A DNA stretch of 64,000 nt from an uncultured Comamonas sp. (lineage in GTDB: Bacteria > Pseudomonadota > Gammaproteobacteria > Burkholderiales > Burkholderiaceae_C). The first letter of the stretch is position 1. The number at the start of each line of letters is the position of its first letter. The stretch is from NCBI GenBank assembly GCA_947306475.1, contig CAMZGS010000006.1:137001-201000 (forward strand). The letters are read 5' to 3'. This document shows, piece by piece, positions 1-64,000 of the stretch. The notes below the pieces were generated by a model. That model saw only the letters and a list, made by a program, of their open reading frames with translations. It did no database searches and was not told the DNA's origin. Made by a program: the position numbers and the translations under genes.

Positions 1-151
1 AATCCCCCGACTCTGGGCTGACAGCCCAAAGCACGGAATGCTCGGCCCCACGTTCGAGCGTGCCTTCCAGGGTTTCTGCAAAGGCATTGACGTGCCCCAA
101 GGCCAATGCAAGGGTGGCCAGCTGCAGGTGATAACTGCGAAAAAGCTCCAT
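1..151 (-). CDS. Hypothetical protein, partial (3' end beyond window)
   Basis: An open frame runs from an ATG at 151 to the left edge, giving about 50 residues beginning MELFRSYHLQLATLALALG. The start lies 4 bases after the stop of the membrane protein at 156-503, and a GAGGTC ribosome-binding site overlaps that stop, so it looks like the last-read member of the same minus-strand operon. The N-terminus is mildly hydrophobic (residues 8-25). I do not recognise the family and the C-terminus is missing, so no function is proposed. Confidence 0.45.
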   Translation of the reverse strand, partial: MELFRSYHLQLATLALALGHVNAFAETLEGTLERGAEHSVLWAVSPESGD

Positions 152-155
152 GAGA

Positions 156-503
156 TCAGACCTCTATCAGTGCGCCAAATAACAGTAGTAGCAGGCAGCC
201 GAGCAGTCCGGTTGCCGAGAACACGGTGCCCAGCACGCCAAAGAGCTTGTTGCGCTCGGTTTGCACCAGTGCAGCAATCCCCAGTGCCAGTGCCAGCAGC
301 TGGGCCAGTATGGCGATGACCATGACTAGGCCCAGCACGATGGCCGCTGCGGATTCCTCATCCAGACCACCGTGCTGGGATTCAAGTACTCCGGCGATAC
401 CAAACAGAACAAGCAGCGTGAAACCTGCTGCCAAGCTGATGATGAAAGAGGCGATGCCCAGCCCGGAATGGGCAGGCGGCGTGGCCATAGTGGAGTGGTG
501 CAT
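156..503 (-). CDS. Small integral membrane protein (DUF4190-like)
   Basis: 115 residues with three hydrophobic spans (about residues 14-40, 55-82 and 88-112), separated by an acidic loop (GGLDEESAA) and a charged turn (QTERNK). This resembles DUF4190-type small membrane proteins, which have no established reaction. It follows the TM2-domain gene by 12 bases on the same strand and is followed 4 bases later by the edge ORF, so the three are probably cotranscribed. A second possible start at MATPPA lies five codons downstream. Location in the inner membrane is inferred from hydrophobicity; the role is unknown. Confidence 0.65.
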   Translation of the reverse strand: MHHSTMATPPAHSGLGIASFIISLAAGFTLLVLFGIAGVLESQHGGLDEESAAAIVLGLVMVIAILAQLLALALGIAALVQTERNKLFGVLGTVFSATGLLGCLLLLLFGALIEV

Positions 504-515
504 GCAGGCCTCGCA

Positions 516-1097
516 TTACCAGAAGAAGGAGAAGGGGCCCGGCTGGCTGGCTTGGTAAGTGCGCACTTTGGCATCGAACTCGGCATCGCTCATCCAGATG
601 TAGCGGATGGTTTCCGTCAAGATCAACCCGAATGCGGCCAAGTACATCAGTCCTCCCAGAGGGGGGAGGAGGGCCAACAAAATGCCCAGCACCATCGGTA
701 CCGCCAGCAGCTGCACCAGCCCCCAACCCCAAGCACCCATGTAGAAGCGGTGGGCACCAAAAAATCCGAGAAACAGTGCCAGCAAGGTGATGACGGGTTT
801 GCGCTTGGGGCGCAGCGCAAACGGTGGTGCAGCAGTAGCAGTATGGCCTGCAGCAGTGCCCGCAGCAGCGCGAGTCGAGTGCCCCTCAGAGACCGCTGGG
901 CTGGGCAAATCCGGCAAGGCCAGTTGCACTTGGCGTGTGCGTTTGTCGGCGTCTAAGGTGAAACTGACCATCATGCCCCGCTCTGGTGGCAGCAGGTCCT
1001 GCCATTCGCTGGTGTGAAAGAGAAAGCGCTGACCATCTTCGGTGACGATGGCGCCGGTTTCCTTGGCCTCGCTGAAAACGAGAATTTGTCCTCTCAT
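516..1097 (-). CDS. Cold-shock-like N-terminus fused to TM2 domain membrane protein
   Basis: 193 residues. Residues 1-60 (MRGQILVFSEAKETGAIV, DGQRFLF) look like an OB-fold of the cold-shock-domain type. A proline/alanine linker follows, then a TM2 domain at about 98-170 with the diagnostic FFGAHRFYMG turn between two hydrophobic helices. The TM2 family is known as a two-helix membrane module of undefined role. Fusion of a nucleic-acid-binding-like domain to it suggests a membrane-tethered sensor or RNA-binding factor, but that is inference. It is the promoter-proximal gene of a minus-strand group reaching the left edge; the promoter should lie in 1098-1195. Confidence 0.75.
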   Translation of the reverse strand: MRGQILVFSEAKETGAIVTEDGQRFLFHTSEWQDLLPPERGMMVSFTLDADKRTRQVQLALPDLPSPAVSEGHSTRAAAGTAAGHTATAAPPFALRPKRKPVITLLALFLGFFGAHRFYMGAWGWGLVQLLAVPMVLGILLALLPPLGGLMYLAAFGLILTETIRYIWMSDAEFDAKVRTYQASQPGPFSFFW

Positions 1098-1195
1098 GTC
1101 GTGTCCTTTGTTCTGACGGGTTGTGGTGTCAGGACACTGTAGAAAACGGGATGGACAGGTTGTGTCGGGTTGCCCAACTTACTGCCGATACAGCA

Positions 1196-1236
1196 ACAAA
1201 AATAAAAAATGCCTGCCGATAGGTATCAGGCAGGCA
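1196..1236 (-). terminator. Rho-independent terminator after psd
   Basis: On the minus strand the sequence GCCTGCCTGATACC folds back on TATCGGCAGGC and is followed by a T-rich tract (ATTTTTTATTTTT). It lies about 55 bases beyond the psd stop codon and would end the accD/psd side of transcription before the TM2 gene group. One base is bulged in the stem. Confidence 0.7.
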
Positions 1237-1291
1237 GGGTGATGCAGGAAAAGAAGGTGTGGAGAAAACAGGTAGTTCTGAAGCTACAGCC

Positions 1292-2146
1292 TCAGCCCTG
1301 CTGCGCCATCGCCTCGCCCAAACGCACGGGCGTGGCGGCTTTCCAGGCGGGGTTGAACTGCAGACCGCCTTGGGGCATGAGCAGCACGACGGTGGAGCCC
1401 AGCAGAAAACGCCCCATCTCCTCGCCGCGCTGCAGGCGGATGTGCTGGTCGGTATAGCTCCATTCGCGCAGCTTGCCGGGGCGTGGCGGGTTGACCACGC
1501 CGTGCCAGACGGTGGCCATGCTGCCCACTACGGTGGCGCCGACCAGTACCAGCACGAAGGGGCCAAATTCCCCCTCAAACACGCAGACCACGCGCTCGTT
1601 GCGCGCAAATAGGCCGGGCACGCCACGGGCGGTGGTGGGGTTGACCGAGAACAGCTCGCCGGGCACGTGGATCATGCGCAGCAGGCGCCCGGCGCAGGGC
1701 ATGTGGATGCGGTGGTAGTCGCGCGGGCTCAGATAGATGGTGGCAAAGTGCCCGTGGGCGAATTGCGCAGCCAGCTGTGCATCGCCGCCGACCAGCGCCT
1801 GGGTGCTGTAGTGGTGGCCCTTGGCCTGAAAAATTTGGTCGCCCGCATCGCCGGTGATGGCGCCCAGCTGGCTGACGGCGCCATCGACGGGGCAGATCCA
1901 GTCGGCATCGGCCAGGGGGCGCACGCCAGGGCGCAGGGGGCGGGTGAAGAACTGGTTGAAGGTGGCGTAGGCGGCGGGGTCACTGTCCAGGGCCTCGCTC
2001 ATGTTGACCTGGTAGCGCTGGATGAACCAGCGAATGACCGCGGTGGTGAGGCTGCCGCCTTCCAGACCGGCCAGCGTGCCCATGAGACGGGTCAGTGCCT
2101 GTTTTGGGAGCAGATATTGGGGCAGGACGGCAAGGCGGTCGGACAT
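1292..2146 (-). CDS. psd: Phosphatidylserine decarboxylase proenzyme
   Basis: 284 residues. The enzyme decarboxylates phosphatidylserine to phosphatidylethanolamine at the inner membrane. It self-cleaves to form a pyruvoyl group: the LGST motif is present with the cleavage serine at residue 251. The self-cleavage triad is completed by Asp88 (in CPVDGA) and His145 (in YHRIH), matching the Asp90/His147/Ser254 pattern of the E. coli enzyme. The N-terminal YLLPKQALTRL segment is family-typical, so the ATG at 2146 is retained. A strong terminator ends only 14 bases upstream of this ATG and no Shine-Dalgarno sequence is visible, so expression may depend on readthrough from accD. Confidence 0.95.
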   Translation of the reverse strand: MSDRLAVLPQYLLPKQALTRLMGTLAGLEGGSLTTAVIRWFIQRYQVNMSEALDSDPAAYATFNQFFTRPLRPGVRPLADADWICPVDGAVSQLGAITGDAGDQIFQAKGHHYSTQALVGGDAQLAAQFAHGHFATIYLSPRDYHRIHMPCAGRLLRMIHVPGELFSVNPTTARGVPGLFARNERVVCVFEGEFGPFVLVLVGATVVGSMATVWHGVVNPPRPGKLREWSYTDQHIRLQRGEEMGRFLLGSTVVLLMPQGGLQFNPAWKAATPVRLGEAMAQQG

Positions 2147-2159
2147 GGCAGTGAAGATA

Positions 2160-2197
2160 TAAAAAAAGCGCCCGCAAAGCTAGGCCTGGCGGGCGCT
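2160..2197 (-). terminator. Terminator between accD and psd
   Basis: Minus-strand hairpin with a perfect 9-bp stem AGCGCCCGC/GCGGGCGCT and a 13-base loop, followed at once by seven T. It sits 17 bases after the accD stop and ends 14 bases before the psd ATG, leaving no room for a separate psd promoter. Confidence 0.8.
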
Positions 2198-2213
2198 GAT
2201 AGCTATCAAAAGC
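2198..2213. other. Partial repeat arm after accD
   Basis: GATAGCTATCAAAAGC directly follows the terminator stem; GATAGCTATC is a perfect small palindrome resembling the AGCTA core found in the intergenic repeat family. Weak evidence. Confidence 0.25.
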
Positions 2214-3089
2214 TTAGATGATAGCGTCGGCGGGCAGGCGTTGCAGCATGGCCAGGCTGCTGGCGATGCGGTCGCGCAGGTCGCGGCGGTCCACGATCAT
2301 GTCCACGGCACCCTTTTCCTGCAGGAATTCGGCGCGCTGGAAGCCTTCGGGCAGCTTGACGCGTACGGTGGTCTCGATCACGCGCGGGCCGGCAAAGCCG
2401 ATCAGGGCATTGGGTTCGGCCATGACGATGTCGCCCACAAAGGCAAAGCCGGCCGAGACGCCGCCCATGGTCGGGTCGGTGAGCACGCTGATGTAGGGCA
2501 GGCCCTTTTGCGCCAGGCGGGTGAGTGCGGCATTGGTCTTGGCCATCTGCATCAGGGACAGCAGGCCTTCCTGCATGCGCGCGCCGCCGGTGGCGGTAAA
2601 GCAGACGAAGGGCACTTTCTGCTCGATGGCGGTATGCACGCCGCGCGTGAAGCGCTCGCCCACGACGGAGCCCATGCTGCCGCCCATGAAGTCGAATTCA
2701 AAGCATGCGGCCACCAGCTCGATGCCTTTGACGGTGCCGCCCATGACGACCAGTGCGTCGGTTTCGCCGGTGTTCTCCAGTGCTTCCTTGAGGCGCTCGG
2801 GGTACTTGCGGCTGTCCTTGAACTTGAGCGCATCGACGGGGATGACTTCCTGGCCGATTTCATAGCGGCCCTCGCCATCCATGAAGTGGTTCAGGCGATC
2901 ACGGGCGCTGATGCGGTGGTGGTGGCTGCAGGTGGGGCAGACGTTCTGGTTTTTCTGCAGATCGCTCTTGTAGAGCACGGTCTCGCAGCTGGGGCATTTG
3001 ACCCACAGGCCTTCCGGAATCTGCTGGTGGCGTTCTTTGGGCTCAGTGGATTGGATTTTGGTGGGTAAGAGTTTTTCCAGCCAGGACAT
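2214..3089 (-). CDS. accD: Acetyl-CoA carboxylase carboxyltransferase subunit beta
   Basis: 291 residues from the ATG at 3089 ([11 protein letters not shown]), which is preceded by GAAGGAGGAG; the longer open frame upstream is not family-like. AccD pairs with AccA to move the carboxyl group from carboxybiotin to acetyl-CoA, giving malonyl-CoA for fatty acid synthesis. The N-terminal four-cysteine zinc ribbon is intact (Cys32, Cys35, Cys51, Cys54), followed by the crotonase-fold carboxyltransferase domain with the GGARMQEG and GGVSAGFA glycine motifs. It lies 58 bases after trpA in the same direction, the usual trp-accD arrangement of beta-proteobacteria; folC, often next, is absent here and psd follows instead. 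Confidence 0.96.
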
Positions 3090-3147
3090 GGCTCCTCCTT
3101 CAACTAGCGGTGGCCACTCGTGCGGGACGGTGGCCAAGGGCTTGGCA

Positions 3148-3953
3148 TTATGCGTCCATTGCCTTGCGCACGCCACGCAGGAAGTCGATGGCGAGGGGAA
3201 TGACTTTCTCGTGCGGCTGATCTTCCAGCAGCTGGATGATGCGGCTGCCGATGATGACGGCGTCCGAGATCTGTGCCACGGTGTGCGCGGTCTGGGCATC
3301 GCGAATGCCAAAGCCTACGCCCACGGGAATCTGCACGTGCTGCTTGATGCGCGCCATCATGCGGGCCACGTCGTCGGTATCCAGCGCTGCCGAACCGGTC
3401 ACGCCCTTGAGCGATACGTAGTACACGTAGCCGCTGGCCACGCGGGCGATTTCCTGGATGCGCTCGTCGCTGCTGGTGGGGGCCAGCAGGAAGATCATGT
3501 CCATGCCGTGGGCCTTGAGCTGGGCGGCAAATTCCTGGCATTCCTCGGGCGGGTAGTCCACCACCAGCATGCCGTCCAGCCCGGCTTCGGCGGCATCGCG
3601 CACAAAGGCGCCAGCGCCGTGCAGCTGTTCGTAGCGCTCGACGGGGTTGGCGTAGCCCATCAGCACCACCGGGGTGTGCTGGTTCTTCTGGCGGAATTCG
3701 CGCACGTAGCGCAGTACCTTGGCCAGGTTCACGCCGTTGGCGATGGCACGCTCGCCTGCCTTCTGGATGACGGGGCCATCGGCCATGGGGTCGGAGAAGG
3801 GCACGCCCAGTTCGATGATGTCGGCGCCGGCCTCCACCATGCCATGCATCAGGTTGGGGGTGATGGCGGCAAACGGGTAGCCAGCGGTGACGAACGGAAT
3901 CAACGCCTGGCGGCCTTCGGCGCGCAGTTTGTCGAATGTTGCGGTGATGCGGC

Positions 3954-3957
<4 letters not shown>
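3148..3957 (-). CDS. trpA: Tryptophan synthase alpha subunit
   Basis: 269 residues, a TIM-barrel enzyme that cleaves indole-3-glycerol phosphate to indole and glyceraldehyde 3-phosphate, passing indole to TrpB. The catalytic pair Glu49 ([11 protein letters not shown]) and Asp60 is at exactly the same positions as in the Salmonella enzyme. Its ATG overlaps the trpB stop by four bases (ATGA), indicating translational coupling in trpF-trpB-trpA. Nothing appears missing. Confidence 0.97.
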
Positions 3958-5221
<1,264 letters not shown>

Positions 5222-5222
<1 letters not shown>

Positions 5223-5962
5223 CAGTTCGGTCGCTCAGAGGGTGTGTCGGCTGCGCGCACGGCAGCGACAAATTGCTGGATTTTTGCGGCATCCTTGATG
5301 CCTTTGAGGGGGCTGCCATCGGGCGCGGAGGCTTCCACGCCCGAGCTGACATCAACGGCCAGCGAGCGGCAGCGTGGGCGCAGAAGCCGCACACCATCGG
5401 TCACGTTTGCAGGTGTGAGTCCACCAGACAAAACGAGGTGAGCATCGACGTTTGGAGGAAGCAGTGACCAATTGAATGCCTGGCCCGCACCACCGTAGCC
5501 GTCCACATGGGCGTCCAGCAGGATGGCCTGAGCCTGAGAGTATTGACGCGCGTATTCTACGAGGTCGAAGTCGCGCCCGGCGGCTCCCAGGGGAATGCGC
5601 GCGGCGCGGATGAAGGGCAGGCGCCCGCAGTCGCTGGCCTGCCAGCAGAACTCCGGCGTTTCATCGCCATGGAACTGCACGGTGGCACCTGCCACCAGGC
5701 TGCAGGCGGCCACCACGTCCATGGGGGAAGGGTTGACGAACAGTAGCACCGGCGCGACAAAAGGCGGCAGGCGCCGGGCCAGCTGGGCCGCGCGCAGGGC
5801 GGTGACGGCGCGTGGGCTTTTCTCGTAGAGCACAAAGCCGATGGCATCGGCACCTGCGGCAACGGCGGCGTCAATGTCTTGCTCACGCGTGAGGCCGCAA
5901 ATCTTGATGCGGGTACGCATCTGTGGGGAGTGCTGCTGAGGGAGTGTGGCAGTTGTTGTCAT
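5222..5962 (-). CDS. trpF: Phosphoribosylanthranilate isomerase
   Basis: 246 residues from the ATG at 5962, chosen because it overlaps the truA stop (ATGA). A shorter start at 5920 (MRTRIKICG) would fit the family core better and cannot be excluded. The enzyme converts phosphoribosylanthranilate to CdRP in tryptophan synthesis. The KICGLT motif with the catalytic cysteine, the [11 protein letters not shown] segment with the catalytic aspartate and the phosphate-binding SGGLTP loop are all present. It starts the trpFBA block and sits behind truA and fimV, an order common in this group of bacteria. Confidence 0.94.
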
Positions 5963-6792
5963 GGCAACCAGGCAAAGGCCGGGGTGCTGCTGGGCAGACC
6001 CCAGTGGGCGTCGTACACCGGGCCGAGGAAGTACAGGCCATCGGGGCTGAAGGTGGGGGCTGCTGCGTCGCGCGAGCGGGCTTCGAGCACCTGCTGCATC
6101 CATTCCACGGGCTGACTGCCCTGACCGATGTAGATCAGGCAGCCCATGATGTTGCGGATCATATGGTGCAGAAAGGCGTTGCCCTCGAACTCAAAGCGCC
6201 AGTAGCCGCAGGGCATTTCCTGTCGATCGCGCATGGGCGCATATCCCGCCGGGGTGAAGCTGATGTCGATGCGGTGCAGGGTCTTGACGGGGGTCTTGGA
6301 CTGACAGCCCGAAGCGCGGAACGAGGAAAAGTCGTGCTCGCCCAGCAATACCTGCGCTGCCTGGCGCATGGCTTCCTGCTGCAGCGGCATGAACACCCAG
6401 CCCACGCGGCCAGTTTCCACACTGGGGCGCACGGGCGATTGCAGCAGCACGTAGGCGTAACGCCGCGCGGTGGCGCTGGCGCGGCAGTGAAAGCCGTTGT
6501 GCCCACCGGGAACCTCACGTGCCCAGTGCACCGCGATGTCGGGGGGCAGAAAGGTGTTGGTGCCACGCACCCAGGAGTTGGGCGTGCGCTGCAGCTCGGT
6601 GTCGAAATGCACCACCTGCATCAGGCCGTGCACGCCAGCGTCGGTGCGGCCCGCACAGATGGTGTGGATTTCTTGAGCAGCAAAGCGGCCCAGGGCCGCT
6701 TCGAGTTGGTCTTGTACGGTGTTGCCGCTGGGCTGGCTCTGCCAGCCCTGGTAGGCGCTGCCGTTGTAGCTGACGCCCAAGGCTATGCGCAT
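5959..6792 (-). CDS. truA: tRNA pseudouridine(38-40) synthase
   Basis: 277 residues. TruA makes pseudouridine at positions 38-40 of the tRNA anticodon arm. The catalytic aspartate is Asp51 in the signature GRTDAGVHG, and the two-domain pseudouridine synthase I pattern ([18 protein letters not shown] at the start, [11 protein letters not shown] near the end) is intact. It starts 31 bases after fimV and ends overlapping trpF, so it is probably transcribed with fimV and the trp genes. Confidence 0.96.
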
Positions 6793-6823
6793 GGCTGCTC
6801 CCGAAAGGGTGGCTGCGTGTGCA

Positions 6824-9493
6824 TCAGTCGAGCTCGTTCAGCATCTTCTCTGCACGCACCTTGAGGGTGCCGGTGGCTTCGGCCAGAACTTCCTCGATCA
6901 GGCTGCGTGCGCCTTCGGAGTCGCCGATGGCGGCAAACTCCTGGGCCAGATCCAGCTTGGTGCTCAGGGCGTCGGCCGAGCCACCCGAGGAGGCATCCCC
7001 GGTGCTTTCTGCCGCAGGAGTGGGAGCGGACAGGTCACCACCCAGGTCAAGCTGGCTCAGGCCAAAGTCGTCCTCGGCAGCCGGGGCTGCCGGGGCAGGC
7101 TCGGGAGCAGGTGCAGGTGTGGTGGACGCGGGCTCTGCGGCGGGCAGGGCAAAGTCGGTGTCCAGGGCGAAGTCCAGACCATCCAGGCCCTCGGCGGGTG
7201 CCGGAGCCGCAGGTGCTGGCTCGGCGGCAGGTGCTGGCGCGGCACTGCTGGGCAGATCCAGGTTCAGGTCGCTCAAGTCCAGATCCAGGGCATCCAGGTC
7301 CTGGGCGGGAGCCGCCGGGGCCGCCTCTGCAGGTGCCGGCGTGAGCAGATCCTGTGCAAACTGCGTGTCGATGATTTGCGAGGGCAGGTCGCTGTGCGTT
7401 GCCGGTGCGTTGATGTCCAGCTGGCTGTCCAGGGCGGCGATGAACTGGTCCGTGGCTTCCGAGGTGGAGGCAGCCTGTGCTGGCACGTTCAGATCGAGGT
7501 CCAGGTTCAAGTCGGGCAGCTCGGTGGCGGCGGGCTGTTCTGCCGCTTCCGCCTTGGGCGCTTGGGCAGGCGGTTCTGCCACGCTGGATTCAGCCAGCGC
7601 CTGGGCAAATGCCGAGCTGGGAGCGCTTTCCTGCGCTGCCTGGGCGGCATCAGCGTAGAAGGGGTTGGCCGGGTCGGCATTGCGGCCCAGGTTGCGTACC
7701 TGTTCCCAGTCGCTGCCCTGGCCCTGGCTCAGGCGGTGGATGGTGCGTGCCACGGCTTCAAGTTGTGGCAACTCTTGCCTCTTGGCATGGATTTCTGCCA
7801 GTTTGAGATGCACGGGCAGGCGGTTGGGCGTGTTGCGCAGGGCTTCACGCAGGATCTTCTGTGCCTCTTCATCCTTGCCGTAGGCCAGGTACACGTCCGC
7901 CTCAGCGATGGGGTCAACATCGCCGTTGGCGTCGAGCTGGCTGGGGGAGTAGGCCATGGTGCTGGCCGGGCCGTCGCTGCTGGTATCGACCTGCTGACCG
8001 CCGCTGCTGTCAAAGAGCGAGTCGGGCGGCAGCTGGGCGCTGTCGAGGGCAGCGGCATCGCTGGCAGCCTGGGCTGCGGCCTTCTGCTTGCGACTGCGCC
8101 AGGCCAGGAAGCCAAGCAGCAGGACAGCCACGCCGCCGCCAGCGGGCACCAGCGGGTTGGCCAGCAGTTCTTCCAGCAGGGAAGGCTCGGGTGGCGGAGG
8201 CGGGGGAGCAACGGGCCTCCTCTTGGGTTTGGGCTTGGGTTGCTCGGCGGTGTTTTCCTGGGCTGCGGCAGGGGCAGGCATGTCCGCCTTGGGGGGCTCG
8301 ACGGCAGTGGCTGGCGCTGCCGGCACGTTGGCTTCCACTGCCAGACCAGCGGCAGGGCTGCCGTCGGTGGCAGGGGCGGAGCCTGGTGCGGGCGCGCCAG
8401 CATCCACCGTCCCGGCGGCATTCTGCGGGCCACCCTGGGCGCTGTTGTTCAGGCTCTCCAGCTCAGACAGGTTGCGCTGCAACTCCTGCATGCGCTCTTC
8501 CTGGGCTGCAGCCTGCTTTTGCTTGGCCAGACGCTCCTCGGCCTGTGCGGCAACTGCACCCTTGGACAGGGTGAGCTTGTCGGCCGGGGCGGCCGTGGGG
8601 CTGCGGTCTTCCACCTGGGCCTGTACCTTGCCGGTGGCGCTGCGGTCGGCTGCCTCCACCTGGGCATCGGCCGTGCGCTCAGCCAGTTTCTGGCGGAAGG
8701 CGTTGAAGTCGCGGCTTTGCGCGGCAATGATCTTGCGTGCTTCCTTGGCGCTGGTGCTTTCAGCCTGCTCCTGGCTGGGCAGCTTGATCACGGCACCTGC
8801 ACGGATGCGGTTGACGTTGCCCTGGATGAAGGCGCTGGGGTTCTGCTGCAGCATGGCCACCAGCATCTGGTCCAGCGACACCCCTGCCGGGCGGTGTGCC
8901 TCGGCGATGCGGCCAGCGGTATCGCCGGGGCGCACGGTGACGCTGTCACCCCCCTCTGCGGGTGCGGCAGCAGGCGCGGCCCTGCCGGGCGCTGTGCCGC
9001 GCACACGGGGCTGGGACTGGTAGCTGCGCCCGGTCTGGGCTGGCGTGCTGATTTGTACCGGCGTGCCGGGCTTTTGCGCTTGCGGTGTGGGCGCCGGATC
9101 CAGCAGCAGGGTGTAGCTGCGCACCAGGTTGCCGGCATTCCAGTTGGCTTGCAGGATGATGTCCACGAACGGGTCATTGATGGGCGCCGTGGTGGTGAGC
9201 TTGAGTCTGGCCGTGCCGTCGGGGCGACGCTGCAGTTCAATCTGCAGGGTGCGCGCAGCCTCGTTGTACTCCATGCCGTGGGCCTGGAAGATGTCCGGGG
9301 TGGCCACCGTGGTTTGCAGGGTGGCTGCTTCTGCCGCGGTGAGCTGTGGAATATCGACTTCGGCACGCAGCGGCTGGCCTAGGTGAGATTGCACGCTGAT
9401 GGAGCCCAGGGCCAGCGCTGCAGCATTGGGAGAGGTCAGCGCAGCACACAAACAGGCTGCAGAAGCGAGGGCAGAAAATTTCCAACGGTGCAT
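6824..9493 (-). CDS. fimV: FimV/HubP-type polar landmark protein with LysM domain
   Basis: 889 residues from the ATG at 9493, which gives a signal-like N-terminus ([19 protein letters not shown]). The order is: FimV N-terminal domain ([20 protein letters not shown]), a LysM peptidoglycan-binding domain ([13 protein letters not shown]), a coiled coil, a proline/alanine stretch, one transmembrane helix ([14 protein letters not shown]) and a long acidic, alanine/proline-rich cytoplasmic part with TPR-like segments. The C-terminal FimV motif ([19 protein letters not shown]) is present. The family anchors polar type IV pilus, chemotaxis and motility proteins. The low-complexity acidic repeats are typical of it. 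An alternative start lies 30 codons upstream but gives no recognisable signal. Confidence 0.93.
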
Positions 9494-9731
9494 ATTTACA
9501 TTCACATCCCGGTTGTGGACCACCTGCTGGGAGGCAGCCAGTATTTCTTGAGGTGTGCGGATCAGGGCTTGAACAGTGCACACCGGCGTCCAGGCCTATG
9601 GCCATTGCGCATCCACGCGCGATTATGACGAGGCCCAACCTGCTTGGAAAAGAATACGTGCCTGCGTTTGACGCCAGTCCGGCGAAAAGCGGGGTTTGTT
9701 GTCGCTAGAACACAAATTTTGTTGTCAGACG
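9494..9731 (-). promoter_or_regulatory. fimV upstream region
   Basis: This gap between fimV and the asd terminator must hold the fimV promoter, because the upstream transcript ends at 9732-9758. A CATAAT hexamer (9615-9640 area, minus strand) is a possible -10 with no convincing -35. No coding potential was seen. Confidence 0.35.
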
Positions 9732-9758
9732 TAAAAAAAGGAGACCAGAGGTCTCCTT
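9732..9758 (-). terminator. Rho-independent terminator after asd
   Basis: Perfect minus-strand hairpin AAGGAGACC-TCT-GGTCTCCTT followed by a run of seven T (9733-9739), 26 bases beyond the asd stop. A textbook terminator separating asd from fimV. Confidence 0.9.
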
Positions 9759-9784
9759 CGCATGGAGCGGGTGTGCAGGCCCGC

Positions 9785-10897
9785 TCAGGCCTTGAGCAGG
9801 ATGCGCAGCATGCGGCGCAGTGGCTCGGCAGCACCCCACAGCAGCTGGTCGCCGATCACGAAGGCGGACAGGTATTCGCCGCCCATGTTCAGCTTGCGCA
9901 CGCGGCCCACGCCGACCTGCAGGCCGCCGGTGATGGCGGCAGGCGTCAGTTCCTTGACGGTGAGGGCGCGGTCGTTTTCGACGAACTTCACCCAGGGGTT
10001 GCCGCCCTTGATGATGGCTTCGATCTCTTCCAGGGGCAGATCCTTCTTCAGCTTCAAAGTCAAAGCCAGGGAGTGGCAGCGCATGGCGCCGATGCGCACG
10101 CACAGACCGTCAACGGGGATGGTGGCTTCGGTGCCGAGGATCTTGTTGACTTCGGCCTGGCCCTTCCACTCTTCCTTGGACTGGCCGTTGGGCAGCTGCA
10201 CATCGATCCAGGGGATCAGGCCGCCAGCCAAAGGTGCGCCGAAGAACTCGGTGGGCACGTCTTCGCGGATGGTCTGGGCCACCTTGCGGTCGATGTCCAG
10301 AATGGCGGAAGCGGGGGTGGCCAGCTGGTCGGCCACGGCGGCGTGGATCACGCCCATGCCCTTGAGCAGCTCGCGCATGTGGTTGGCGCCGCCGCCCGAT
10401 GCGGCCTGGTAGGTCATGGAAGACACCCACTCCACGAGGCCCGCCTTGAACAGGCCGCCCAGACCCATCAGCAGGATGGAGTTGGTGCAGTTGCCGCCAA
10501 TCCAGTTCTTGCCGCCAGCGGCCAGCTTCTTCTGGATCAGGTCTTCGTTGACGGGGTCGAGCACGATGACGGCGTCTTCTTCCATGCGCAGCGACGAAGC
10601 GGCGTCAATCCAGTGGCCGCTCCAGCCGGCAGCGCGGATCTTGGGGAAGACTTCCTTGGTGTAGTCGCCGCCCTGGCAGGTGATGATGATGTCGCACTTG
10701 GACAGCTCGGCGATGTCGTTGGCGTCCTTCAGCTCGGTGTGCGCCTTGGCCATGGCAGGAGCCTTGCCGCCTGCGTTGGAGGTGGAGAAGAACACCGGTT
10801 CGATCAGTTCGAAATCGCCCTCGGCCTGCATGCGGTCCATCAGAACGGAGCCGACCATGCCGCGCCAGCCAACCAGGCCTACCAATTGCTTGCTCAT
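9785..10897 (-). CDS. asd: Aspartate-semialdehyde dehydrogenase
   Basis: 370 residues from the ATG at 10897 ([17 protein letters not shown]). The enzyme reduces aspartyl phosphate with NADPH to aspartate semialdehyde, the branch point to lysine/diaminopimelate, threonine and methionine. The NADP-binding GWRGMVGS loop is at the N-terminus and the catalytic cysteine is Cys137 in [19 protein letters not shown] belongs to the substrate-binding domain. The gene is followed by a perfect terminator. It lies 367 bases downstream of leuB and probably has its own promoter in that gap. The downstream homoserine branch genes hom and thrC are also in this window, at 33030-35788. Confidence 0.96.
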
Positions 10898-11223
10898 AAG
10901 AAAACGCCTTTTCAAGGTATCAAGGTAAAGAAACAGTACGCCACTGGACTGCCTACCTTCCCGGCTCGTCTGGCCGGGTCACGGACGCACGACGAGCCAG
11001 GCTGGGTCAGCCGGTAATCGTGGTGGTGGTGGTCATTGCTGCGCACACGCGCCCGTCAGCGCCAGTATCGGGACGCTGTTGCAAGGACGAAGGGGTGAGG
11101 GGCGTGTGGAACATAACATTGGGCATTCTAGAGGAAAGCCCGGGATGGGAAGAGTCCGGATGGACGATATGGGGCGTCGAAATGACGAGAAATTGCGGTC
11201 AGTTCAGTCATTTCGATACGCAT
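10898..11223 (-). promoter_or_regulatory. Leader and intergenic region upstream of asd
   Basis: This stretch between leuB and asd has no gene that I can support. It contains an inverted repeat GGCTCGTC/GACGAGCC (10963-10970 and 10991-10998, 20-base loop) about 65 bases upstream of the asd ATG. That is a plausible 5' leader structure, but it matches no riboswitch that I recognise. Confidence 0.35.
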
Positions 11224-11249
11224 GCGCCGCTCCCGTAAAGGAGCGGCGC
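11224..11249 (-). terminator. Strong hairpin after leuB, probable terminator
   Basis: A perfect 10-bp GC-rich stem GCGCCGCTCC/GGAGCGGCGC with a 6-base loop, 15 bases past the leuB stop. No T-run follows, so it may act as a 3' stabilising structure or Rho-assisted stop rather than a classical terminator. Confidence 0.55.
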
Positions 11250-11264
11250 CCTTGTGGCTGGCGA

Positions 11265-12338
11265 TTACAGCGCAGCCACCACCGCATCGCCCATCTGGGC
11301 GGTGGTCACCTTGGTGGTGCCTTCGCTCCAGATGTCGGCGGTGCGCAGGCCCTGGGCCAGCACCTTCTGCACGGCGGCTTCGATCTTCTGGGCGGCGGCT
11401 TCCTGGTTCAGGGAGAAGCGCAGCATCATCGCGGCCGACAGGATGGTGGCCAGCGGGTTGGCGATGCCCTTGCCAGCGATGTCGGGGGCCGAGCCGTGGC
11501 TGGGTTCGTACAGGCCCTGCTTCTTGTCGTTCAGGCTGGCCGAAGGCAGCATGCCGATGGAGCCGGTGAGCATGGAGGCTTCGTCCGAGAGGATGTCGCC
11601 AAACATGTTGCCGGTGACGATCACGTCAAAGCGCTTGGGTGCGCGCACCAGCTGCATGGCGGCGTTGTCCACGTACATGTGGTCCAGCTCCACGTCAGGG
11701 TACTGTTTGCCGACTTCGGTGACCACGTCCTTCCACAGCTGGAAGGTTTCCAGCACGTTGGCCTTATCGACGCTGGTGACGCGCTTGTTGCGCTTTTGGG
11801 CAGCCTGGAAAGCCACGTGGGCGATGCGCTCAATCTCGGGGCGGGTGTAGCGCATGGTGTCGAAGGCTTCCTCGGCGCCGGGGAAGTGCCCGTCTTCTGC
11901 CGTGCGACGGCCACGCGGCTGGCCAAAGTAGATGTCGCCGGTCAGCTCACGGATGATCAGGATGTCCAGACCGGCAACCAGCTCGGGCTTGAGGCTGGAG
12001 GCGCTGACCAGTTGTTCGTAGCAGATGGCGGGGCGGAAGTTGGCGAACAGGCCCAGGGCCTTGCGCAGACCGAGGATGGCCTGCTCGGGGCGCAGCGCGC
12101 GCTCCAGCGTGTCGTACTTCCAGTCGCCCACGGCGCCAAACAGGATGGCGTCGGATTTCTTCGCCAGCTCCAGCGTGGCCGGGGGCAGGGGGTGGCCAGC
12201 CGCTTCGTAGCCTGCACCGCCCACGGGAGCGGTTTCCATGTGCAGGTCCAGCTTCAGGGCATTGAGCACCTTGACGGCTTCGGCAACGATTTCGGGGCCA
12301 ATGCCGTCACCGGGCAGGATGGCGATATTCATGGTCAT
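11265..12338 (-). CDS. leuB: 3-isopropylmalate dehydrogenase
   Basis: 357 residues. LeuB oxidises and decarboxylates 3-isopropylmalate with NAD to 2-ketoisocaproate in leucine synthesis. The family features are in place: [12 protein letters not shown] at the start, the substrate-loop arginines ([16 protein letters not shown]), DNAAMQL and [11 protein letters not shown] with [13 protein letters not shown]. The ATG at 12338 has an AAGGA site eight bases upstream; a second ATG two codons later is possible. The 124 bases between leuD and leuB hold a palindromic repeat element, so leuB is separated from leuCD by an insertion-like unit. Confidence 0.96.
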
Positions 12339-12360
12339 GGGAAGGGTCCTTTTATGTTTT

Positions 12361-12441
12361 TGATAGCTGCTGGCGCGCGCCGATACTGGATTTCAGAATG
12401 AAAGTGCTCTGAAAACCAGTATCTGCAAGCGGAAAGTGCTT
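12361..12441. repeat. Long-form palindromic intergenic repeat (copy A)
   Basis: Begins with AGCTGCTGGCGC (12365-12376), then carries an inner inverted repeat: 12382-12396 and 12409-12423 pair at 14 of 15 positions around CTGAAAACCAGTATC. The right outer arm (GCAAGCGG...GTGCTT) has decayed. It shares both the outer and inner motifs with copies near 17041, 28081 and 35812. Confidence 0.7.
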
Positions 12442-12462
12442 TGTTTTTTGCTTGTTTGGCAA

Positions 12463-13122
12463 TCAGCGCTGCTGCACCAGGGTGCGTGCCAGCCAGGGCT
12501 TGCTGGCCAGGCGCTGGGCCTCGAAGGCGGCGATCTTGTCCTTGTGGCGCAAGGTCAGGCCGATGTCGTCCAGGCCGCCGAGCAGGCATTCGCGTCGGAA
12601 GGGGTTGACCTCGAAGGCGATTTCCTCGCCCTGGGGGCGCACGATGACCTGACGCTCCAGGTCGATGGTCAGCTCGTAGCCGGGGAAGGCGAATACTTCG
12701 TTGAACAGCAGATCGACCGTGCTTTCGGGCAGCACGATCGGCAGCATGCCGTTCTTGAAGCAGTTGTTGAAGAAGATGTCGGCAAAGCTGGGCGCGATGA
12801 TGGCGCGAAAGCCGTACTGCTCCAGCGCCCAGGGGGCGTGCTCACGGCTGGAGCCGCAGCCGAAGTTCTTGCGGGCCAGCAGGATGCTGGCGCCCTGGTA
12901 GCGCGGCTGGTTGAGCACGAAGTCCGGATTGGGCTTGCGCTGGCTTTCCGGCACGCCCGGCTGGCCGGGCTGGTCCAGATAGCGCCACTCATCGAACAGG
13001 TTGGGGCCGAAGCCGGTCTTCTTGATCGACTTGAGAAATTGCTTGGGGATGATGGCGTCCGTGTCCACGTTCTCGCGGTCCATCGGTGCCACCAGACCTT
13101 TGTGGATGGTGAATTTTTGCAT
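12463..13122 (-). CDS. leuD: 3-isopropylmalate dehydratase small subunit
   Basis: 219 residues. LeuD is the swivelling small subunit that joins LeuC to isomerise 2-isopropylmalate to 3-isopropylmalate. The family signatures are present: [33 protein letters not shown] and [18 protein letters not shown]. It starts 12 bases after the small lipoprotein gene, which itself follows leuC, so all are likely on one transcript. Confidence 0.96.
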
Positions 13123-13134
13123 GTCGGAGTGGGG

Positions 13135-13302
13135 TTACTTGGAGATTTCCTGAATCTTTTCGCCAGCCTTTTCAATGCCTTGGCCGGTGGCTTGTCCTGC
13201 GCGCCTGGTGTCCTGCTTGATGCCCGACCAGGTGTTGCTGCAACCGGTCAGGCCCGATACCAATACCAAGGCCAGAGAGATGAAGGCGACGAACTGTTTC
13301 AT
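13135..13302 (-). CDS. Entericidin-like small lipoprotein
   Basis: 55 residues, MKQFVAFISLALVLVSGLTGC then SNTWSGIKQDTRRAGQ and a lysine-rich tail. The lipobox LTGC places the lipidated cysteine at residue 21, so the mature peptide is about 35 residues. The GIKQDTRRAGQATGQGIEKAGEKI pattern, split here as GIKQDTRRAG and IEKAGEKIQ, resembles entericidin A/B lipoproteins (GKDVQKAGE type), linked elsewhere to envelope stress or programmed lysis. An AAGGAG site precedes the ATG. It lies between leuC (27-base gap) and leuD (12-base gap) in the same direction. Homology is judged by eye; its leucine-operon position is unusual. Confidence 0.8.
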   Translation of the reverse strand: MKQFVAFISLALVLVSGLTGCSNTWSGIKQDTRRAGQATGQGIEKAGEKIQEISK

Positions 13303-13329
13303 GGTGCGCTCCTTGTTGGGGTGAAAAGG

Positions 13330-14751
13330 TCAGGCGAACTGGCGAATGTCCACAAAGTGGCCGTGGATGGCAGCGGCGGCGGCCATGGCGGGGCTGACCA
13401 GGTGGGTGCGCCCGCCGGCGCCCTGGCGGCCTTCGAAGTTGCGATTGGAGGTCGAGGCGCAGCGCTCGCCGGGCTCCAGGCGGTCGGCGTTCATGGCCAG
13501 GCACATGGAGCAGCCGGGCTCGCGCCACTCAAAGCCGGCGGCCTTGAAGATCTGGTCCAGCCCTTCGCGTTCGGCCTGGGCCTTGACCAGGCCGGAGCCG
13601 GGCACCACCAGGGCCTGCTTGACGTTCCTGGCCACCTTGCGGCCGAGCTTTTGCACCACGGCAGCGGCGGCGCGCAGGTCTTCGATGCGGCTGTTGGTGC
13701 AGCTGCCGATGAAGACCCGGTCGATGCAGATGTCGGTGATCGGCTTGCCGGGCTCCAGGCCCATGTAAGTCAGTGCACGCTCCATGGCGGCGCGCTTGTT
13801 GGCATCCTTTTCCTTTTCCGGATCGGGCACGCGGCTGTCGGCGCCAACGACCATTTCCGGGCTGGTGCCCCAGGTCACCTGCGGCACGATGTCGGCAGCC
13901 TGCAGGGTGACGATCGCATCCCACTGTGCATCGTCGTCCGAGTGCAGGGTGCGCCAGTAGGCCACGGCCTGTTCCCACTCCACGCCGGTGGGGGCCAGGG
14001 GACGGCCCTTGATGTATTCGATGGTCTTGTCATCCACGGCCACGAGGCCCGCGCGCGCACCGGCTTCGATGGCCATGTTGCACACGGTCATGCGCCCTTC
14101 GATGGACAGGTCGCGGATGGCCTGGCCGGCAAACTCGATGGTGTAGCCCGTGCCACCAGCGGTGCCGATCTTGCCGATGATGGCCAGCACGATGTCCTTG
14201 GCGGTGATGCCGGGGGCAACGCTGCCCTCGACCTTGACCAGCATGTTCCTGGCCTTCTTGGCCAGCAGGGTCTGCGTGGCCATGACGTGTTCGACTTCCG
14301 AGGTGCCGATGCCGTGCGCCAGCGCGCCAAAGGCGCCGTGGGTGGAGGTGTGGCTGTCGCCGCAGACCACGGTCATGCCGGGCAGGGTGGCGCCCTGCTC
14401 GGGGCCCATGACGTGCACGATGCCCTGGCCCTTGTCCATGAAGGGGAAGAAGGCCGCGGCACCGAACTCGGCAATGTTCTGGTTCAGCGTGGTGATCTGT
14501 TCCTTGCTGATGGGGTCGGCAATACCGTCGTAGCCCCGCTCCCAGCCGCTGGTGGGGGTGTTGTGGTCGGCGGTGGCCACCACTGAGCTGGTGCGCCACA
14601 GCTTGCGTCCGGCCAGACGCAGCCCTTCAAACGCCTGGGGGCTGGTGACTTCGTGCACCAGGTGGCGGTCGATGTAGAGGATGGAAGTGCCGTCTTCCTC
14701 GGTGTGGATGACGTGCTCATCAAAGATCTTGTCGTACAGGGTGCGTCCCAT
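13330..14751 (-). CDS. leuC: 3-isopropylmalate dehydratase large subunit
   Basis: 473 residues from the ATG at 14751 ([15 protein letters not shown]). It is the aconitase-family subunit carrying a [4Fe-4S] cluster, working with LeuD in leucine synthesis. The cluster cysteines lie in [14 protein letters not shown] and [26 protein letters not shown] is the conserved active-site segment. The longer upstream reading frame overlaps the LysR gene and lacks family similarity. The LysR regulator 82 bases upstream in the same direction is a candidate regulator of the operon. Confidence 0.96.
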
Positions 14752-14833
14752 GGCGTTCTCGAATTGCGTGAAAGGATTCCGTGAGGAGTCTGTGAAGGGA
14801 AAAACGTGCCGCTGGCCAGAGCGTCGCCGGATT

Positions 14834-15775
14834 TTAGGCAGCACCCTGCTGGGGCGGCACCCAGCCTTTGCCGAGGTGTTCCACCAGCAAACGCGATGTC
14901 ACGGGCAGGGCATCGAAGTCGCGTGCCACCAGGCTCAGGGTGCGCTGCGCCCAGGCATCGGTCAGCGGCACGCCGCGCAGGCGGCCCACGCCGTGCATCA
15001 GCTCGAAGGCGCGATGGGGGATCAGCCCCACGCCCAGGCCGTTGTCGATCATGCGGCACATGGCGTCCAGGCTCGTGACCTGGATGCGCTGGCGCAGCGT
15101 GGCGCCGCTGCGCGCTGCCGCGCCGCGCATGGCCAGGCTGATGGAGCTGCCGCCGTGCAGGCCGACGATGTCCCAGTCCAGTACTTCCTCAAAGGCGACG
15201 GCTTCGCGCTCGGTCAGCGGGTGACCTTCCGGTGCCACCAGCACCAGGCGGTCGCTGCGGTAGGGGCGGGTCTGCAGGCCGTTGGGGTTGGTCTGGCCCA
15301 TGTTGCAGATGCCGATGTCGGCGGTGCCTTCGTGCACGGCCTGCAGCACCTCGGCTGAGAGGTGTTCCTGCAGGTCGATCTTGATCTGGCTGTGCTCCTT
15401 GGCAAAGCTGCTCAGGTCCTCGGGCAGGAACTGCACGATGGAAGAAATGGTGGCGTGCATGCGCACGTGGCCGCGCACGCCGTCGGCGTATTCGGACAGT
15501 TCCCCCTGCATGCGCTCCAGACCGTAGAGCACGTTGCGGGCGTGGTGCAGCAGGCTCTCGCCAGCGGGGGTGAGCGTCACGCCCCGGCTGTGGCGGTAGA
15601 GCAGGGCGGTGTCCACGGCGGCTTCCAGGTCGGACAGACGCTTGCTCACGGCCGAGGCGGCGATGTACTCGCGCTCGGCAGCGCGCCCGATGCTGCCCAA
15701 CTCACACACGGCAACAAACAGTTGCAGGGAAGTCAGATCGATGCGGCGTGCAAAGCTGCGTTCAGAATTCTTCAT
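14834..15775 (-). CDS. LysR-family transcriptional regulator
   Basis: 313 residues. The N-terminal winged helix-turn-helix ([35 protein letters not shown]) is followed by a LysR substrate-binding domain with the [13 protein letters not shown] start and a GLGVGLIPH turn. The ligand cannot be read from sequence. It lies directly upstream of leuC in the same direction, so leucine control is possible, but LysR genes that regulate neighbours are more often divergent. The 15776-15985 gap separates it from a divergent lipoprotein gene. Confidence 0.9.
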
Positions 15776-15985
15776 GAAGAGTCCTCTTGATTTGCGAAGT
15801 ATGAGGCAAAAAAATGAATAAAAAACGCTTTGTCATCGTCAAACGGAACGTTAGACAGCGTTTTGTGGCAATTGAGACATCGCCAATCATGCGCTCAAGT
15901 CAAAGGGTTTACAGCCTGCAGCGCAAAAAACAGTAGTGCGCTTTCGTATGCTTGCGTTTTTTCTGGGGACTGAGGAGTTTTACCA
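15776..15985. promoter_or_regulatory. Divergent intergenic region, LysR gene and lipoprotein gene
   Basis: This gap holds the promoters of both flanking genes. An AT-rich stretch at 15811-15835 and an imperfect inverted repeat AAAACGCT...AGCGTTTT (15825-15866, with inner GTC/GAC) stand out; the latter could be a regulator site or structure. A short AACG-GA-ACGTT palindrome at about 15843-15853 lies inside it. No gene is supported here. Confidence 0.35.
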
Positions 15986-16390
15986 ATGGCATTCACACGT
16001 AGAACCTGTTTGGCATGGGGCGCAGCCGCTTTGGCACCGCTGGCTTTGTCGGCTTGCTTGGGCGCTAGCGGCCCAGAGGCCACGGTGCGTGGCTTTTACG
16101 ATGCGGTCAACGCTGGCGATGTCGATAAGGCCATGACGTTTTTGGCGCTGGAGCAGGTCTCGGCCAACGAAATGATCTTGGTCAAAGGCAAGGTGCAGAT
16201 GGCGGTGGGCGTGTCCAAACAAAAAATCGATGCCAACGGTGGCCTAGGCAGCGTCAAGGTGCTCGAAGAGTCGCCCCAGGGCGACAACCAGCTGCGCGTG
16301 AAAGTGCAAGTGCAGTTCAAAAACGGTAAGAGCGAGACCGAGCAGATGCACCTGCTCAAAGAACAAGACGGCTGGAAGATCAAGCTCTAA
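15986..16390 (+). CDS. Lipoprotein of DUF4878 type
   Basis: 134 residues. The N-terminus has twin arginines, a hydrophobic run and a lipobox LSAC with Cys24, so it is probably an outer-membrane or periplasmic lipoprotein. The mature part (GPEATVRGFYDAVNAGDVDKAMTF, split family motif) and the alternating beta-strand ending KLLKEQDGWKIKL-like pattern match the NTF2-like DUF4878 fold. No enzyme residues are known for the family. It is followed four bases later by a YiiX-like hydrolase, so the two are probably cotranscribed. Confidence 0.75.
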   Translation: MAFTRRTCLAWGAAALAPLALSACLGASGPEATVRGFYDAVNAGDVDKAMTFLALEQVSANEMILVKGKVQMAVGVSKQKIDANGGLGSVKVLEESPQGDNQLRVKVQVQFKNGKSETEQMHLLKEQDGWKIKL

Positions 16391-16394
16391 GGCT

Positions 16395-17039
16395 ATGCGC
16401 AGCGCTTTGCATCGGCTGTCCGTGGGCGGGGTGCTGGCACTGTGGGCGGTGTTGGCGGGCGCACAGGTGCAACTGCCCGCTGGTACCCAGGCGGGGGATT
16501 TGATTTTTCGCCAGGGCACCGAGGCGGTGAGCCACATGGTGCGCGTTGTCGATCAGGGCTTGTACAGCCATGTGGGCCTGCTGGTGGGGCAGCCCGGTGC
16601 TTGGCAGGTGGTACACGCTACGCCGTCTGAGCGTGCGGGCCAGTCCGATGCGGTGGTGCTCGATAGCCTGGAGTTTTTCCTCGATCCGCAGCGCGCCCGC
16701 GCTTTTGCCGTCGATGGCGTGCAGGCGGCCTCGCCGCAGGCGCGCCAGCAGGCTGTCTCCTGGGCGCTGGCGCAGCTGGGGCGGCCTTTTGCCCTGCGCG
16801 ATGAGGCGGCTGAGCGCGCCCGCGCGCCGGATGGCAGCGTCAGCGCCACCTATGAACAGGCGGGCATTTACTGCACCACCTTGGTCTGGGAGGCCTGGCA
16901 GCGCAGTGGTTTGGACTGGCAAGTGGCCTTCATCCAAGTGCAGATGCCGCTGCTTGGCGGGCGCTACCTACTGCCTAGCGCATTGGCGCAATCGCCTCGT
17001 TTGCAGCGTCTGGGGTTTGCCGAGATACTGCAAAAATAA
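16395..17039 (+). CDS. YiiX/YebB-like permuted NlpC/P60 cysteine hydrolase (C92 type)
   Basis: 214 residues with a short signal-like start (MRSALHRLSVGGVLALWAVLAGA). It has the order of permuted papain-like enzymes: GDLIFRQG, then His59 in YSHVGLLVG, and the cysteine late, Cys160 in GIYCTTLVWEAW. Such proteins act as amidases or peptidases on cell-wall or acyl substrates; the actual substrate here is unknown. Coupled to the DUF4878 lipoprotein by a four-base gap, which suggests a joint envelope role. Confidence 0.8.
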   Translation: MRSALHRLSVGGVLALWAVLAGAQVQLPAGTQAGDLIFRQGTEAVSHMVRVVDQGLYSHVGLLVGQPGAWQVVHATPSERAGQSDAVVLDSLEFFLDPQRARAFAVDGVQAASPQARQQAVSWALAQLGRPFALRDEAAERARAPDGSVSATYEQAGIYCTTLVWEAWQRSGLDWQVAFIQVQMPLLGGRYLLPSALAQSPRLQRLGFAEILQK

Positions 17040-17040
17040 G

Positions 17041-17124
17041 AGCTGCTGGCGCTGGATAGATAAGAATTTCAAATCAAAATTGGTCTGAAAACCAGTGACA
17101 GAGCGCGCTAGGCGCTATTTTTAT
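17041..17124. repeat. Long-form palindromic intergenic repeat (copy B)
   Basis: Starts directly after the stop of the C92 hydrolase gene. The left outer arm AGCTGCTGGCGCT (17041-17053) and right arm AGCGCGCTAGGCGCT (17102-17116) flank an inner CTGAAAACCAGT (17085-17096). A T-rich tract follows, so it may end transcription of the upstream gene. Confidence 0.65.
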
Positions 17125-17186
17125 TTGCCTATAGCAATTTACTTCGGGTGAGGGTGTCACGCTTCGGGGTTGAGAGCGCCCCTGAA

Positions 17187-17224
17187 AACAAGCAGCCGTT
17201 CACGGCAAGACCAAGCGCGGCTGC
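17187..17224 (-). terminator. Possible terminator after the IPTL-CTERM gene
   Basis: Minus-strand stem GCAGCCG/CGGCTGC (17218-17224 and 17192-17198) followed by TTGTTTTC. It lies about 25 bases past the stop codon. The loop is long (19 bases), so confidence is moderate. Confidence 0.4.
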
Positions 17225-17249
17225 TTCCGCCTTGAAGGTCACCGACACT

Positions 17250-19547
17250 TCAAGCCGCGCGTCGCAGCCGCCATGCCCCCAGGCCCGCCGCGCCCAAGCC
17301 CAACAGCATCAGACCCCAACCGGTTAGCGTCGGCACAGGGTGGACACTTACGGCGCTGAAGTTGGCCGTCACACGTTGTGGCGCGCTGACGTTGGTCAGC
17401 GTGCAGGTGGCGCCCGTGCAGTCGCCGCTAAAGCCTGCGAAGGTATAACCCGGCTGGGCCGTGGCGGTGCAGGTGCTGTCGCCGCCATGGGGAACGGGGT
17501 TTGGATCACAGGTCACCGTGCCGCCTTCGCCTGTGGCGGGATCGGTCGTGGCGGTGATGGAATGAAACACCTGCACAAACTGGAAAGTCACCGCGCAATT
17601 GGCGTTTACCGCAGCCACGGTGTACTCGGTGCCACTGGCGTTGAGGCTGCCCTGGCCGCAGGTGCTGGTGATGTTGGCTATATCCACCGCATGGCCTGCG
17701 TCGGGCGCCAGGGTAATGGTGGCGGGCTGGCCGGGCACCACGTCTTGCGTGGCGGGCGTGGCCGTACCGTTGCCGCCGGTGACGCTGGCGGTCACGGCAT
17801 AGAGCAGCCGAGAAAATTCGGCGATCACGCGCTTGGGTTCAGTCACGTTCGTGAGCGTGCAGGTGGGGCCCATGCAGTCGCCGCTAAAGCCTGCGAAGGT
17901 ATAACCCGGCTGGGCCGTGGCGGTGCAGGTGCTGTCGCCGCCATGGGGAACGGGGTTTGGATCACAGGTCACCGTGCCGCCTTCGCCTGTGGCGGGATCG
18001 GTCGTGGCGGTGATGGAATGAAACACCTGCACAAACTGGAAAGTCACCGCGCAATTGGCGTTTACCGCAGCCACGGTGTACTCGGTGCCACTGGCGTTGA
18101 GGCTGCCCTGGCCGCAGGTGCTGGTGATGTTGGCTATATCCACCGCATGGCCTGCGTCGGGCGCCAGGGTAATGGTGGCGGGCTGGCCGGGCACCACGTC
18201 TTGCGTGGCGGGCGTGGCCGTACCGTTGCCGCCGGTGACACTGGCGGTCACAGTAAAACCGGGCAGGCGCAGTATCGCGGCGTGGGATCGCGGCTGGCCC
18301 AGCACGTGGCTGAAATGCCCCCCGATGGCTAGGCGGCGGTTGGCCAGTGGATACAGTCGCGAAACATCGCGTTCGTAATTTCTGTAGACGGCGAGATTGC
18401 CAAAACTGGCGTCGAGCGCGCCATCGGCATGCAGCCGTGCCAGGTCGGCCCGTGGCTGGCCGCCCACGCTGGAAAAGGAGCCGCCAATCAGCCAGCCGCC
18501 ATCAGGGTGGGGCAGTATGTCCGCCACATAGCTGCCGACGATGCCGGGATCCTGAAAGCTGGTGTCTAGCGCGCCATTGGCTGCCAACCGCATGATGTAT
18601 TTGCGCGGACCGTTGAATGCGCCCCCTACGTTGATCTTGCCGTCATCGCCTACACTCAGGTGCAACACTCCGTTGCCAATGAACCCTGGGTCGGAGAAGG
18701 TGGTATCGACGGTGCCGTCGGCATTCAGGCGGATCAGGCGATGGCGAAGCGTGCCGTTGACGTTGACGTTGGTGAAATAACCCCCCACCAGCAGCTTGTC
18801 GCCCTGCTGGGCGATGGTCCAGATGTCGTTGTTCAGACTGGGCGGGGTGAAGCTCGTATCCCGCGTGCCGTCGGGGTTCAGGCGGGCAATGTAGTTGGGC
18901 ATGCTGTCACTTCCTCCGCTACCCACGAAACTGCCGGCAATCACCACCTTGCCGTCGGGCTGCACCAGCAGGTCCTTGATACCGATGAACGAATTCGTGG
19001 TGGTACCCACCAAGGGCTGAAAGCTGGTATCAAGCGCGCCCGTGGCGGCATTGAAGCGAAAAATGTAAGGCCTCATCATGCCGTTGACGTGCGTGAAATC
19101 GCCTCCCACGTAAATGTGCCCGCCGCTGTGCACCAGAACATGTACCCAGTCGTTGGGTTGGGGCAGGGTGATGCTGGTATCGCGCGTGCCATCGGCATTG
19201 AAGCGGGCCAGTCGAAGAGCAAGACTGCTACCGACGTAGCTGAACCAGCCGCCAACCCATAGTTTGTCTCCATCCTGAACAAAGGCGCGGACGGAGTTGT
19301 TGAAAGACAAGTGACCCGGAGCCACCAGCGTGGGAGTGGTGTCAGTCTGCGCGCGGGCCAGGCCAGGCAGCAGCAGGGCCATGCCGCACAGCGCCGCCAG
19401 AAAGGCCGGTGGCGGGCGCCGCCGCAGGGTGTTAAGCGCGCCTTGCCTGAGCCTGCTGGCGGCAAGGTGCGGGCACCTGGGTGCAAGAAGGATGTATCGG
19501 AAAAGGCAGAAAAGCCAGATAAACGGAAAAAACAGAAAAGTCCGCAT
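17250..19547 (-). CDS. Delta-60 repeat protein with IPTL-CTERM exosortase sorting signal
   Basis: About 765 residues from the ATG at 19547; a start at 19622 is also open and neither has a clear ribosome-binding site. After an unusually long hydrophobic N-terminus ending GLARAQ come several delta-60-type beta-propeller repeats (for example LIGGSFSSVGGQPRADLARL), then two near-identical 150-residue modules rich in TATPATQDVVPGQ and PGYTFAGFSGDC. The C-terminus has the VPTLTGWG motif, a hydrophobic helix and RRAA, the IPTL-CTERM signal handled by exosortase H. The protein is therefore exported and processed at the envelope. No exosortase gene is in the window. Confidence 0.82.
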   Translation of the reverse strand: MRTFLFFPFIWLFCLFRYILLAPRCPHLAASRLRQGALNTLRRRPPPAFLAALCGMALLLPGLARAQTDTTPTLVAPGHLSFNNSVRAFVQDGDKLWVGGWFSYVGSSLALRLARFNADGTRDTSITLPQPNDWVHVLVHSGGHIYVGGDFTHVNGMMRPYIFRFNAATGALDTSFQPLVGTTTNSFIGIKDLLVQPDGKVVIAGSFVGSGGSDSMPNYIARLNPDGTRDTSFTPPSLNNDIWTIAQQGDKLLVGGYFTNVNVNGTLRHRLIRLNADGTVDTTFSDPGFIGNGVLHLSVGDDGKINVGGAFNGPRKYIMRLAANGALDTSFQDPGIVGSYVADILPHPDGGWLIGGSFSSVGGQPRADLARLHADGALDASFGNLAVYRNYERDVSRLYPLANRRLAIGGHFSHVLGQPRSHAAILRLPGFTVTASVTGGNGTATPATQDVVPGQPATITLAPDAGHAVDIANITSTCGQGSLNASGTEYTVAAVNANCAVTFQFVQVFHSITATTDPATGEGGTVTCDPNPVPHGGDSTCTATAQPGYTFAGFSGDCMGPTCTLTNVTEPKRVIAEFSRLLYAVTASVTGGNGTATPATQDVVPGQPATITLAPDAGHAVDIANITSTCGQGSLNASGTEYTVAAVNANCAVTFQFVQVFHSITATTDPATGEGGTVTCDPNPVPHGGDSTCTATAQPGYTFAGFSGDCTGATCTLTNVSAPQRVTANFSAVSVHPVPTLTGWGLMLLGLGAAGLGAWRLRRAA
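17401..17795. repeat. Tandem duplication, copy 1 (in IPTL-CTERM gene)
   Basis: A 395-base segment repeated at 17857-18251 with a period of 456 bases, that is 152 codons, so the frame is kept. The copies differ at only a few bases near the ends (for example GACGCTGG against GACACTGG), indicating a recent duplication or gene conversion. Confidence 0.9.
17857..18251. repeat. Tandem duplication, copy 2 (in IPTL-CTERM gene)
   Basis: Second copy of the 395-base segment at 17401-17795, offset by 456 bases and separated from it by 61 diverged bases. It encodes the same module of about 130 residues. Confidence 0.9.
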
Positions 19548-19636
19548 GTTGAAAGGAGTCTGTTGGCCTTGCTCAAGGCTATACAGAAGTCGGGCGCGGC
19601 GCTTCCACTGAGCGCCACACATGCTGCATGCGGTAG

Positions 19637-20656
19637 CTATCGACCCACCGCCGATGCGCCTTGCACGGGTTGCTGCCGCGCGTCGCCAGGCGCGCTACCG
19701 AAGCGCCGAGTGAAGGCCCGGTAGAACCAAGAGAGGTTGTTGAAGCCCGCGCCATAGGCAATATCGCTGACCGTGCTGCCCGCATGGCGCGGGTCGCGCA
19801 ACCGCAGCCACGCCCGTTGCAGGCGCTGCTCCAGCAGGTAGTCGCTGAAAGCGCTGTCGTCCTGCTCAAACAATGCGCGTACATAGCGGGCGGATATGCC
19901 GTGGCGGGCCGCTACCCATTCCAGCGACAGGTCGCCACGCCAGGCATGGACGCGCACATCGGCCTTGATCGCCTTCAGCCGCGCCTGTCTCAGCCCGTGT
20001 GCATTGGCCTGCGCCCGCGCCTGGGGCGTGGCGCCCAGAGCTAGTGCCCCGAGATCAAGAAGTTGATCGCTGAGACGCTGACGCTCGGCATCGCCAGGGT
20101 CGCGCAGGTCGGCGAGCCGGGTCAGCTCCAGGGCCTGCTGCGTCAACAGTCGCAGCGGAAGGCTGTCGGTCAGGCCCTCACGTAGAACGCGATCCACAGC
20201 GGCCACCTGCGGCAGCAGACGTTCGCGCGGAAATGCGATCAGCAGACAAGCGGATCGTGGGGCGTGAAAATCAATGCCGCCCGCCCGTTCGTTCAGGGCC
20301 ACGCAGCCCGGACCACTGGCGCTGGCCAGTTCGCCCCGCTGTCCCAATCCGCGCTGCCGCACCACCCAGGCGCCATCCCCTCTTTCTTGCCTGAAGTCGC
20401 CAGGGTTCAGGAACAACAGCACATCGTCGTTGCCATCGGCAAGCTGCCGAGTGCTGCGGTGGACACGCATTGGCGAAGAATTGACGGCCGCCACGGCCAC
20501 GCCAGGCAGCAGGCGGATGCGCATGGACAGGCTCAGGCTGCCCTCGTCGCCGTCGATATCGGGAGCCATGTTGGCCAGGGCGGCACAGGTGTCACGCATG
20601 GCATCCATGCGTTCGCGCCCAAGGTAATTGCGAGAGTCGAATTCAATCAAGGCCAT
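19637..20656 (-). CDS. AraC-family transcriptional regulator
   Basis: 339 residues. The N-terminal 200 residues look like the AraC-binding-like cupin region (PGDFRQERGDGAW, ACLLIAFPRERLLP). The C-terminal 110 residues hold the double helix-turn-helix: LSLEWVAARHGISARYVRALFEQ and STVSDIAYGAGFNNLSWFYRAFTRRFG (shown in parts), the second being the AraC signature. It lies immediately upstream of the IPTL-CTERM protein gene in the same direction, with no terminator between, so control of that gene is plausible. The inducer is unknown. Confidence 0.9.
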   Translation of the reverse strand: MALIEFDSRNYLGRERMDAMRDTCAALANMAPDIDGDEGSLSLSMRIRLLPGVAVAAVNSSPMRVHRSTRQLADGNDDVLLFLNPGDFRQERGDGAWVVRQRGLGQRGELASASGPGCVALNERAGGIDFHAPRSACLLIAFPRERLLPQVAAVDRVLREGLTDSLPLRLLTQQALELTRLADLRDPGDAERQRLSDQLLDLGALALGATPQARAQANAHGLRQARLKAIKADVRVHAWRGDLSLEWVAARHGISARYVRALFEQDDSAFSDYLLEQRLQRAWLRLRDPRHAGSTVSDIAYGAGFNNLSWFYRAFTRRFGSAPGDARQQPVQGASAVGR

Positions 20657-20770
20657 GCGACACCGTTACTCACGAGATGCGACCGCCTCCGTGCACCCGC
20701 CTACCGGCACACTGCACCGGGCGCCGCGCGGCATGCAACCGCAACCCAGGCAGCCACAAAACGTAAGTAT

Positions 20771-20798
20771 AAAAAAACCGCCTGAGGTCATCAGGCGG
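20771..20798 (-). terminator. Rho-independent terminator after dnaJ
   Basis: Minus-strand hairpin CCGCCTGA-TGACC-TCAGGCGG followed by seven T (20771-20777), about 50 bases past the dnaJ stop. It ends the grpE-dnaK-dnaJ unit. Confidence 0.92.
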
Positions 20799-20848
20799 TG
20801 GGGGCATCTGGCCGTGGCTGCCAGACGGCTGGGGCCAGCGCTGGCCGA

Positions 20849-21985
20849 TCAGCTAAAGAAGCGCTTGAGCTTGTCGGTCCAGCTCTCGCCGCTGGGCGAG
20901 TGGCGCGAGCCGCCCTTTTTCAGCGACTCTTCCAGCTCACGCAGCAGCTTGCGCTGGTACTCGGTGAGCTTGACGGGCGTCTCCACCACGATGTGGCAGT
21001 ACAGGTCACCCGGGTAGCTGGCGCGCACGCCCTTGATGCCCTTGCCGCGCAGGCGGAACTGCTTGCCGGCCTGCGTGCCCTCGGGGATGTCGATGACGGC
21101 CTTGCCCTGCAAGGTGGGCACTTCGATCTCGCCACCCAGGGCGGCGGTGATGAAGCTCACCGGCACCTGGCAGTGCAGGTCGTCGCCATCGCGCTCGAAG
21201 ATGTCGTGCGGCTTGATGCGGATCTCGATGTACAGGTCGCCCGGAGGCCCGCCATTGATGCCGGGCTCGCCATTGCCGCCGCTGCGGATGCGCATGCCGC
21301 TGTCGATGCCGGCCGGAATCTTGACCTCCAGCGTCTTGTGGCGCTTGACCTTGCCTTGTCCGTGGCAGGTGGTGCACGGCTCGGGAATGATCTTGCCCGA
21401 GCCCCGGCAGTGCGGGCAGGTCTGCTGCACGCTGAAAAAGCCCTGGCGCATCTGCACCGAGCCATTGCCGCCGCAGGTGGTACAGGTCTTGGGCTGGGTG
21501 CCGGGCTTGGCGCCGCTGCCGTGGCAGGTGTCGCAGGTGTCCCAGCTGGGGATGCGGATTTCGGTCGATTTGCCCTTGGCCGCCTCTTCCAGCGTGATCT
21601 CCATGGTGTAGGACAGGTCGTTGCCCCGGTACATCTGGCGCCCGCCGCGCGCGCTGCGCTGGCCGCCGAACATATCGCCAAAGATGTCGCCAAAGGCTTC
21701 GGCAAAGCCGCCAAAGCCTTCGGCGCCGCCACCCATGCCGCCGCGCATGTTCGGGTCGACACCGGCGTGACCGTACTGGTCGTAGGCCGCGCGCTTTTGG
21801 CTGTCGGAGAGCATCTCGTAGGCCTCTTTGACCTCCTTGAACTTCTCCTCGGCTTCCTTGGCTTTGTCACCCTGGTTGCGGTCAGGGTGGTATTTCATGG
21901 CCAGCTTGCGGTAGGCCTTTTTGATTTCGTCCTCGGAGGCGGTCTTGCTCACCCCCAGCACTTCGTAAAAGTCGCGTTTCGCCAT
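20849..21985 (-). CDS. dnaJ: Chaperone DnaJ (Hsp40)
   Basis: 378 residues. The J domain carries His33-Pro34-Asp35 (KYHPDRN), which stimulates DnaK ATPase activity. A glycine/phenylalanine-rich linker (about 75-115) is followed by four zinc-binding CxxCxGxG repeats ([32 protein letters not shown]), then the substrate-binding C-terminal domains. It lies 122 bases after dnaK, and that gap contains a 9-bp inverted repeat CCTCTACCG/CGGTAGAGG (22025-22062) that could be a processing or attenuation structure. The full-length type I DnaJ layout is intact. Confidence 0.97.
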
Positions 21986-22024
21986 AAATGTGCTGCCGAT
22001 CGAAATGACAAACGCCGCGCAGGT

Positions 22025-22062
22025 CCTCTACCGTGGTTTTCCGCTTCCAGCGGCGGTAGAGG
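22025..22062. promoter_or_regulatory. Inverted repeat in dnaK-dnaJ gap
   Basis: Perfect 9-bp stem CCTCTACCG/CGGTAGAGG with a 20-base loop. It has no T-run and lies between two cotranscribed chaperone genes, so an mRNA processing or partial attenuation role is possible. Confidence 0.4.
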
Positions 22063-22107
22063 GCAGCGCGGCGGCCAGCGGTCAGGTCTGCCGCTGCATG
22101 GGACCTA

Positions 22108-24045
<1,938 letters not shown>

Positions 24046-24090
24046 TTTGTAGTAACTCCGAGAAAGGTGTTTGGGTTAGGTTGGCCTGTA

Positions 24091-24117
24091 GCTAGGGGCC
24101 AACCCTGGGGTTTCAAG
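24091..24117 (-). promoter_or_regulatory. Sigma32 (RpoH) heat-shock promoter of dnaK
   Basis: Minus-strand CTTGAAA (24111-24117), a 12-base spacer, and CCCCTAGC (24091-24098), close to the RpoH pattern CTTGAAA-N12/13-CCCCATNT. The -10 overlaps an inverted repeat GGTTGGCC/GGCCAACC (24079-24086, 24097-24104). It lies about 45 bases upstream of the dnaK start. Confidence 0.65.
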
Positions 24118-24154
24118 CCGTTTTTCGTGTGGATTTTTGTGGCTGGCGGCGGCC

Positions 24155-24703
24155 TTACTGCGGTGCCGCCACGGTGACCAGTGCCGGGCGGAGCACGCGG
24201 TCGAAGATCAGGTAGCCCTTTTGCAGCACGGTGACAACGGTGTTGGCTTCCTGCTGTGCGGGCACCATGCTGATGGCCTGGTGGCGATGGGGGTCGAACT
24301 TCTCGCCCGCTGCGGGGTTGACCACCACCACCTTGTTGCGCTCCAGGGCTTGCAGCAGCTGGCGCAGGGTGGCTTCCGAGCCTTCACGCAGCTGCTCGGC
24401 GGTGGCGTTCTGGATGGCCAGGGCAGCATCCAGGCTGTCGCACACGGGCAGCAGGCTTTCGGCAAAGCCCTCGATACCGAACTTGCGTGCCTTGGTCACT
24501 TCCTCCTCGGCGCGGCGGCGTGCGTTCTCTGCATCGGCCTTGGCACGCAGGAACTGGTCGGCCAGATCGGTGTTCTTGGCCTTGAGCTCGGCCAGCTCGT
24601 TCTGCAGACGCTGGATCTCGTCGGCCACATGGCCGGCCATGGCGGCTTCGATCTCTTCAGGGCTGGCGTCGGCGGGGGTGTTGGCTGCTTGAGGTTCTGT
24701 CAT
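24155..24703 (-). CDS. grpE: Nucleotide exchange factor GrpE
   Basis: 182 residues from the ATG at 24703 ([10 protein letters not shown]); the longer open frame upstream runs through the promoter region and is rejected. GrpE releases ADP from DnaK. It has the long N-terminal coiled coil ([20 protein letters not shown]) and the beta-domain core ([21 protein letters not shown] in parts, [16 protein letters not shown]). The gene starts the grpE-dnaK-dnaJ unit and is preceded by a sigma32-type promoter; no hrcA gene is adjacent, so RpoH control is the likely mode. Confidence 0.95.
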
Positions 24704-24771
24704 GGGTGTCAATCGTGGAGTGATGGCGTTGAATGGTTGGAAGGGAGGGTTGCGTGCAACCGTGCCAGCGC

Positions 24772-24801
24772 AGCTGGGGATGCCCGGAAATTTTTCAAGG
24801 G
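24772..24801 (-). promoter_or_regulatory. Sigma32 (RpoH) heat-shock promoter of grpE
   Basis: Minus-strand CCCTTGAAA (-35, 24793-24801), a 13-base spacer and CCCCAGCT (-10, 24772-24779). This matches the RpoH pattern well and lies about 65 bases upstream of the grpE ATG. It is back-to-back with the rpsF promoter. Confidence 0.75.
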
Positions 24802-24812
24802 CTGAATTCAAG

Positions 24813-24843
24813 TTAGGCAGCTGCGCACAATAACTCTTATAAT
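24813..24843 (+). promoter_or_regulatory. Promoter of the rpsF-priB-rpsR-rplI operon
   Basis: A perfect -10 TATAAT at 24838-24843 lies about 70 bases upstream of rpsF. The -35 is weak (TTAGGC at 24813 with a 19-base spacer). Confidence 0.55.
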
Positions 24844-24911
24844 CTGCTGTTTTGCCTTGCCCCACTGCTACTTTTGGCGCAGCAGGGGGCTTTACCCACA
24901 AGGGAGTTTTC

Positions 24912-25280
24912 ATGCGTCATTACGAAATCATTTTGTTGATCCACCCGGATCAGAGCGAACAGGTTCCGGCCATGCTGGAGCGTTACAAGGGCATGATCAC
25001 CCAGGGCGGTGGCAAGGTGCACCGCGAGGAAGACTGGGGCCGCCGTCAACTGGCCTACATGATCAACAAGCTGGCCAAAGCCCACTACGTGTGCCTGAAC
25101 ATCGAAGCCGACCAGGCCGTGATGCAGGAGCTGGAGCACGCCTTCAAGTTCAACGACGCCGTGCTGCGTCACCTGACCGTGCAGAAGAAGAAGGCTGAGA
25201 CCGCTCCTTCGGCCATGATGAAGACCGTCGAGCGCGAAGAAGCCCGCAAGGCTTCGCAGGCTGCCGAACAGCAGGCCTGA
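24912..25280 (+). CDS. rpsF: 30S ribosomal protein S6
   Basis: 122 residues from the ATG at 24912, with AAGGGAG upstream. The [17 protein letters not shown] start and the [16 protein letters not shown] motif are typical of S6, which binds 16S rRNA together with S18 (rpsR, two genes downstream). The C-terminal tail is charged, as in many S6 proteins. First gene of a four-gene ribosomal/primosomal operon. Confidence 0.97.
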
Positions 25281-25328
25281 TCGCCCACTCCAGGCGTTCT
25301 CCAACGTTCTCATTTCCTTGGTTCGGGA

Positions 25329-25619
25329 GTGGAAAACCAGCTGATTCTGGATGCCTGCATTGCTGAGCTGCCCGCCCTGCGCTATACGCCAGCGGGCCTG
25401 CCAGCCCTGGATGTGCGGCTGCAACATGAATCGGTACAGCACGAAGCGGGCAGTCAACGCAGCGTGCGTGCCAGTCTGAAGGCGGTGGCCTTCGGTTCCC
25501 TGGCAGAGAGGCTGGCCCGGCAGGCGCCCGGCAGTTGCTGGCGGTTCACAGGCTTTCTGGCCTCACCGCATAACAGCAAGGGCGTCGTGTTCCACATCCG
25601 AGAGATGCAACAAGATTAA
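25329..25619 (+). CDS. priB: Primosomal replication protein N (PriB)
   Basis: 96 residues, beginning with GTG at 25329. It is a single OB-fold ssDNA-binding protein ([49 protein letters not shown]) that works with PriA to restart replication forks. Its place between rpsF and rpsR is the conserved location of priB. The initiation region is poor, with no ideally spaced Shine-Dalgarno sequence, and translation may be coupled to rpsF. Confidence 0.93.
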
Positions 25620-25638
25620 TTTTCAAAGAGGTCCAGCA

Positions 25639-25920
25639 ATGGCCACGTTCAAGAAATTCAACAAAGACAAGCGCCCAAAGCGCAACACCCAGTCGCTGCT
25701 GTTCAAGCGCAAGCGCTTCTGCCGCTTCACCGTGGCAGGTGTTGAAGAGATCGACTACAAGGATGTTGACACCCTGCGTGACTTCATCGCCGAAAACGGC
25801 AAGATCATCCCCGCTCGCCTGACCGGCACGCGCGCCATCTACCAGCGTCAGCTCAATACCGCCATCAAGCGTGCGCGCTTCCTGGCTCTGCTGCCCTACA
25901 CCGACCAGCACAAGATCTAA
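25639..25920 (+). CDS. rpsR: 30S ribosomal protein S18
   Basis: 93 residues, with an AGAGGT site before the ATG. The S18 core is clear: [25 protein letters not shown] (in parts) and [20 protein letters not shown]. It forms a heterodimer with S6 on the 30S platform. It follows priB by 19 bases and precedes rplI by 12. Confidence 0.97.
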
Positions 25921-25932
25921 GGAGTCGCCGTC

Positions 25933-26385
25933 ATGCAAATCATCCTGCTCGAAAAAGTGCTGAATCTGGGTAACCTGGGCGATATCGTCAAGGTCAAGGA
26001 CGGCTACGCACGCAACTTCCTGATCCCCACCGGCAAGGCTCGCCGCGCCACCGAAGCCGCCAAGGCCGAGTTCGAAGCCAAGCGCGCCGAACTGGAAAAG
26101 CAAGCTGCCGAGAAGCTGGCTGCTGCCCAGGCTGAAGGCGAGAAGCTGAGCGGCTACACCGTCAAGCTGACCCAGAAGGCTGGTGTGGACGGCCGTCTGT
26201 TCGGCTCCGTGACCAACGCCGACATCGCTGCCGAACTGGCCAAGGCCGGCTTCAACGTGGTCAAGGCCCAGGTGCGCATGCCCAGCGGCCCGATCAAGAC
26301 CGTTTCGGCTACCACGGTGAACGTGGCCCTGCACACCGACGTGGTCGTGGAAGTGAACGTGGAAGTGGCTGGCGACCAGGCCTAA
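25933..26385 (+). CDS. rplI: 50S ribosomal protein L9
   Basis: 150 residues. The N-terminal rRNA-binding domain ([32 protein letters not shown]) is joined by a long helix to the C-terminal domain ([21 protein letters not shown]). An AAGGAG site precedes the ATG. Last gene of the operon, followed by a strong terminator. Confidence 0.97.
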
Positions 26386-26418
26386 GCGGCAGCGTTACCA
26401 TCACGCTTTGCGTTTCTC

Positions 26419-26446
26419 AAAAGCCACCGCAAGGTGGCTTTTGTGT
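26419..26446 (+). terminator. Rho-independent terminator after rplI
   Basis: Stem AAAAGCCACC/GGTGGCTTTT with a GCAA tetraloop, ending in a T-rich tract, 33 bases past the rplI stop. Because the arms end in A and T runs it can act in both directions. Confidence 0.9.
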
Positions 26447-26582
26447 TTCTGGCGCTTTTTGCGCTACAACACATAGCCGTGGCACGCGCAGCACGTGCCG
26501 GCGTCGGCAGGTCTGGTCTGCTGCTCGCCCGTGCTGCGTCGTGCATCCGTCATCAGCCCGTTAGACCCCGAAGAGTTGCCGC

Positions 26583-28067
26583 ATGGAACCTGTAATGCCG
26601 CCCCTGGAGCATCCGTTTGAACCCGACGACTCCCACCCGCTGCCGCCCGATCCCCTGGGGGTTGCCGATGTGTTCGATGGCGCCGTGGCGCAAGACCCCC
26701 AGCTGGCACAGCTGCGCCTGCCGCAGTTTTCCATGGAGGCCGAGTCCAGCGTGCTGGGCGGCCTGTTGCTGGACAACAATGCTTGGGACCGGGTGGGCGA
26801 CCTGCTCAAGGATTCGGACTTCTACCGCAACGAGCACCGGCTGATCTTCAACGCCGTGGCCAGGCTGGTCAGCGACAACAAGCCTGCCGACGTGATCACC
26901 GTCTTTGAACACCTGCAAAGCCAGGGCAAGGCGCAGGAAGTCGGCGGCATCATGTACCTGAACCAGCTGGCGCAGTACGTGCCCAGCGCGACCAACATCC
27001 GCCGCTACGCGGAAATCGTGCGTGAGAAGGCCATCCTGCGCAAGCTGCTCACGGTGAGCGACGAGATCGCCACCCAGGCGCAAAACCCGCAGGGCAAGCC
27101 GGTGGAGCGCATCCTGGACGAGGCCGAGCAGAAGATCTTTGCCATTGGCGAAGAGGGCTCGCGCATGAAGCAGGGCTTTCAGTCTATGGACAAGCTGGTG
27201 GTCAACCTGCTCGACCGCGTGCAGGAAATGGCCGACAACCCGATGGACGTCACTGGCGTGCCCACCGGCTTTGCCGATCTGGACCGCATGACCAGTGGCC
27301 TGCAGGCGGGCGACCTGGTGGTGCTGGCGGCGCGTCCCTCGATGGGCAAGACCTCGTTTGCCGTCAACATTGCCGAGCACGTGGCGCTGCGCGAACAGCT
27401 GCCGGTGGCCATTTTCTCGATGGAAATGGGCGCTGCGCAGCTGGCGGTGCGTATCGTCGGCTCCATTGGCCGCATCGACCAGGGGCATTTGCGCACCGGC
27501 AAGCTGGCCGATGACGAGTGGGCGCGCCTGATCGAAACCGTGGAAAGCCTGCGCAATGTCTCGCTGCACATCGACGAGACGCCGGGCCTGACGCCCTCCG
27601 AGCTGCGCGCCAATGCCCGCCGCCTGGCGCGTCAGTGCGGCGGCAAGCTGGGCCTGATCGTGGTGGACTATTTGCAGCTGATGAACGGCTCGGGGAGCGG
27701 CTCCGGTGGCGACAACCGTGCGACCGAGCTGGGTGAGATCTCGCGTGGCCTGAAGATGCTGGCCAAGGAGCTGGGCTGTCCGGTGATTGCGCTGTCGCAG
27801 CTCAACCGCTCGGTGGAGCAGCGCACCGACAAGCGCCCCATGATGAGCGACCTGCGCGAATCGGGCGCCATCGAGCAGGATGCGGACATCATCATGTTCA
27901 TCTACCGCGACGATTACTACAACAAGGATAGCAAGGAGCCCAACGTGGCCGAGGTCATCATCGGCAAGCAGCGCAATGGCCCCACAGGCACGGTCAAGCT
28001 CTATTTCCAGAAGAACCAGACGCGCTTTGAAAATCTGGCCATGGGTTCGGACGGTTATTCTGGTTGA
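26583..28067 (+). CDS. dnaB: Replicative DNA helicase DnaB
   Basis: 494 residues. The N-terminal DnaB domain (LPQFSMEAESSVLGGLLLDN) leads to a RecA-like helicase domain with Walker A at about 250-257 (ARPSMGKTSFA), the H1a/H2 region and Walker B (GLIVVDYLQLM). The SQLNRSVEQRTDKRPMMSDL and arginine-finger regions are present. DnaB unwinds DNA at replication forks. The first 45 residues are an acidic, proline-rich extension beyond the E. coli start. It follows rplI with its own terminator-separated upstream region (26447-26582). Confidence 0.97.
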   Translation: MEPVMPPLEHPFEPDDSHPLPPDPLGVADVFDGAVAQDPQLAQLRLPQFSMEAESSVLGGLLLDNNAWDRVGDLLKDSDFYRNEHRLIFNAVARLVSDNKPADVITVFEHLQSQGKAQEVGGIMYLNQLAQYVPSATNIRRYAEIVREKAILRKLLTVSDEIATQAQNPQGKPVERILDEAEQKIFAIGEEGSRMKQGFQSMDKLVVNLLDRVQEMADNPMDVTGVPTGFADLDRMTSGLQAGDLVVLAARPSMGKTSFAVNIAEHVALREQLPVAIFSMEMGAAQLAVRIVGSIGRIDQGHLRTGKLADDEWARLIETVESLRNVSLHIDETPGLTPSELRANARRLARQCGGKLGLIVVDYLQLMNGSGSGSGGDNRATELGEISRGLKMLAKELGCPVIALSQLNRSVEQRTDKRPMMSDLRESGAIEQDADIIMFIYRDDYYNKDSKEPNVAEVIIGKQRNGPTGTVKLYFQKNQTRFENLAMGSDGYSG

Positions 28068-28073
28068 TAGACA

Positions 28074-28166
28074 AAAAAAGGAGCTGCTAGCGCTGATGTA
28101 GTATGGTTTTCAGAAAGTTTTATTGCTGAAAACCAGTATCTACGCGCGCTAGCAGCTCTTTTTTTT
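28074..28166. repeat. Long-form palindromic repeat (copy C), likely bidirectional terminator
   Basis: Best-preserved copy. Outer arms GAGCTGCTAGCGC (28081-28093) and GCGCTAGCAGCTC (28146-28158) are perfectly complementary. An inner pair GGTTTTCAG / CTGAAAACC sits inside. A-run before and T-run after give terminator character on both strands, and it lies between convergent dnaB and the gene at 28165. Confidence 0.85.
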
Positions 28167-28569
28167 AGAGTTTGACGATGTAGATCAACAGGCCCACGGT
28201 GCAGGCAGCCAGAACGGCACAGGTCCAGGCCAGGCGTGTGGCGCCAGTGCGCAGCAGGCCCACGGTGTGCACGATTTGCGACTGCTGTTCGGCCATCTGT
28301 TCGATCAGCGCAGCGCTGCTTTGCTGGGCCTGCTCCAGCTGCGCAATGCGGGCCTGCAGGTGTGCAATGTGTTGCAGGGCCAGTTCGCCGGCGTTGTCGC
28401 TGTTGCCGTCCTCAATGGGCTCCAGCGGGGGGGCGTCAGCGGCTGATGCGGGCGCCACTGGGGAGGACTTCTTCATCAGGCCCCTGGCGGCCTTGATGAC
28501 GTCGGGCGCGGCCTGGATGACGTCGCTCCAGGGCACCATCTTCAAAGCGGTAACCCAACTGATGGCCAT
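28165..28569 (-). CDS. Hypothetical coiled-coil protein with C-terminal membrane anchor
   Basis: 134 residues. Residues 65-100 (LQHIAHLQARIAQLEQAQQSS) form a coiled coil and residues 113-133 are a single hydrophobic helix (WTCAVLAACTVGLLIYIV). The N-terminus (WSDVIQAAPDVIKAARGLMKK) is amphipathic. The layout suggests a tail-anchored inner-membrane protein. It follows the PhoH-type gene by three bases, implying cotranscription. I do not recognise a named family. Confidence 0.7.
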   Translation of the reverse strand: MAISWVTALKMVPWSDVIQAAPDVIKAARGLMKKSSPVAPASAADAPPLEPIEDGNSDNAGELALQHIAHLQARIAQLEQAQQSSAALIEQMAEQQSQIVHTVGLLRTGATRLAWTCAVLAACTVGLLIYIVKL

Positions 28570-28572
28570 GGC

Positions 28573-30357
28573 TTACAGCACCTCGCTGGCAAAGTCGGCC
28601 AGGCGCGAGCGCTCGCCGCGCGCCAGCTGGATGTGGCCGCCGTATTGCCAGCCCTTGAAGCGATCGACCACGTACGTCAGGCCGGAGCTGCCTTCGGTCA
28701 GGTAGGGCGTGTCGATCTGCGCCAGATTGCCCATGCAGACCATCTTGGTGCCGGGGCCGGCGCGCGTGATCAGGGTCTTCATCTGCTTGGGGGTGAGGTT
28801 CTGCGCCTCGTCGATGATGACGAACTTGTTCAGGAAGGTGCGCCCGCGCATGAAGTTCAGGCTCTTGATCTTGATGCGGCTGCGGATCAGCTCGTTGGTG
28901 GCGGCGCGGCCCCACTCGTGCGGATTGCCGCCGTCGCCCTTGGCCAGGAACTCCAGGTTGTCGTCCAGCGCGCCCATCCAGGGGCCCATCTTTTCTTCCT
29001 CGGTGCCGGGCAGAAAGCCGATGTCCTCCCCGACGCTGACGGTGGCGCGCGTCACGATGATCTCGCTGTAGCGGCGCGCATCCAGCACCTGGGCCAGGCC
29101 GGCGGCCAGGGCCAGCAGGGTCTTGCCCGTGCCGGCCTGGCCGGTGAGGGTGACGATGTCCACATCGGGGTCCATCAGCAGGTTGAGGGCAAAGTTCTGC
29201 TCGCGGTTGCGTGCCGTCACGCCCCAGACGTTGTGCTTGGCGCTGGTGTGGTCGCGCAGCACTTCCAGCACGGCGGTGTCACCGCGCAGTTCCACCACGC
29301 GGGCGTAGAGGCTGGGCTCGCCCGGTGCCTCGAAATAGACGAACTGGTTGATCAGCATCTGCGCCGTGAGCGCGCCGCGCAGGCTGTAGAAGCTGCTGCC
29401 ACCTTCCTGCCAGCTTTGCACGTCCTTGGCCTTGCGCCAGAAGTCGGCCGGCAGGGCCAGTGCGCCGCTGTAGAGCAGGTCGTCGTCGTCGAGCACCTTG
29501 TCGTTGCGGTAGTCCTCGGCGGGCAGTCCCAGGGCGTGTGCCTTGACGCGCATGTTGATGTCCTTGGACACCAGGATGACTTCGCGCCCTTGCGCTTCCT
29601 GCTCGCGCAGCGCATGCACCACGCTCAGGATCTGGTTGTCGGACTTGCCCTGGGGCAGGCTGTTGGGCAGGTTGTAGGACAGCGCGGCCGTCTGGAAGAA
29701 CAGCTTGCCGGTGGAGCCCTTGTTGCCGCTGGCATCCAGCCGCAGGCCGCTGGTCAGGTTGGTGTCTTTTTGCGCCTCGACCAGGGTGTCCAGCGTACGG
29801 CTGACCTGGCGGCCATTGCGCGCCACCTCGGTGCTGCCGCGCTTGTGGCTGTCCAGCTCTTCCAGCACCACCATGGGCAGGAAGATGTCGTGTTCCTGAA
29901 AGCGGAAGACGCAGCTGGGGTCGTGCAGCAGGACGTTGGTGTCCAGCACGAACAGGCAGCGCTGGTCACCACGCTTGCTGCGCCTGGCCTTGGTGCTGCT
30001 GGTGTCCGCGCGGGGTGTGGTGGTCTTGCTGGCCTTGGCGCTGGTTTGGGTGCTGCTCTTGCGGGCCTGGGCAGGTGCGACGGCCTTTTTGCCGCGAGGG
30101 CTGTCTGCTGCGGCGACTGCTGGCGTGGGCACAGGTGCTGGTGCAGCGACGGCATCTGCTGCGGCCTGGCTGCGCAGCAAGGCCAGGTTCTGTGCGGCAG
30201 CAGTGGTGGCTGCGCTGGCAGATGCGGTGGTGCTGGCCTTGACCTGGTCGGTGGTGGCAGCTGCCTTGCTGCGGGTCTTTTTGGCCGGTGCAGCGGTGGC
30301 CAGCGCTTCATTGCTCAGGCGGGCGGCACGGCGGGTGGGGGCGGGGGGCAGAGGCAT
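28573..30357 (-). CDS. PIN domain plus PhoH-family ATPase
   Basis: 594 residues. After an alanine/lysine-rich basic N-terminus of about 125 residues comes a PIN ribonuclease domain (LFVLDTNVLLHDPS, then VVLEELDSHKRG) and a PhoH-type NTPase with Walker A around 403-412 (TGQAGTGKTLLALAAGL) and Walker B FVIIDEAQNLTPKQMKTL. Such PhoH2-like fusions are RNA helicase-nucleases in other bacteria; substrates here are unknown. The basic low-complexity N-terminus may bind nucleic acid. No toxin-antitoxin partner is adjacent; the small membrane protein downstream is three bases away. Confidence 0.9.
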   Translation of the reverse strand: MPLPPAPTRRAARLSNEALATAAPAKKTRSKAAATTDQVKASTTASASAATTAAAQNLALLRSQAAADAVAAPAPVPTPAVAAADSPRGKKAVAPAQARKSSTQTSAKASKTTTPRADTSSTKARRSKRGDQRCLFVLDTNVLLHDPSCVFRFQEHDIFLPMVVLEELDSHKRGSTEVARNGRQVSRTLDTLVEAQKDTNLTSGLRLDASGNKGSTGKLFFQTAALSYNLPNSLPQGKSDNQILSVVHALREQEAQGREVILVSKDINMRVKAHALGLPAEDYRNDKVLDDDDLLYSGALALPADFWRKAKDVQSWQEGGSSFYSLRGALTAQMLINQFVYFEAPGEPSLYARVVELRGDTAVLEVLRDHTSAKHNVWGVTARNREQNFALNLLMDPDVDIVTLTGQAGTGKTLLALAAGLAQVLDARRYSEIIVTRATVSVGEDIGFLPGTEEEKMGPWMGALDDNLEFLAKGDGGNPHEWGRAATNELIRSRIKIKSLNFMRGRTFLNKFVIIDEAQNLTPKQMKTLITRAGPGTKMVCMGNLAQIDTPYLTEGSSGLTYVVDRFKGWQYGGHIQLARGERSRLADFASEVL

Positions 30358-30374
30358 GGTCGATCACCTGTCTT

Positions 30375-30416
30375 GCAAAAAAGTACAGCCGCCAAGGCAC
30401 AAACCCGGCGGCTGTA
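30375..30416 (-). terminator. Rho-independent terminator after bcp
   Basis: Minus-strand stem TACAGCCGCC/GGCGGCTGTA (10 bp perfect) followed by CTTTTTTGC. It lies about 95 bases after the peroxiredoxin stop and just upstream of the PIN-PhoH start. Confidence 0.8.
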
Positions 30417-30510
30417 TTGGATGGAGGGTTGCTTTCGGCAAATGCGCTGGGCAGGTGGCCCATTATGCTGCACCGCCCGGGCGCTGCGCACCGGCAGCGC
30501 TGACTGTCTG

Positions 30511-31005
30511 TCAGGCAGCCACGGCCTGCTTGGTGGTCGACTTGAGGGCCTTGACGGCCTTGAGCACTTCATCCACGTGGCCGGGCACCTTCAGGCCGCG
30601 CCACTCCTGCACGACGATGCCGTCGGCATTGATCAGGAAGGTGGAGCGCTCGATGCCCTTGACCTTCTTGCCGTACATGATCTTGTTCTTGACGACGCCG
30701 AACATGTGGCACATTTTCTCTTCGGTGTCGGCGATGAGTTCGAAGGGTAGCTCCAGCTTTTCCTTGAATTCGTCGTGCGACTTCATGTTGTCGCGCGAGA
30801 CACCGAACACCACGGCGCCGGCTTTTTCAAACTCCTTGAACTTGTCGCGGAACTGCATGGCCTCGGTTGTGCAGCCCGGAGTGTTGTCCTTGGGATAGAA
30901 ATACAGAACCAAGGTTTGACCATTGTGTGAAGTGTTGGTGACCTTCACACCACCGGTCGCGTTGGCCTCAAATTCAGGAAGGGGTTTGTTGACAACGATC
31001 GCCAT
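30511..31005 (-). CDS. bcp: Thioredoxin-dependent peroxiredoxin of the Bcp/PrxQ type
   Basis: 164 residues. The peroxidatic cysteine is Cys45 in YPKDNTPGCTTEA, and the arginine needed for peroxide activation lies in GVSRDNMKSHDEF. The usual resolving cysteine five residues on is a methionine (Met50), so it belongs to the subgroup that resolves in another way or acts as a 1-Cys enzyme. It reduces hydrogen peroxide and organic peroxides in the cytoplasm. It has a terminator of its own and 140 bases of upstream sequence. Confidence 0.93.
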   Translation of the reverse strand: MAIVVNKPLPEFEANATGGVKVTNTSHNGQTLVLYFYPKDNTPGCTTEAMQFRDKFKEFEKAGAVVFGVSRDNMKSHDEFKEKLELPFELIADTEEKMCHMFGVVKNKIMYGKKVKGIERSTFLINADGIVVQEWRGLKVPGHVDEVLKAVKALKSTTKQAVAA

Positions 31006-31145
31006 GCGCCTATCTCTCGGGTGTAGTTCTCAAAACCGAGGGGCTGGGATGCATATATGATTGTTTTTATCCATGCTGAAGCCCCCCGACCGCAACCTGC
31101 GATTGTACCCTGAAAACCCAAGTTTCAGAAGGGGCCGTCCGGATA

Positions 31146-31547
31146 CTACTCCAAAACCAGGGCTGCCAGCACATTGCGGCCTTCCATGGCCAAAACGTTG
31201 TAGGTGCGCAGCGCTGCGGGGGTGTCCATGGTTTCCATGCCCACACGCTGCTGGATCAGGGGGCGCAGCCAGCTGGGGTGGACAAAGCGCAACTGGTTGC
31301 CGCTGCCCAGCAGCAGCACTTCAACGGGGCGCTGGGTGTTGCGCTCAATGTCGGCGCACACCTGGGCCAGTGCTGCAAAGTGGGCTGCGCTCAGCGCCGC
31401 AAAGCTGGGGCAGTCCCAGGGCTGCAACAGGCCGCTGGAAGACACCAGGTGACTGCCGCGCTGTTCCTGGCGGTTGATGGCCAGCCAGCCGGGGCCGTAG
31501 CCGGTAATGATTTGCACATCGTCGGCGCGATCGGCCTGGAATTTCAT
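31146..31547 (-). CDS. Mth938-like domain protein (DUF498)
   Basis: 133 residues from the ATG at 31547 (MKFQADRADD), preceded by AAGGAG; an upstream start would lack such a site. The pattern VQIITGYGPGWLAINRQ, VEVLLLGSGNQLRFVHP and ETMDTPAALRTYNVLAMEGRNVLAAL (in parts) matches the Mth938/NDUFAF3-like fold. The family has no settled enzymatic role in bacteria. It is divergent from the aminotransferase gene at 31689. Confidence 0.85.
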   Translation of the reverse strand: MKFQADRADDVQIITGYGPGWLAINRQEQRGSHLVSSSGLLQPWDCPSFAALSAAHFAALAQVCADIERNTQRPVEVLLLGSGNQLRFVHPSWLRPLIQQRVGMETMDTPAALRTYNVLAMEGRNVLAALVLE

Positions 31548-31688
31548 GGTGACTCCTTCAAGGTGGGCGCGATGGGGGTGCCCGCGTGGCGCACAGGCGG
31601 TTCTGCCCGGAACTGTGTTCAAATTGTAGGTTTCACCAGAGTACGGGCGTACCCTGGCGTTACTTTTGTCTTCGGGGTGTATGGGGTT

Positions 31689-32960
31689 ATGAGAACCATC
31701 AACAAATCAGCCAAGTTGGCCAACGTCTGTTACGACATCCGCGGTCCCATCATGGATGCGGCCAAGCAAATGGAAGAGGACGGCCACAAGATCATCAAGC
31801 TCAACATCGGCAATCTGGCGGTGTTCGGCTTCGATGCCCCGGAAGAAGTGCAGCAGGACATGATCCGCAACCTGCCCAACTCGGCGGGTTACTCGGACAG
31901 CAAGGGTATTTTTGCCGCGCGCAAGGCGGTGATGCACGAAACGCAGAAGCAAGGTGTCAAGGGCGTGACGCTGGACGACATCTACCTGGGCAATGGTGCC
32001 TCGGAGCTGATCAGCCTGGCGACCAACGCGCTGCTGGACAACGGCGATGAGCTGCTGCTGCCCGCGCCTGACTATCCGCTGTGGACGGCGGCCACCAGCC
32101 TGTCCGGCGGCACGCCGGTGCACTACCTGTGCGACGAGGCCAACGGCTGGATGCCCAGCCTGGCCGACATCCGCAGCAAGGTCACGCCGCGCACCAAGGG
32201 CATTGTGGTGATCAACCCGAACAACCCCACCGGCGCGCTGTACTCCAGGGAGCTGTTGCTGGGCATCGTCGAGATTGCCCGCGAGCACGGCCTGGTGATC
32301 TTTGCCGACGAGGTGTACGACAAGGTGATCTACGACGGCGCGGTGCACACCCCGCTGGCCAGCCTGTCCACCGACGTGCTGACGCTGACCTTCAACTCCC
32401 TGTCCAAGGCCTACCGCTCCTGCGGCTACCGCGCCGGCTGGATGGTGGTCTCGGGCGACAAAAAGCCGGCCAGGGACTACATCGAGGGCCTGAACATGCT
32501 CTCCAACATGCGTCTGTGCGCCAACGTGCCCGGCCAGTGGGCGGTGCAGACGGCGCTGGGCGGTTACCAGTCGATCAACGATCTGGTCTGCGAAGGTGGC
32601 CGCCTGCGCAGGCAGCGTGATCTGGCTTATGAGCTGATCAATGCCATCCCCGGCGTGAGCTGCGTCAAGCCCCAGGGTGCGCTGTACATGTTCCCGCGCC
32701 TGGACCCCGAGATTTATCCCATCAAGGACGATCAGGAGTTTTTCCTGGAAGTGCTGCAGGAAACCAAGGTCATGCTGGTGCAGGGCACGGGCTTCAACTG
32801 GCCGCACCCTGACCACTTCCGCATCGTGTTCCTGCCGCACGAGGCCGATCTGCGCGAGGCCATCAACCGCCTGGCCGAGTTCCTGGCCAAGTACCGCCAG
32901 CGCCACGGCACCGACAAACTGCTGGCCAGGGCCGCCAAAAAGGCCAAGGCGGAAGCCTGA
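31689..32960 (+). CDS. alaC: Pyridoxal-phosphate aminotransferase of AlaA/AlaC type
   Basis: 423 residues from the ATG at 31689 (MRTINKSAKLANVCYDIRG). It is a fold-type I class I/II aminotransferase with the VINPNNPTGALYS motif, the aspartate in FADEVYDKV and the PLP lysine in SLSKAYRSCGYRAGW. Closest by eye to glutamate-pyruvate aminotransferases AlaA/AlaC; the choice between these two is uncertain. It sits just ahead of hom-thrC, with a short repeat element between, suggesting a link to amino acid metabolism but not necessarily one transcript. Confidence 0.88.
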   Translation: MRTINKSAKLANVCYDIRGPIMDAAKQMEEDGHKIIKLNIGNLAVFGFDAPEEVQQDMIRNLPNSAGYSDSKGIFAARKAVMHETQKQGVKGVTLDDIYLGNGASELISLATNALLDNGDELLLPAPDYPLWTAATSLSGGTPVHYLCDEANGWMPSLADIRSKVTPRTKGIVVINPNNPTGALYSRELLLGIVEIAREHGLVIFADEVYDKVIYDGAVHTPLASLSTDVLTLTFNSLSKAYRSCGYRAGWMVVSGDKKPARDYIEGLNMLSNMRLCANVPGQWAVQTALGGYQSINDLVCEGGRLRRQRDLAYELINAIPGVSCVKPQGALYMFPRLDPEIYPIKDDQEFFLEVLQETKVMLVQGTGFNWPHPDHFRIVFLPHEADLREAINRLAEFLAKYRQRHGTDKLLARAAKKAKAEA

Positions 32961-32963
32961 ATT

Positions 32964-33005
32964 CATAGCTGTCAGCGCTTGCGGGGCAAGCGTTTTAGCC
33001 GTTTT
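32964..33005. repeat. Short-form palindromic repeat between alaC and hom
   Basis: ATAGCTGTCAGCGCTTGC-GGG-GCAAGCGTTTTAGCC, a near-palindrome with the same AGCGCTTGC/GCAAGCG core as other copies, followed by GTTTTTCC. It could weaken transcription entering hom from alaC. Confidence 0.6.
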
Positions 33006-33029
33006 TCCATTGCAACTTCTAGAGACACC

Positions 33030-34364
33030 ATGAAACCCATCCAAGTAGGCCTTCTGGGCATTGGCACCGTCGGTAGCGGCACGTTCGCCGTTTTGCAACG
33101 CAACCAGCAAGAGATCGCTCGCCGCGCCGGGCGTGGCATTGAGATTGCCATGGTGGCCGACCTGAACGTCGAGCGTGCGCGCGCCATCGTGGGCGACAAG
33201 GCGCAGGTGGTCAGCGACGCGCGTGCCGTGATCGCCAACCCCGATATCGATGTGGTGGTGGAGCTGATTGGCGGCTACGGCATTGCCAAGGCGCTGGTGC
33301 TGGAAGCCATTGCCGCCGGCAAGCATGTGGTGACGGCCAACAAGGCGCTGCTGGCCGTGCATGGCACGGAAATCTTCCAGGCCGCGCACGAAAAGGGCGT
33401 GGTCGTGGCCTTTGAGGCGGCCGTGGCCGGTGGCATCCCGATCATCAAGGCGCTGCGCGAAGGTCTGACCGCCAACCAGATCCAGTGGGTGGCCGGCATC
33501 ATCAACGGCACGACCAACTTCATCCTGTCCGAAATGCGTGACAAGGGGCTGGATTTTGACGTGGTGCTCAAGGAAGCCCAGCGTCTGGGCTATGCCGAGG
33601 CCGACCCGACCTTCGACATCGAAGGCGTGGACGCCGCGCACAAGGCCACCCTGCTCAGCGCCATTGCCTTTGGCATTCCGGTGCAGTTTGACAAGGCCTA
33701 TGTGGAAGGCATCACCAAGCTGACCTCCACCGACATCAAGTACGCCGAGCAACTGGGCTACCGCATCAAGCTGCTGGGCATCACCAAGCGCACCGACAAG
33801 GGCGTGGAGCTGCGCGTGCACCCCTCGCTGGTGCCCGCCAGGCGTCTGATTGCCAATGTGGAAGGTGCCATGAACGCCGTGGTGGTCAACAGCGACGCCG
33901 TCGGCACCACGCTGTACTACGGCAAGGGCGCAGGCTCGGAGCCCACCGCTTCGGCCGTGATTGCCGACCTGGTCGATATCGCCCGCCAGATCGATGCCGA
34001 TCCGGCGCACCGCGTGCCGCCGCTGGCCTTCCAGAGCAACACCCTGGCCGAAGCTGGCAACGAGCTGCCCGTGCTGCCGATGGCGGAAGTGGTCACCAGC
34101 TACTACCTGCGCATCCGCGTGGCCGACGAGGCCGGTGTGCTGGCCCAGATCACCAGCCTGATTGCCGGTGCCAACATCAGCATCGACGCCGTGCTGCAGC
34201 GCGAGGCCGATGAAGTGGGTGGTGAAGGCTCGAACCAGACCGACCTCATCATCCTGACGCACGATACCCGCGAAGGCGACATGAACGCCGCGCTGGCGCA
34301 GATCCAGGGTCTGCCCTCGGTGCTGGCACCCATCACCCGCATCCGCAAGGAAGAGCTGAACTGA
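33030..34364 (+). CDS. hom: Homoserine dehydrogenase
   Basis: 444 residues from the ATG at 33030 (MKPIQVGLLGIGTVGSGTF). It reduces aspartate semialdehyde to homoserine. The NAD(P)-binding GIGTVG loop, the VVTANKALLA segment, the catalytic NGTTNFILSEM region and YAEADPTFDIEGVDAAHK are all present. A C-terminal ACT domain (about 360-440, YYLRIRVADEAGVLAQIT) suggests threonine feedback. The stop shares a base with the thrC start (TGATG). Confidence 0.97.
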   Translation: MKPIQVGLLGIGTVGSGTFAVLQRNQQEIARRAGRGIEIAMVADLNVERARAIVGDKAQVVSDARAVIANPDIDVVVELIGGYGIAKALVLEAIAAGKHVVTANKALLAVHGTEIFQAAHEKGVVVAFEAAVAGGIPIIKALREGLTANQIQWVAGIINGTTNFILSEMRDKGLDFDVVLKEAQRLGYAEADPTFDIEGVDAAHKATLLSAIAFGIPVQFDKAYVEGITKLTSTDIKYAEQLGYRIKLLGITKRTDKGVELRVHPSLVPARRLIANVEGAMNAVVVNSDAVGTTLYYGKGAGSEPTASAVIADLVDIARQIDADPAHRVPPLAFQSNTLAEAGNELPVLPMAEVVTSYYLRIRVADEAGVLAQITSLIAGANISIDAVLQREADEVGGEGSNQTDLIILTHDTREGDMNAALAQIQGLPSVLAPITRIRKEELN

Positions 34365-35788
34365 TGCTGTACCTCTCGACCCGCGGTCATGCCGACCGCA
34401 AGCATTTCTGCGACATCCTGCTCGAAGGCCTGGCCTCCGATGGCGGCCTGTACCTGCCCGAGCACTACCCGCAGATCGACGACGCCAGGCTGACCGCGCT
34501 GCGCAAGGTCTATGCCGAGCAGGGCTATGCGGCGCTGGCGTATGAAATCCTGTCGCTGTACATCGACGACATTCCGGCCGACGACCTGCGCGCCCTGTGC
34601 GCCAAGACGTACACCAAGGAAGTCTTCGGCACCGATGCCATCGTGCCTGTGCGCCAGCTGGAAAACAATCTGTACATCGAAGCCCTGTCCAACGGCCCCA
34701 CACTGGCCTTCAAGGACATGGCCATGCAGCTGCTGGGCAATCTGTTCGAGTACGAACTGAACCGCCGTGGCGAAGAACTGAACATCCTCGGAGCCACTTC
34801 GGGCGACACCGGCAGCGCGGCCGAATACGCCATGCGCGGCAAAAAGGGTGTGCGCGTGTTCATGACCAGCCCCCACGGCCGCATGAGCCCCTTCCAGCAG
34901 GCACAGATGTTCTCGTTGCAGGACGAAAACATCCACAACCTCGCTATCGAAGGCGTGTTTGATGACTGCCAGGACATCGTCAAGGCCGTCTCGAACGACC
35001 ACGCCTTCAAGGCCAAGTACAAGATCGGCACCGTCAACTCCATCAACTGGGCGCGTCTGCTGGCCCAGGTGGTGTACTACTTTGCGGGCTATCTGCAGGT
35101 CACCAAGCACAACTTTGAAAAGGTGAGCTTCACCGTGCCCAGCGGCAACTTCGGCAATATCTGCGCAGGCCATGTGGCGCGTCAGATGGGCCTGCCGATT
35201 GCGCAGTTGGTGGTGGCGACCAACGAAAACGATGTGCTGGACGAGTTCTTCCGCACGGGCGTTTATCAGGTGCGCGGTTCGGCCAACACCTATGAGACAT
35301 CGAGCCCCTCGATGGACATCTCCAAGGCCAGCAACTTCGAACGCTTCATCTTTGATCTGGTGGGCCGCGACGGCGAGCGCACGCGCCAGCTGTTTGCCGA
35401 AGGCGTGGCCAAGGATGGCAAGTTCGACCTGAGCCGTGATGAAGTCTTCCAGGACGCGGCTATGAAGTACGGCTTTGTCAGCGGCAAGAGCACGCATGCC
35501 GACCGTTTGGCTACCATCAAGGACTGCTACGAGCGTCTGGGCCAGATGATCGACACCCACACTGCCGATGGCGTGAAGGTGGCGCGCGAGCACCTGGGCG
35601 CCGAGCCGATGATCGTGCTGGAAACTGCCCTGCCGATCAAATTTGCCGCGACCATCGAGGAAGCCCTGGGCCGTCAGCCGGATCGCCCAGCCAAGTTTGA
35701 AGGCATTGAGGACCTGCCCAAGCGCGTGGTCGTCATGCCTGCGGATGTGGAGCAGGTCAAGGCCTATATCCAGCAGCACTGCGATTGA
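34364..35788 (+). CDS. thrC: Threonine synthase
   Basis: 474 residues, the long proteobacterial/fungal type. A PLP enzyme converting phosphohomoserine to threonine; the PLP lysine is in PTLAFKDMAMQ, and GATSGDTGSAAEYAM and SVPSGNFGNI-like (TVPSGNFGNI) loops bind phosphate. Its start overlaps hom by one base, so translation is coupled. A homoserine kinase (thrB) is not adjacent and must be elsewhere. Confidence 0.97.
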   Translation: MLYLSTRGHADRKHFCDILLEGLASDGGLYLPEHYPQIDDARLTALRKVYAEQGYAALAYEILSLYIDDIPADDLRALCAKTYTKEVFGTDAIVPVRQLENNLYIEALSNGPTLAFKDMAMQLLGNLFEYELNRRGEELNILGATSGDTGSAAEYAMRGKKGVRVFMTSPHGRMSPFQQAQMFSLQDENIHNLAIEGVFDDCQDIVKAVSNDHAFKAKYKIGTVNSINWARLLAQVVYYFAGYLQVTKHNFEKVSFTVPSGNFGNICAGHVARQMGLPIAQLVVATNENDVLDEFFRTGVYQVRGSANTYETSSPSMDISKASNFERFIFDLVGRDGERTRQLFAEGVAKDGKFDLSRDEVFQDAAMKYGFVSGKSTHADRLATIKDCYERLGQMIDTHTADGVKVAREHLGAEPMIVLETALPIKFAATIEEALGRQPDRPAKFEGIEDLPKRVVVMPADVEQVKAYIQQHCD

Positions 35789-35803
35789 AGGGAAGGTTGC
35801 TCT

Positions 35804-35896
35804 TGAAAAGAGAGCTGTTTGCGCTGATTGGATATGGTTTTCAGGTTGAAAGCATATTGAAAATACCAATGGTAAAGCGCATACAGCTCCGTTTTG
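35804..35896. repeat. Long-form palindromic intergenic repeat (copy D)
   Basis: Outer arms GAGCTGTTTGCGCT (35812-35825) and AGCGCATACAGCTC (35876-35889) pair at 13 of 14 positions. The inner GGATATGGTTTTCAG is kept while its partner (TTGAAAATACC) has drifted. It follows thrC and may act as its terminator. Confidence 0.7.
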
Positions 35897-35986
35897 TAGA
35901 GCGTTGACCTTATCCGCTATCTGCACTCCGACGGCGCTTGGCAACCAAGCGCCGTTTGTTATTGGGAAGAAAGGAAAGCGCACACC

Positions 35987-36559
35987 ATGAAAGCTCTGGG
36001 TTTTGCTGCGTACTCTGGCATGGGCAAGACCACCTTGCTGGAGCAGCTGATCGCCGCGCTGCGCGCGCGCGGGCAGCGTGTCTCGACCGTCAAACATGCC
36101 CACCATGATGTGGACATCGACATTCCGGGCAAAGACAGCTGGCGCCACCGCCAGGCTGGCGCTTCGGAAGTGCTGCTGGTCTGCGACAGGCGCCTGGCCT
36201 TGGTGCGTGAGTTTGAAGCCGAGCAAGACCTGGACGTGCATGCCATGCTGGCCGAGCTGGATCAGCGCGTGGACTGGGTGCTGATCGAGGGCTTCAAGCA
36301 CGGCGATCTGCCCAAGGTGGAAATCTGGCGTGCCCCTGACGCCGATAGTGGCAAACCGGCCAAACCCCTGCGTTTCCCCGATGATCCGCAGGTGGTGGCT
36401 GTGGCTACCGACAACGTGGCCGTCTTGCCCGTGCAGCCGCCTGCACACATCACGCTGCTGGATTTGAACCAGCCGGTGCAGATTGCCGACTGGATGCTGG
36501 CCAACGCCGCACGTTTTGAATACCAGGCCCCACAGGGCCAGACAAGCAACAAGGAGTAA
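35987..36559 (+). CDS. mobB: Molybdopterin-guanine dinucleotide biosynthesis protein MobB
   Basis: 190 residues. The N-terminal P-loop FAAYSGMGKTT (residues 6-16), the TVKHAHHDVDID segment and WVLIEGFKHGDLPKVEIWR match MobB, a GTP-binding protein that assists MobA in attaching GMP to molybdopterin. The expected P-loop first glycine is replaced by alanine/serine in this reading, a mild deviation. It lies five bases ahead of moeA. Confidence 0.93.
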   Translation: MKALGFAAYSGMGKTTLLEQLIAALRARGQRVSTVKHAHHDVDIDIPGKDSWRHRQAGASEVLLVCDRRLALVREFEAEQDLDVHAMLAELDQRVDWVLIEGFKHGDLPKVEIWRAPDADSGKPAKPLRFPDDPQVVAVATDNVAVLPVQPPAHITLLDLNQPVQIADWMLANAARFEYQAPQGQTSNKE

Positions 36560-36564
36560 TCCAC

Positions 36565-37797
36565 ATGATGACGACTTTGGATGAAGCGCTGGCCGCCGTG
36601 CTGGCCCAGGCCGAACCCCTGGGTGTGGAGCAGGTGGATTTGTGCAGCGCCGACGGCCGCGTGCTGCGCGCCGACTGCATCTCGGCCCTGCAGGTGCCGC
36701 CGCAGGACAACTCCGCCATGGACGGCTATGCCGTGCGCGTGGCAGACATCACTGCCGCCGGCGTGGCGCTGCCCGTGAGCCAGCGCATTCCCGCCGGCCA
36801 TGTGGGCACGCCACTGCAGCCCGGCACCGTGGCCCGCATCTTTACCGGCGCACCCGTGCCCCCCGGTGCAGACGCGGTGCTGATGCAGGAAGACACCCAG
36901 GTGCTCGATGATGGCCGCGTACAGTTCAACGCTGTACCCAAGCTGGGCCAGAACATCCGCCGCGCGGGCGAAGACATTGCCCTGCACAGCACGGTGCTGA
37001 GCCGTGGCATGCGCCTGACACCTGCAGCCGTGGGCCTGGCCGCCAGCATTGGCATGGCTGAGCTGCCCGTGGGTCGCAAGCCCCGCGTGGCGCTGTTCTC
37101 CACGGGCGATGAACTGGTGCTGCCCGGCACCGTGGCGCCGCAGGACATGCGCCCCGGCAGCATCTACAACAGCAACCGCTACTTCCTGCGTGCGCTGCTG
37201 CAGCGCCTGGGCTGTGAGGTGGTCGATGGCGGCATCCTGCCTGACAACCTGGAGCAGACCGCAGCAGCCATTCACGAGGTGGCGCAGGCATGCGATCTGG
37301 TGCTCTCCAGCGCCGGTGTCTCCGTGGGTGAGGAAGACCACGTCAAGCCCGCCGTGGAGCAGCAGGGCGAGCTGAACCTGTGGAAGATCGCCATCAAGCC
37401 CGGCAAGCCTTTTGCCTATGGCAAGCTGTTCCGCAACGGCAAGGATGCATCTGGCGGCGTGGCGCATTTCATGGGCCTGCCCGGCAATCCCGTGTCCAGC
37501 TTCATCACCTTCCTGCTGCTGGTGCGCCCCTTTGTATTGCGCCTGCAGGGCATGCAGGATGTCGCGCCCAAGGCCGTGGAGGTGGTGGCGCAGTTTGACT
37601 GGCTGAAAAACGAAAAGCGCCGCGAATTCCTGCGGGCGCGCCACACCGGCAACGGTGGGCTGGAGCTGTTTGGCAATCAGGGCTCGGGCGTGCTGACCTC
37701 CACAGTCTGGGGCGATGGTCTGATCGACAACCCGCCGCTGACGCAGATCCGCAAAGGCGACACCGTGCGCTTTATCCCGTTCACCGAGCTGATGTAA
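36565..37797 (+). CDS. moeA: Molybdopterin molybdenumtransferase MoeA
   Basis: 410 residues. MoeA inserts molybdate into adenylylated molybdopterin. PPQDNSAMDGYAV (about 48-60), the FTGAPVPPGADAV segment, the FSTGDELVLPG and PGSIYNSNRYFL motifs and the SSAGVSVGEEDHVK and GLPGNPVSSF loops are all present. It is the middle gene of mobB-moeA-moaD. Confidence 0.96.
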   Translation: MMTTLDEALAAVLAQAEPLGVEQVDLCSADGRVLRADCISALQVPPQDNSAMDGYAVRVADITAAGVALPVSQRIPAGHVGTPLQPGTVARIFTGAPVPPGADAVLMQEDTQVLDDGRVQFNAVPKLGQNIRRAGEDIALHSTVLSRGMRLTPAAVGLAASIGMAELPVGRKPRVALFSTGDELVLPGTVAPQDMRPGSIYNSNRYFLRALLQRLGCEVVDGGILPDNLEQTAAAIHEVAQACDLVLSSAGVSVGEEDHVKPAVEQQGELNLWKIAIKPGKPFAYGKLFRNGKDASGGVAHFMGLPGNPVSSFITFLLLVRPFVLRLQGMQDVAPKAVEVVAQFDWLKNEKRREFLRARHTGNGGLELFGNQGSGVLTSTVWGDGLIDNPPLTQIRKGDTVRFIPFTELM

Positions 37798-37815
37798 GTA
37801 CCCCAGGAGAAAGCC

Positions 37816-38067
37816 ATGCAGATTACCGTGCGCTACTTTGCCTCCATCCGCGAGGCCATGGGTACCGGCAGCGAGGAGCTGGACACCAGCGCCACCACCG
37901 TCGGCGCGCTGCGCGAAGCACTGATGACCCGCAGCGAGGCGGCGGCGCAGGCGCTGGCCCACGGCAAGGCCGTGCGCATGGCGCTCAATCAGGACATGTG
38001 CAGCGCGGATGCGGTGCTCAAGGCGGGGGATGAGGTGGCGTTCTTCCCGCCCGTTACCGGTGGCTAG
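37816..38067 (+). CDS. moaD: Molybdopterin synthase sulfur carrier subunit MoaD
   Basis: 83 residues with a ubiquitin-like pattern (ITVRYFASIREAMG) and the C-terminal VTGG tail, the glycine pair that is thiocarboxylated to donate sulfur to precursor Z. An AGGAG site precedes the start. The partner gene moaE does not follow; a terminator lies about 120 bases downstream. Confidence 0.94.
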   Translation: MQITVRYFASIREAMGTGSEELDTSATTVGALREALMTRSEAAAQALAHGKAVRMALNQDMCSADAVLKAGDEVAFFPPVTGG

Positions 38068-38187
38068 AGATTGCGGCGCAATTGCCGCTCGTTGGCGGTG
38101 AGATCGACGTAGTACGTGCAGGATGCGAGCAGGTGCTGCTTATTTGTAGCTATCTGTCGTTATCTTGTGGTGAAAAATCATGCAACT

Positions 38188-38213
38188 TGCCCGCTTTTGC
38201 GGGCATTTTTTTG
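38188..38213 (+). terminator. Rho-independent terminator between moaD and bioM
   Basis: TGCCCGC-TTTT-GCGGGCA followed by seven T. It separates the molybdenum-cofactor genes from the biotin transporter group. Confidence 0.88.
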
Positions 38214-38293
38214 TCTGGCAGTTTTTCGACCCTGTTGGCAGCATTGGGCGCAAAGGCCTTCCTAGAATCCTTCAGGCTTGCACAGGCAAGCGC

Positions 38294-39064
38294 ATGGAAT
38301 TGAAGGCAATGACGGTGAATCTTCCAGACAACGGATCGGCAGGCTGGCAATTGCAGGGCATTGCGCTGCGCCGGGGGCAGACCCAGGTGTTCAGCGACTT
38401 GCACCTGCAACTGCGCGAGGCGCGCATTGGCCTGATTGGCCACAACGGTGCGGGCAAGACCAGTCTGCTGCGCCTGCTGGCTGGGCTGGAGCAGCCCCAG
38501 CAGGGGCAGGTGCTGTGGCAGGGGCAGGTGCATGACGGCGCGCCCAGCCGCAGGGTGGGGCTGATGTTTCAGAACCCGGACGACCAGATCATCTTCCCCA
38601 CCGTGCAGGAGGAGCTGCAACTGTCCTGGCAAAGCGCGCATGGCGGCAGCCGCAAGCAGGCGTTGGCCGGGGTGCTCGAATTCTTGCAGCAGCGCGGCCT
38701 GGCGCACTGGGCGCAGCGGGCCGTGGGCAGCCTCAGTCAAGGCCAGCGCCAGTGGGTCTGCTGGCTGGCCATGCAGGTGGCCCAGCCCCAGGTGTTGCTG
38801 CTGGATGAACCATTCGCCAGCCTGGATCTGCCCGGCCAGTTGCGCCTGGCCGCCGACATTGCCGCCTGCCCGCAGCAGGTGCTGCTCTCCACCCACGTGC
38901 TGGACTATGTGCGCGACTTTGAGCGCGTGCTCTGGCTGGAGCAGGGCCAGGTGCGCATGGATGGACCGGGCGCCCAGGTGTGCACGGCGTACGAGGAAGC
39001 GGTGCGCGCCCAGGCCCGGCAGGGTGGGTGGAGCTGGGATCAGGCCGGGGCGCAGCATGGGTAG
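38294..39064 (+). CDS. bioM: ECF biotin transporter ATPase BioM
   Basis: About 256 residues from the ATG at 38294; a second ATG five codons on is possible. An ABC ATPase with Walker A GHNGAGKTSLL, Q-loop in MFQNPDDQIIFPTVQEE (the NPDDQ pattern typical of ECF ATPases), signature LSQGQRQWVCWLAM and Walker B VLLLDEPFASLD. It powers biotin uptake with BioN and BioY. The signature has SQGQ rather than SGGQ. Its end overlaps bioN by eight bases. Confidence 0.92.
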   Translation: MELKAMTVNLPDNGSAGWQLQGIALRRGQTQVFSDLHLQLREARIGLIGHNGAGKTSLLRLLAGLEQPQQGQVLWQGQVHDGAPSRRVGLMFQNPDDQIIFPTVQEELQLSWQSAHGGSRKQALAGVLEFLQQRGLAHWAQRAVGSLSQGQRQWVCWLAMQVAQPQVLLLDEPFASLDLPGQLRLAADIAACPQQVLLSTHVLDYVRDFERVLWLEQGQVRMDGPGAQVCTAYEEAVRAQARQGGWSWDQAGAQHG

Positions 39065-39647
39065 TTTGTATAGCGAGCAGCGCACGTGGTTACACGGTTT
39101 TCGGGCAGGTTTCAAGTTGCTTTGCTTGGCTGGCGCGGGGATCGTGCTCTTTATCTTGCAGCAGCCGTGGCAATTGGCGCTGGCGGCGTTGCTGTGCGCC
39201 GTGCTGCTGGCCAGTCTGGGTGCGGCGCTGGTGCCGGTGCGGCGCTTGTTGGTGGCAGTGCTGGTGGCGGCGCTCCTGGTGGCGGGCTTTCATGCCGTGC
39301 TGGGCGATTGGGCGCAGGGGGCGGTGAGTGCGCTGCGCCTGGCCTGCGCGTCCGGTCTGGGCGCGGCGCTGACGGTGAGCACGCGCACCGGTGATGTGGT
39401 GGATGTGCTGGAGTGGCTGCTGCAGCCGCTGCGCGTGCTGGGCCTCAATCCGCAGCGCCTGTCGCTGCAGCTGGGCCTGATGCTGCGCTTTACCGAGCAC
39501 TTTTTTGTGCAATGGGGCAAGCTGGACGATGCCTACCGCCTGCGCACCGGCCAGCGCGGCAGCTGGCGTCTGCTGGCCCCCCTGGCGGTACACATGCTGC
39601 AAACCGCGCGGCGCGTGGCCGATGCCTTGTTTGTGCGCCTGGGTTAA
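39057..39647 (+). CDS. bioN: ECF biotin transporter transmembrane protein BioN
   Basis: 196 residues from the ATG at 39057, overlapping bioM by eight bases; longer frames upstream lie inside bioM. Four to five hydrophobic spans are followed by the coupling segment typical of EcfT proteins (DAYRLRTGQRG, then LAVHMLQTARRVADALFVRLG). It couples BioM ATPase movement to BioY. Confidence 0.9.
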   Translation: MGSLYSEQRTWLHGFRAGFKLLCLAGAGIVLFILQQPWQLALAALLCAVLLASLGAALVPVRRLLVAVLVAALLVAGFHAVLGDWAQGAVSALRLACASGLGAALTVSTRTGDVVDVLEWLLQPLRVLGLNPQRLSLQLGLMLRFTEHFFVQWGKLDDAYRLRTGQRGSWRLLAPLAVHMLQTARRVADALFVRLG

Positions 39648-39680
39648 GGGCGCGCCTACGTTCAATCGAGGAGATATGAC

Positions 39681-40268
39681 ATGAACACCGTGAACACGCT
39701 CAGTCGGCGCGGCGCGCAGTCGCTGTCCCTGGTGGCGCTGTGCGCGGCCCTGATGGCCGTGCTGGGGCTGATCCCCAAAATCGACCTGCCCTTTGGCGTG
39801 CCCATCACGCTGCAATCGCTGGGCGTGATGCTGGCCGGTTGTCTGCTGGGCGGCTGGCGCGGCTTTCAGGCGCTGGTGCTGTTTTTGCTGGCGGTGGCCG
39901 TCGGGTTGCCGCTGCTGGCAGGGGGACGCGGGGGGCTGGGTGTTTTCATGCTGCCTTCGGCAGGCTATCTGGTGGGCTATGCCTTTGCCGCTGGGGCCAC
40001 GGGGCTGATCATGGGGTGGCTGCCGCGCAGCAGCCCCAGACAGGCGGCGCTGAGCGCTTTTATCGCCTCGCTGCTGGGTGGGGTGCTGCTGCTGCACGCC
40101 ATGGGCATTGCCGGTCTGGTGGGCATTGCCGGTATGGCACCGATGCAGGCGCTGTGGCTGGATATGGCCTTTGTGCCGGGCGATCTGCTCAAGTGCGTGC
40201 TTTGCGCCATGGTGGTCTATAGCGTGGCCAAGGCGCTGCCGGACTGGCCGTTCGGGGGGCGGGCGTGA
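39681..40268 (+). CDS. bioY: Biotin transporter substrate-binding subunit BioY
   Basis: 195 residues, six hydrophobic segments. The motifs PKIDLPFGVPITLQSLGVMLAG (in parts), GLPLLAGGRGGLGVFMLPSAGYLVGY and FVPGDLLKCVL are diagnostic of BioY, which binds biotin in the membrane. It follows bioN by 33 bases and overlaps the ligase gene start (GTGA), so the transporter and the two downstream genes form one transcript. Confidence 0.95.
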   Translation: MNTVNTLSRRGAQSLSLVALCAALMAVLGLIPKIDLPFGVPITLQSLGVMLAGCLLGGWRGFQALVLFLLAVAVGLPLLAGGRGGLGVFMLPSAGYLVGYAFAAGATGLIMGWLPRSSPRQAALSAFIASLLGGVLLLHAMGIAGLVGIAGMAPMQALWLDMAFVPGDLLKCVLCAMVVYSVAKALPDWPFGGRA

Positions 40269-41710
40269 GCATGGTTCATCCATCGGCGCCGCCATGGCGG
40301 CTGGTGCACCAGTGCGTGGCGCATTGGGCGCAGCAGCGGCCCCAGGCCCTGGCGTTGTGCAGCGAGGGCGAGCAGCTCAGCTTTGCCCAATTGCACCAGC
40401 GCGTGCAGGCGGCAGCGCAAGCGCTGGTGCAGGCGCGGGCAGCGCATACCGTGCTGCTGCCATTGCAGGCGGGCGTGGTCGAGAGCCTGGTGCAGTTTGT
40501 GGCGGTGCTGGCCAGTGGCCGCTGCGCCGCGCTGGGCGATAGCGCCTGGCCCCTGGCGATGGAGCAATCGGTGCGCGCCGCGCTGGATGCGCTGCCCGCG
40601 TACGTGGCGCAGCAGCCCGATCTGGCGCCGTTTTACATCGGCTTCACCTCGGGCAGCTCGGGGCGGCCCAAGGGCTTTCGGCGCCACCATCGCTCGTGGG
40701 TGGAAAGTTTTGTCGCCACGCAGGACACCTTCCCGCAGGTGCTGCAGGGGCCGGTGCTGGCGCCGGGACGCATGGGGCATTCGCTGTTTCTGTTTGCCGC
40801 TCTGCTGGGTCTGTGGACCGGGCAGGGCACGCTGGTGCAGGAAAGGTTTTCTGCCGAGCAGACCTGGGCGCAGTTGCAGCAGCACCCAGGCTGCACCCTG
40901 GTGGCAGTGCCCAGCCAGCTCATGCTGCTGATGCAACTGGCCGCGCGCAAAGGCTGGGCGCCACTGACGCAGCCACGCCTAGTGCTGATCAGCGGCGCGC
41001 GCTGGATGCGCGAGCACACACCGCGCCTGCGCCAGCTGCTGCCCCAGGCGCGCGTGGTGGAGTTCTACGGCGCCTCCGAGGCCAGCTACATCGCCTGGAT
41101 GGAGGTGGATCCGCAGGCGCACCCGCAGGTGGTGGGCCAGCCCTTTGGGCAGGTAGAGCTGCGCATTGGCGATGCGCCCGATGCGCCGCAGCCGCCCGGA
41201 AGCGTGGGGCGCATCTGGATGCGCAGCCCGATGCTGTTCATGGACTATGTGCACGCGCACGATGGCTCGGCCGCCCAGCGCGTGGGCGACTGGCTCACCG
41301 TGCACGACATGGGCTGGCTCGATGCGCATGGCCGCCTGCACCTGTGCGGGCGCGCCAGCCGCATGCTGGTCACGCAAGGCAAAAACCTGTTCCCTGAAGA
41401 AGTCGAGGTGCGCCTGCTGCAGCATCCGGCCATCGCCCAGGCCAGCGTGCACGGTCAGGCCGATGGGCTGCGCGGCCAGCGCGTGCATGCTGTGCTGCTG
41501 GGCGCAGGCGATCTGCCCGCACCCAGCGCCTTGGCCGCGTGGTGCCAGGCGGCGCTGGAGCCCTACAAAACCCCGCGCCGCTGGTGGCGCTGGACGGGCA
41601 CCTGGCCGCAGACGCACAGCGGCAAGACCGACCATGCTGCCTTGCAGGCGGCCGTGGCACAGGCGCTGCAAGGCCAGGTACCAGCGCAGCTGCGGCCCTG
41701 GGGCGTTTGA
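40265..41710 (+). CDS. AMP-dependent acyl-CoA ligase, YhfT-like
   Basis: 481 residues from GTG at 40265 (GTGA overlap with bioY); an ATG at 40271 is an alternative with a better-spaced G-rich site. It is an ANL-superfamily adenylating enzyme: P-loop FTSGSSGRPKGFRRH, EFYGASEASYIAW, and the hinge/C-terminal GRASRMLVTQGKNLFPEEVE and KTDHAAL lysine. Fatty-acid or dicarboxylate substrates are possible. The same gene type lies with bioY and a thiolase in the BirA-controlled yhfUTS operon of Bacillus subtilis, so a role in making or salvaging a biotin precursor such as pimeloyl-CoA is inferred. Confidence 0.8.
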   Translation: MSMVHPSAPPWRLVHQCVAHWAQQRPQALALCSEGEQLSFAQLHQRVQAAAQALVQARAAHTVLLPLQAGVVESLVQFVAVLASGRCAALGDSAWPLAMEQSVRAALDALPAYVAQQPDLAPFYIGFTSGSSGRPKGFRRHHRSWVESFVATQDTFPQVLQGPVLAPGRMGHSLFLFAALLGLWTGQGTLVQERFSAEQTWAQLQQHPGCTLVAVPSQLMLLMQLAARKGWAPLTQPRLVLISGARWMREHTPRLRQLLPQARVVEFYGASEASYIAWMEVDPQAHPQVVGQPFGQVELRIGDAPDAPQPPGSVGRIWMRSPMLFMDYVHAHDGSAAQRVGDWLTVHDMGWLDAHGRLHLCGRASRMLVTQGKNLFPEEVEVRLLQHPAIAQASVHGQADGLRGQRVHAVLLGAGDLPAPSALAAWCQAALEPYKTPRRWWRWTGTWPQTHSGKTDHAALQAAVAQALQGQVPAQLRPWGV

Positions 41711-41711
41711 G

Positions 41712-42875
41712 ATGTGGCCCATCCTGGCCTGGGCACGCACGCCGGTGGCACCGGTGGGCGGGGCCCTGGCGCGCTGCAGCATCCATGAGCTGGCCCAGCC
41801 GCTGGTGGCGCAGCTGCTGACGCACACCCAGCTGCCCGCGCAGGCGGTGGATGCGCTGCTCTTGGGCAATGCCCTGGGCGCCAATGGCAACCCGGCGCGC
41901 ATGGTGGCGCTGGCCGCTGGTCTGCCCGAGCGCGTGGCCACAGCCAGCATCGACAGCCAATGCTGCGCCGGGATGGACGCCGTCACCCACGCCTGCGCCT
42001 GGCTGGCGCTGGGACAGGCCGATATCGTCATTGCCGGCGGTGCCGAGGCCTGGAGCCGCGCGCCGATTCGCATGCATCGCCCGCTGGATGCCGCGCAGGC
42101 GCCCGTGCCGTTTGAGCGCCCGGCCTTTGCCCCATGGCCGCAGCGCGATCCCGATCTGTTCGATGCCGCTGCCACGGGCGCCGCGGCCAGCGGCTGCACG
42201 CGCCCAGCGCAGGATGCCTGGGCCGTACTCAGCCACCAGCGGGCGCGAGCCTACAGCGGCGCCGATGCACCGCCGCGCCCTGAGATCGTGCCGCTGGCGG
42301 GCTTGGCGCACGATGCCTATCCGCGTGCCCTCACGGCCACGCGCGCAGCGCGTATGCCGCTGCTGCGCCCGGCCAGCGATGCCCAGGGGCGCGATTGCGG
42401 GCTCAGCCAGATTGCCGTCTCACCCAAGGCCGATGGCGCCGCGCTGTTGCTGCTGGCCAGCCCGCAGGCCTGCGCGCGCTGGGGCGTGGCGCCACGGGCC
42501 TACTGGCGCGCGGGTGTGATGCTGGGCGCTGCCCCTGAGCAGCCGATGCAAGCGGCGCAGCAGGCAGCGCAGGCATTGCTGCAACGCCAGGGCATCACGG
42601 CTGCGCAGCTGGAGCTGCTGGAGCTGCACGATGCCTTTGCCGCCCAAGCGCTGGGCTTTGCCGCCGCCTTGGGTGTGCTGCCAGAGCGCCTGAATCGGCA
42701 AGGTGGCGGGCTGGCGCGGGGCCATCCCATCGGTGCTTCCGGGGCGATTGCCCTGGTGCAGGCGCTGGCGCAATTGACGCAATCGGCGCCGGGCGAGCAG
42801 GCCCTGGTGGCGATTGCCGGGGCGGGAGGCCTGGGATCTGCTACCTTATTGGAAGCTGCTGGCGCTGAAAGGTAA
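41712..42875 (+). CDS. Thiolase-like protein, YhfS-like, lacking second catalytic Cys
   Basis: 387 residues from the ATG at 41712, just after the ligase stop. A thiolase fold with the acylated cysteine region DSQCCAGMDAV (Cys84), HDAF in place of NEAF (ELHDAFAAQAL) and the histidine motif GGGLARGHPIGASGA. The usual C-terminal CxGGG cysteine is absent: the segment reads AIAGAGGLGSATLL. It may therefore be impaired in the condensation/cleavage step or work in a modified way. Linked to bioMNY and the ligase in one operon; pimeloyl-CoA metabolism is an inference. The last codons lie in an AGCTGCTGGCGCTG repeat arm. Confidence 0.8.
   Translation: MWPILAWARTPVAPVGGALARCSIHELAQPLVAQLLTHTQLPAQAVDALLLGNALGANGNPARMVALAAGLPERVATASIDSQCCAGMDAVTHACAWLALGQADIVIAGGAEAWSRAPIRMHRPLDAAQAPVPFERPAFAPWPQRDPDLFDAAATGAAASGCTRPAQDAWAVLSHQRARAYSGADAPPRPEIVPLAGLAHDAYPRALTATRAARMPLLRPASDAQGRDCGLSQIAVSPKADGAALLLLASPQACARWGVAPRAYWRAGVMLGAAPEQPMQAAQQAAQALLQRQGITAAQLELLELHDAFAAQALGFAAALGVLPERLNRQGGGLARGHPIGASGAIALVQALAQLTQSAPGEQALVAIAGAGGLGSATLLEAAGAER
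42850..42866. repeat. Solo AGCTGCTGGCGCT repeat arm at the thiolase 3' end
   Basis: The left outer arm of the palindromic repeat family occurs inside the last codons of the thiolase gene (AAGCTGCTGGCGCTGA). No matching right arm was seen, so it is either a decayed copy or chance similarity. Confidence 0.35.
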
Positions 42876-42984
42876 ATGAATTTACGCTTATTTATGCTTA
42901 AGATCTTTGACTGGTAGGCGTACGAAGCTTCCTTTTTGATAGTTGATGCCCGCATGCGGCAGCGGGTTTTCTACAATTGCGTCC

Positions 42985-43192
42985 TTTGGTGCTCGCAGGG
43001 TGGTTCCAACCCTGCAGTTAAACGGGAAACATGGACGCTGGCCTGGGCTGCACCGCCCAGCCGCGCAGCATGTACTGCCCCCGCAACAGTGTGCGCACCG
43101 GTCGCAAGACCACCCATTCGCCCCCTGGGTCACTGCAGCCTTGTGCTGTGGGAAGGCCGCGTCTGGGATGTGCGCCAGTCTGGATACCGGCC
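42985..43192 (+). ncRNA. Cobalamin (adenosylcobalamin-type) riboswitch
   Basis: Lies in the 401-base gap ahead of the BtuB-like gene. Its conserved blocks appear in the expected order: GGTGCT at the start, AAACGGGAAAC, a GCACCGCCCAGC arm, the invariant GCCCCCGCAAC (43077-43087), GGGTCACTG, GGGAAGGCC and the closing CCAGTCTGGATACCGGCC. This is a B12-sensing leader that lowers expression of the receptor gene when cobalamin is plentiful. Downstream, 43240-43274 holds GGCG...CGCC stems and CTTTTTTC, a possible expression-platform terminator. A TACAAT -10 candidate lies at 42972-42977. Confidence 0.92.
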
Positions 43193-43276
43193 AAAAAGGT
43201 GCCGATTTGCTTGGTGCAAATGGGCGTGTGTGTGACGCCTTGGCGGGGACGCCGGGGCGAACCTTTTTTCTCCTTT

Positions 43277-45202
43277 ATGCAACATCCTTTTTCTTTTGGC
43301 GTGCCCACGCAGGGCACGCGCTGGGCAGCGCACGCGCCTTTGGCCGCAGTGGCGCTGGCCGTTTTCACCCTGGCCGAGGGCAGTGCAGCCGCTGCACCTG
43401 CCAGCCAGCTACCCGAAACCGTGGTCACCGCCACGCGCAGCAGCACCAAGCTCGATGAGACGCTGGCCGATGTGCGCGTTATCAGCGCCGAGCAGATCGA
43501 GCAATCCTCGGGCCGCTCGCTGGCTGAAGTGCTGCAGCGCTTTGCTGGGGCGCAAATGTCCAGCAACGGCGGGCGCGGCAACACGCAAAGCGTGTACCTG
43601 CGCGGCAGCAACAAAGTCATTTTGCTGATTGATGGGGTGCGCTATGGCTCGGCCACGCTGGGCACGCCCACGCTGGAGTCGCTGCCGCTGGAAGCCATCG
43701 AGCGCATCGAGGTGGTGCACGGCCCAGCTTCTGCGCTGTACGGCAGCGACGCCATTGGCGGCGTGATCCAGATCTTCACCAAGCAGGGCAAGGGGGTGCA
43801 GCAGGCCTTTGCGCCGCACGCTTCCCTGACCTGGGGACGTGCCGGCTACAAAAAGGCCGAAGGCGGCTTTGCCGGTGCGCAGCATGGCTGGAACTACAGC
43901 GTCAATGTCGCGCGCGTGATCGAGCCGGGCTTTTCCGCCACCAACGCCAAAAGCGCCGATTACCGCCCGGACCGCGACAAGTTCAACCAAAGCTCCATCA
44001 GCGCGGCGCTGGGCTATGCCTTCAATGCCGACTGGCGCCTGGATGCCAACCTGATGCGCGCCGACAGCCGCTCGGAGTTCGACCAGGATCAGTGGTATCA
44101 GCCCGATGGCAGCGTGGCGCTGGTCGATGGCTCCTACAGCAAGCTGCGCGCCTCGACGGCGCAGCTCAAGCTCTCGGGCAAACTGCTGGAGCACTGGCGC
44201 AGTAGCGTGAGCATTGCCCGCTCCAACGACGAGCAGCGCTCGCACCACCAGCTGCGCGGCAGCACGCAGCGCTACCAGGACCTGTTCCAGACCGAGCAGA
44301 CCGAATACAAGTGGGACAACGAGCTGCGTACCGCCCTGGGCGTGGTGGTGGCCGGGCTGGAGCGCCTGGAGCAGAAGGTCAGCTCCAGCGAGCAGTACGA
44401 CCGCCGGGAGCGTTCGACCAACGCCGCCTATGTGGGCCTGAACGGCAGCCACGGCCCGCACTCCTGGCAGGTGAATCTGCGCCGCGACGACAACTCGCAG
44501 TTTGGTGGCTACAACACCTGGGGCATTGGCTATGGCTACGAGATCGTCTCCGGCCTGCGCGCACGCGTGGCGCGTGCCAGCAGCATGAAGGCACCCACCT
44601 TCAACGACCTGTACTACCCCTATTCGGGCAACCCCAAGCTGCGGCCCGAAAGCGCCCTGGGCAATGAAATCGGCCTGGACTGGGAACTGGGGCGGCACGT
44701 CTTCAAGCTCACCGGCTTTGACAACCAGATCAGCAACCTGATTGCCTGGGCGCCCGAGGATGTCAACGACCCGTGGAGCCTGTGGTTCCCGTTCAACATC
44801 AACCAGGCGCGCAGCAAGGGCTGGTCGCTGGCCTACCAGACCCGCTGGGATGGCTGGGACTTTTCCGCGCGCTATGAGCACCTGGACCTGCACGACGGCA
44901 CCGGCCTGCGCCTGACCGACCGCATGCCCGAGCACCAGATCGCCCTGGCGCTGGACAAGCGCATCGGCGCCTGGACGCTGGGCGCCAGCGCCCTGCACGT
45001 CGGCAAGCGCACCGACTGGCAGGGCACGATGCACCTGGGCAGCTACACCACGGTGGATGCTCATGTGCACTACCAGTGGAGCAAGCAGCTGGCCCTGCAG
45101 GCACGCGTCATCAACCTGACCGACAAGCGCTACGAAACCGCCTACGGCTACAACCAGCGCGGCCGCGCCGGGTATGTGACGCTGAAGTGGGATTTGCGCT
45201 AA
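43277..45202 (+). CDS. btuB: TonB-dependent vitamin B12 receptor, BtuB-like
   Basis: 641 residues from the ATG at 43277 ([17 protein letters not shown]), with a signal peptide ending near SAAAAP. A TonB-box-like stretch ([13 protein letters not shown]), a plug domain ([41 protein letters not shown]) and a C-terminal beta-barrel ending in aromatic YVTLKWDLR mark an outer-membrane TonB receptor. The riboswitch directly upstream supports cobalamin or cobinamide as substrate. No good Shine-Dalgarno sequence precedes the ATG (CTCCTTT), so start choice carries some doubt. Confidence 0.92.
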
Positions 45203-45357
45203 GGCGCAGGCGCGGCAAGCACTGGCACTCAATGCGAATGCATCTGCTTGCCGCTCGTATGCCGAGCATTTGCGCGTGGTCATTGCCTCCACATCCAAAG
45301 TGCCAGGTACAGGCTGCGGGATACTCGGCCCATTGCGATTTTTTCAGGGACAACGAC

Positions 45358-45822
45358 ATGCAAGGCCATCCGGAAGTTCTCGCCTATCTGAACGAGCTGT
45401 TGCGCGGGGAGCTGGCCGCGCGCGACCAGTACTTTGTGCATTCGCGCACCTATGAGGATCAGGGTTTTGCCAAGCTGTTTGCGCGTCTGGACCACGAGAT
45501 GCAGGAGGAAACCCAGCACGCCGATGCGCTGCTGCGGCGCATCCTGATGCTGGGCGGGCGCCCCGACATGCGCCCCAAGGAGTTCACCCCAGGCGAGACC
45601 GTGCCGCAGATGCTGCGCAAGGATCTGGATACGGAGTACGAAGTGCGCGCGGCTTTGCGCAAGGGCATTGCCCTGTGCGAGGAGCACGGCGACTACGTCA
45701 GCCGCGACATCCTGTTGCAGCAGCTGCGCGATACCGAAGAGGACCACGCCTACTGGCTGGAAAAGCAGCTCAGTCTGATTGAGCAGGTAGGGCTGCAAAA
45801 TTATTTGCAAAGCCAGATGTGA
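45358..45822 (+). CDS. bfr: Bacterioferritin, heme-ligand methionine absent
   Basis: 154 residues from the ATG at 45358 ([19 protein letters not shown]). The di-iron ferroxidase ligands align with E. coli Bfr: Glu18, Glu51, His54, and the C-terminal [12 protein letters not shown] supplies the remaining pair. The position of the inter-subunit heme ligand Met52 is threonine here (EETQH). The subunit may therefore not bind heme alone, as for the alpha-type partners in two-subunit bacterioferritins. It stores iron as a 24-mer cage. A terminator follows. Confidence 0.92.
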
Positions 45823-45859
45823 AGCGCCCAGCGCTGCAAGCTCAACAGTCCAGACAAAG

Positions 45860-45880
45860 GGCGCCATTGGCGCCTTTTTT
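45860..45880 (+). terminator. Rho-independent terminator after bfr
   Basis: GGCGCC-ATT-GGCGCC followed by six T. It overlaps the last codon of the convergent miaA gene. Confidence 0.8.
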
Positions 45881-46907
45881 ACGTCTGGCTTGCGTCTGGC
45901 AGAGGGGCTTGGTTGGGCAAGAGCGCCAGCGCCTGCTGCACCAGCGTGGCTTGCGCAGCGGGCGCATCGCAGGCGATGGCGCGACGCTGGGGCATGCTGC
46001 GCAGCCAGGTGATCTGGCGCTTGGCCAGCTGGCGGGTGGCGGCAATGCCTTTTTCGCGCAGGCTGGGCAAGTCCAGTGCCTGGCCGCTGGCAGCAACCAG
46101 GTCCAGCGCTTCCCAGGCCTGGCGGTAGCCCACGCAGCGCATGCTGGGCAGATCCAGATGCAGGTCGCCGCGCGCGCGCAGGGTGTGCATTTCGTCCAGG
46201 AAGCCACCATCGAGCATGGCATCAAAGCGCTGCGCAATGCGCTGGTGCAGCCAGGCGCGCTCTTGCGGTTCTAAGGAAAAAAAGCCGTTTGCGCTGATGG
46301 GGCAAGCGCTGTTAGCTCGCTTTTCAGGAGTGTGAAAGCTGGACAGAGGGCGGCCGGTGCTGTGCCACACCTCCAGCGCGCGCTGGATGCGTTGGCTGTC
46401 GCCCGGGGCCAGGCGTGCAGCGGTAATGGGATCGACCTGCGCCAGTTGTGCGTGCAGGGCAGGCCAGCCCAGCTCGGCGGCTTGGGCGTCGATGCGCGCG
46501 CGCACGGCGAGGTTGGCGGCGGGCATTTCGTCCAGACCGTCCAGCAGCGCCTTGAAGTAGAGCATGGTGCCGCCCACCAGCAGCGGCACGGCGTGGCGGG
46601 CGCGGATCTCGGCCACCAGGCGCGTGGCATCGCGTACAAACTCGGCAGCGCTGTAGGACTGCAAGGGGTCAAGGATGTCGATCAGGTGGTGCGGTACCTG
46701 GGCCTGCTCGGCAGTGCTGGGCTTGGCGGTGCCAATGTCCATGCCGCGATAGACCAAGGCCGAATCGACGCTGATGATCTCGCAGGCCTGACCACGGGCG
46801 GCCAGGGCGTCAGCCAGGACCAGGGCAGCGGCGGTCTTGCCACTGGCGGTGGGGCCGGCGATGGCGATGCAGGGCAGCAGGGGTTGTGCGGGGGAAGAAA
46901 CAGTCAC
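45879..46907 (-). CDS. miaA: tRNA dimethylallyltransferase MiaA
   Basis: 342 residues. MiaA transfers a dimethylallyl group to A37 of tRNAs reading UNN codons. The P-loop is at residues 18-25 (GPTASGKT), [16 protein letters not shown] supplies substrate contacts, and [13 protein letters not shown] and RCVGYRQ complete the core. Residues 197-209 are encoded by a copy of the short palindromic intergenic repeat (46283-46317), which adds a stretch in the variable region before [12 protein letters not shown]. The frame is maintained, so the protein is probably active. Confidence 0.95.
46283..46317. repeat. Short-form palindromic repeat inside miaA
   Basis: AGCCGTTTGCGCT-GATGGGG-CAAGCGCTGTTAGCT. 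It shares ATGGGGCAAGCGCTG with the intergenic copy at 50834 and the AGCGCT arms with others. It lies within the miaA reading frame without breaking it. Confidence 0.65.
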
Positions 46908-46925
46908 TACAAAGAGGGCGGGTGG

Positions 46926-48164
46926 CTAGGAGGAGGGCGCAAATTTTTGCACAGGCCACCAGGCCACGATGGCCAGCAGGATGGAGCAGCCCCAGACGCC
47001 ATAGACCAGCGGCCAGACCGTGCCGTCCATGCTGCGGCCCAGCCACAGACCGATGGCAAAGGCCAGCAGCGTCATCATGAAGCCGTTGAAGGCCGAGGCC
47101 ACGCCCGCTGCCTGCGGAAACGGCGCCACGCAGCCCGACTGGCCGCAGGGCTGGTGGATGCCATGCCCCAGCGTGAAGATATAGAACGGCAGCAGCAGGG
47201 CCACCGGGTGGTGCCAGCCCATGAAGGCCACCAAGGCCAGCAGCGTGCCGCCGGTGATGCTCAGCACCCCGGCGATGGCCACGGTGCGTGCCAACCCCCA
47301 GCGCGCCATCAGCGCGCGGCACAAAAAGGTGCCGAAAAAGTAGAACAACCCCGAGGTGAACAGCACCCAGCCGTAGTGGGTGCGGCTGACGCCCAGCACA
47401 TCGATGAAGATGAAGGAGGACGAGGCCAGATAGGTGAACAGGCCGCCGTAGGAGGCGGTGGTCAGCAGCGAATAGGACAAGAACGTGGGATGGCGCAGCA
47501 CCATGGCCCAGGTGCTCACCAGGGTGCGCGGCTGCAAGGCCTTGGGGTTGGGCTGGCGCAGCGTCTCGGGCATGTACAGCAACACCAGCATCAGGCAGGC
47601 CAGCGCATAGACGCCCACCCCGGCCAGCGGGGCGCGCCAGCCCAGCCATTGGGTGAGCAGTCCGCCGACGGGGGCGCACAGGCAGGCTACCACCCCCAGG
47701 CCAGTGAGCGCCTTGGACATGGCGCGCGCGCCGGCCACCGGGGTGTACAGATCGCGCACGATGGCGCGCCCGCACATCACCACCGCCCCCATGGCCGCAC
47801 CCTGGATGGTGCGGCAGACAATCAGCATTTCCACGCTGTTGGCCAGGGCACCGGCCAGCGCCGCCAGGGTGTACAGCACGATGCTGGACAGCAGGATGGG
47901 GCGGCGGCCAAAGCGGTCGGACAGCGGCCCCCAGATCAGCTGCGAGCAGCCAAAGGCCAGCAGCAGGGCGCTGAGGGTGAGTTGCCCGGCGGCCATGCTG
48001 CCGCCCAGTGCCTGCGTCAGTGCCGGCAGGGCCGGCAGGTAGGCATCGGTGGTGACGGGTTGCAGGCTGAGCAGGGCGGCCAGCACCACGATGGTGGCGG
48101 CCGCCTCTGCGGTGCGGGCGTTGGGATCGGTGTGGGAGGGGGAAGCGGTCACAGGAGCAGACAT
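46926..48164 (-). CDS. Bcr/CflA-family drug efflux MFS transporter
   Basis: 412 residues, twelve predicted transmembrane helices. The DAYLPALPALTQALG start and the loop GPLSDRFGRRPIL (motif A of the major facilitator superfamily) are typical of Bcr/CflA drug:proton antiporters. The exported compound is unknown; bicyclomycin and sulfonamides are the family examples. It precedes miaA on the same strand with an 18-base gap. Confidence 0.88.
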   Translation of the reverse strand: MSAPVTASPSHTDPNARTAEAAATIVVLAALLSLQPVTTDAYLPALPALTQALGGSMAAGQLTLSALLLAFGCSQLIWGPLSDRFGRRPILLSSIVLYTLAALAGALANSVEMLIVCRTIQGAAMGAVVMCGRAIVRDLYTPVAGARAMSKALTGLGVVACLCAPVGGLLTQWLGWRAPLAGVGVYALACLMLVLLYMPETLRQPNPKALQPRTLVSTWAMVLRHPTFLSYSLLTTASYGGLFTYLASSSFIFIDVLGVSRTHYGWVLFTSGLFYFFGTFLCRALMARWGLARTVAIAGVLSITGGTLLALVAFMGWHHPVALLLPFYIFTLGHGIHQPCGQSGCVAPFPQAAGVASAFNGFMMTLLAFAIGLWLGRSMDGTVWPLVYGVWGCSILLAIVAWWPVQKFAPSS

Positions 48165-48185
48165 GGGGCAGGAGCTTAGCGCCTG

Positions 48186-48842
48186 CTAGGCCTGTGCATC
48201 GGCTTGCTGCTCGGGGGCAGCCTGCACGAAGGCGGGCAGTTGTTCGCAGGCCTGGACGATGCGCTCAATCGTCGGATAGGCATCCGTCGGGCAGGCAAAG
48301 CGCCGCGCGTTGAACACCTGGGGCACCAGGCAGCAGTCGGCCAGGCTGGGCGTATCGCCGTGGCAGAAGCGTCCGGTGGCGCTGCTGCTGGTGAGCATGG
48401 TTTCCATGGCGCTCAGGCCCTCGCGGATCCAGTGCTGGTACCAGGCGGTTTTCTGTTCATCGGACAGGGACAGCTCCTGCGTCAGGTAGCGCAGCACGCG
48501 CAGGTTGTTGAGCGGGTGGATCTCGCAGGCCACCGCCTGGGCCAGGGCGCGTACGCGCGCACGGCCCAGGGTGTCGGCTGGCAGCAGGGCCGGCGTGTCG
48601 GGATAGGCCTCATCCAGGTACTCCATGATGGCCAGCGACTGGGTCAGCACGTTGCCCTCTTCGGTGCGCAGCGACGGCACCAGCTGCTGCGGGTTGATGG
48701 CGCGGTAGGCTGCGCTGTGGTGCTGGCCGCCGTCATGGACCAGATGGACGAACTCCGACGCATAGGGCAGGCCCTTGAGCCCCAGGGCAATGCGAACGCG
48801 GTAGGCCGCCGAGCTGCGAAAGTAGGTGTAAAGCGTGAGCAT
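48186..48842 (-). CDS. maiA: Maleylacetoacetate/maleylpyruvate isomerase (zeta-class GST)
   Basis: 218 residues. The N-terminal thioredoxin-like motif is SSAAYRVRIAL (residues 10-20), where maleylacetoacetate isomerases usually have SSCSxRVRIAL; NPQQLVPSL and the C-terminal SLADCCLVPQVFNARRF fit the zeta class. It would isomerise the cis ring-cleavage product (maleylpyruvate or maleylacetoacetate) with glutathione. It is the last gene of the aromatic-compound operon starting at 56611. Substrate is uncertain because homogentisate and gentisate pathways use close relatives. Confidence 0.88.
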   Translation of the reverse strand: MLTLYTYFRSSAAYRVRIALGLKGLPYASEFVHLVHDGGQHHSAAYRAINPQQLVPSLRTEEGNVLTQSLAIMEYLDEAYPDTPALLPADTLGRARVRALAQAVACEIHPLNNLRVLRYLTQELSLSDEQKTAWYQHWIREGLSAMETMLTSSSATGRFCHGDTPSLADCCLVPQVFNARRFACPTDAYPTIERIVQACEQLPAFVQAAPEQQADAQA

Positions 48843-48869
48843 GGGAAACAGTGCCTCCTCGTTCCTTTT

Positions 48870-50192
48870 TTAATTGAGCATGTGAACCAGCCACAGCGAC
48901 AGCCCCGGCACCAGCATCAGCAGGACCGTGCGCACCAGGTCGGACAGGACGAAGGGCAGGGTGCCCTTGTAGGTTTCCTTCATTGGCACGTTCTTGGCCA
49001 TGCTGTTGATGATGAACAGGTTCATGCCCACCGGCGGCGTGATCAAGCCGATTTCCACCACCATCAGCGCCAGCACGCCAAACCAGATGGCCTTGTCGGT
49101 CTGGTCCAGCCCCCAGAAGTCCAGCCCCAGCACGATGGGCAGGAAGATGGGGATGGTCAGCAGCAGCATGGACAGGCTATCCATCACGCAGCCCAGCACC
49201 AGGTAGATCAGCACGATGCCCGTCAGCACCAGCATGGGCGGCAGGTCGGCGCCCAGCACCCACTGGGCTGCCGCAGTGGGCATTTGCGACAGGGCGAAGA
49301 AGGCATTGAGCAGGTCGGCGCCCAGCAGGATCAGGAAGATCATGGCAGTGGCCGAGGCGGTATCCATGGCCGATTGCAGGAAGCTCTTCCAGGTCAGCTC
49401 GCGCATGAACAGCGCCAGCGCACCGGTGGCCATGGTGCCGATGGCCGCCGCTTCGGTGGGCGTGAAGATGCCGCCGTAGATGCCGCCAATCACGGTGACG
49501 AACACCGCCAGGATGGGCCAGACCTCAACCAGCGTGCGCCAACGATCCGGCCAGCTGACGCGTGGTGCGGCCGGGCCACTGCCGGGCGAGACACGCACGT
49601 ACACCATGATGGTGATCATGTAGCCGGCAAGTGCCACCAGCCCCGGCAGCATGGCGGCGATGAACATGGAGGCAACGTTCTGCTCGGCCAGCACGGCATA
49701 GATCACCAGCACCACGGAGGGTGGAATCAGCACCCCCATGGTGCCGCCGGCGGCCAGCGCACCGGTGGCCAGGGCGGGCGAGTAGTTGTAGCGGCGCAGC
49801 TCCGGCAGGGCCACCTGCCCCATGGTGGCTGCCGTGGCCAGGGACGAGCCGCAGATGGCACCAAAGCCGGCGCAGGCGCCCACCGCACTCATGGCCACAC
49901 CGCCACGGTAGTGGCCCAGGAAGGCGTTGGTCGCCTGGAACAGGCGCCGCGACAGGCCGCCGCGCGAGGCCAGGTTGCCCATCAGCAGAAACAGTGGCAC
50001 GACCGACAGGTCATAGACCGAATAGCGCGCAAACGCCATGGTCTTGGCGTAGTTGAGCAGCGGCTCCAGACCCGCCACCATGGCGTAGCCGATACCGCCT
50101 GCCAGCAGCATGGATACCGCAATGTGCACGCGCAGCATCAGCAGCACCAGCACCAGGATGCCCATGAGAAATCCGATGGTCACTCCGCTCAT
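48870..50192 (-). CDS. dctM: TRAP transporter large permease (DctM family)
   Basis: 440 residues from the ATG at 50192 (MSGVTIGFLMGILV), preceded by GGAGGT and overlapping the small permease stop (ATGA). About twelve hydrophobic helices; LITPPVGMNLFIIN and TEAAAIG loops are typical of DctM. With DctQ and DctP it takes up an organic acid using the sodium or proton gradient. Context points to an aromatic or related carboxylate. Confidence 0.93.
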   Translation of the reverse strand: MSGVTIGFLMGILVLVLLMLRVHIAVSMLLAGGIGYAMVAGLEPLLNYAKTMAFARYSVYDLSVVPLFLLMGNLASRGGLSRRLFQATNAFLGHYRGGVAMSAVGACAGFGAICGSSLATAATMGQVALPELRRYNYSPALATGALAAGGTMGVLIPPSVVLVIYAVLAEQNVASMFIAAMLPGLVALAGYMITIMVYVRVSPGSGPAAPRVSWPDRWRTLVEVWPILAVFVTVIGGIYGGIFTPTEAAAIGTMATGALALFMRELTWKSFLQSAMDTASATAMIFLILLGADLLNAFFALSQMPTAAAQWVLGADLPPMLVLTGIVLIYLVLGCVMDSLSMLLLTIPIFLPIVLGLDFWGLDQTDKAIWFGVLALMVVEIGLITPPVGMNLFIINSMAKNVPMKETYKGTLPFVLSDLVRTVLLMLVPGLSLWLVHMLN

Positions 50193-50731
50193 GCTGCACC
50201 TCCAAGTTTCTTGCTTTGCGTCCAGGCGGTGTACAGCGCCGTGAGCGTCAACAGGGCAAAGCCGGGAGCAATGGTGATGTGTGCCCACCACAGGGGCCAG
50301 TCCAGAATCATGGAGGCCTCACCGTTGTGGTAGGCGTCGATGGCGCCGACCAGGCTGCGCCAGGCCAGCCAGGCCGAGAGGCAGGCCAGCAGGATGGCGG
50401 CCAGCATGTCCAGCCAGGCGCGCAGGCGCGGCCCGGCGTTGTGGGTGAAAAAGTCCACGATGACGTGGGCGTTCTTCATCTGCGCGTACGGCAGAAAGGC
50501 TGCAATGGCCAGCGAGCAGCCGATCTGCACCAGCTCCACGTCGCCCATCACCGGGCTTTCAAACAGGGCGCGGCCCAGCACGCTCCAGGTGGAAACGACG
50601 CAGATCGCCAGCAACAGGGCAATGCCGCCCAGGGCAGACAACTGGGACCAGGCCAGCAGAAAGCGGCCTATCGGATCTTGGGGCAGGCTTGGGTCGGGAG
50701 CCCCATCGGGGGCGCTAAAAACTTCGGCCAT
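50189..50731 (-). CDS. dctQ: TRAP transporter small permease (DctQ family)
   Basis: 180 residues from the ATG at 50731 (MAEVFSAPDG), with GGAGG upstream. Four transmembrane helices and the VLGRALFESPVMGDVELVQIG segment are DctQ-like. It overlaps dctM by four bases. An intergenic palindromic repeat lies between it and dctP. Confidence 0.9.
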   Translation of the reverse strand: MAEVFSAPDGAPDPSLPQDPIGRFLLAWSQLSALGGIALLLAICVVSTWSVLGRALFESPVMGDVELVQIGCSLAIAAFLPYAQMKNAHVIVDFFTHNAGPRLRAWLDMLAAILLACLSAWLAWRSLVGAIDAYHNGEASMILDWPLWWAHITIAPGFALLTLTALYTAWTQSKKLGGAA

Positions 50732-50831
50732 GGTGGTGTGCCTCCAGCACAGGGTCAGACTCGGCCATGCTGCACCGCCAGGGCGGGCAGCAGGCACAAG
50801 CAAGGTTTGGGATAAAAAGTGGCTTTTGGCC

Positions 50832-50868
50832 TTATGGGGCAAGCGCTGCAAGCTATCTTTTTAGCGCC
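50832..50868. repeat. Short-form palindromic repeat between dctQ and dctP
   Basis: ATGGGGCAAGCGCTGCAAGCTATCTTTTTAGCG. It shares ATGGGGCAAGCGCTG with the copy inside miaA and lacks a full left arm. Confidence 0.55.
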
Positions 50869-50900
50869 TTACCCCAGAGGCGGAGGGGCCTGGGCGGGAC

Positions 50901-51941
50901 TTACTTCCTGGCGGCGTACTCGGCCGAAAGGCGGCGTGCAGTGTCCAGCATTTCCTGGCCGGGATAGCCCTTGGCGGTGACCTCCTTCACCCAGTCAGAG
51001 GCGACGCGGGCCGTGGCCTTTTGGAAGCCTTCCATCTCCTTGTCGTCGATGGTGTTGAACTTGTTGCCACGATCCAGGGCGGGCTGGCGTGACGCAGCGG
51101 CCGACTCATCCCAGATGCGGCCAATGGCGGCAGAGAAATCCGCGCCCGAGTTGTCGTCAATGACCTTCTTCAGCTGCGGCGGCAGGCTGTCGTACTTGGC
51201 CTGGTTCATGGCGATGGTGAACACGGCGGTGTACAGCGCTGGCTGCGGTGCAGTGAATTCCGAGTGGTACTTGGTCATCTCGTGCAGCTTCATGGTGGGC
51301 ACCACTTCCCAGGGCAGCACGTAGCCATCGACCACGCCCTTGGAGACGGCATCCGGTGTTTGCGGCATGGGCATGGCCACGGGGGTGGCGCCCAGGGCGG
51401 CAATCATCTTGTTGGTCAGACGCGTGGGGGCGCGCATCTTCAGACCACGGAAGTCGGACACCTTGGTGATGGGACGCTTGTTGTTGTGCACCTGGCCGCG
51501 GTCATGCACGTGGAAGGCAATCGCTTTGAGACCGGCAAAGTCCTTCTTGCCATAGGCCTGGTAGATGTCCCAGACAGCGCGGCTGCCGCTTTCCGAGTCC
51601 TGCACCAGGAAGGGAATTTCCATCACTTCCACCGAGGGGAAGCGCCCTGCGGTGTAGCCCGGCAGCGTCCAGATCACATCGGCCACGCCATCGATGGCCT
51701 GCTGGATGAGCTGTGCCGGCGTGCCGCCCAGTTGCATGGCGGGGTAGATCTGGCATTGCAGCTGGTTGTCGGACTCCTTGGCGATCTTGGCGCACCAGGG
51801 CTCCAGCACCTTCTGGTGCGACAGGGCGGTGGGTGGCCAGAAGTGGGCCACCTTGAGCACGATGGGTTCTGCTGCCTGGGCAGCAAAGCCTACGGTGGCC
51901 AGTGCGGCGGCAATGAGTGTTTTTTTGATGTGTTGGCGCAT
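50901..51941 (-). CDS. dctP: TRAP transporter periplasmic substrate-binding protein (DctP family)
   Basis: 346 residues from the ATG at 51941, with a signal peptide (MRQHIKKTLIAAALATVGFA, cleaved after AQA). LKVAHFWPPTALSHQKVLEPW, the arginine-containing RGLKMRAPTRLTNKMI carboxylate clamp region and YVLPWEVVPTMKL are typical. It binds the organic acid in the periplasm for DctQM. A GGAGA site precedes the start. The ligand cannot be read from sequence. Confidence 0.93.
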   Translation of the reverse strand: MRQHIKKTLIAAALATVGFAAQAAEPIVLKVAHFWPPTALSHQKVLEPWCAKIAKESDNQLQCQIYPAMQLGGTPAQLIQQAIDGVADVIWTLPGYTAGRFPSVEVMEIPFLVQDSESGSRAVWDIYQAYGKKDFAGLKAIAFHVHDRGQVHNNKRPITKVSDFRGLKMRAPTRLTNKMIAALGATPVAMPMPQTPDAVSKGVVDGYVLPWEVVPTMKLHEMTKYHSEFTAPQPALYTAVFTIAMNQAKYDSLPPQLKKVIDDNSGADFSAAIGRIWDESAAASRQPALDRGNKFNTIDDKEMEGFQKATARVASDWVKEVTAKGYPGQEMLDTARRLSAEYAARK

Positions 51942-51996
51942 GTTTGTCTCCGAATCGTGATGGGGCGTGCGGGCGGCCATGGCCCGCAACGGGGGG

Positions 51997-53010
51997 TCAG
52001 CCGAGGCTGTGGCTATCGACGGTGTTCTGGATCGTGCCGAAGATGTTTTCGCCCTGGGCGTTGAACATCTCGATGCGCACCTTATCACCGTGGCGCATGA
52101 AGGGGGTGACGGGCTTGCCCTGCTCGATGGTTTCGTAGGTGCGCACCTCCGCCAGGCAGCAGTAGCCCACGCCGCCGTTGGCGATCGACGAACCCCACAG
52201 GCTGCCCTGTTTGTTCGACACCGTGCCCGAGCCAATGATGGAGCCGGCGCACAGCGTGCGCGTCTTGGCCACGTGGGCGATCAGCTGGGCGAAGTTGAAG
52301 GTCACATCCACGCCGGCGTTGGGCTTGCCAAACAGCTGGTCGTTCAGGTGCACCACCAGGGGCAGCTTCACCGTGGTGTTCTGCCAGGCATCGCCCAGCT
52401 CGTCGGGCGTGACGGCCACAGGGCTGAAGGCGCTGGCTGGCTTGCTCTGGAAGAAGCCAAAACCCTTGGCCAGTTCGGCAGGAATCAGGTTGCGCAGCGA
52501 CACGTCATTGACCAGCATCACCAGGCGAATGGCCTTGGCGGCCTGCTCGGGTGTGGCACCCATGGGCACGTCGCCGGTGACGACGGTCACCTCGGCCTCG
52601 AAGTCGATGCCCCACTCTTCCCTGGCCACCACCTTGTCGGTGGGGGCAATGAAGCCGTCGCTGCAACCCTGGTACATCAGCGGGTCGGTGTAGAAGCTGG
52701 CCGGCACCTCGGCGTTGCGCGCCCGGCGCACCAGCTCCACGTGGTTGATGTAGGCCGAGCCATCGGCCCACTGCCAGGTGCGTGGCAGGGGGCTGTGGCA
52801 GGCGGCCTGGTCAAAGGGCTCGCCCTCCAAGGCGCCGCTGTTCAGGGCTTCATAGACCTGGCGCAGCTGGGGCTCCACAGTGGCCCAGTCGTCCATGGCA
52901 GCCAGCATGGTGCGGGCAATGGCAGGCACGGCGCGGCAGCGCGACAGATCGCGGCTGACGACGACCAGCGTGCCGTCACGACCGCCTTGCTTGAGGGTGG
53001 CAAGTTTCAT
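51997..53010 (-). CDS. Fumarylacetoacetate hydrolase family protein
   Basis: 337 residues, FAH superfamily with the long N-terminal domain. The metal-binding core shows GIDFEAEVTVVTGDV (acidic ligands), MLVNDVSLRNL and SGTVSNKQGSLWGSS. It would hydrolyse the C-C bond of an isomerised ring-cleavage product (fumarylpyruvate or fumarylacetoacetate). It stands between the VOC protein and the TRAP transporter in the same operon, consistent with the last catabolic step. Confidence 0.9.
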   Translation of the reverse strand: MKLATLKQGGRDGTLVVVSRDLSRCRAVPAIARTMLAAMDDWATVEPQLRQVYEALNSGALEGEPFDQAACHSPLPRTWQWADGSAYINHVELVRRARNAEVPASFYTDPLMYQGCSDGFIAPTDKVVAREEWGIDFEAEVTVVTGDVPMGATPEQAAKAIRLVMLVNDVSLRNLIPAELAKGFGFFQSKPASAFSPVAVTPDELGDAWQNTTVKLPLVVHLNDQLFGKPNAGVDVTFNFAQLIAHVAKTRTLCAGSIIGSGTVSNKQGSLWGSSIANGGVGYCCLAEVRTYETIEQGKPVTPFMRHGDKVRIEMFNAQGENIFGTIQNTVDSHSLG

Positions 53011-53055
53011 GGAAGGGAGTCCTTTCTCTTTCTCTCTGAGAGGGGTGATGGGGGG

Positions 53056-53601
53056 TTACTCGACGTAGCTGCCGTCGTGCATCCAGGCAGCGTGCTTGGG
53101 CGCCTTCTTGGTGCGCTCCCACTCGTTGAGCATGTCCCACTTCACGGCATCGAGCATCTGGTTCATCTTGGGCGTGGCGGTGTCGGCAGCCAGCTCCAGG
53201 CGGTGCCCCGAGGGGTCACGGAAGTAGATCGACTTGAAGATGGTGTGGTCGGTGGGGCCCACCACTTCGATGCCATCGGCTTCCAGACGCGCCTTGACCC
53301 GCAGCAGGGTATCGACGGAGTCCACGCGCAGCGCCAGGTGCTGCGTCCACGCCGGGGTGTTGGCATCGGACGGGGCGATCATGGGCGGCTTGGTGGGCAG
53401 TTCGAAGAAGGCCAGGATGCTGCCTGCCCCGATGTCCAGGAAGATGTGCATGTAGGGGTCGGGTTCCTTGGTCGAGGGCACCCGATCCTCGGCAATGGCC
53501 AGGATGAAGTTGGCATCCAGATACTTCTGGTACCACTCCACGGTCTCTTTTGCGTTCTTGCAACGGTAGGCGACGTGGTGTACGCCATTGAGGAAAGCCA
53601 T
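53056..53601 (-). CDS. VOC-superfamily protein, candidate ring-cleavage dioxygenase
   Basis: 181 residues from the ATG at 53601 (MAFLNGVHHVAYRC), with AAGGAG upstream. Two beta-alpha-beta3 modules carry candidate metal ligands His9, Glu67 (FFEL), His88 (QHLALRV) and Glu136 (GHRLELAAD). This resembles both glyoxalase I and extradiol-type VOC enzymes. Since the operon has a monooxygenase, isomerase and hydrolase but no cupin dioxygenase, it is the best candidate for ring opening. The four-ligand pattern is nearer to glyoxalase, so another role is possible. Confidence 0.8.
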   Translation of the reverse strand: MAFLNGVHHVAYRCKNAKETVEWYQKYLDANFILAIAEDRVPSTKEPDPYMHIFLDIGAGSILAFFELPTKPPMIAPSDANTPAWTQHLALRVDSVDTLLRVKARLEADGIEVVGPTDHTIFKSIYFRDPSGHRLELAADTATPKMNQMLDAVKWDMLNEWERTKKAPKHAAWMHDGSYVE

Positions 53602-53641
53602 GGTTGTCTCCTTGTGCGGGTGGGGAAATGCAGGCGCAGCG

Positions 53642-53872
53642 TCAGTTGTCGAACGGCTTGCGGGCAATGGCCATGGCCTCGCGCAGCACGCTGATGTCGC
53701 CAATGTGGTTGGCCAGCAGCAGCACCAGGCGGGCGTTGACGGCCAGGCTCTGCTCGTCGCTCAGGCCCTGGTGGGTTTCGATCAGGGCTTCGTAGAAGTC
53801 ATCGCCGGGCGAGAAGGTCTGGAAGTAGCGCTTGCCGGGCTCGTTCAGATTGGGTTCGGTGATCAGTGGCAT
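53642..53872 (-). CDS. DUF2783 protein of aromatic catabolic operons
   Basis: 76 residues (MPLITEPNLNEPGKRYFQTF), with AAGGAG before the start. The family is small, soluble and of unknown function; it occurs in operons with flavin monooxygenases and ring-cleavage genes. Residues 25-60 are helical and acidic. Close spacing on both sides (23 bases from the monooxygenase, 40 from the VOC gene) indicates cotranscription; an accessory or stability role is a guess. Confidence 0.75.
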   Translation of the reverse strand: MPLITEPNLNEPGKRYFQTFSPGDDFYEALIETHQGLSDEQSLAVNARLVLLLANHIGDISVLREAMAIARKPFDN

Positions 53873-53895
53873 GGGATGTCTCCTTGGTGTTGTAG

Positions 53896-55560
53896 TCAGG
53901 CATTGCCGGTGGCGCGGGCCACGGCGGCGCGTACCTTGGCAGCGTCAAAGGCGCGCCAGCGGGCGGCGACGTGCTGGTCAGGCCGCACCAGGTAGGCGGT
54001 GCCCTCCTGCATGTCGTAGCGCTGAGCAATGGCGCCCTGCGCATCGATCAGGGTCAGCAGACCCTGCGGGGCCGTGCCCTTTTGTGCCACCACCACGGCG
54101 CGCACGCCGATGCGGTCCTGGGCCAGGCTGGCCAGCTGCTGCGCCAGTTCGGCGCTGATCTGGCTGGCATCAGTCACGTAATACAGCAATTGGAACTGGG
54201 TGTCCATGTCGCCCAGCAGCCAGCCGTTCCTGCCACCAGCAATGGGGGCATCGTCCATGGGCGCACCAGGGATCATGTTGCCGGCGAAGCTGTCGCTGTC
54301 GGGCGTGTTCAGAGGCGAATCGACCAGCCAGCTGGGCACCGACAGACGCCCCGAGTTGACCAGCGCGCGGGCAAACGGATAGTCCTGTGCCAGCTCCAGC
54401 ACGGCGTTGCGGAAGGCCTTGCTGACGTTGCTCTTGGGCGTGATGAAGTCGGTCGAGCGCGTGGAGTTCATGATGTTCTCGTCGGCGGCGTAGCAGCGCT
54501 CGGCGCTGTAGCTGTCCAGCAGCGAGGCGGGCGCCTTGCCGTCGAGCACCAGCTTGAGCTTCCAGGCCAGGTTGTCGGTGTCCTGAATGCCGCTGTTGGC
54601 GCCACGCGCACCAAAGGGCGAGACCTGGTGCGCCGCATCACCGACGAACAGCACGCGGTTGTGGTTGAAGCGCCCCATGCGGCGGCACTGGAAGGTATAG
54701 ACGCTGACCCACTCCAGCTCGAATTCGCGGTCGTCGCCCAGCATGGCCTTGATGCGCGGGATGACGTTTTCGGGTTTCTTCTCTTCCTCGGGATCGGCAT
54801 TCCAGCCCAGCTGGAAGTCGATGCGCCAGACGTTGTCGGCCTGCTTGTGCAGCAGCACCGACTGGTTGCGGTGGAAGGGCGGATCGAACCAGAACCAGCG
54901 CTCGGCCGGGTAGTCGGCCTTCATCACCACGTCGGCAATCAGGAAGCGGTCCATGAAGATCTTGCCGTCGATGTCCAGGCCCAGCATGTTGCGGATGGGC
55001 GAGCGCGCGCCGTCGGCGGCAATCAGCCAGTCGGCCGTCAGGGTGTAGGCACCGTCGGGCGTTTCCACACGCACAGTGGCCTTGCTGTCGTCCTGCTCCA
55101 CGCTGATGACATTGTTCTTGAAGCGGATCTCCAGGTTGGGCAGCTGGCGGGCGCGTGCCACCAGGAACTCTTCCAGGTAGTACTGCTGCAGGTTCACCAT
55201 GCCGGGGCGCTGATGGCCTTCCTGCGGGCGCAGGTTGAAGTTGAATACCTCCTTTTCACCAAAGAAGGTGCGGCCCACGTTCCAGGAGACCCCCTTGTCC
55301 ACGCAGGGCGTGCCGCAGCCGATGCGGTCCAGCACCTCCAGCGCGCGCTTGGCGTAGCACACGCCGCGCGAGCCGATCGAGACGGTGTCGTCGTTGTCCA
55401 GCACCAGCACGCTCTGGCCCTGCTGCGCCAGGTCGATGGCCATGGCCAGGCCCACCGGGCCGGCGCCCACCACTACCACGGGGTAGTGACCGTTGCGCTG
55501 TTCGCGCACTTCGGGGGGGCATACGTAGTCGAACTTGGGATAGGTATAGGTCTTTAGCAC
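53896..55560 (-). CDS. FAD-dependent class A aromatic monooxygenase
   Basis: 554 residues. FAD-binding GxGxxG at VVVVGAGPVGLAMAIDLA (about 28-45), the DG motif in WLIAADGARSPIRNMLG and the GD motif in VLFVGDAAHQVSPFGARGAN place it in the MhpA/PheA-type group of single-component hydroxylases. A C-terminal thioredoxin-like domain follows. It likely hydroxylates an aromatic acid or phenol using NAD(P)H and oxygen, making the ring ready for cleavage. The substrate cannot be assigned. First of the soluble catabolic enzymes after the MBL protein. Confidence 0.9.
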   Translation of the reverse strand: MLKTYTYPKFDYVCPPEVREQRNGHYPVVVVGAGPVGLAMAIDLAQQGQSVLVLDNDDTVSIGSRGVCYAKRALEVLDRIGCGTPCVDKGVSWNVGRTFFGEKEVFNFNLRPQEGHQRPGMVNLQQYYLEEFLVARARQLPNLEIRFKNNVISVEQDDSKATVRVETPDGAYTLTADWLIAADGARSPIRNMLGLDIDGKIFMDRFLIADVVMKADYPAERWFWFDPPFHRNQSVLLHKQADNVWRIDFQLGWNADPEEEKKPENVIPRIKAMLGDDREFELEWVSVYTFQCRRMGRFNHNRVLFVGDAAHQVSPFGARGANSGIQDTDNLAWKLKLVLDGKAPASLLDSYSAERCYAADENIMNSTRSTDFITPKSNVSKAFRNAVLELAQDYPFARALVNSGRLSVPSWLVDSPLNTPDSDSFAGNMIPGAPMDDAPIAGGRNGWLLGDMDTQFQLLYYVTDASQISAELAQQLASLAQDRIGVRAVVVAQKGTAPQGLLTLIDAQGAIAQRYDMQEGTAYLVRPDQHVAARWRAFDAAKVRAAVARATGNA

Positions 55561-55596
55561 GAGGGTCTCCTTGGATCTTCGGTTTGGGTCTTTCTG

Positions 55597-55645
55597 CCTT
55601 CAAACGCTTGATGGTCCTGCGCTTGCAGCTATTGTTTTTATTGGA
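55597..55645. repeat. Decayed short-form repeat between MBL and monooxygenase genes
   Basis: CAAACGCTTGATGG and GCGCTTGCAGCTATT (55602-55635) keep the AGCTGC/GCGCTTG core in scattered form, followed by GTTTTTATTGG. Weak match to the family. Confidence 0.35.
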
Positions 55646-56611
55646 TCAGTCCTTTTGCAGCGCATGCCACATTTCCTGATCGCGCTCGGCCGTCCAGATG
55701 CGCGGGTCGCGGATGCCGCTGGCCTCATCGTGGGCGCGCGTCACGTCAAAGGGCAGGCAGTGCTCGTAGATGAAGACGTGGCCGAACTTGGGATCCATGG
55801 CCTTGCGGGTGTGCTTCATGCAGGCGTTCAGGTCCATGCCCTGGGCAACGGCTTCCTGGGCGCTGCGGTACAGGGTGGTGACAAAGTCGCGCGTGTAGGC
55901 CAGACCCTTTTGCACGGCTTCGGGCGTCATCAGCGCCGGACCACGACCGGGGACGAGCTTGTCGAAGTTCATCGCGCTCAGGTTGTCCAGGGTCTGCGGC
56001 CAGTCGGCCAGGTAGGCATCGCCCGTGTAGCAGGCGGCATCGGCTTCCACCAGGTCGCCCGAGAAGCAGATCTTCTGGCTGGGGATATAGACGATGGTGT
56101 CGCCCTTGGTGTGGCCACGGCCCACCTGCTTGATCTTCACCTCCAGTTTGCCCAGCCAGACGCTCATCTCGCCTTCGAATGTCATGGTCGGCCAAGTCAG
56201 GCCGGGCACGCTCTCCACCGCCTGGAACAGGCGCGGGAAACGGCCAATTTCCGAATCCATGTCCTGCTGGCCGCGCTCGACGATCAGGTCGTAGGTGTCG
56301 CGGCTGGCGATGATCTGCTCCAGCCCCTCGTTCTTGTAGCCCGAGGCCCCCAGCACGCGTACGGCGTGGTAGTGCGTGAGCACCACGTACTTGATGGGCT
56401 TGTCGGTGATTTCGCGCACCTTGGCGATCACACCCTGGGCGGCCACCGGGGTGGCGGTGGCGTCGATGATCATGCAGCCGTCGTCGCCAATGATCACGCC
56501 GGTGTTGGGGTCACCCTCGGCGGTGTAGGCGTAGGCGTTGTCACTGAGCTTTTCCCAGCTGACCTTTTTTTCTTCCAGATCCGCCTGGGAGGCGAATTTT
56601 TTCTCACTCAT
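55646..56611 (-). CDS. Metallo-beta-lactamase-fold protein with altered HxHxDH motif
   Basis: 321 residues from the ATG at 56611 (MSEKKFASQADLEEKK), with GAAGGAG upstream. The MBL fold is clear (IIDATATPVAAQGVI, VGRGHTKGDTIVYIP with His167, CFSGDLVE with Asp186), but the first metal motif reads H80-Y-H82-A-V-R instead of HxHxDH. One metal site is therefore changed and hydrolase activity is uncertain. It is the first gene of the operon, behind a promoter divergent from lysR, so a regulatory or relay role or a hydrolysis step is possible. Confidence 0.85.
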   Translation of the reverse strand: MSEKKFASQADLEEKKVSWEKLSDNAYAYTAEGDPNTGVIIGDDGCMIIDATATPVAAQGVIAKVREITDKPIKYVVLTHYHAVRVLGASGYKNEGLEQIIASRDTYDLIVERGQQDMDSEIGRFPRLFQAVESVPGLTWPTMTFEGEMSVWLGKLEVKIKQVGRGHTKGDTIVYIPSQKICFSGDLVEADAACYTGDAYLADWPQTLDNLSAMNFDKLVPGRGPALMTPEAVQKGLAYTRDFVTTLYRSAQEAVAQGMDLNACMKHTRKAMDPKFGHVFIYEHCLPFDVTRAHDEASGIRDPRIWTAERDQEMWHALQKD

Positions 56612-56689
56612 GGGGGGTCTCCTTCTATGCAAGCCGCCACAAGCGGCCAGGGGGGGGTGTTTCCGAGCGTTATTAAAGAGGAGGAGGAT

Positions 56690-56718
56690 TTATTATTCAA
56701 ACGGTTTATTTTGATCAA
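56690..56718 (-). promoter_or_regulatory. Promoter of the aromatic-compound operon
   Basis: Minus-strand TTGATC (-35, 56713-56718), an exact 17-base spacer and TAATAA (-10, 56690-56695), about 80 bases upstream of the MBL gene ATG. It lies in the AT-rich divergent region shared with the LysR gene and overlaps the sequence where a LysR operator is expected (TTCAAACGGTTTATT). Confidence 0.6.
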
Positions 56719-56734
56719 TTTAGAAATTCTTCTC

Positions 56735-57634
56735 ATGAATGTCACCCTGCGGCAACTTCAGGCCTTCCTGGCCGTGGCACAGACCGGCAGCTTCACGCTG
56801 GCAGCCGAGCGCCTGTTCATCACCCAGTCGGCACTGAGCAGCCTGATCAAGGAGCTGGAAAACACCCTGGGCCTGCGGCTGTTTGACCGCAGCACGCGGC
56901 GCCTGCGCCTGTCGGTGGTGGGGCAGGAGCTGCATCCGCATATCGAAAAAATCCTGCAGGACCTGGAAGGCGTGGTCAGCGAGGCCGGCAACCTCAAGGC
57001 CCTGCAGCGCGGCAAGGTGCGCATTGCCGTGCCCCAGTTGCTGGCCTGCACCTTGCTGCCCGAGGTGATGGCCGACTTCAAGCGTCAGCACCCCGGCGTG
57101 CAATTGCGCCTGATCGACTGCCCCGTCGAAAGCGTCATGGCTCGCGTCTTCTCCGGCGAGGTGGACATTGGCCTAGGCCCCGAGCGCGAGACCAACTCCG
57201 ATATCGAGGCCACCGAGCTCTTCACCCTGCCCTTTATGGTGGTGGTGCCGCCCGACCACGCCTTGGCGCAGCAGAGCCAGGTGCGCTGGCAAGACATCGT
57301 CGGCCAGCCCCTGATCACCCTGCAAGGCCAATTCACCGAACTGCTGGTCAGCGACGTGGGCGAAGCCGCGCGCGAGCTGCAGCAAGACTCTTTCATGCAA
57401 GTGACCTTCATGACCACCGCCTTGGCCCTGGTGCGCGCGCGCCTGGGCATCACCTTGTGCATGCCGTATGCGCGCATGCTGGTCGAGCAAAACGGCCTGG
57501 TGATGCGCCCGCTGCTGGACCCCTCAGTGGAGCGCAGCTTCTGGGTCTTTACCCGCAAGGGGCGCACGCTGGCTCCGGCGGCTGAGGAGTTCCTGGCCTT
57601 CTTGCGGCAGGAACTGGGGCGCGATTGGCAGTAG
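56735..57634 (+). CDS. LysR-family regulator of the divergent catabolic operon
   Basis: 299 residues from the ATG at 56735 (MNVTLRQLQAFLAVAQTGSF). Typical winged HTH (AAERLFITQSALSSLIKELE) and a LysR substrate domain (GKVRIAVPQLLACTLLPEVM). It is divergent from the operon at 48186-56611 with 123 bases between start codons, the classical arrangement for an inducible activator responding to a pathway intermediate. Confidence 0.92.
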   Translation: MNVTLRQLQAFLAVAQTGSFTLAAERLFITQSALSSLIKELENTLGLRLFDRSTRRLRLSVVGQELHPHIEKILQDLEGVVSEAGNLKALQRGKVRIAVPQLLACTLLPEVMADFKRQHPGVQLRLIDCPVESVMARVFSGEVDIGLGPERETNSDIEATELFTLPFMVVVPPDHALAQQSQVRWQDIVGQPLITLQGQFTELLVSDVGEAARELQQDSFMQVTFMTTALALVRARLGITLCMPYARMLVEQNGLVMRPLLDPSVERSFWVFTRKGRTLAPAAEEFLAFLRQELGRDWQ

Positions 57635-57803
57635 CGGGCGCTGGTGCCGCTATCTTGGCTAACCGCCTAAAGATTCATTATGGATAGCTGCTTGCGCTTT
57701 TTGGGCTTGGGTTTGAGCTACTTTTTTGCTTGAAATGCTTGGTGGCTGTGCGGAGATAGCTTTTATTTTTGAGTTTTGCTGGCCGCTTGTCGCGCGGCGG
57801 CGA

Positions 57804-57837
57804 CTTCCTTTTCTTTGCTTCGTCAAAGAAAAGGAAG
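57804..57837. repeat. Perfect 14-bp inverted repeat
   Basis: CTTCCTTTTCTTTG / CAAAGAAAAGGAAG with loop CTTCGT. It differs from the AGCTGCTAGCGCT family. It could be a terminator on either strand or part of a different REP-like element. Confidence 0.75.
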
Positions 57838-57972
57838 CAAAAGAAAGACGACCCTGCTGCCCGTGTCCCTTCGCTGCGCTGCGGGCAACCTGCGGTGCTC
57901 GCCCCAGTCGGGCCAGACGCAAACCCGGCCTCGGAAAAAAACGCCAAAACAACCGCAAAAACAGCAAAAAAA

Positions 57973-58004
57973 TAGCTGCTAACGCTTGCCCCGCAAGCGC
58001 TAAC
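57973..58004. repeat. Short-form palindromic repeat, well-preserved hairpin
   Basis: AGCTGCTAACGCTTGC-CCC-GCAAGCGCTAACAGCC, a strong stem with few mismatches; the best short copy in the window. Lies 30 bases past the dbpA remnant's 3' end, so it could act as a transcript end. Confidence 0.8.
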
Positions 58005-58035
58005 AGCCAATTCCATGCTGAAAAATAAAAGCTAC

Positions 58036-58758
58036 TTACAGCACGCGAGCACGCACACTCTTGCCCTTCACGCGGCCATTGTTGAGCTTGGCACAGGCTT
58101 CAGCAGCAATGCGCCGATCGACAGCAACGTAGGTCGAAAAGTCATTCACACTGATCTTGCCAATCTGCTCACGCGCATACCCAAAATCCGCGCACATCGC
58201 CCCCATCACATCGCCTGCGCGAATCTTCTCTTTGCGCCCGCCAATGATCTGAATCGTCATCATGGAGGGCAGCAGCGCACCACCATCAGCAGGTGTCAGC
58301 TCACTCACCTCAAACCACTGTGAAGGGCGCTCTTGCAGCTGCTCAATCTTGGTCACAAAGGGCATTTCGTCCATGGCGACCAAGTTCAGCGTCAGGCCCT
58401 CGGCATCGCCCCGGCCTGTGCGGTCAATGCGGTGGATATGCACTTCAGCATCGGGCGTCACGTCCACATTGATCACGCAGGCCAGGTTGGCAATGTCCAG
58501 GCCGCGCGCGGCTACGTCGGTGGCGACCAAGACGCTGCAGCAGCAGCGGCAGGCCAAAGGCGCAGGTTTTGCCGCTGCCGGTGCTGGCTTGGGCGATGAG
58601 GTCACGGCCTGGCAGCGTCAAAGGCAGGCTGGCGGCTTGGATGGGGGCATTGGGGTGTAGCCCAGGGCTTGCAAGTTGTGCAAAGTGCTGGGGGCTAGGG
58701 GCAGCGAGGCAAACGCCGTCGCTGTGCAGGCGCCTGCGGAGCTGGAAGAGGTAGTCAT
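58036..58758 (-). pseudogene. dbpA: dbpA ATP-dependent RNA helicase remnant, frameshift and internal deletion
   Basis: Reading from the ATG at 58758, the frame gives MTTSSSSAGACTATAF, then SLPLAPSTLHNLQALGYTPM. A lost base in a C run (58644-58649) then shifts frame to PIQAASLPLTLPGRDLIAQ with the Walker A ASTGSGKT. Near 58531-58541 the sequence jumps to VLVATDVAARGLDIA, the motif V region in yet another frame. The DEAD, SAT and motif IV regions, roughly 200 codons, are missing. Motif VI reads HRIDRTGRGD, with Asp for the usual Gly. The C-terminal DbpA RNA-binding domain (MTIQIIGGRKEKIRAGDVMG) is intact and could still be translated. Confidence 0.88.
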
Positions 58759-58825
58759 AGCCGCGCGTTATCCGGTGCCGGGTACGGGTGCCAGAGTGGC
58801 CTGGGCAATGCCCTGTGCTGCGGCA

Positions 58826-58868
58826 CATCTGCGCTTTGCGCCTTATGGAGTAAGCGCCAGATGCTTGT
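58826..58868. repeat. Short-form repeat next to the gdhA terminator
   Basis: CATCTGCGCTTTGCGCC-TTATGGAG-TAAGCGCCAGATGC, a diverged palindrome with the GCGC and AAGCGC core arms, adjoining the terminator hairpin at 58869. Confidence 0.5.
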
Positions 58869-58906
58869 AAAAAAAGAGCACTACCGGCGATGGCCGCGTA
58901 GTGCTC
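58869..58906 (-). terminator. Rho-independent terminator after gdhA
   Basis: Minus-strand stem GAGCACTAC/GTAGTGCTC with an inner GCGGCC...CGCCGG structure, followed by seven T. It lies 60 bases past the gdhA stop. Confidence 0.85.
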
Positions 58907-58966
58907 GAAGAGAGGAGAGCGGGAAATGCATGCGGCCCCTAGAGGCCGCAGACATCGCGTGTGTGC

Positions 58967-60322
58967 TTACACCACGCCTTGTGCCAGCATGGCTTCTGCC
59001 ACCTTCACAAAGCCGGCGATGTTGGCGCCGTCGATGTAGCTCACGGTGCCGTCGGCGCGCTTGCCGTACTTCAGGCAGGCGGCGTGGATGCCTTGCATGA
59101 TCTGCAGCAGACGGGCGTCCACTTCTTCGGCAGTCCAGCTCAGGCGGCCAGCGTTCTGCGACATTTCCAGACCGGACGTTGCCACGCCACCGGCGTTCGA
59201 GGCCTTGCCGGGTGCGTACAGCACGCCAGCGGCTTCGAAGGCCTTGGCCGCTTCGATGGTCGAAGGCATGTTGGCGCCTTCTGCCACGCACAGCACGCCG
59301 TTGGCGATCAGGGTCTTGGCATCGGCTTCGTCCAGCTCGTTCTGGGTGGCGCAGGGCAGGGCCACATCGACCTTGATGCCCCAGGGGCGCTGACCGGCCA
59401 GGAATTGCACGCCGGGCACTTGCGCGGCGTAGTCGCTCACGCGGCCGTACTTGTTGTTCTTGATGTCCATCAGGATGGCCAGCTTCTCGGGAGTGAAGCC
59501 TGCCTCGTCGTAGATGGTGCCGGAGGAGTCGGACACGGTCACGACCTTGGCGCCCAGCTGCATGGCCTTCTCGACGGCGTACTGGGCCACGTTGCCCGAG
59601 CCGGAGACGGAGACGGTCAGACCTTCGAAGGACTTGCCGCGGGTCTTGAGCATTTCGTCCGCAAAGTACACGGTGCCGTAGCCGGTGGCTTCAGGGCGGA
59701 TCAGCGAGCCGCCATAGCTCAGGCCCTTGCCGGTGAACACGCAGGAGGCGTTGTTGGCCAGCTTCTTGTACATGCCGGCCATGTAGCCCACTTCACGGCC
59801 ACCCACGCCGATGTCGCCAGCGGGCACGTCGGTGTCGGAGCCGACATGGCGGAACAGCTCGGTCACGAAGGCCTGGCAGAAACGCATGATTTCGGCGTTG
59901 CTCTTGCCCTTGGGGTCGAAGTCTGAGCCGCCCTTGCCGCCGCCCATGGGCAGGGTGGTCAGGGCATTCTTGAAGGTCTGCTCAAAGGCCAGGAATTTCA
60001 GCACCGACTGGTTCACCGAGGGGTGGAAGCGCAGGCCGCCCTTGTAGGGGCCGATGGCCATGCTGTGCTGGATGCGGTAGCCACGGTTGACGCGCACCTG
60101 GCCCTTGTCGTCGGTCCAGCACACGCGAAACTGGATGATGCGCTCGGGTTCGACCAGGCGCTCCAGCAGGCCTTGCTCGGCGTAGCGCGGGTTGGCGGAG
60201 ATAAAGGGCCAGAGGCTCTCCATCACTTCGGTGACGGCTTGCAGGTATTCAGGCTGGTTGGGGTTGCGGTTGCTCAGGTCTTGCAGAAATTGGTCCAGGC
60301 TGGGCAGGGACGTGGAAGTCAT
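58967..60322 (-). CDS. gdhA: Glutamate dehydrogenase, NADP-type
   Basis: 451 residues. It interconverts 2-oxoglutarate plus ammonia and glutamate. MAIGPYKGGLRFHPSVNQSV, the catalytic lysine in PMGGGKGGSDFDPKG, DIGVGGREVGYMAGMYK and the NADP fold VSGSGNVAQYAVEKA are all present. The 450-residue hexameric form and the serine after SGSGNVAQ fit the NADP-dependent anabolic enzyme. A terminator follows. The RpiR-type gene upstream runs in the same direction with its own terminator between. Confidence 0.96.
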   Translation of the reverse strand: MTSTSLPSLDQFLQDLSNRNPNQPEYLQAVTEVMESLWPFISANPRYAEQGLLERLVEPERIIQFRVCWTDDKGQVRVNRGYRIQHSMAIGPYKGGLRFHPSVNQSVLKFLAFEQTFKNALTTLPMGGGKGGSDFDPKGKSNAEIMRFCQAFVTELFRHVGSDTDVPAGDIGVGGREVGYMAGMYKKLANNASCVFTGKGLSYGGSLIRPEATGYGTVYFADEMLKTRGKSFEGLTVSVSGSGNVAQYAVEKAMQLGAKVVTVSDSSGTIYDEAGFTPEKLAILMDIKNNKYGRVSDYAAQVPGVQFLAGQRPWGIKVDVALPCATQNELDEADAKTLIANGVLCVAEGANMPSTIEAAKAFEAAGVLYAPGKASNAGGVATSGLEMSQNAGRLSWTAEEVDARLLQIMQGIHAACLKYGKRADGTVSYIDGANIAGFVKVAEAMLAQGVV

Positions 60323-60469
60323 GGAGAGTTATGCCTTTCGAGATGAATGATTCAGCGCGGCGGATTATGCACAAACTGTATGAGCTCATGCAACGATCAG
60401 AGGATGCAAAACCACGACGTTGTCGCATATTTGTCCCCATCCGGCGCAAGTGTGGTAAATGGAAAATGT

Positions 60470-60505
60470 AAAAAGCGCCGCAAACCCAGTGTTTGCCGGC
60501 GCTTT
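60470..60505 (-). terminator. Rho-independent terminator after the RpiR gene
   Basis: Minus-strand stem GAAAGCGCCGGCAAAC / GTTTGCGGCGCTTTTT (one mismatch) with an ACTGG loop and trailing T tract. Next to it, CAGCTATGGTTTTCAAGTAT resembles the inner part of the long palindromic repeat. Confidence 0.8.
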
Positions 60506-60569
60506 CAGCTATGGTTTTCAAGTATCTCGGCGCAGTGGAGCGGGCGGTTTTGCCCCGGCGTGCTCCTGG

Positions 60570-61400
60570 CTATTCCAGTTCGAACGGCGTGGCACCCCAC
60601 TGCACGGTGTGCGCCACCAGGCCATAGACCAGGGTGTGTGCGGCGCTGGTGTCGGCCAGCGGCGCCAGCACTGGTGCGTGCGCAGCGCAGTCGCAGCGCA
60701 GCAGCCAGTCGGAGGTGGGCGCCGTGCTGGCGGTGTCGGTGATGCACAACACCTGCGCCCCGGCCTGGCGGGCCTGGCGCGTCAGCGCCAGCAGGGGGGG
60801 CGATACGCCACCCAGGGCGAACAGCACCAGCACATCGCGTGCGCCCAGATCGGCAATGGCCGCTTCCAGGGGCTGGCCGGCTTCGGGCGCGGCGCAGACG
60901 GTCTTGCCCAGACCTTGCTGCAGCAGCAGGCGCAGCTGCTGGGCCAGCAGGTGGTTGGCCCCCAGGCCGATGCCGACGATGCGCGGCGCGCGGTGCAGCG
61001 CGGCGGCCATGTTGTCCATGGTGCTGGGCGGAATCTGCGCCAGCGTGGCGCGCAGCTTTTCCTGCTGCGCCTGCCACAGGTTGCGGCTGTTGGGCGCGTT
61101 GGCGCTGGCCTGCGCTGCGGGCGGCAGGGGCAGCTGCCCGGCGGCATCGGCCTCCAGACGGGCCTGGCGGCGCGCGGCTTCGTAGCTTTCGTAGCCCAGG
61201 CGGCGCACAAAGCGTGTGATGGTGGCGTTGGAGACGTCGGTGATCTGCGCCAGCTCGCTGGCGCTGTAGCTGCCCAGGCTGATGGGGGTATCCAGAATCA
61301 GCAGGGCAAGCTTCTTCTCTGTGGGCGACAGGCGATCCAGATGCTGGCGCAGGCGCGCCAGAAAGGGGGTGGAGTCGGTCAGGGCAGGCTGGATGGGCAT
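60570..61400 (-). CDS. RpiR-family transcriptional regulator with SIS domain
   Basis: 276 residues from the ATG at 61400 (MPIQPALTDSTPF). The N-terminal HTH_6 (LSPTEKKLALLILDTP, ASELAQITDVSNATITRFVRRLGYESY) is followed by a sugar-isomerase SIS domain (IVGIGLGANHLLAQQLRLLL, VLVLFALGGVSPPLLAL). Such regulators sense sugar phosphates or related metabolites. It lies upstream of gdhA with a terminator between, so control of gdhA is not shown by the sequence. Confidence 0.9.
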   Translation of the reverse strand: MPIQPALTDSTPFLARLRQHLDRLSPTEKKLALLILDTPISLGSYSASELAQITDVSNATITRFVRRLGYESYEAARRQARLEADAAGQLPLPPAAQASANAPNSRNLWQAQQEKLRATLAQIPPSTMDNMAAALHRAPRIVGIGLGANHLLAQQLRLLLQQGLGKTVCAAPEAGQPLEAAIADLGARDVLVLFALGGVSPPLLALTRQARQAGAQVLCITDTASTAPTSDWLLRCDCAAHAPVLAPLADTSAAHTLVYGLVAHTVQWGATPFELE

Positions 61401-61452
61401 AGGGGCTGCACAGGCTAATGTCGGAAAAGTCTGGGGGATCGGGCGATCAGGC

Positions 61453-63540
61453 TCAGCGCCCACGCAGGAACAGTGCATCCAGCTCCTGCATGGTGAGCTG
61501 GCGCCAGGTCGGGCGGCCGTGGTTGCATTGATCGGCGCGCTCGGTGTGTTCCATCTGGCGCAGCAGGGCATTCATCTCTTCCAGCGTCAGGCGCCGGTGC
61601 GCGCGCACTGCACCGTGGCAGGCCATGGTGGCCAGCACTTCGTGGCGTGCGCGGGCAATCAGCGTGCTGGCGTCGTGCTGCTGCAGCTCGGCCAGCACGC
61701 TGCGCGCCAGCTCCACCGCATCGCCCTGCGCCAGTACGGCAGGCACGGCGCGCACGGCCAGCGTTCTGGGGGAGAACGGCGTCACTTCCAGCCCCAGGGT
61801 GAGCAAGGTGGCGCTGTGCGCTTCGGCCGTGGCCACTTCCTGGGGCGTGGCGGCAAAGGTGGCGGGGATGAGCAGCGGCTGGCTGGCGATGGGCTGGTTG
61901 TTGCCCAACTGGGCCTTGAGCCGCTCATAGACGATGCGCTCGTGCGCCGCGTGCATATCGACGATGACCAGACCCTGGGCGTTTTCCGCCAGGATGTAGA
62001 TGCCATGCGCCTGCGCCAGTGCGCGGCCCAGGGGCCACTCGGCGGGGGAAGTGGCGGCTGGCTCCGTGGAGCTGGTCGTTGTCTGCGGCGGCGTTGCTGT
62101 CGGAGCGGGCGGTGCCGCGGTCACGGCTGCTGCGGCAATGGCGCCGTGCTGCGTGGCATCGGCCACTGCGGGGGGCGTGTCGGTGGGTGCCGCTGGTGTT
62201 TGCAGTGTGACCTGGGCGGGCGCCGGGCTGGCTGCCGGGGCCGGGGTGTTGCTGTCGCGCAGCGGTGCCCACAGGGCTTGCAGGTGCTGGGGGGCCAGGC
62301 TGTTGCCGGCGACGGTGCTGTTGCTGGCAGTGCCCCGCACCACGCCGGCAGCCGCGCGTGCGGTTGCTGGTGCTGAGGGCGTCCAGACGATGGGCTGCTG
62401 CTGGGGTGCAGCCGTGGTGGGGGCCGTCGCAGTCCGGGGCTGGGGCGCAGCTGCTGTATCGGCAGGCGCATTGAGCAACTGCGCGCGTGGTGCGGCCAGG
62501 GCGTCTTCGACGGCGTGTTTGACGGCCTGGTGCACGCTGCGGCTATCGCGAAAACGCACCTCAATCTTGGTGGGGTGGACGTTGACATCCACCTGCTCGG
62601 GCGGCAGCTCAAGGTAGAGCGCGTAGATGGGTTGTTTTTGTCCGTGCAGCACGTCCTCATAGGCAGCCTTGGCGGCGTGGCTGAGGGTTTTTTCGCGCAC
62701 GTAGCGGCCATTGACGTAGCAGTACTGCAGGTCGCTGCGGTTGCGCGCCGCATCGGGCAGGCCGGCGCGGCCATGGACGGTGATGCCGTCCAGGCGGCGC
62801 AGCACGGGCAGGGAGGCATCGACAAACTCCTGCCCCAGCACATCGGCCAGGCGCCGCGCCAGCGCCTGTTGCGGCTCGGTGCCTTCGGGCAGGGCGCGCC
62901 ACTGCTCGACCAGCTTGCCGTTGTGCCAGATGGCAAAGCCCACATCGGGGCGTGCCAGGGCGTGGCGGCGCACGCTTTCGATGCAGTGGGCCAGCTCGGT
63001 GGCGTCGGACTTCAGGAACTTGCGCCGCGCGGGGGTGGAGAAGAACAGCTCCCTGACCTCCAGCGTGGTGCCGGGCGCGCGCGCAGCCGGGCTGAGCTCG
63101 CCGCTGCGCGCATCCAGCAGCCAGGCGCGGTCGGCGTCCTGGGTGCGTGAGAGGATGCTGGTCTGCGACACCGAGGCAATGGCTGCCAGTGCCTCGCCAC
63201 GAAAGCCCATGGTGCTGACCTGTTCCAGCTCGTGCAGGTCGCGGATCTTGCTGGTGGCGTGGCGGCGCAGGGCAATGGGCAACTCCTCGGGCGGGATGCC
63301 GCAGCCGTCGTCCTCCACGCTGATCAGGCGCACGCCGCCGGCCAGCAGGCGCACGGTGATCTGGCGAGCCCCGGCATCCAGCGCGTTATCGACCAGCTCA
63401 CGCACCACGGAGGCCGGGCGCTCGACCACCTCGCCAGCGGCAATCTGGCTGATGAGCTCATCGGGCAGGTCCTGGATGGTGCGGCGCGCGGGGGCGGGGG
63501 AGGGGGTCGGGGAGGGGGATACAGCCAAGGTGTCGGTCAT
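61453..63540 (-). CDS. mutL: DNA mismatch repair protein MutL
   Basis: 695 residues from the ATG at 63540 (MTDTLAVSPSPTPSP). The GHKL ATPase motifs are clear: ELISQIAAGEVVERPASVV and ELVDNALDAGA, then DDGCGI, RHATSKI and MGFRGEALAAIASV. The central region is a long alanine/proline/threonine-rich linker, and the C-terminal dimerisation domain follows (ACHGAVRAHRRLTLEEM). The QXCPHGRP-like CNHGRPTWRQL is kept, but the DQHAAHERIxYE pattern reads VDMHAAHERIVYERL, the form found in MutL without an obvious endonuclease motif. It links MutS to downstream nicking. Confidence 0.95.
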   Translation of the reverse strand: MTDTLAVSPSPTPSPAPARRTIQDLPDELISQIAAGEVVERPASVVRELVDNALDAGARQITVRLLAGGVRLISVEDDGCGIPPEELPIALRRHATSKIRDLHELEQVSTMGFRGEALAAIASVSQTSILSRTQDADRAWLLDARSGELSPAARAPGTTLEVRELFFSTPARRKFLKSDATELAHCIESVRRHALARPDVGFAIWHNGKLVEQWRALPEGTEPQQALARRLADVLGQEFVDASLPVLRRLDGITVHGRAGLPDAARNRSDLQYCYVNGRYVREKTLSHAAKAAYEDVLHGQKQPIYALYLELPPEQVDVNVHPTKIEVRFRDSRSVHQAVKHAVEDALAAPRAQLLNAPADTAAAPQPRTATAPTTAAPQQQPIVWTPSAPATARAAAGVVRGTASNSTVAGNSLAPQHLQALWAPLRDSNTPAPAASPAPAQVTLQTPAAPTDTPPAVADATQHGAIAAAAVTAAPPAPTATPPQTTTSSTEPAATSPAEWPLGRALAQAHGIYILAENAQGLVIVDMHAAHERIVYERLKAQLGNNQPIASQPLLIPATFAATPQEVATAEAHSATLLTLGLEVTPFSPRTLAVRAVPAVLAQGDAVELARSVLAELQQHDASTLIARARHEVLATMACHGAVRAHRRLTLEEMNALLRQMEHTERADQCNHGRPTWRQLTMQELDALFLRGR

Positions 63541-63555
63541 TGCGGCCATTTTATG

Positions 63556-63599
63556 CACCTGCGCCTGGGGGATCGGCTGCAGGCCCCCAGGCGCAGGTG
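63556..63599. other. Perfect 16-bp hairpin upstream of mutL
   Basis: CACCTGCGCCTGGGGG / CCCCCAGGCGCAGGTG with a 12-base loop, exactly between the glycine-zipper gene (stop 63614) and mutL (start 63540). It lacks a T-run on either side, so it may be a Rho-type stop, an mRNA stability element or a translation block for mutL. Confidence 0.75.
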
Positions 63600-63613
63600 G
63601 GTGCGTTTGCGCG

Positions 63614-63874
63614 TCAGCGGCGGTGGTTTTTCCTGTGGCCGCTTCGCGAGGAGTGGTTGTGGTCCGAACGCTTGCCGATTTCGTTGCCAATCAGGGCGCC
63701 GGCAGCTGCGCCGCCGACGGTGCCCAGGGTGGTGCCGAACACGGCATCGCCCAGCAGACCACCGGCAACGGCACCGGCGCCGGTGCCGATCTGCGCGTTG
63801 GTGGGATGGGTGGCGCAGCCGGCCGTGCCCAGGGCCAGCGCGGCGCTGACGATCAGGGTGTGGATGCGGGTCAT
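63614..63874 (-). CDS. Glycine-zipper lipoprotein
   Basis: 86 residues. Signal peptide with lipobox GTAGC (Cys20), then a glycine-zipper two-helix domain (GTGAGAVAGGLLGDAVFG, GTVGGAAAGALIGNEIGK) and a basic, histidine-rich tail (DHNHSSRSGHRKNHRR). The family (SlyB/OsmB-like) forms outer-membrane lipoproteins of poorly known role. It ends 15 bases before the mutL hairpin. The upstream region to the right edge has GAGGTTCT before the start. Confidence 0.8.
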   Translation of the reverse strand: MTRIHTLIVSAALALGTAGCATHPTNAQIGTGAGAVAGGLLGDAVFGTTLGTVGGAAAGALIGNEIGKRSDHNHSSRSGHRKNHRR

Positions 63875-63944
63875 GGCAGAACCTCCTTTGTGTCTGTTGT
63901 TCGTGTCCGTACTGTGCCAGCGTGCGGTATCGCCTGGATGAGGG

Positions 63945-63969
63945 GCGGGTAAAGTTGCCCGCCTTTTTG
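63945..63969 (+). terminator. Orphan terminator-like hairpin near right edge
   Basis: GGCGGG-TAAAGTTG-CCCGCC followed by five T, on the plus strand. No plus-strand gene precedes it in the window; it may end an unseen small RNA or antisense transcript, or be chance. Confidence 0.4.
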
Positions 63970-64000
63970 CAAGTGTTTGTGCGGGCGGCGGCGGGAATGG

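Follow-up and report, generated by a model that had tools for sequence, protein, structure and literature searches.

A predicted homogentisate operon of Comamonas in which a single-domain VOC-fold protein probably replaces the cupin HmgA

Which enzyme opens the aromatic ring in a catabolic operon that carries no cupin dioxygenase? The question is raised by a locus of an uncultured Comamonas sp. (assembly GCA_947306475.1, 2.92 Mb, completeness 99.9%), found in the 64,000-nucleotide stretch analysed here, which we call the window (contig CAMZGS010000006.1, positions 137,001-201,000 of the forward strand). The initial annotation had described a set of minus-strand genes with short gaps or overlaps beside a divergent LysR gene, and profile matches and coordinates confirm the named genes at that place.

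Read 5' to 3' on the minus strand, the genes encode a metallo-beta-lactamase-fold (MBL) protein of 321 aa (55646..56611; Lactamase_B, 1.1e-13; close solved relative 8d2z), a class A FAD monooxygenase (53896..55560; NCBIfam PRK08132, 863.7 bits against a cut-off of 416), a DUF2783 protein of 76 aa (53642..53872; PF10932, 8.8e-30), a VOC protein of 181 aa (53056..53601; Glyoxalase PF00903, 2e-17), an FAH-family protein of 337 aa (51997..53010), the TRAP substrate-binding protein DctP (50901..51941), small permease DctQ (50189..50731) and large permease DctM (48870..50192), all three assigned by family match, and a zeta-type GST scoring as maleylacetoacetate isomerase, MaiA (48186..48842; TIGR01262, 298.9 bits against a cut-off of 171.05). 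The FAH protein, a proposed fumarylacetoacetase, is over the cut-off for PF18288 and PF01557, and its best solved relative is 3lzk (E 6.7e-130), named fumarylacetoacetate hydrolase family protein; the fumarylacetoacetase equivalog is absent among its NCBIfam matches. With start codons of our choice, the successive gaps from the MBL gene to the isomerase gene are 85, 23, 40, 45, 55, 169, -4 and 27 bases, small distances that fit a single predicted operon. The LysR-type regulator (56735..57634, plus strand; Pfam HTH_1 and LysR_substrate; start codon again our choice) is divergent from it. The gene set is not a chance assembly, since three other loci (L009, L010 from Comamonas denitrificans, and L024) hold relatives of all the genes named above in identical order.

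A cupin dioxygenase is indeed missing from the operon, as had been noted. In profile searches of the whole 2.92 Mb genome (E<=0.001) there was no match to PF04209 (HgmA_C) that would reveal an HmgA hidden elsewhere, and none to TIGR02272 for gentisate 1,2-dioxygenase; a cupin gene of either kind outside the operon, which the initial annotation had named as evidence against its proposal, was thus sought across the genome and not found. The further claim that the locus holds no recognised ring-cleavage dioxygenase does not stand. The closest solved relative of the VOC protein is PDB 9U42 (1.2e-62 over 173 residues; 54% identity in the Foldseek alignment; 1.9e-99 by profile), an entry known to us by its title, "Homogentisate 1,2-Dioxygenase from Acinetobacter", whose structure holds Zn. 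The two proteins are of equal length and the candidate metal ligands are conserved in both. In an alignment of 14 sequences, H8, H9, H88, H119, Y126 and E136 of the VOC protein are invariant, and we propose H9, H88 and E136 as a candidate 2-His-1-Glu metal site. Residues H88, H119, Y126 and E136 align with H214, H246, Y255 and E265 of catechol 2,3-dioxygenase (1mpy). Type I extradiol dioxygenases and the 2,6-dichlorohydroquinone 1,2-dioxygenase PcpA (4huz) have chains of about 290-365 aa, in contrast to the 181 aa found here. Taken together, the assignment of the VOC protein as a predicted VOC-type homogentisate 1,2-dioxygenase, closely related to 9U42, is well supported. It is not a new kind of enzyme, because a structure has already been deposited.

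Gene neighbourhoods in other genomes lead in the same direction. Hpd, MaiA and FahA recur as neighbours of the VOC gene, in the orders fahA-maiA-VOC-IclR-hppD (Acinetobacter baumannii), hppD-VOC-fahA (Ideonella) and Hpd-VOC-FahA (Novosphingobium), and the VOC gene is the next one downstream of Hpd, on the same strand and within less than 250 bases, in 6 genomes of an order-level sample and 8 of a phylum-level sample (14 in samples that overlap). Against the homogentisate reading, a recognised FAH gene is missing nearby in 18 of 80 loci of close relatives, and Hpd is present in 3. An alternative hydrolase substituting for FAH was considered for loci such as L026 and rejected: no Pfam family matched the protein encoded downstream there at 1e-5, and it turned up again in just two of the loci searched, L025 and L020, so that FAH is probably unlinked from the VOC gene in such loci. 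Several reading frames chosen by length in L026, L034, L151, L161, L164 and L165 gave no families or unrelated ones and carry no weight here; at least one of them, in L151, is not in the frame of the VOC match.

The relation between the VOC protein and canonical HmgA is one of exchange. The arrangement MBL, FAD monooxygenase, DUF2783, VOC and FAH is present in 5 of 20 VOC loci (L153-L156 and L162). In 5 of 20 examined HmgA loci, a like monooxygenase (53-60% identity to that of the window) adjoins HmgA, with DUF2783 also present in four and a relative of the MBL protein in three (L138, L142 and L145). The cupin HmgA and the VOC protein would thus share the proposed step and an equivalent place in like operons, while belonging to different protein families. 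Among Hpd-positive genomes the two tend to be mutually exclusive. The order sample (45 of 160 genomes Hpd-positive) divides into 20 with HmgA only, 15 with VOC only, 5 with both and 5 with neither (Fisher p 3.1e-4, weakening to 0.034 once weak PF04209 matches are scored absent), and the phylum sample (89 of 199) into 53, 12, 6 and 18 (p 0.0017); these tests ignore the relatedness of the genomes, and the samples overlap. The 18 phylum genomes with neither a strong VOC match nor HmgA imply that other enzymes exist, and strong-VOC genomes lacking Hpd amount to 5 of 25 in the order sample and 4 of 22 in the phylum sample. VOC relatives scoring 142-182 bits (among them G047, G085, G118, G324 and G323) were treated as more distant and excluded from the strong-VOC counts. 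Some of these are found with alpha/beta hydrolases (L096, L098) and may perform other ring cleavages.

We consider it very probable, on this evidence, that the operon serves the breakdown of homogentisate and that an enzyme with a single VOC-fold domain takes over the role of the cupin HmgA in it. Mechanistically, the TRAP transporter would import an aromatic acid, for which 3- or 4-hydroxyphenylacetate is the most likely identity by a slight balance of probability, and the FAD monooxygenase with its DUF2783 partner would hydroxylate hydroxyphenylacetate to homogentisate (2,5-dihydroxyphenylacetate). Ring opening with O2 to maleylacetoacetate would fall to the VOC protein, whose iron would be bound by two histidines and a glutamate. 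The zeta-type GST would isomerise the product to fumarylacetoacetate, from which the FAH protein would release fumarate and acetoacetate; LysR is the presumed switch of the operon. The operon enzymes can also serve homogentisate derived from phenylalanine and tyrosine, because elsewhere the genome encodes phenylalanine 4-monooxygenase (PhhA; 351 bits against a cut-off of 264.75) and, adjoining it, Hpd (367.3 bits against 277). The homogentisate steps are well supported; we infer the iron, catalysis by the VOC protein, coupling by DUF2783 and control by LysR.

The proposed hydroxylation step comes from the resemblance of the monooxygenase and DUF2783 to MhaAB, the two-component 3-hydroxyphenylacetate 6-hydroxylase of Pseudomonas putida U and Paraburkholderia xenovorans LB400, which pairs an FAD monooxygenase of ~560 aa with a small coupling protein. 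We propose by analogy that the FAD monooxygenase is the large component of an MhaAB-like hydroxylase yielding homogentisate, and that DUF2783 is its small, MhaB-like coupling component. DUF2783 matches an MhaB-like profile (probability 69, E 4.3e-5), and the gene of the PRK08132 flavoprotein adjoins that of DUF2783; the MhaB-like protein of locus L090 has no Pfam match. The monooxygenase shares only 35% identity with the MhaA-like protein of L090, which served in this comparison in place of the P. putida U and LB400 sequences. The coupling protein of the MhaAB system with hmgABC has 60 aa against 76 aa for DUF2783, and HmgA is found there where the window has the VOC protein.

The operon might instead serve mainly tyrosine and phenylalanine, with the VOC protein opening homogentisate and the monooxygenase acting on a substrate unrelated to it. 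In its favour, the genome does encode PhhA and Hpd, and three loci (L043, L071 and L076) have the order LysR-VOC-FAH-MaiA with no detected monooxygenase. However, monooxygenase and DUF2783 adjoin VOC or HmgA in many loci, and homologues of the MhaAB pair adjoin hmgABC in LB400 according to the excerpts of PMC3053370, which leaves this explanation unlikely. Far less probable is a VOC protein that opens a different para-diol (gentisate or hydroquinone) in a gentisate-type route: the isomerase passes the MaiA equivalog TIGR01262, the FAH protein is nearest to 3lzk, the VOC gene repeatedly adjoins Hpd and exchanges with HmgA, its neighbours elsewhere are Hpd, MaiA and FahA, and the title of 9U42 names homogentisate. 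The route through gentisate itself, one of those initially mentioned, was rejected on the MaiA score and the missing TIGR02272 match in the genome. An accessory, glyoxalase-like or isomerase role for the VOC protein, with an unrelated enzyme elsewhere opening the ring, would agree with its Pfam name (Glyoxalase only), its weak matches to FosB and the judgement, in excerpts of Fonseca 2020 (PMC7646211), that the A. baumannii relative is probably inactive, but it is hardly probable at all given the genome's missing HmgA and gentisate dioxygenase matches, the position of the VOC protein in HmgA's place in otherwise similar operons and the conserved residues of the extradiol second module. Ring opening by the VOC protein, the first of the two alternatives in the initial annotation, is supported by the relation to 9U42, the Hpd adjacency and the HmgA exchange, with homogentisate as the likely substrate.

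Naming in Acinetobacter deserves a separate comment. The A. baumannii VOC relative is, like that of the window, grouped with maiA and fahA; within the 16.5 kb seen of its locus, hppD and IclR are present and relatives of the flavin monooxygenase, MBL and TRAP proteins were not detected. No HmgA match was found in A. baumannii NZ_CP104448 (4.09 Mb, near-chromosome-size), which belongs to a strain other than that of the fahA-maiA-VOC locus. Zhao 2022 (PMC9431530, in excerpts) uses the gene name hmgA and prints a short target-site duplication, of which the 8.5 kb A. baumannii locus L093 has a single copy, within the VOC gene; as ~1.01 chance matches are expected, the link of the name to this gene is weak. 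The reference coordinates of hmgA given in excerpts of PMC11945678 cover 633 bases, exactly as long as maiA is in the A. baumannii locus L089, which suggests that the name has been applied loosely. Literature searches, with subscription papers mostly outside their reach, gave 0 matches for homogentisate together with VOC family protein and 0 for 9U42, and none of the papers among the matches listed dealt with a VOC-type homogentisate dioxygenase or with 9U42 (several of the lists gave the top 15 to 20 of a larger number).

The operon is best read as an under-annotated displacement of HmgA, such genes often being labelled only "VOC family protein" elsewhere. More broadly, it is reasonably probable that a second homogentisate dioxygenase of separate evolutionary origin, with a single VOC-fold domain, has taken the place of HmgA across many Alpha-, Beta- and Gammaproteobacteria, and that its substrate in Betaproteobacteria often comes from an unrecognised two-component hydroxylase with a DUF2783 coupling protein. 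If true, many "VOC family protein" genes would gain a name, and DUF2783, a domain of unknown function, would gain a role, one that can be tested. Genomes with Hpd and no HmgA seem to halt at homogentisate and would be expected to turn brown; the VOC-type family fills this gap in some, being the sole enzyme of the two in 15 of the 45 Hpd-positive genomes of the order sample and 12 of the 89 of the phylum sample. The finding is also relevant to pyomelanin in A. baumannii, where papers speak of hmgA, yet the single near-chromosome-size record searched has no HmgA match.

All nine minus-strand genes of the initial annotation, together with its divergent LysR gene, were recovered where it had placed them. 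With start codons chosen in this analysis, neighbours among the nine overlap by 4 bases at one junction and lie at most 169 bases apart at the others, and relatives in three retrieved loci, L009, L010 (Comamonas denitrificans) and L024, keep the gene order. The surrounding assembly (2.92 Mb, 18 contigs) encodes Hpd, which feeds homogentisate from tyrosine (367.3 bits; cut-off 277), adjoining a phenylalanine 4-monooxygenase (351 bits; cut-off 264.75), and profile searches of its 2.92 Mb matched neither the cupin homogentisate dioxygenase HmgA (PF04209) nor gentisate 1,2-dioxygenase (TIGR02272).

Among 160 genomes drawn evenly from the order, Hpd exceeded its cut-off in 45, PF04209 matched in 32 (26 strongly, 6 weakly at 21-29 bits) and a strong relative of the VOC protein (>290 bits) occurred in 25, 20 of which also carry Hpd. 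The 45 Hpd-positive genomes divide into 20 with HmgA only, 15 with VOC only, 5 with both and 5 with neither, a tendency to exclusion with a Fisher p of 3.1e-4, or 0.034 once weak PF04209 matches are counted as absent, kinship being ignored in both. The phylum sample (199 genomes, overlapping the first) includes 89 with Hpd: 53 with HmgA only (any PF04209 match), 12 with VOC only, 6 with both and 18 with neither (p 0.0017, kinship again ignored); Hpd is present in 18 of its 22 VOC genomes. A more distant VOC relative, uncounted here, occurs in 3 of the 5 and 4 of the 18 "neither" genomes, respectively. Separately, in genomes G031, G072, G109, G106 and G020 a frame of 376-417 residues within about 2 kb of Hpd matches PF04209 weakly (21-29 bits) and perhaps encodes a divergent cupin homogentisate dioxygenase.

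Like operons carry either enzyme. A monooxygenase 53-60% identical to that of the window was found in 5 of 20 HmgA loci (L137, L138, L141, L142, L145; retrieved from the 26 genomes with strong HmgA matches) and was undetected in the remaining 15; DUF2783 accompanies it in 4 of the 20 (none detected in L138) and the metallo-beta-lactamase-fold (MBL) protein occurs in 3. Likewise, 5 of 20 VOC loci (L153, L154, L155, L156, L162; from the 25 strong-VOC genomes) have MBL, monooxygenase and DUF2783 followed by VOC and FAH. The same slot can thus be filled by either dioxygenase.

VOC also lies beside tyrosine-pathway genes: fahA-maiA-VOC-IclR-hppD in Acinetobacter baumannii (PF04209 was not matched in the 4.09 Mb of another strain, NZ_CP104448), hppD-VOC-fahA in Ideonella dechloratans and, by BLAST, Hpd-VOC-FahA in Novosphingobium. 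It follows Hpd on the same strand, with at most 250 bases between matched stretches, in 6 order-sample genomes and at 9 places in 8 phylum-sample genomes, one of which (G321) also matches HmgA. The best 80 of 495 candidate VOC loci, many ending at contig ends, contain FAH in 62, MaiA in 31, the window-type monooxygenase in 47, another monooxygenase in 10, DUF2783 in 48, MBL in 50, Hpd in 3 and HmgA in none; for the 56 with 5 kb on either side, the counts are 44, 26, 36, 7, 36, 40, 2 and 0. Locus L091, on the Enterobacter plasmid pJBIWA005_2, typed as conjugative IncFII, holds VOC, an MFS transporter, FAH, MaiA and a LysR gene between transposase genes, which suggests that the module is mobile between bacteria. 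More distant VOC relatives, at about 43-48% identity, have other company: alpha/beta hydrolases in L096 and L098, and an FAD oxidoreductase in L127 and, together with DUF2783, in L096. This points to ring cleavage of other substrates.

For the entry step, an excerpt of PMC3053370 places a 560-residue flavoprotein and a 60-residue protein beside hmgA1B1C1 in LB400; the former shares 47% identity with MhaA of P. putida U, the latter 35% with its MhaB. Acinetobacter SAAs474 encodes a 569-residue FAD monooxygenase and a 61-residue protein near fahA-maiA-VOC, and relatives of this pair (large protein 53-56%) immediately precede VOC in five loci. The large protein of the window differs from this MhaA-like type (35% identity), and the profile comparison of DUF2783 with the small protein is suggestive only (probability 69, E 4.3e-5, 49 columns). 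On the strength of these neighbourhoods and this likeness, we propose, with confidence slightly better than even, that the window monooxygenase and DUF2783 would hydroxylate hydroxyphenylacetate, be it the 3- or the 4-isomer, to homogentisate.

The MBL protein (55646-56611, minus strand) is present in some HmgA-type and many VOC-type loci. Among solved structures 8d2z is very closely related to it (1.2e-153), but bears no more than a superfamily name. The VOC model (53056-53601, minus strand) is 54% identical to PDB 9u42, yet Foldseek superposed them at an rmsd of 17.3; a second aligner gave 2.4 over residues 77-168 only. FosA-like proteins have two modules paired across a dimer. The 9u42 crystal may pair its modules likewise; alternatively, the model may pack its two modules wrongly.

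Excerpts of Fonseca 2020 (PMC7646211) describe A. baumannii AB4353 as lacking an hmgA homologue and as carrying, between hmgC and hmgR, a gene encoding a ring-cleaving dioxygenase domain of type I, judged probably inactive. Zhao 2022 (PMC9431530, in excerpt) reports that pigment of pyomelanin-producing A. baumannii was abolished by a gene its authors name hmgA. Among the matches listed, no paper dealt with the VOC-type family as such. Since the Protein Data Bank already lists a family member under the name homogentisate 1,2-dioxygenase, the operon is most probably a variant homogentisate route with a displaced dioxygenase, of a pathway kind already known.
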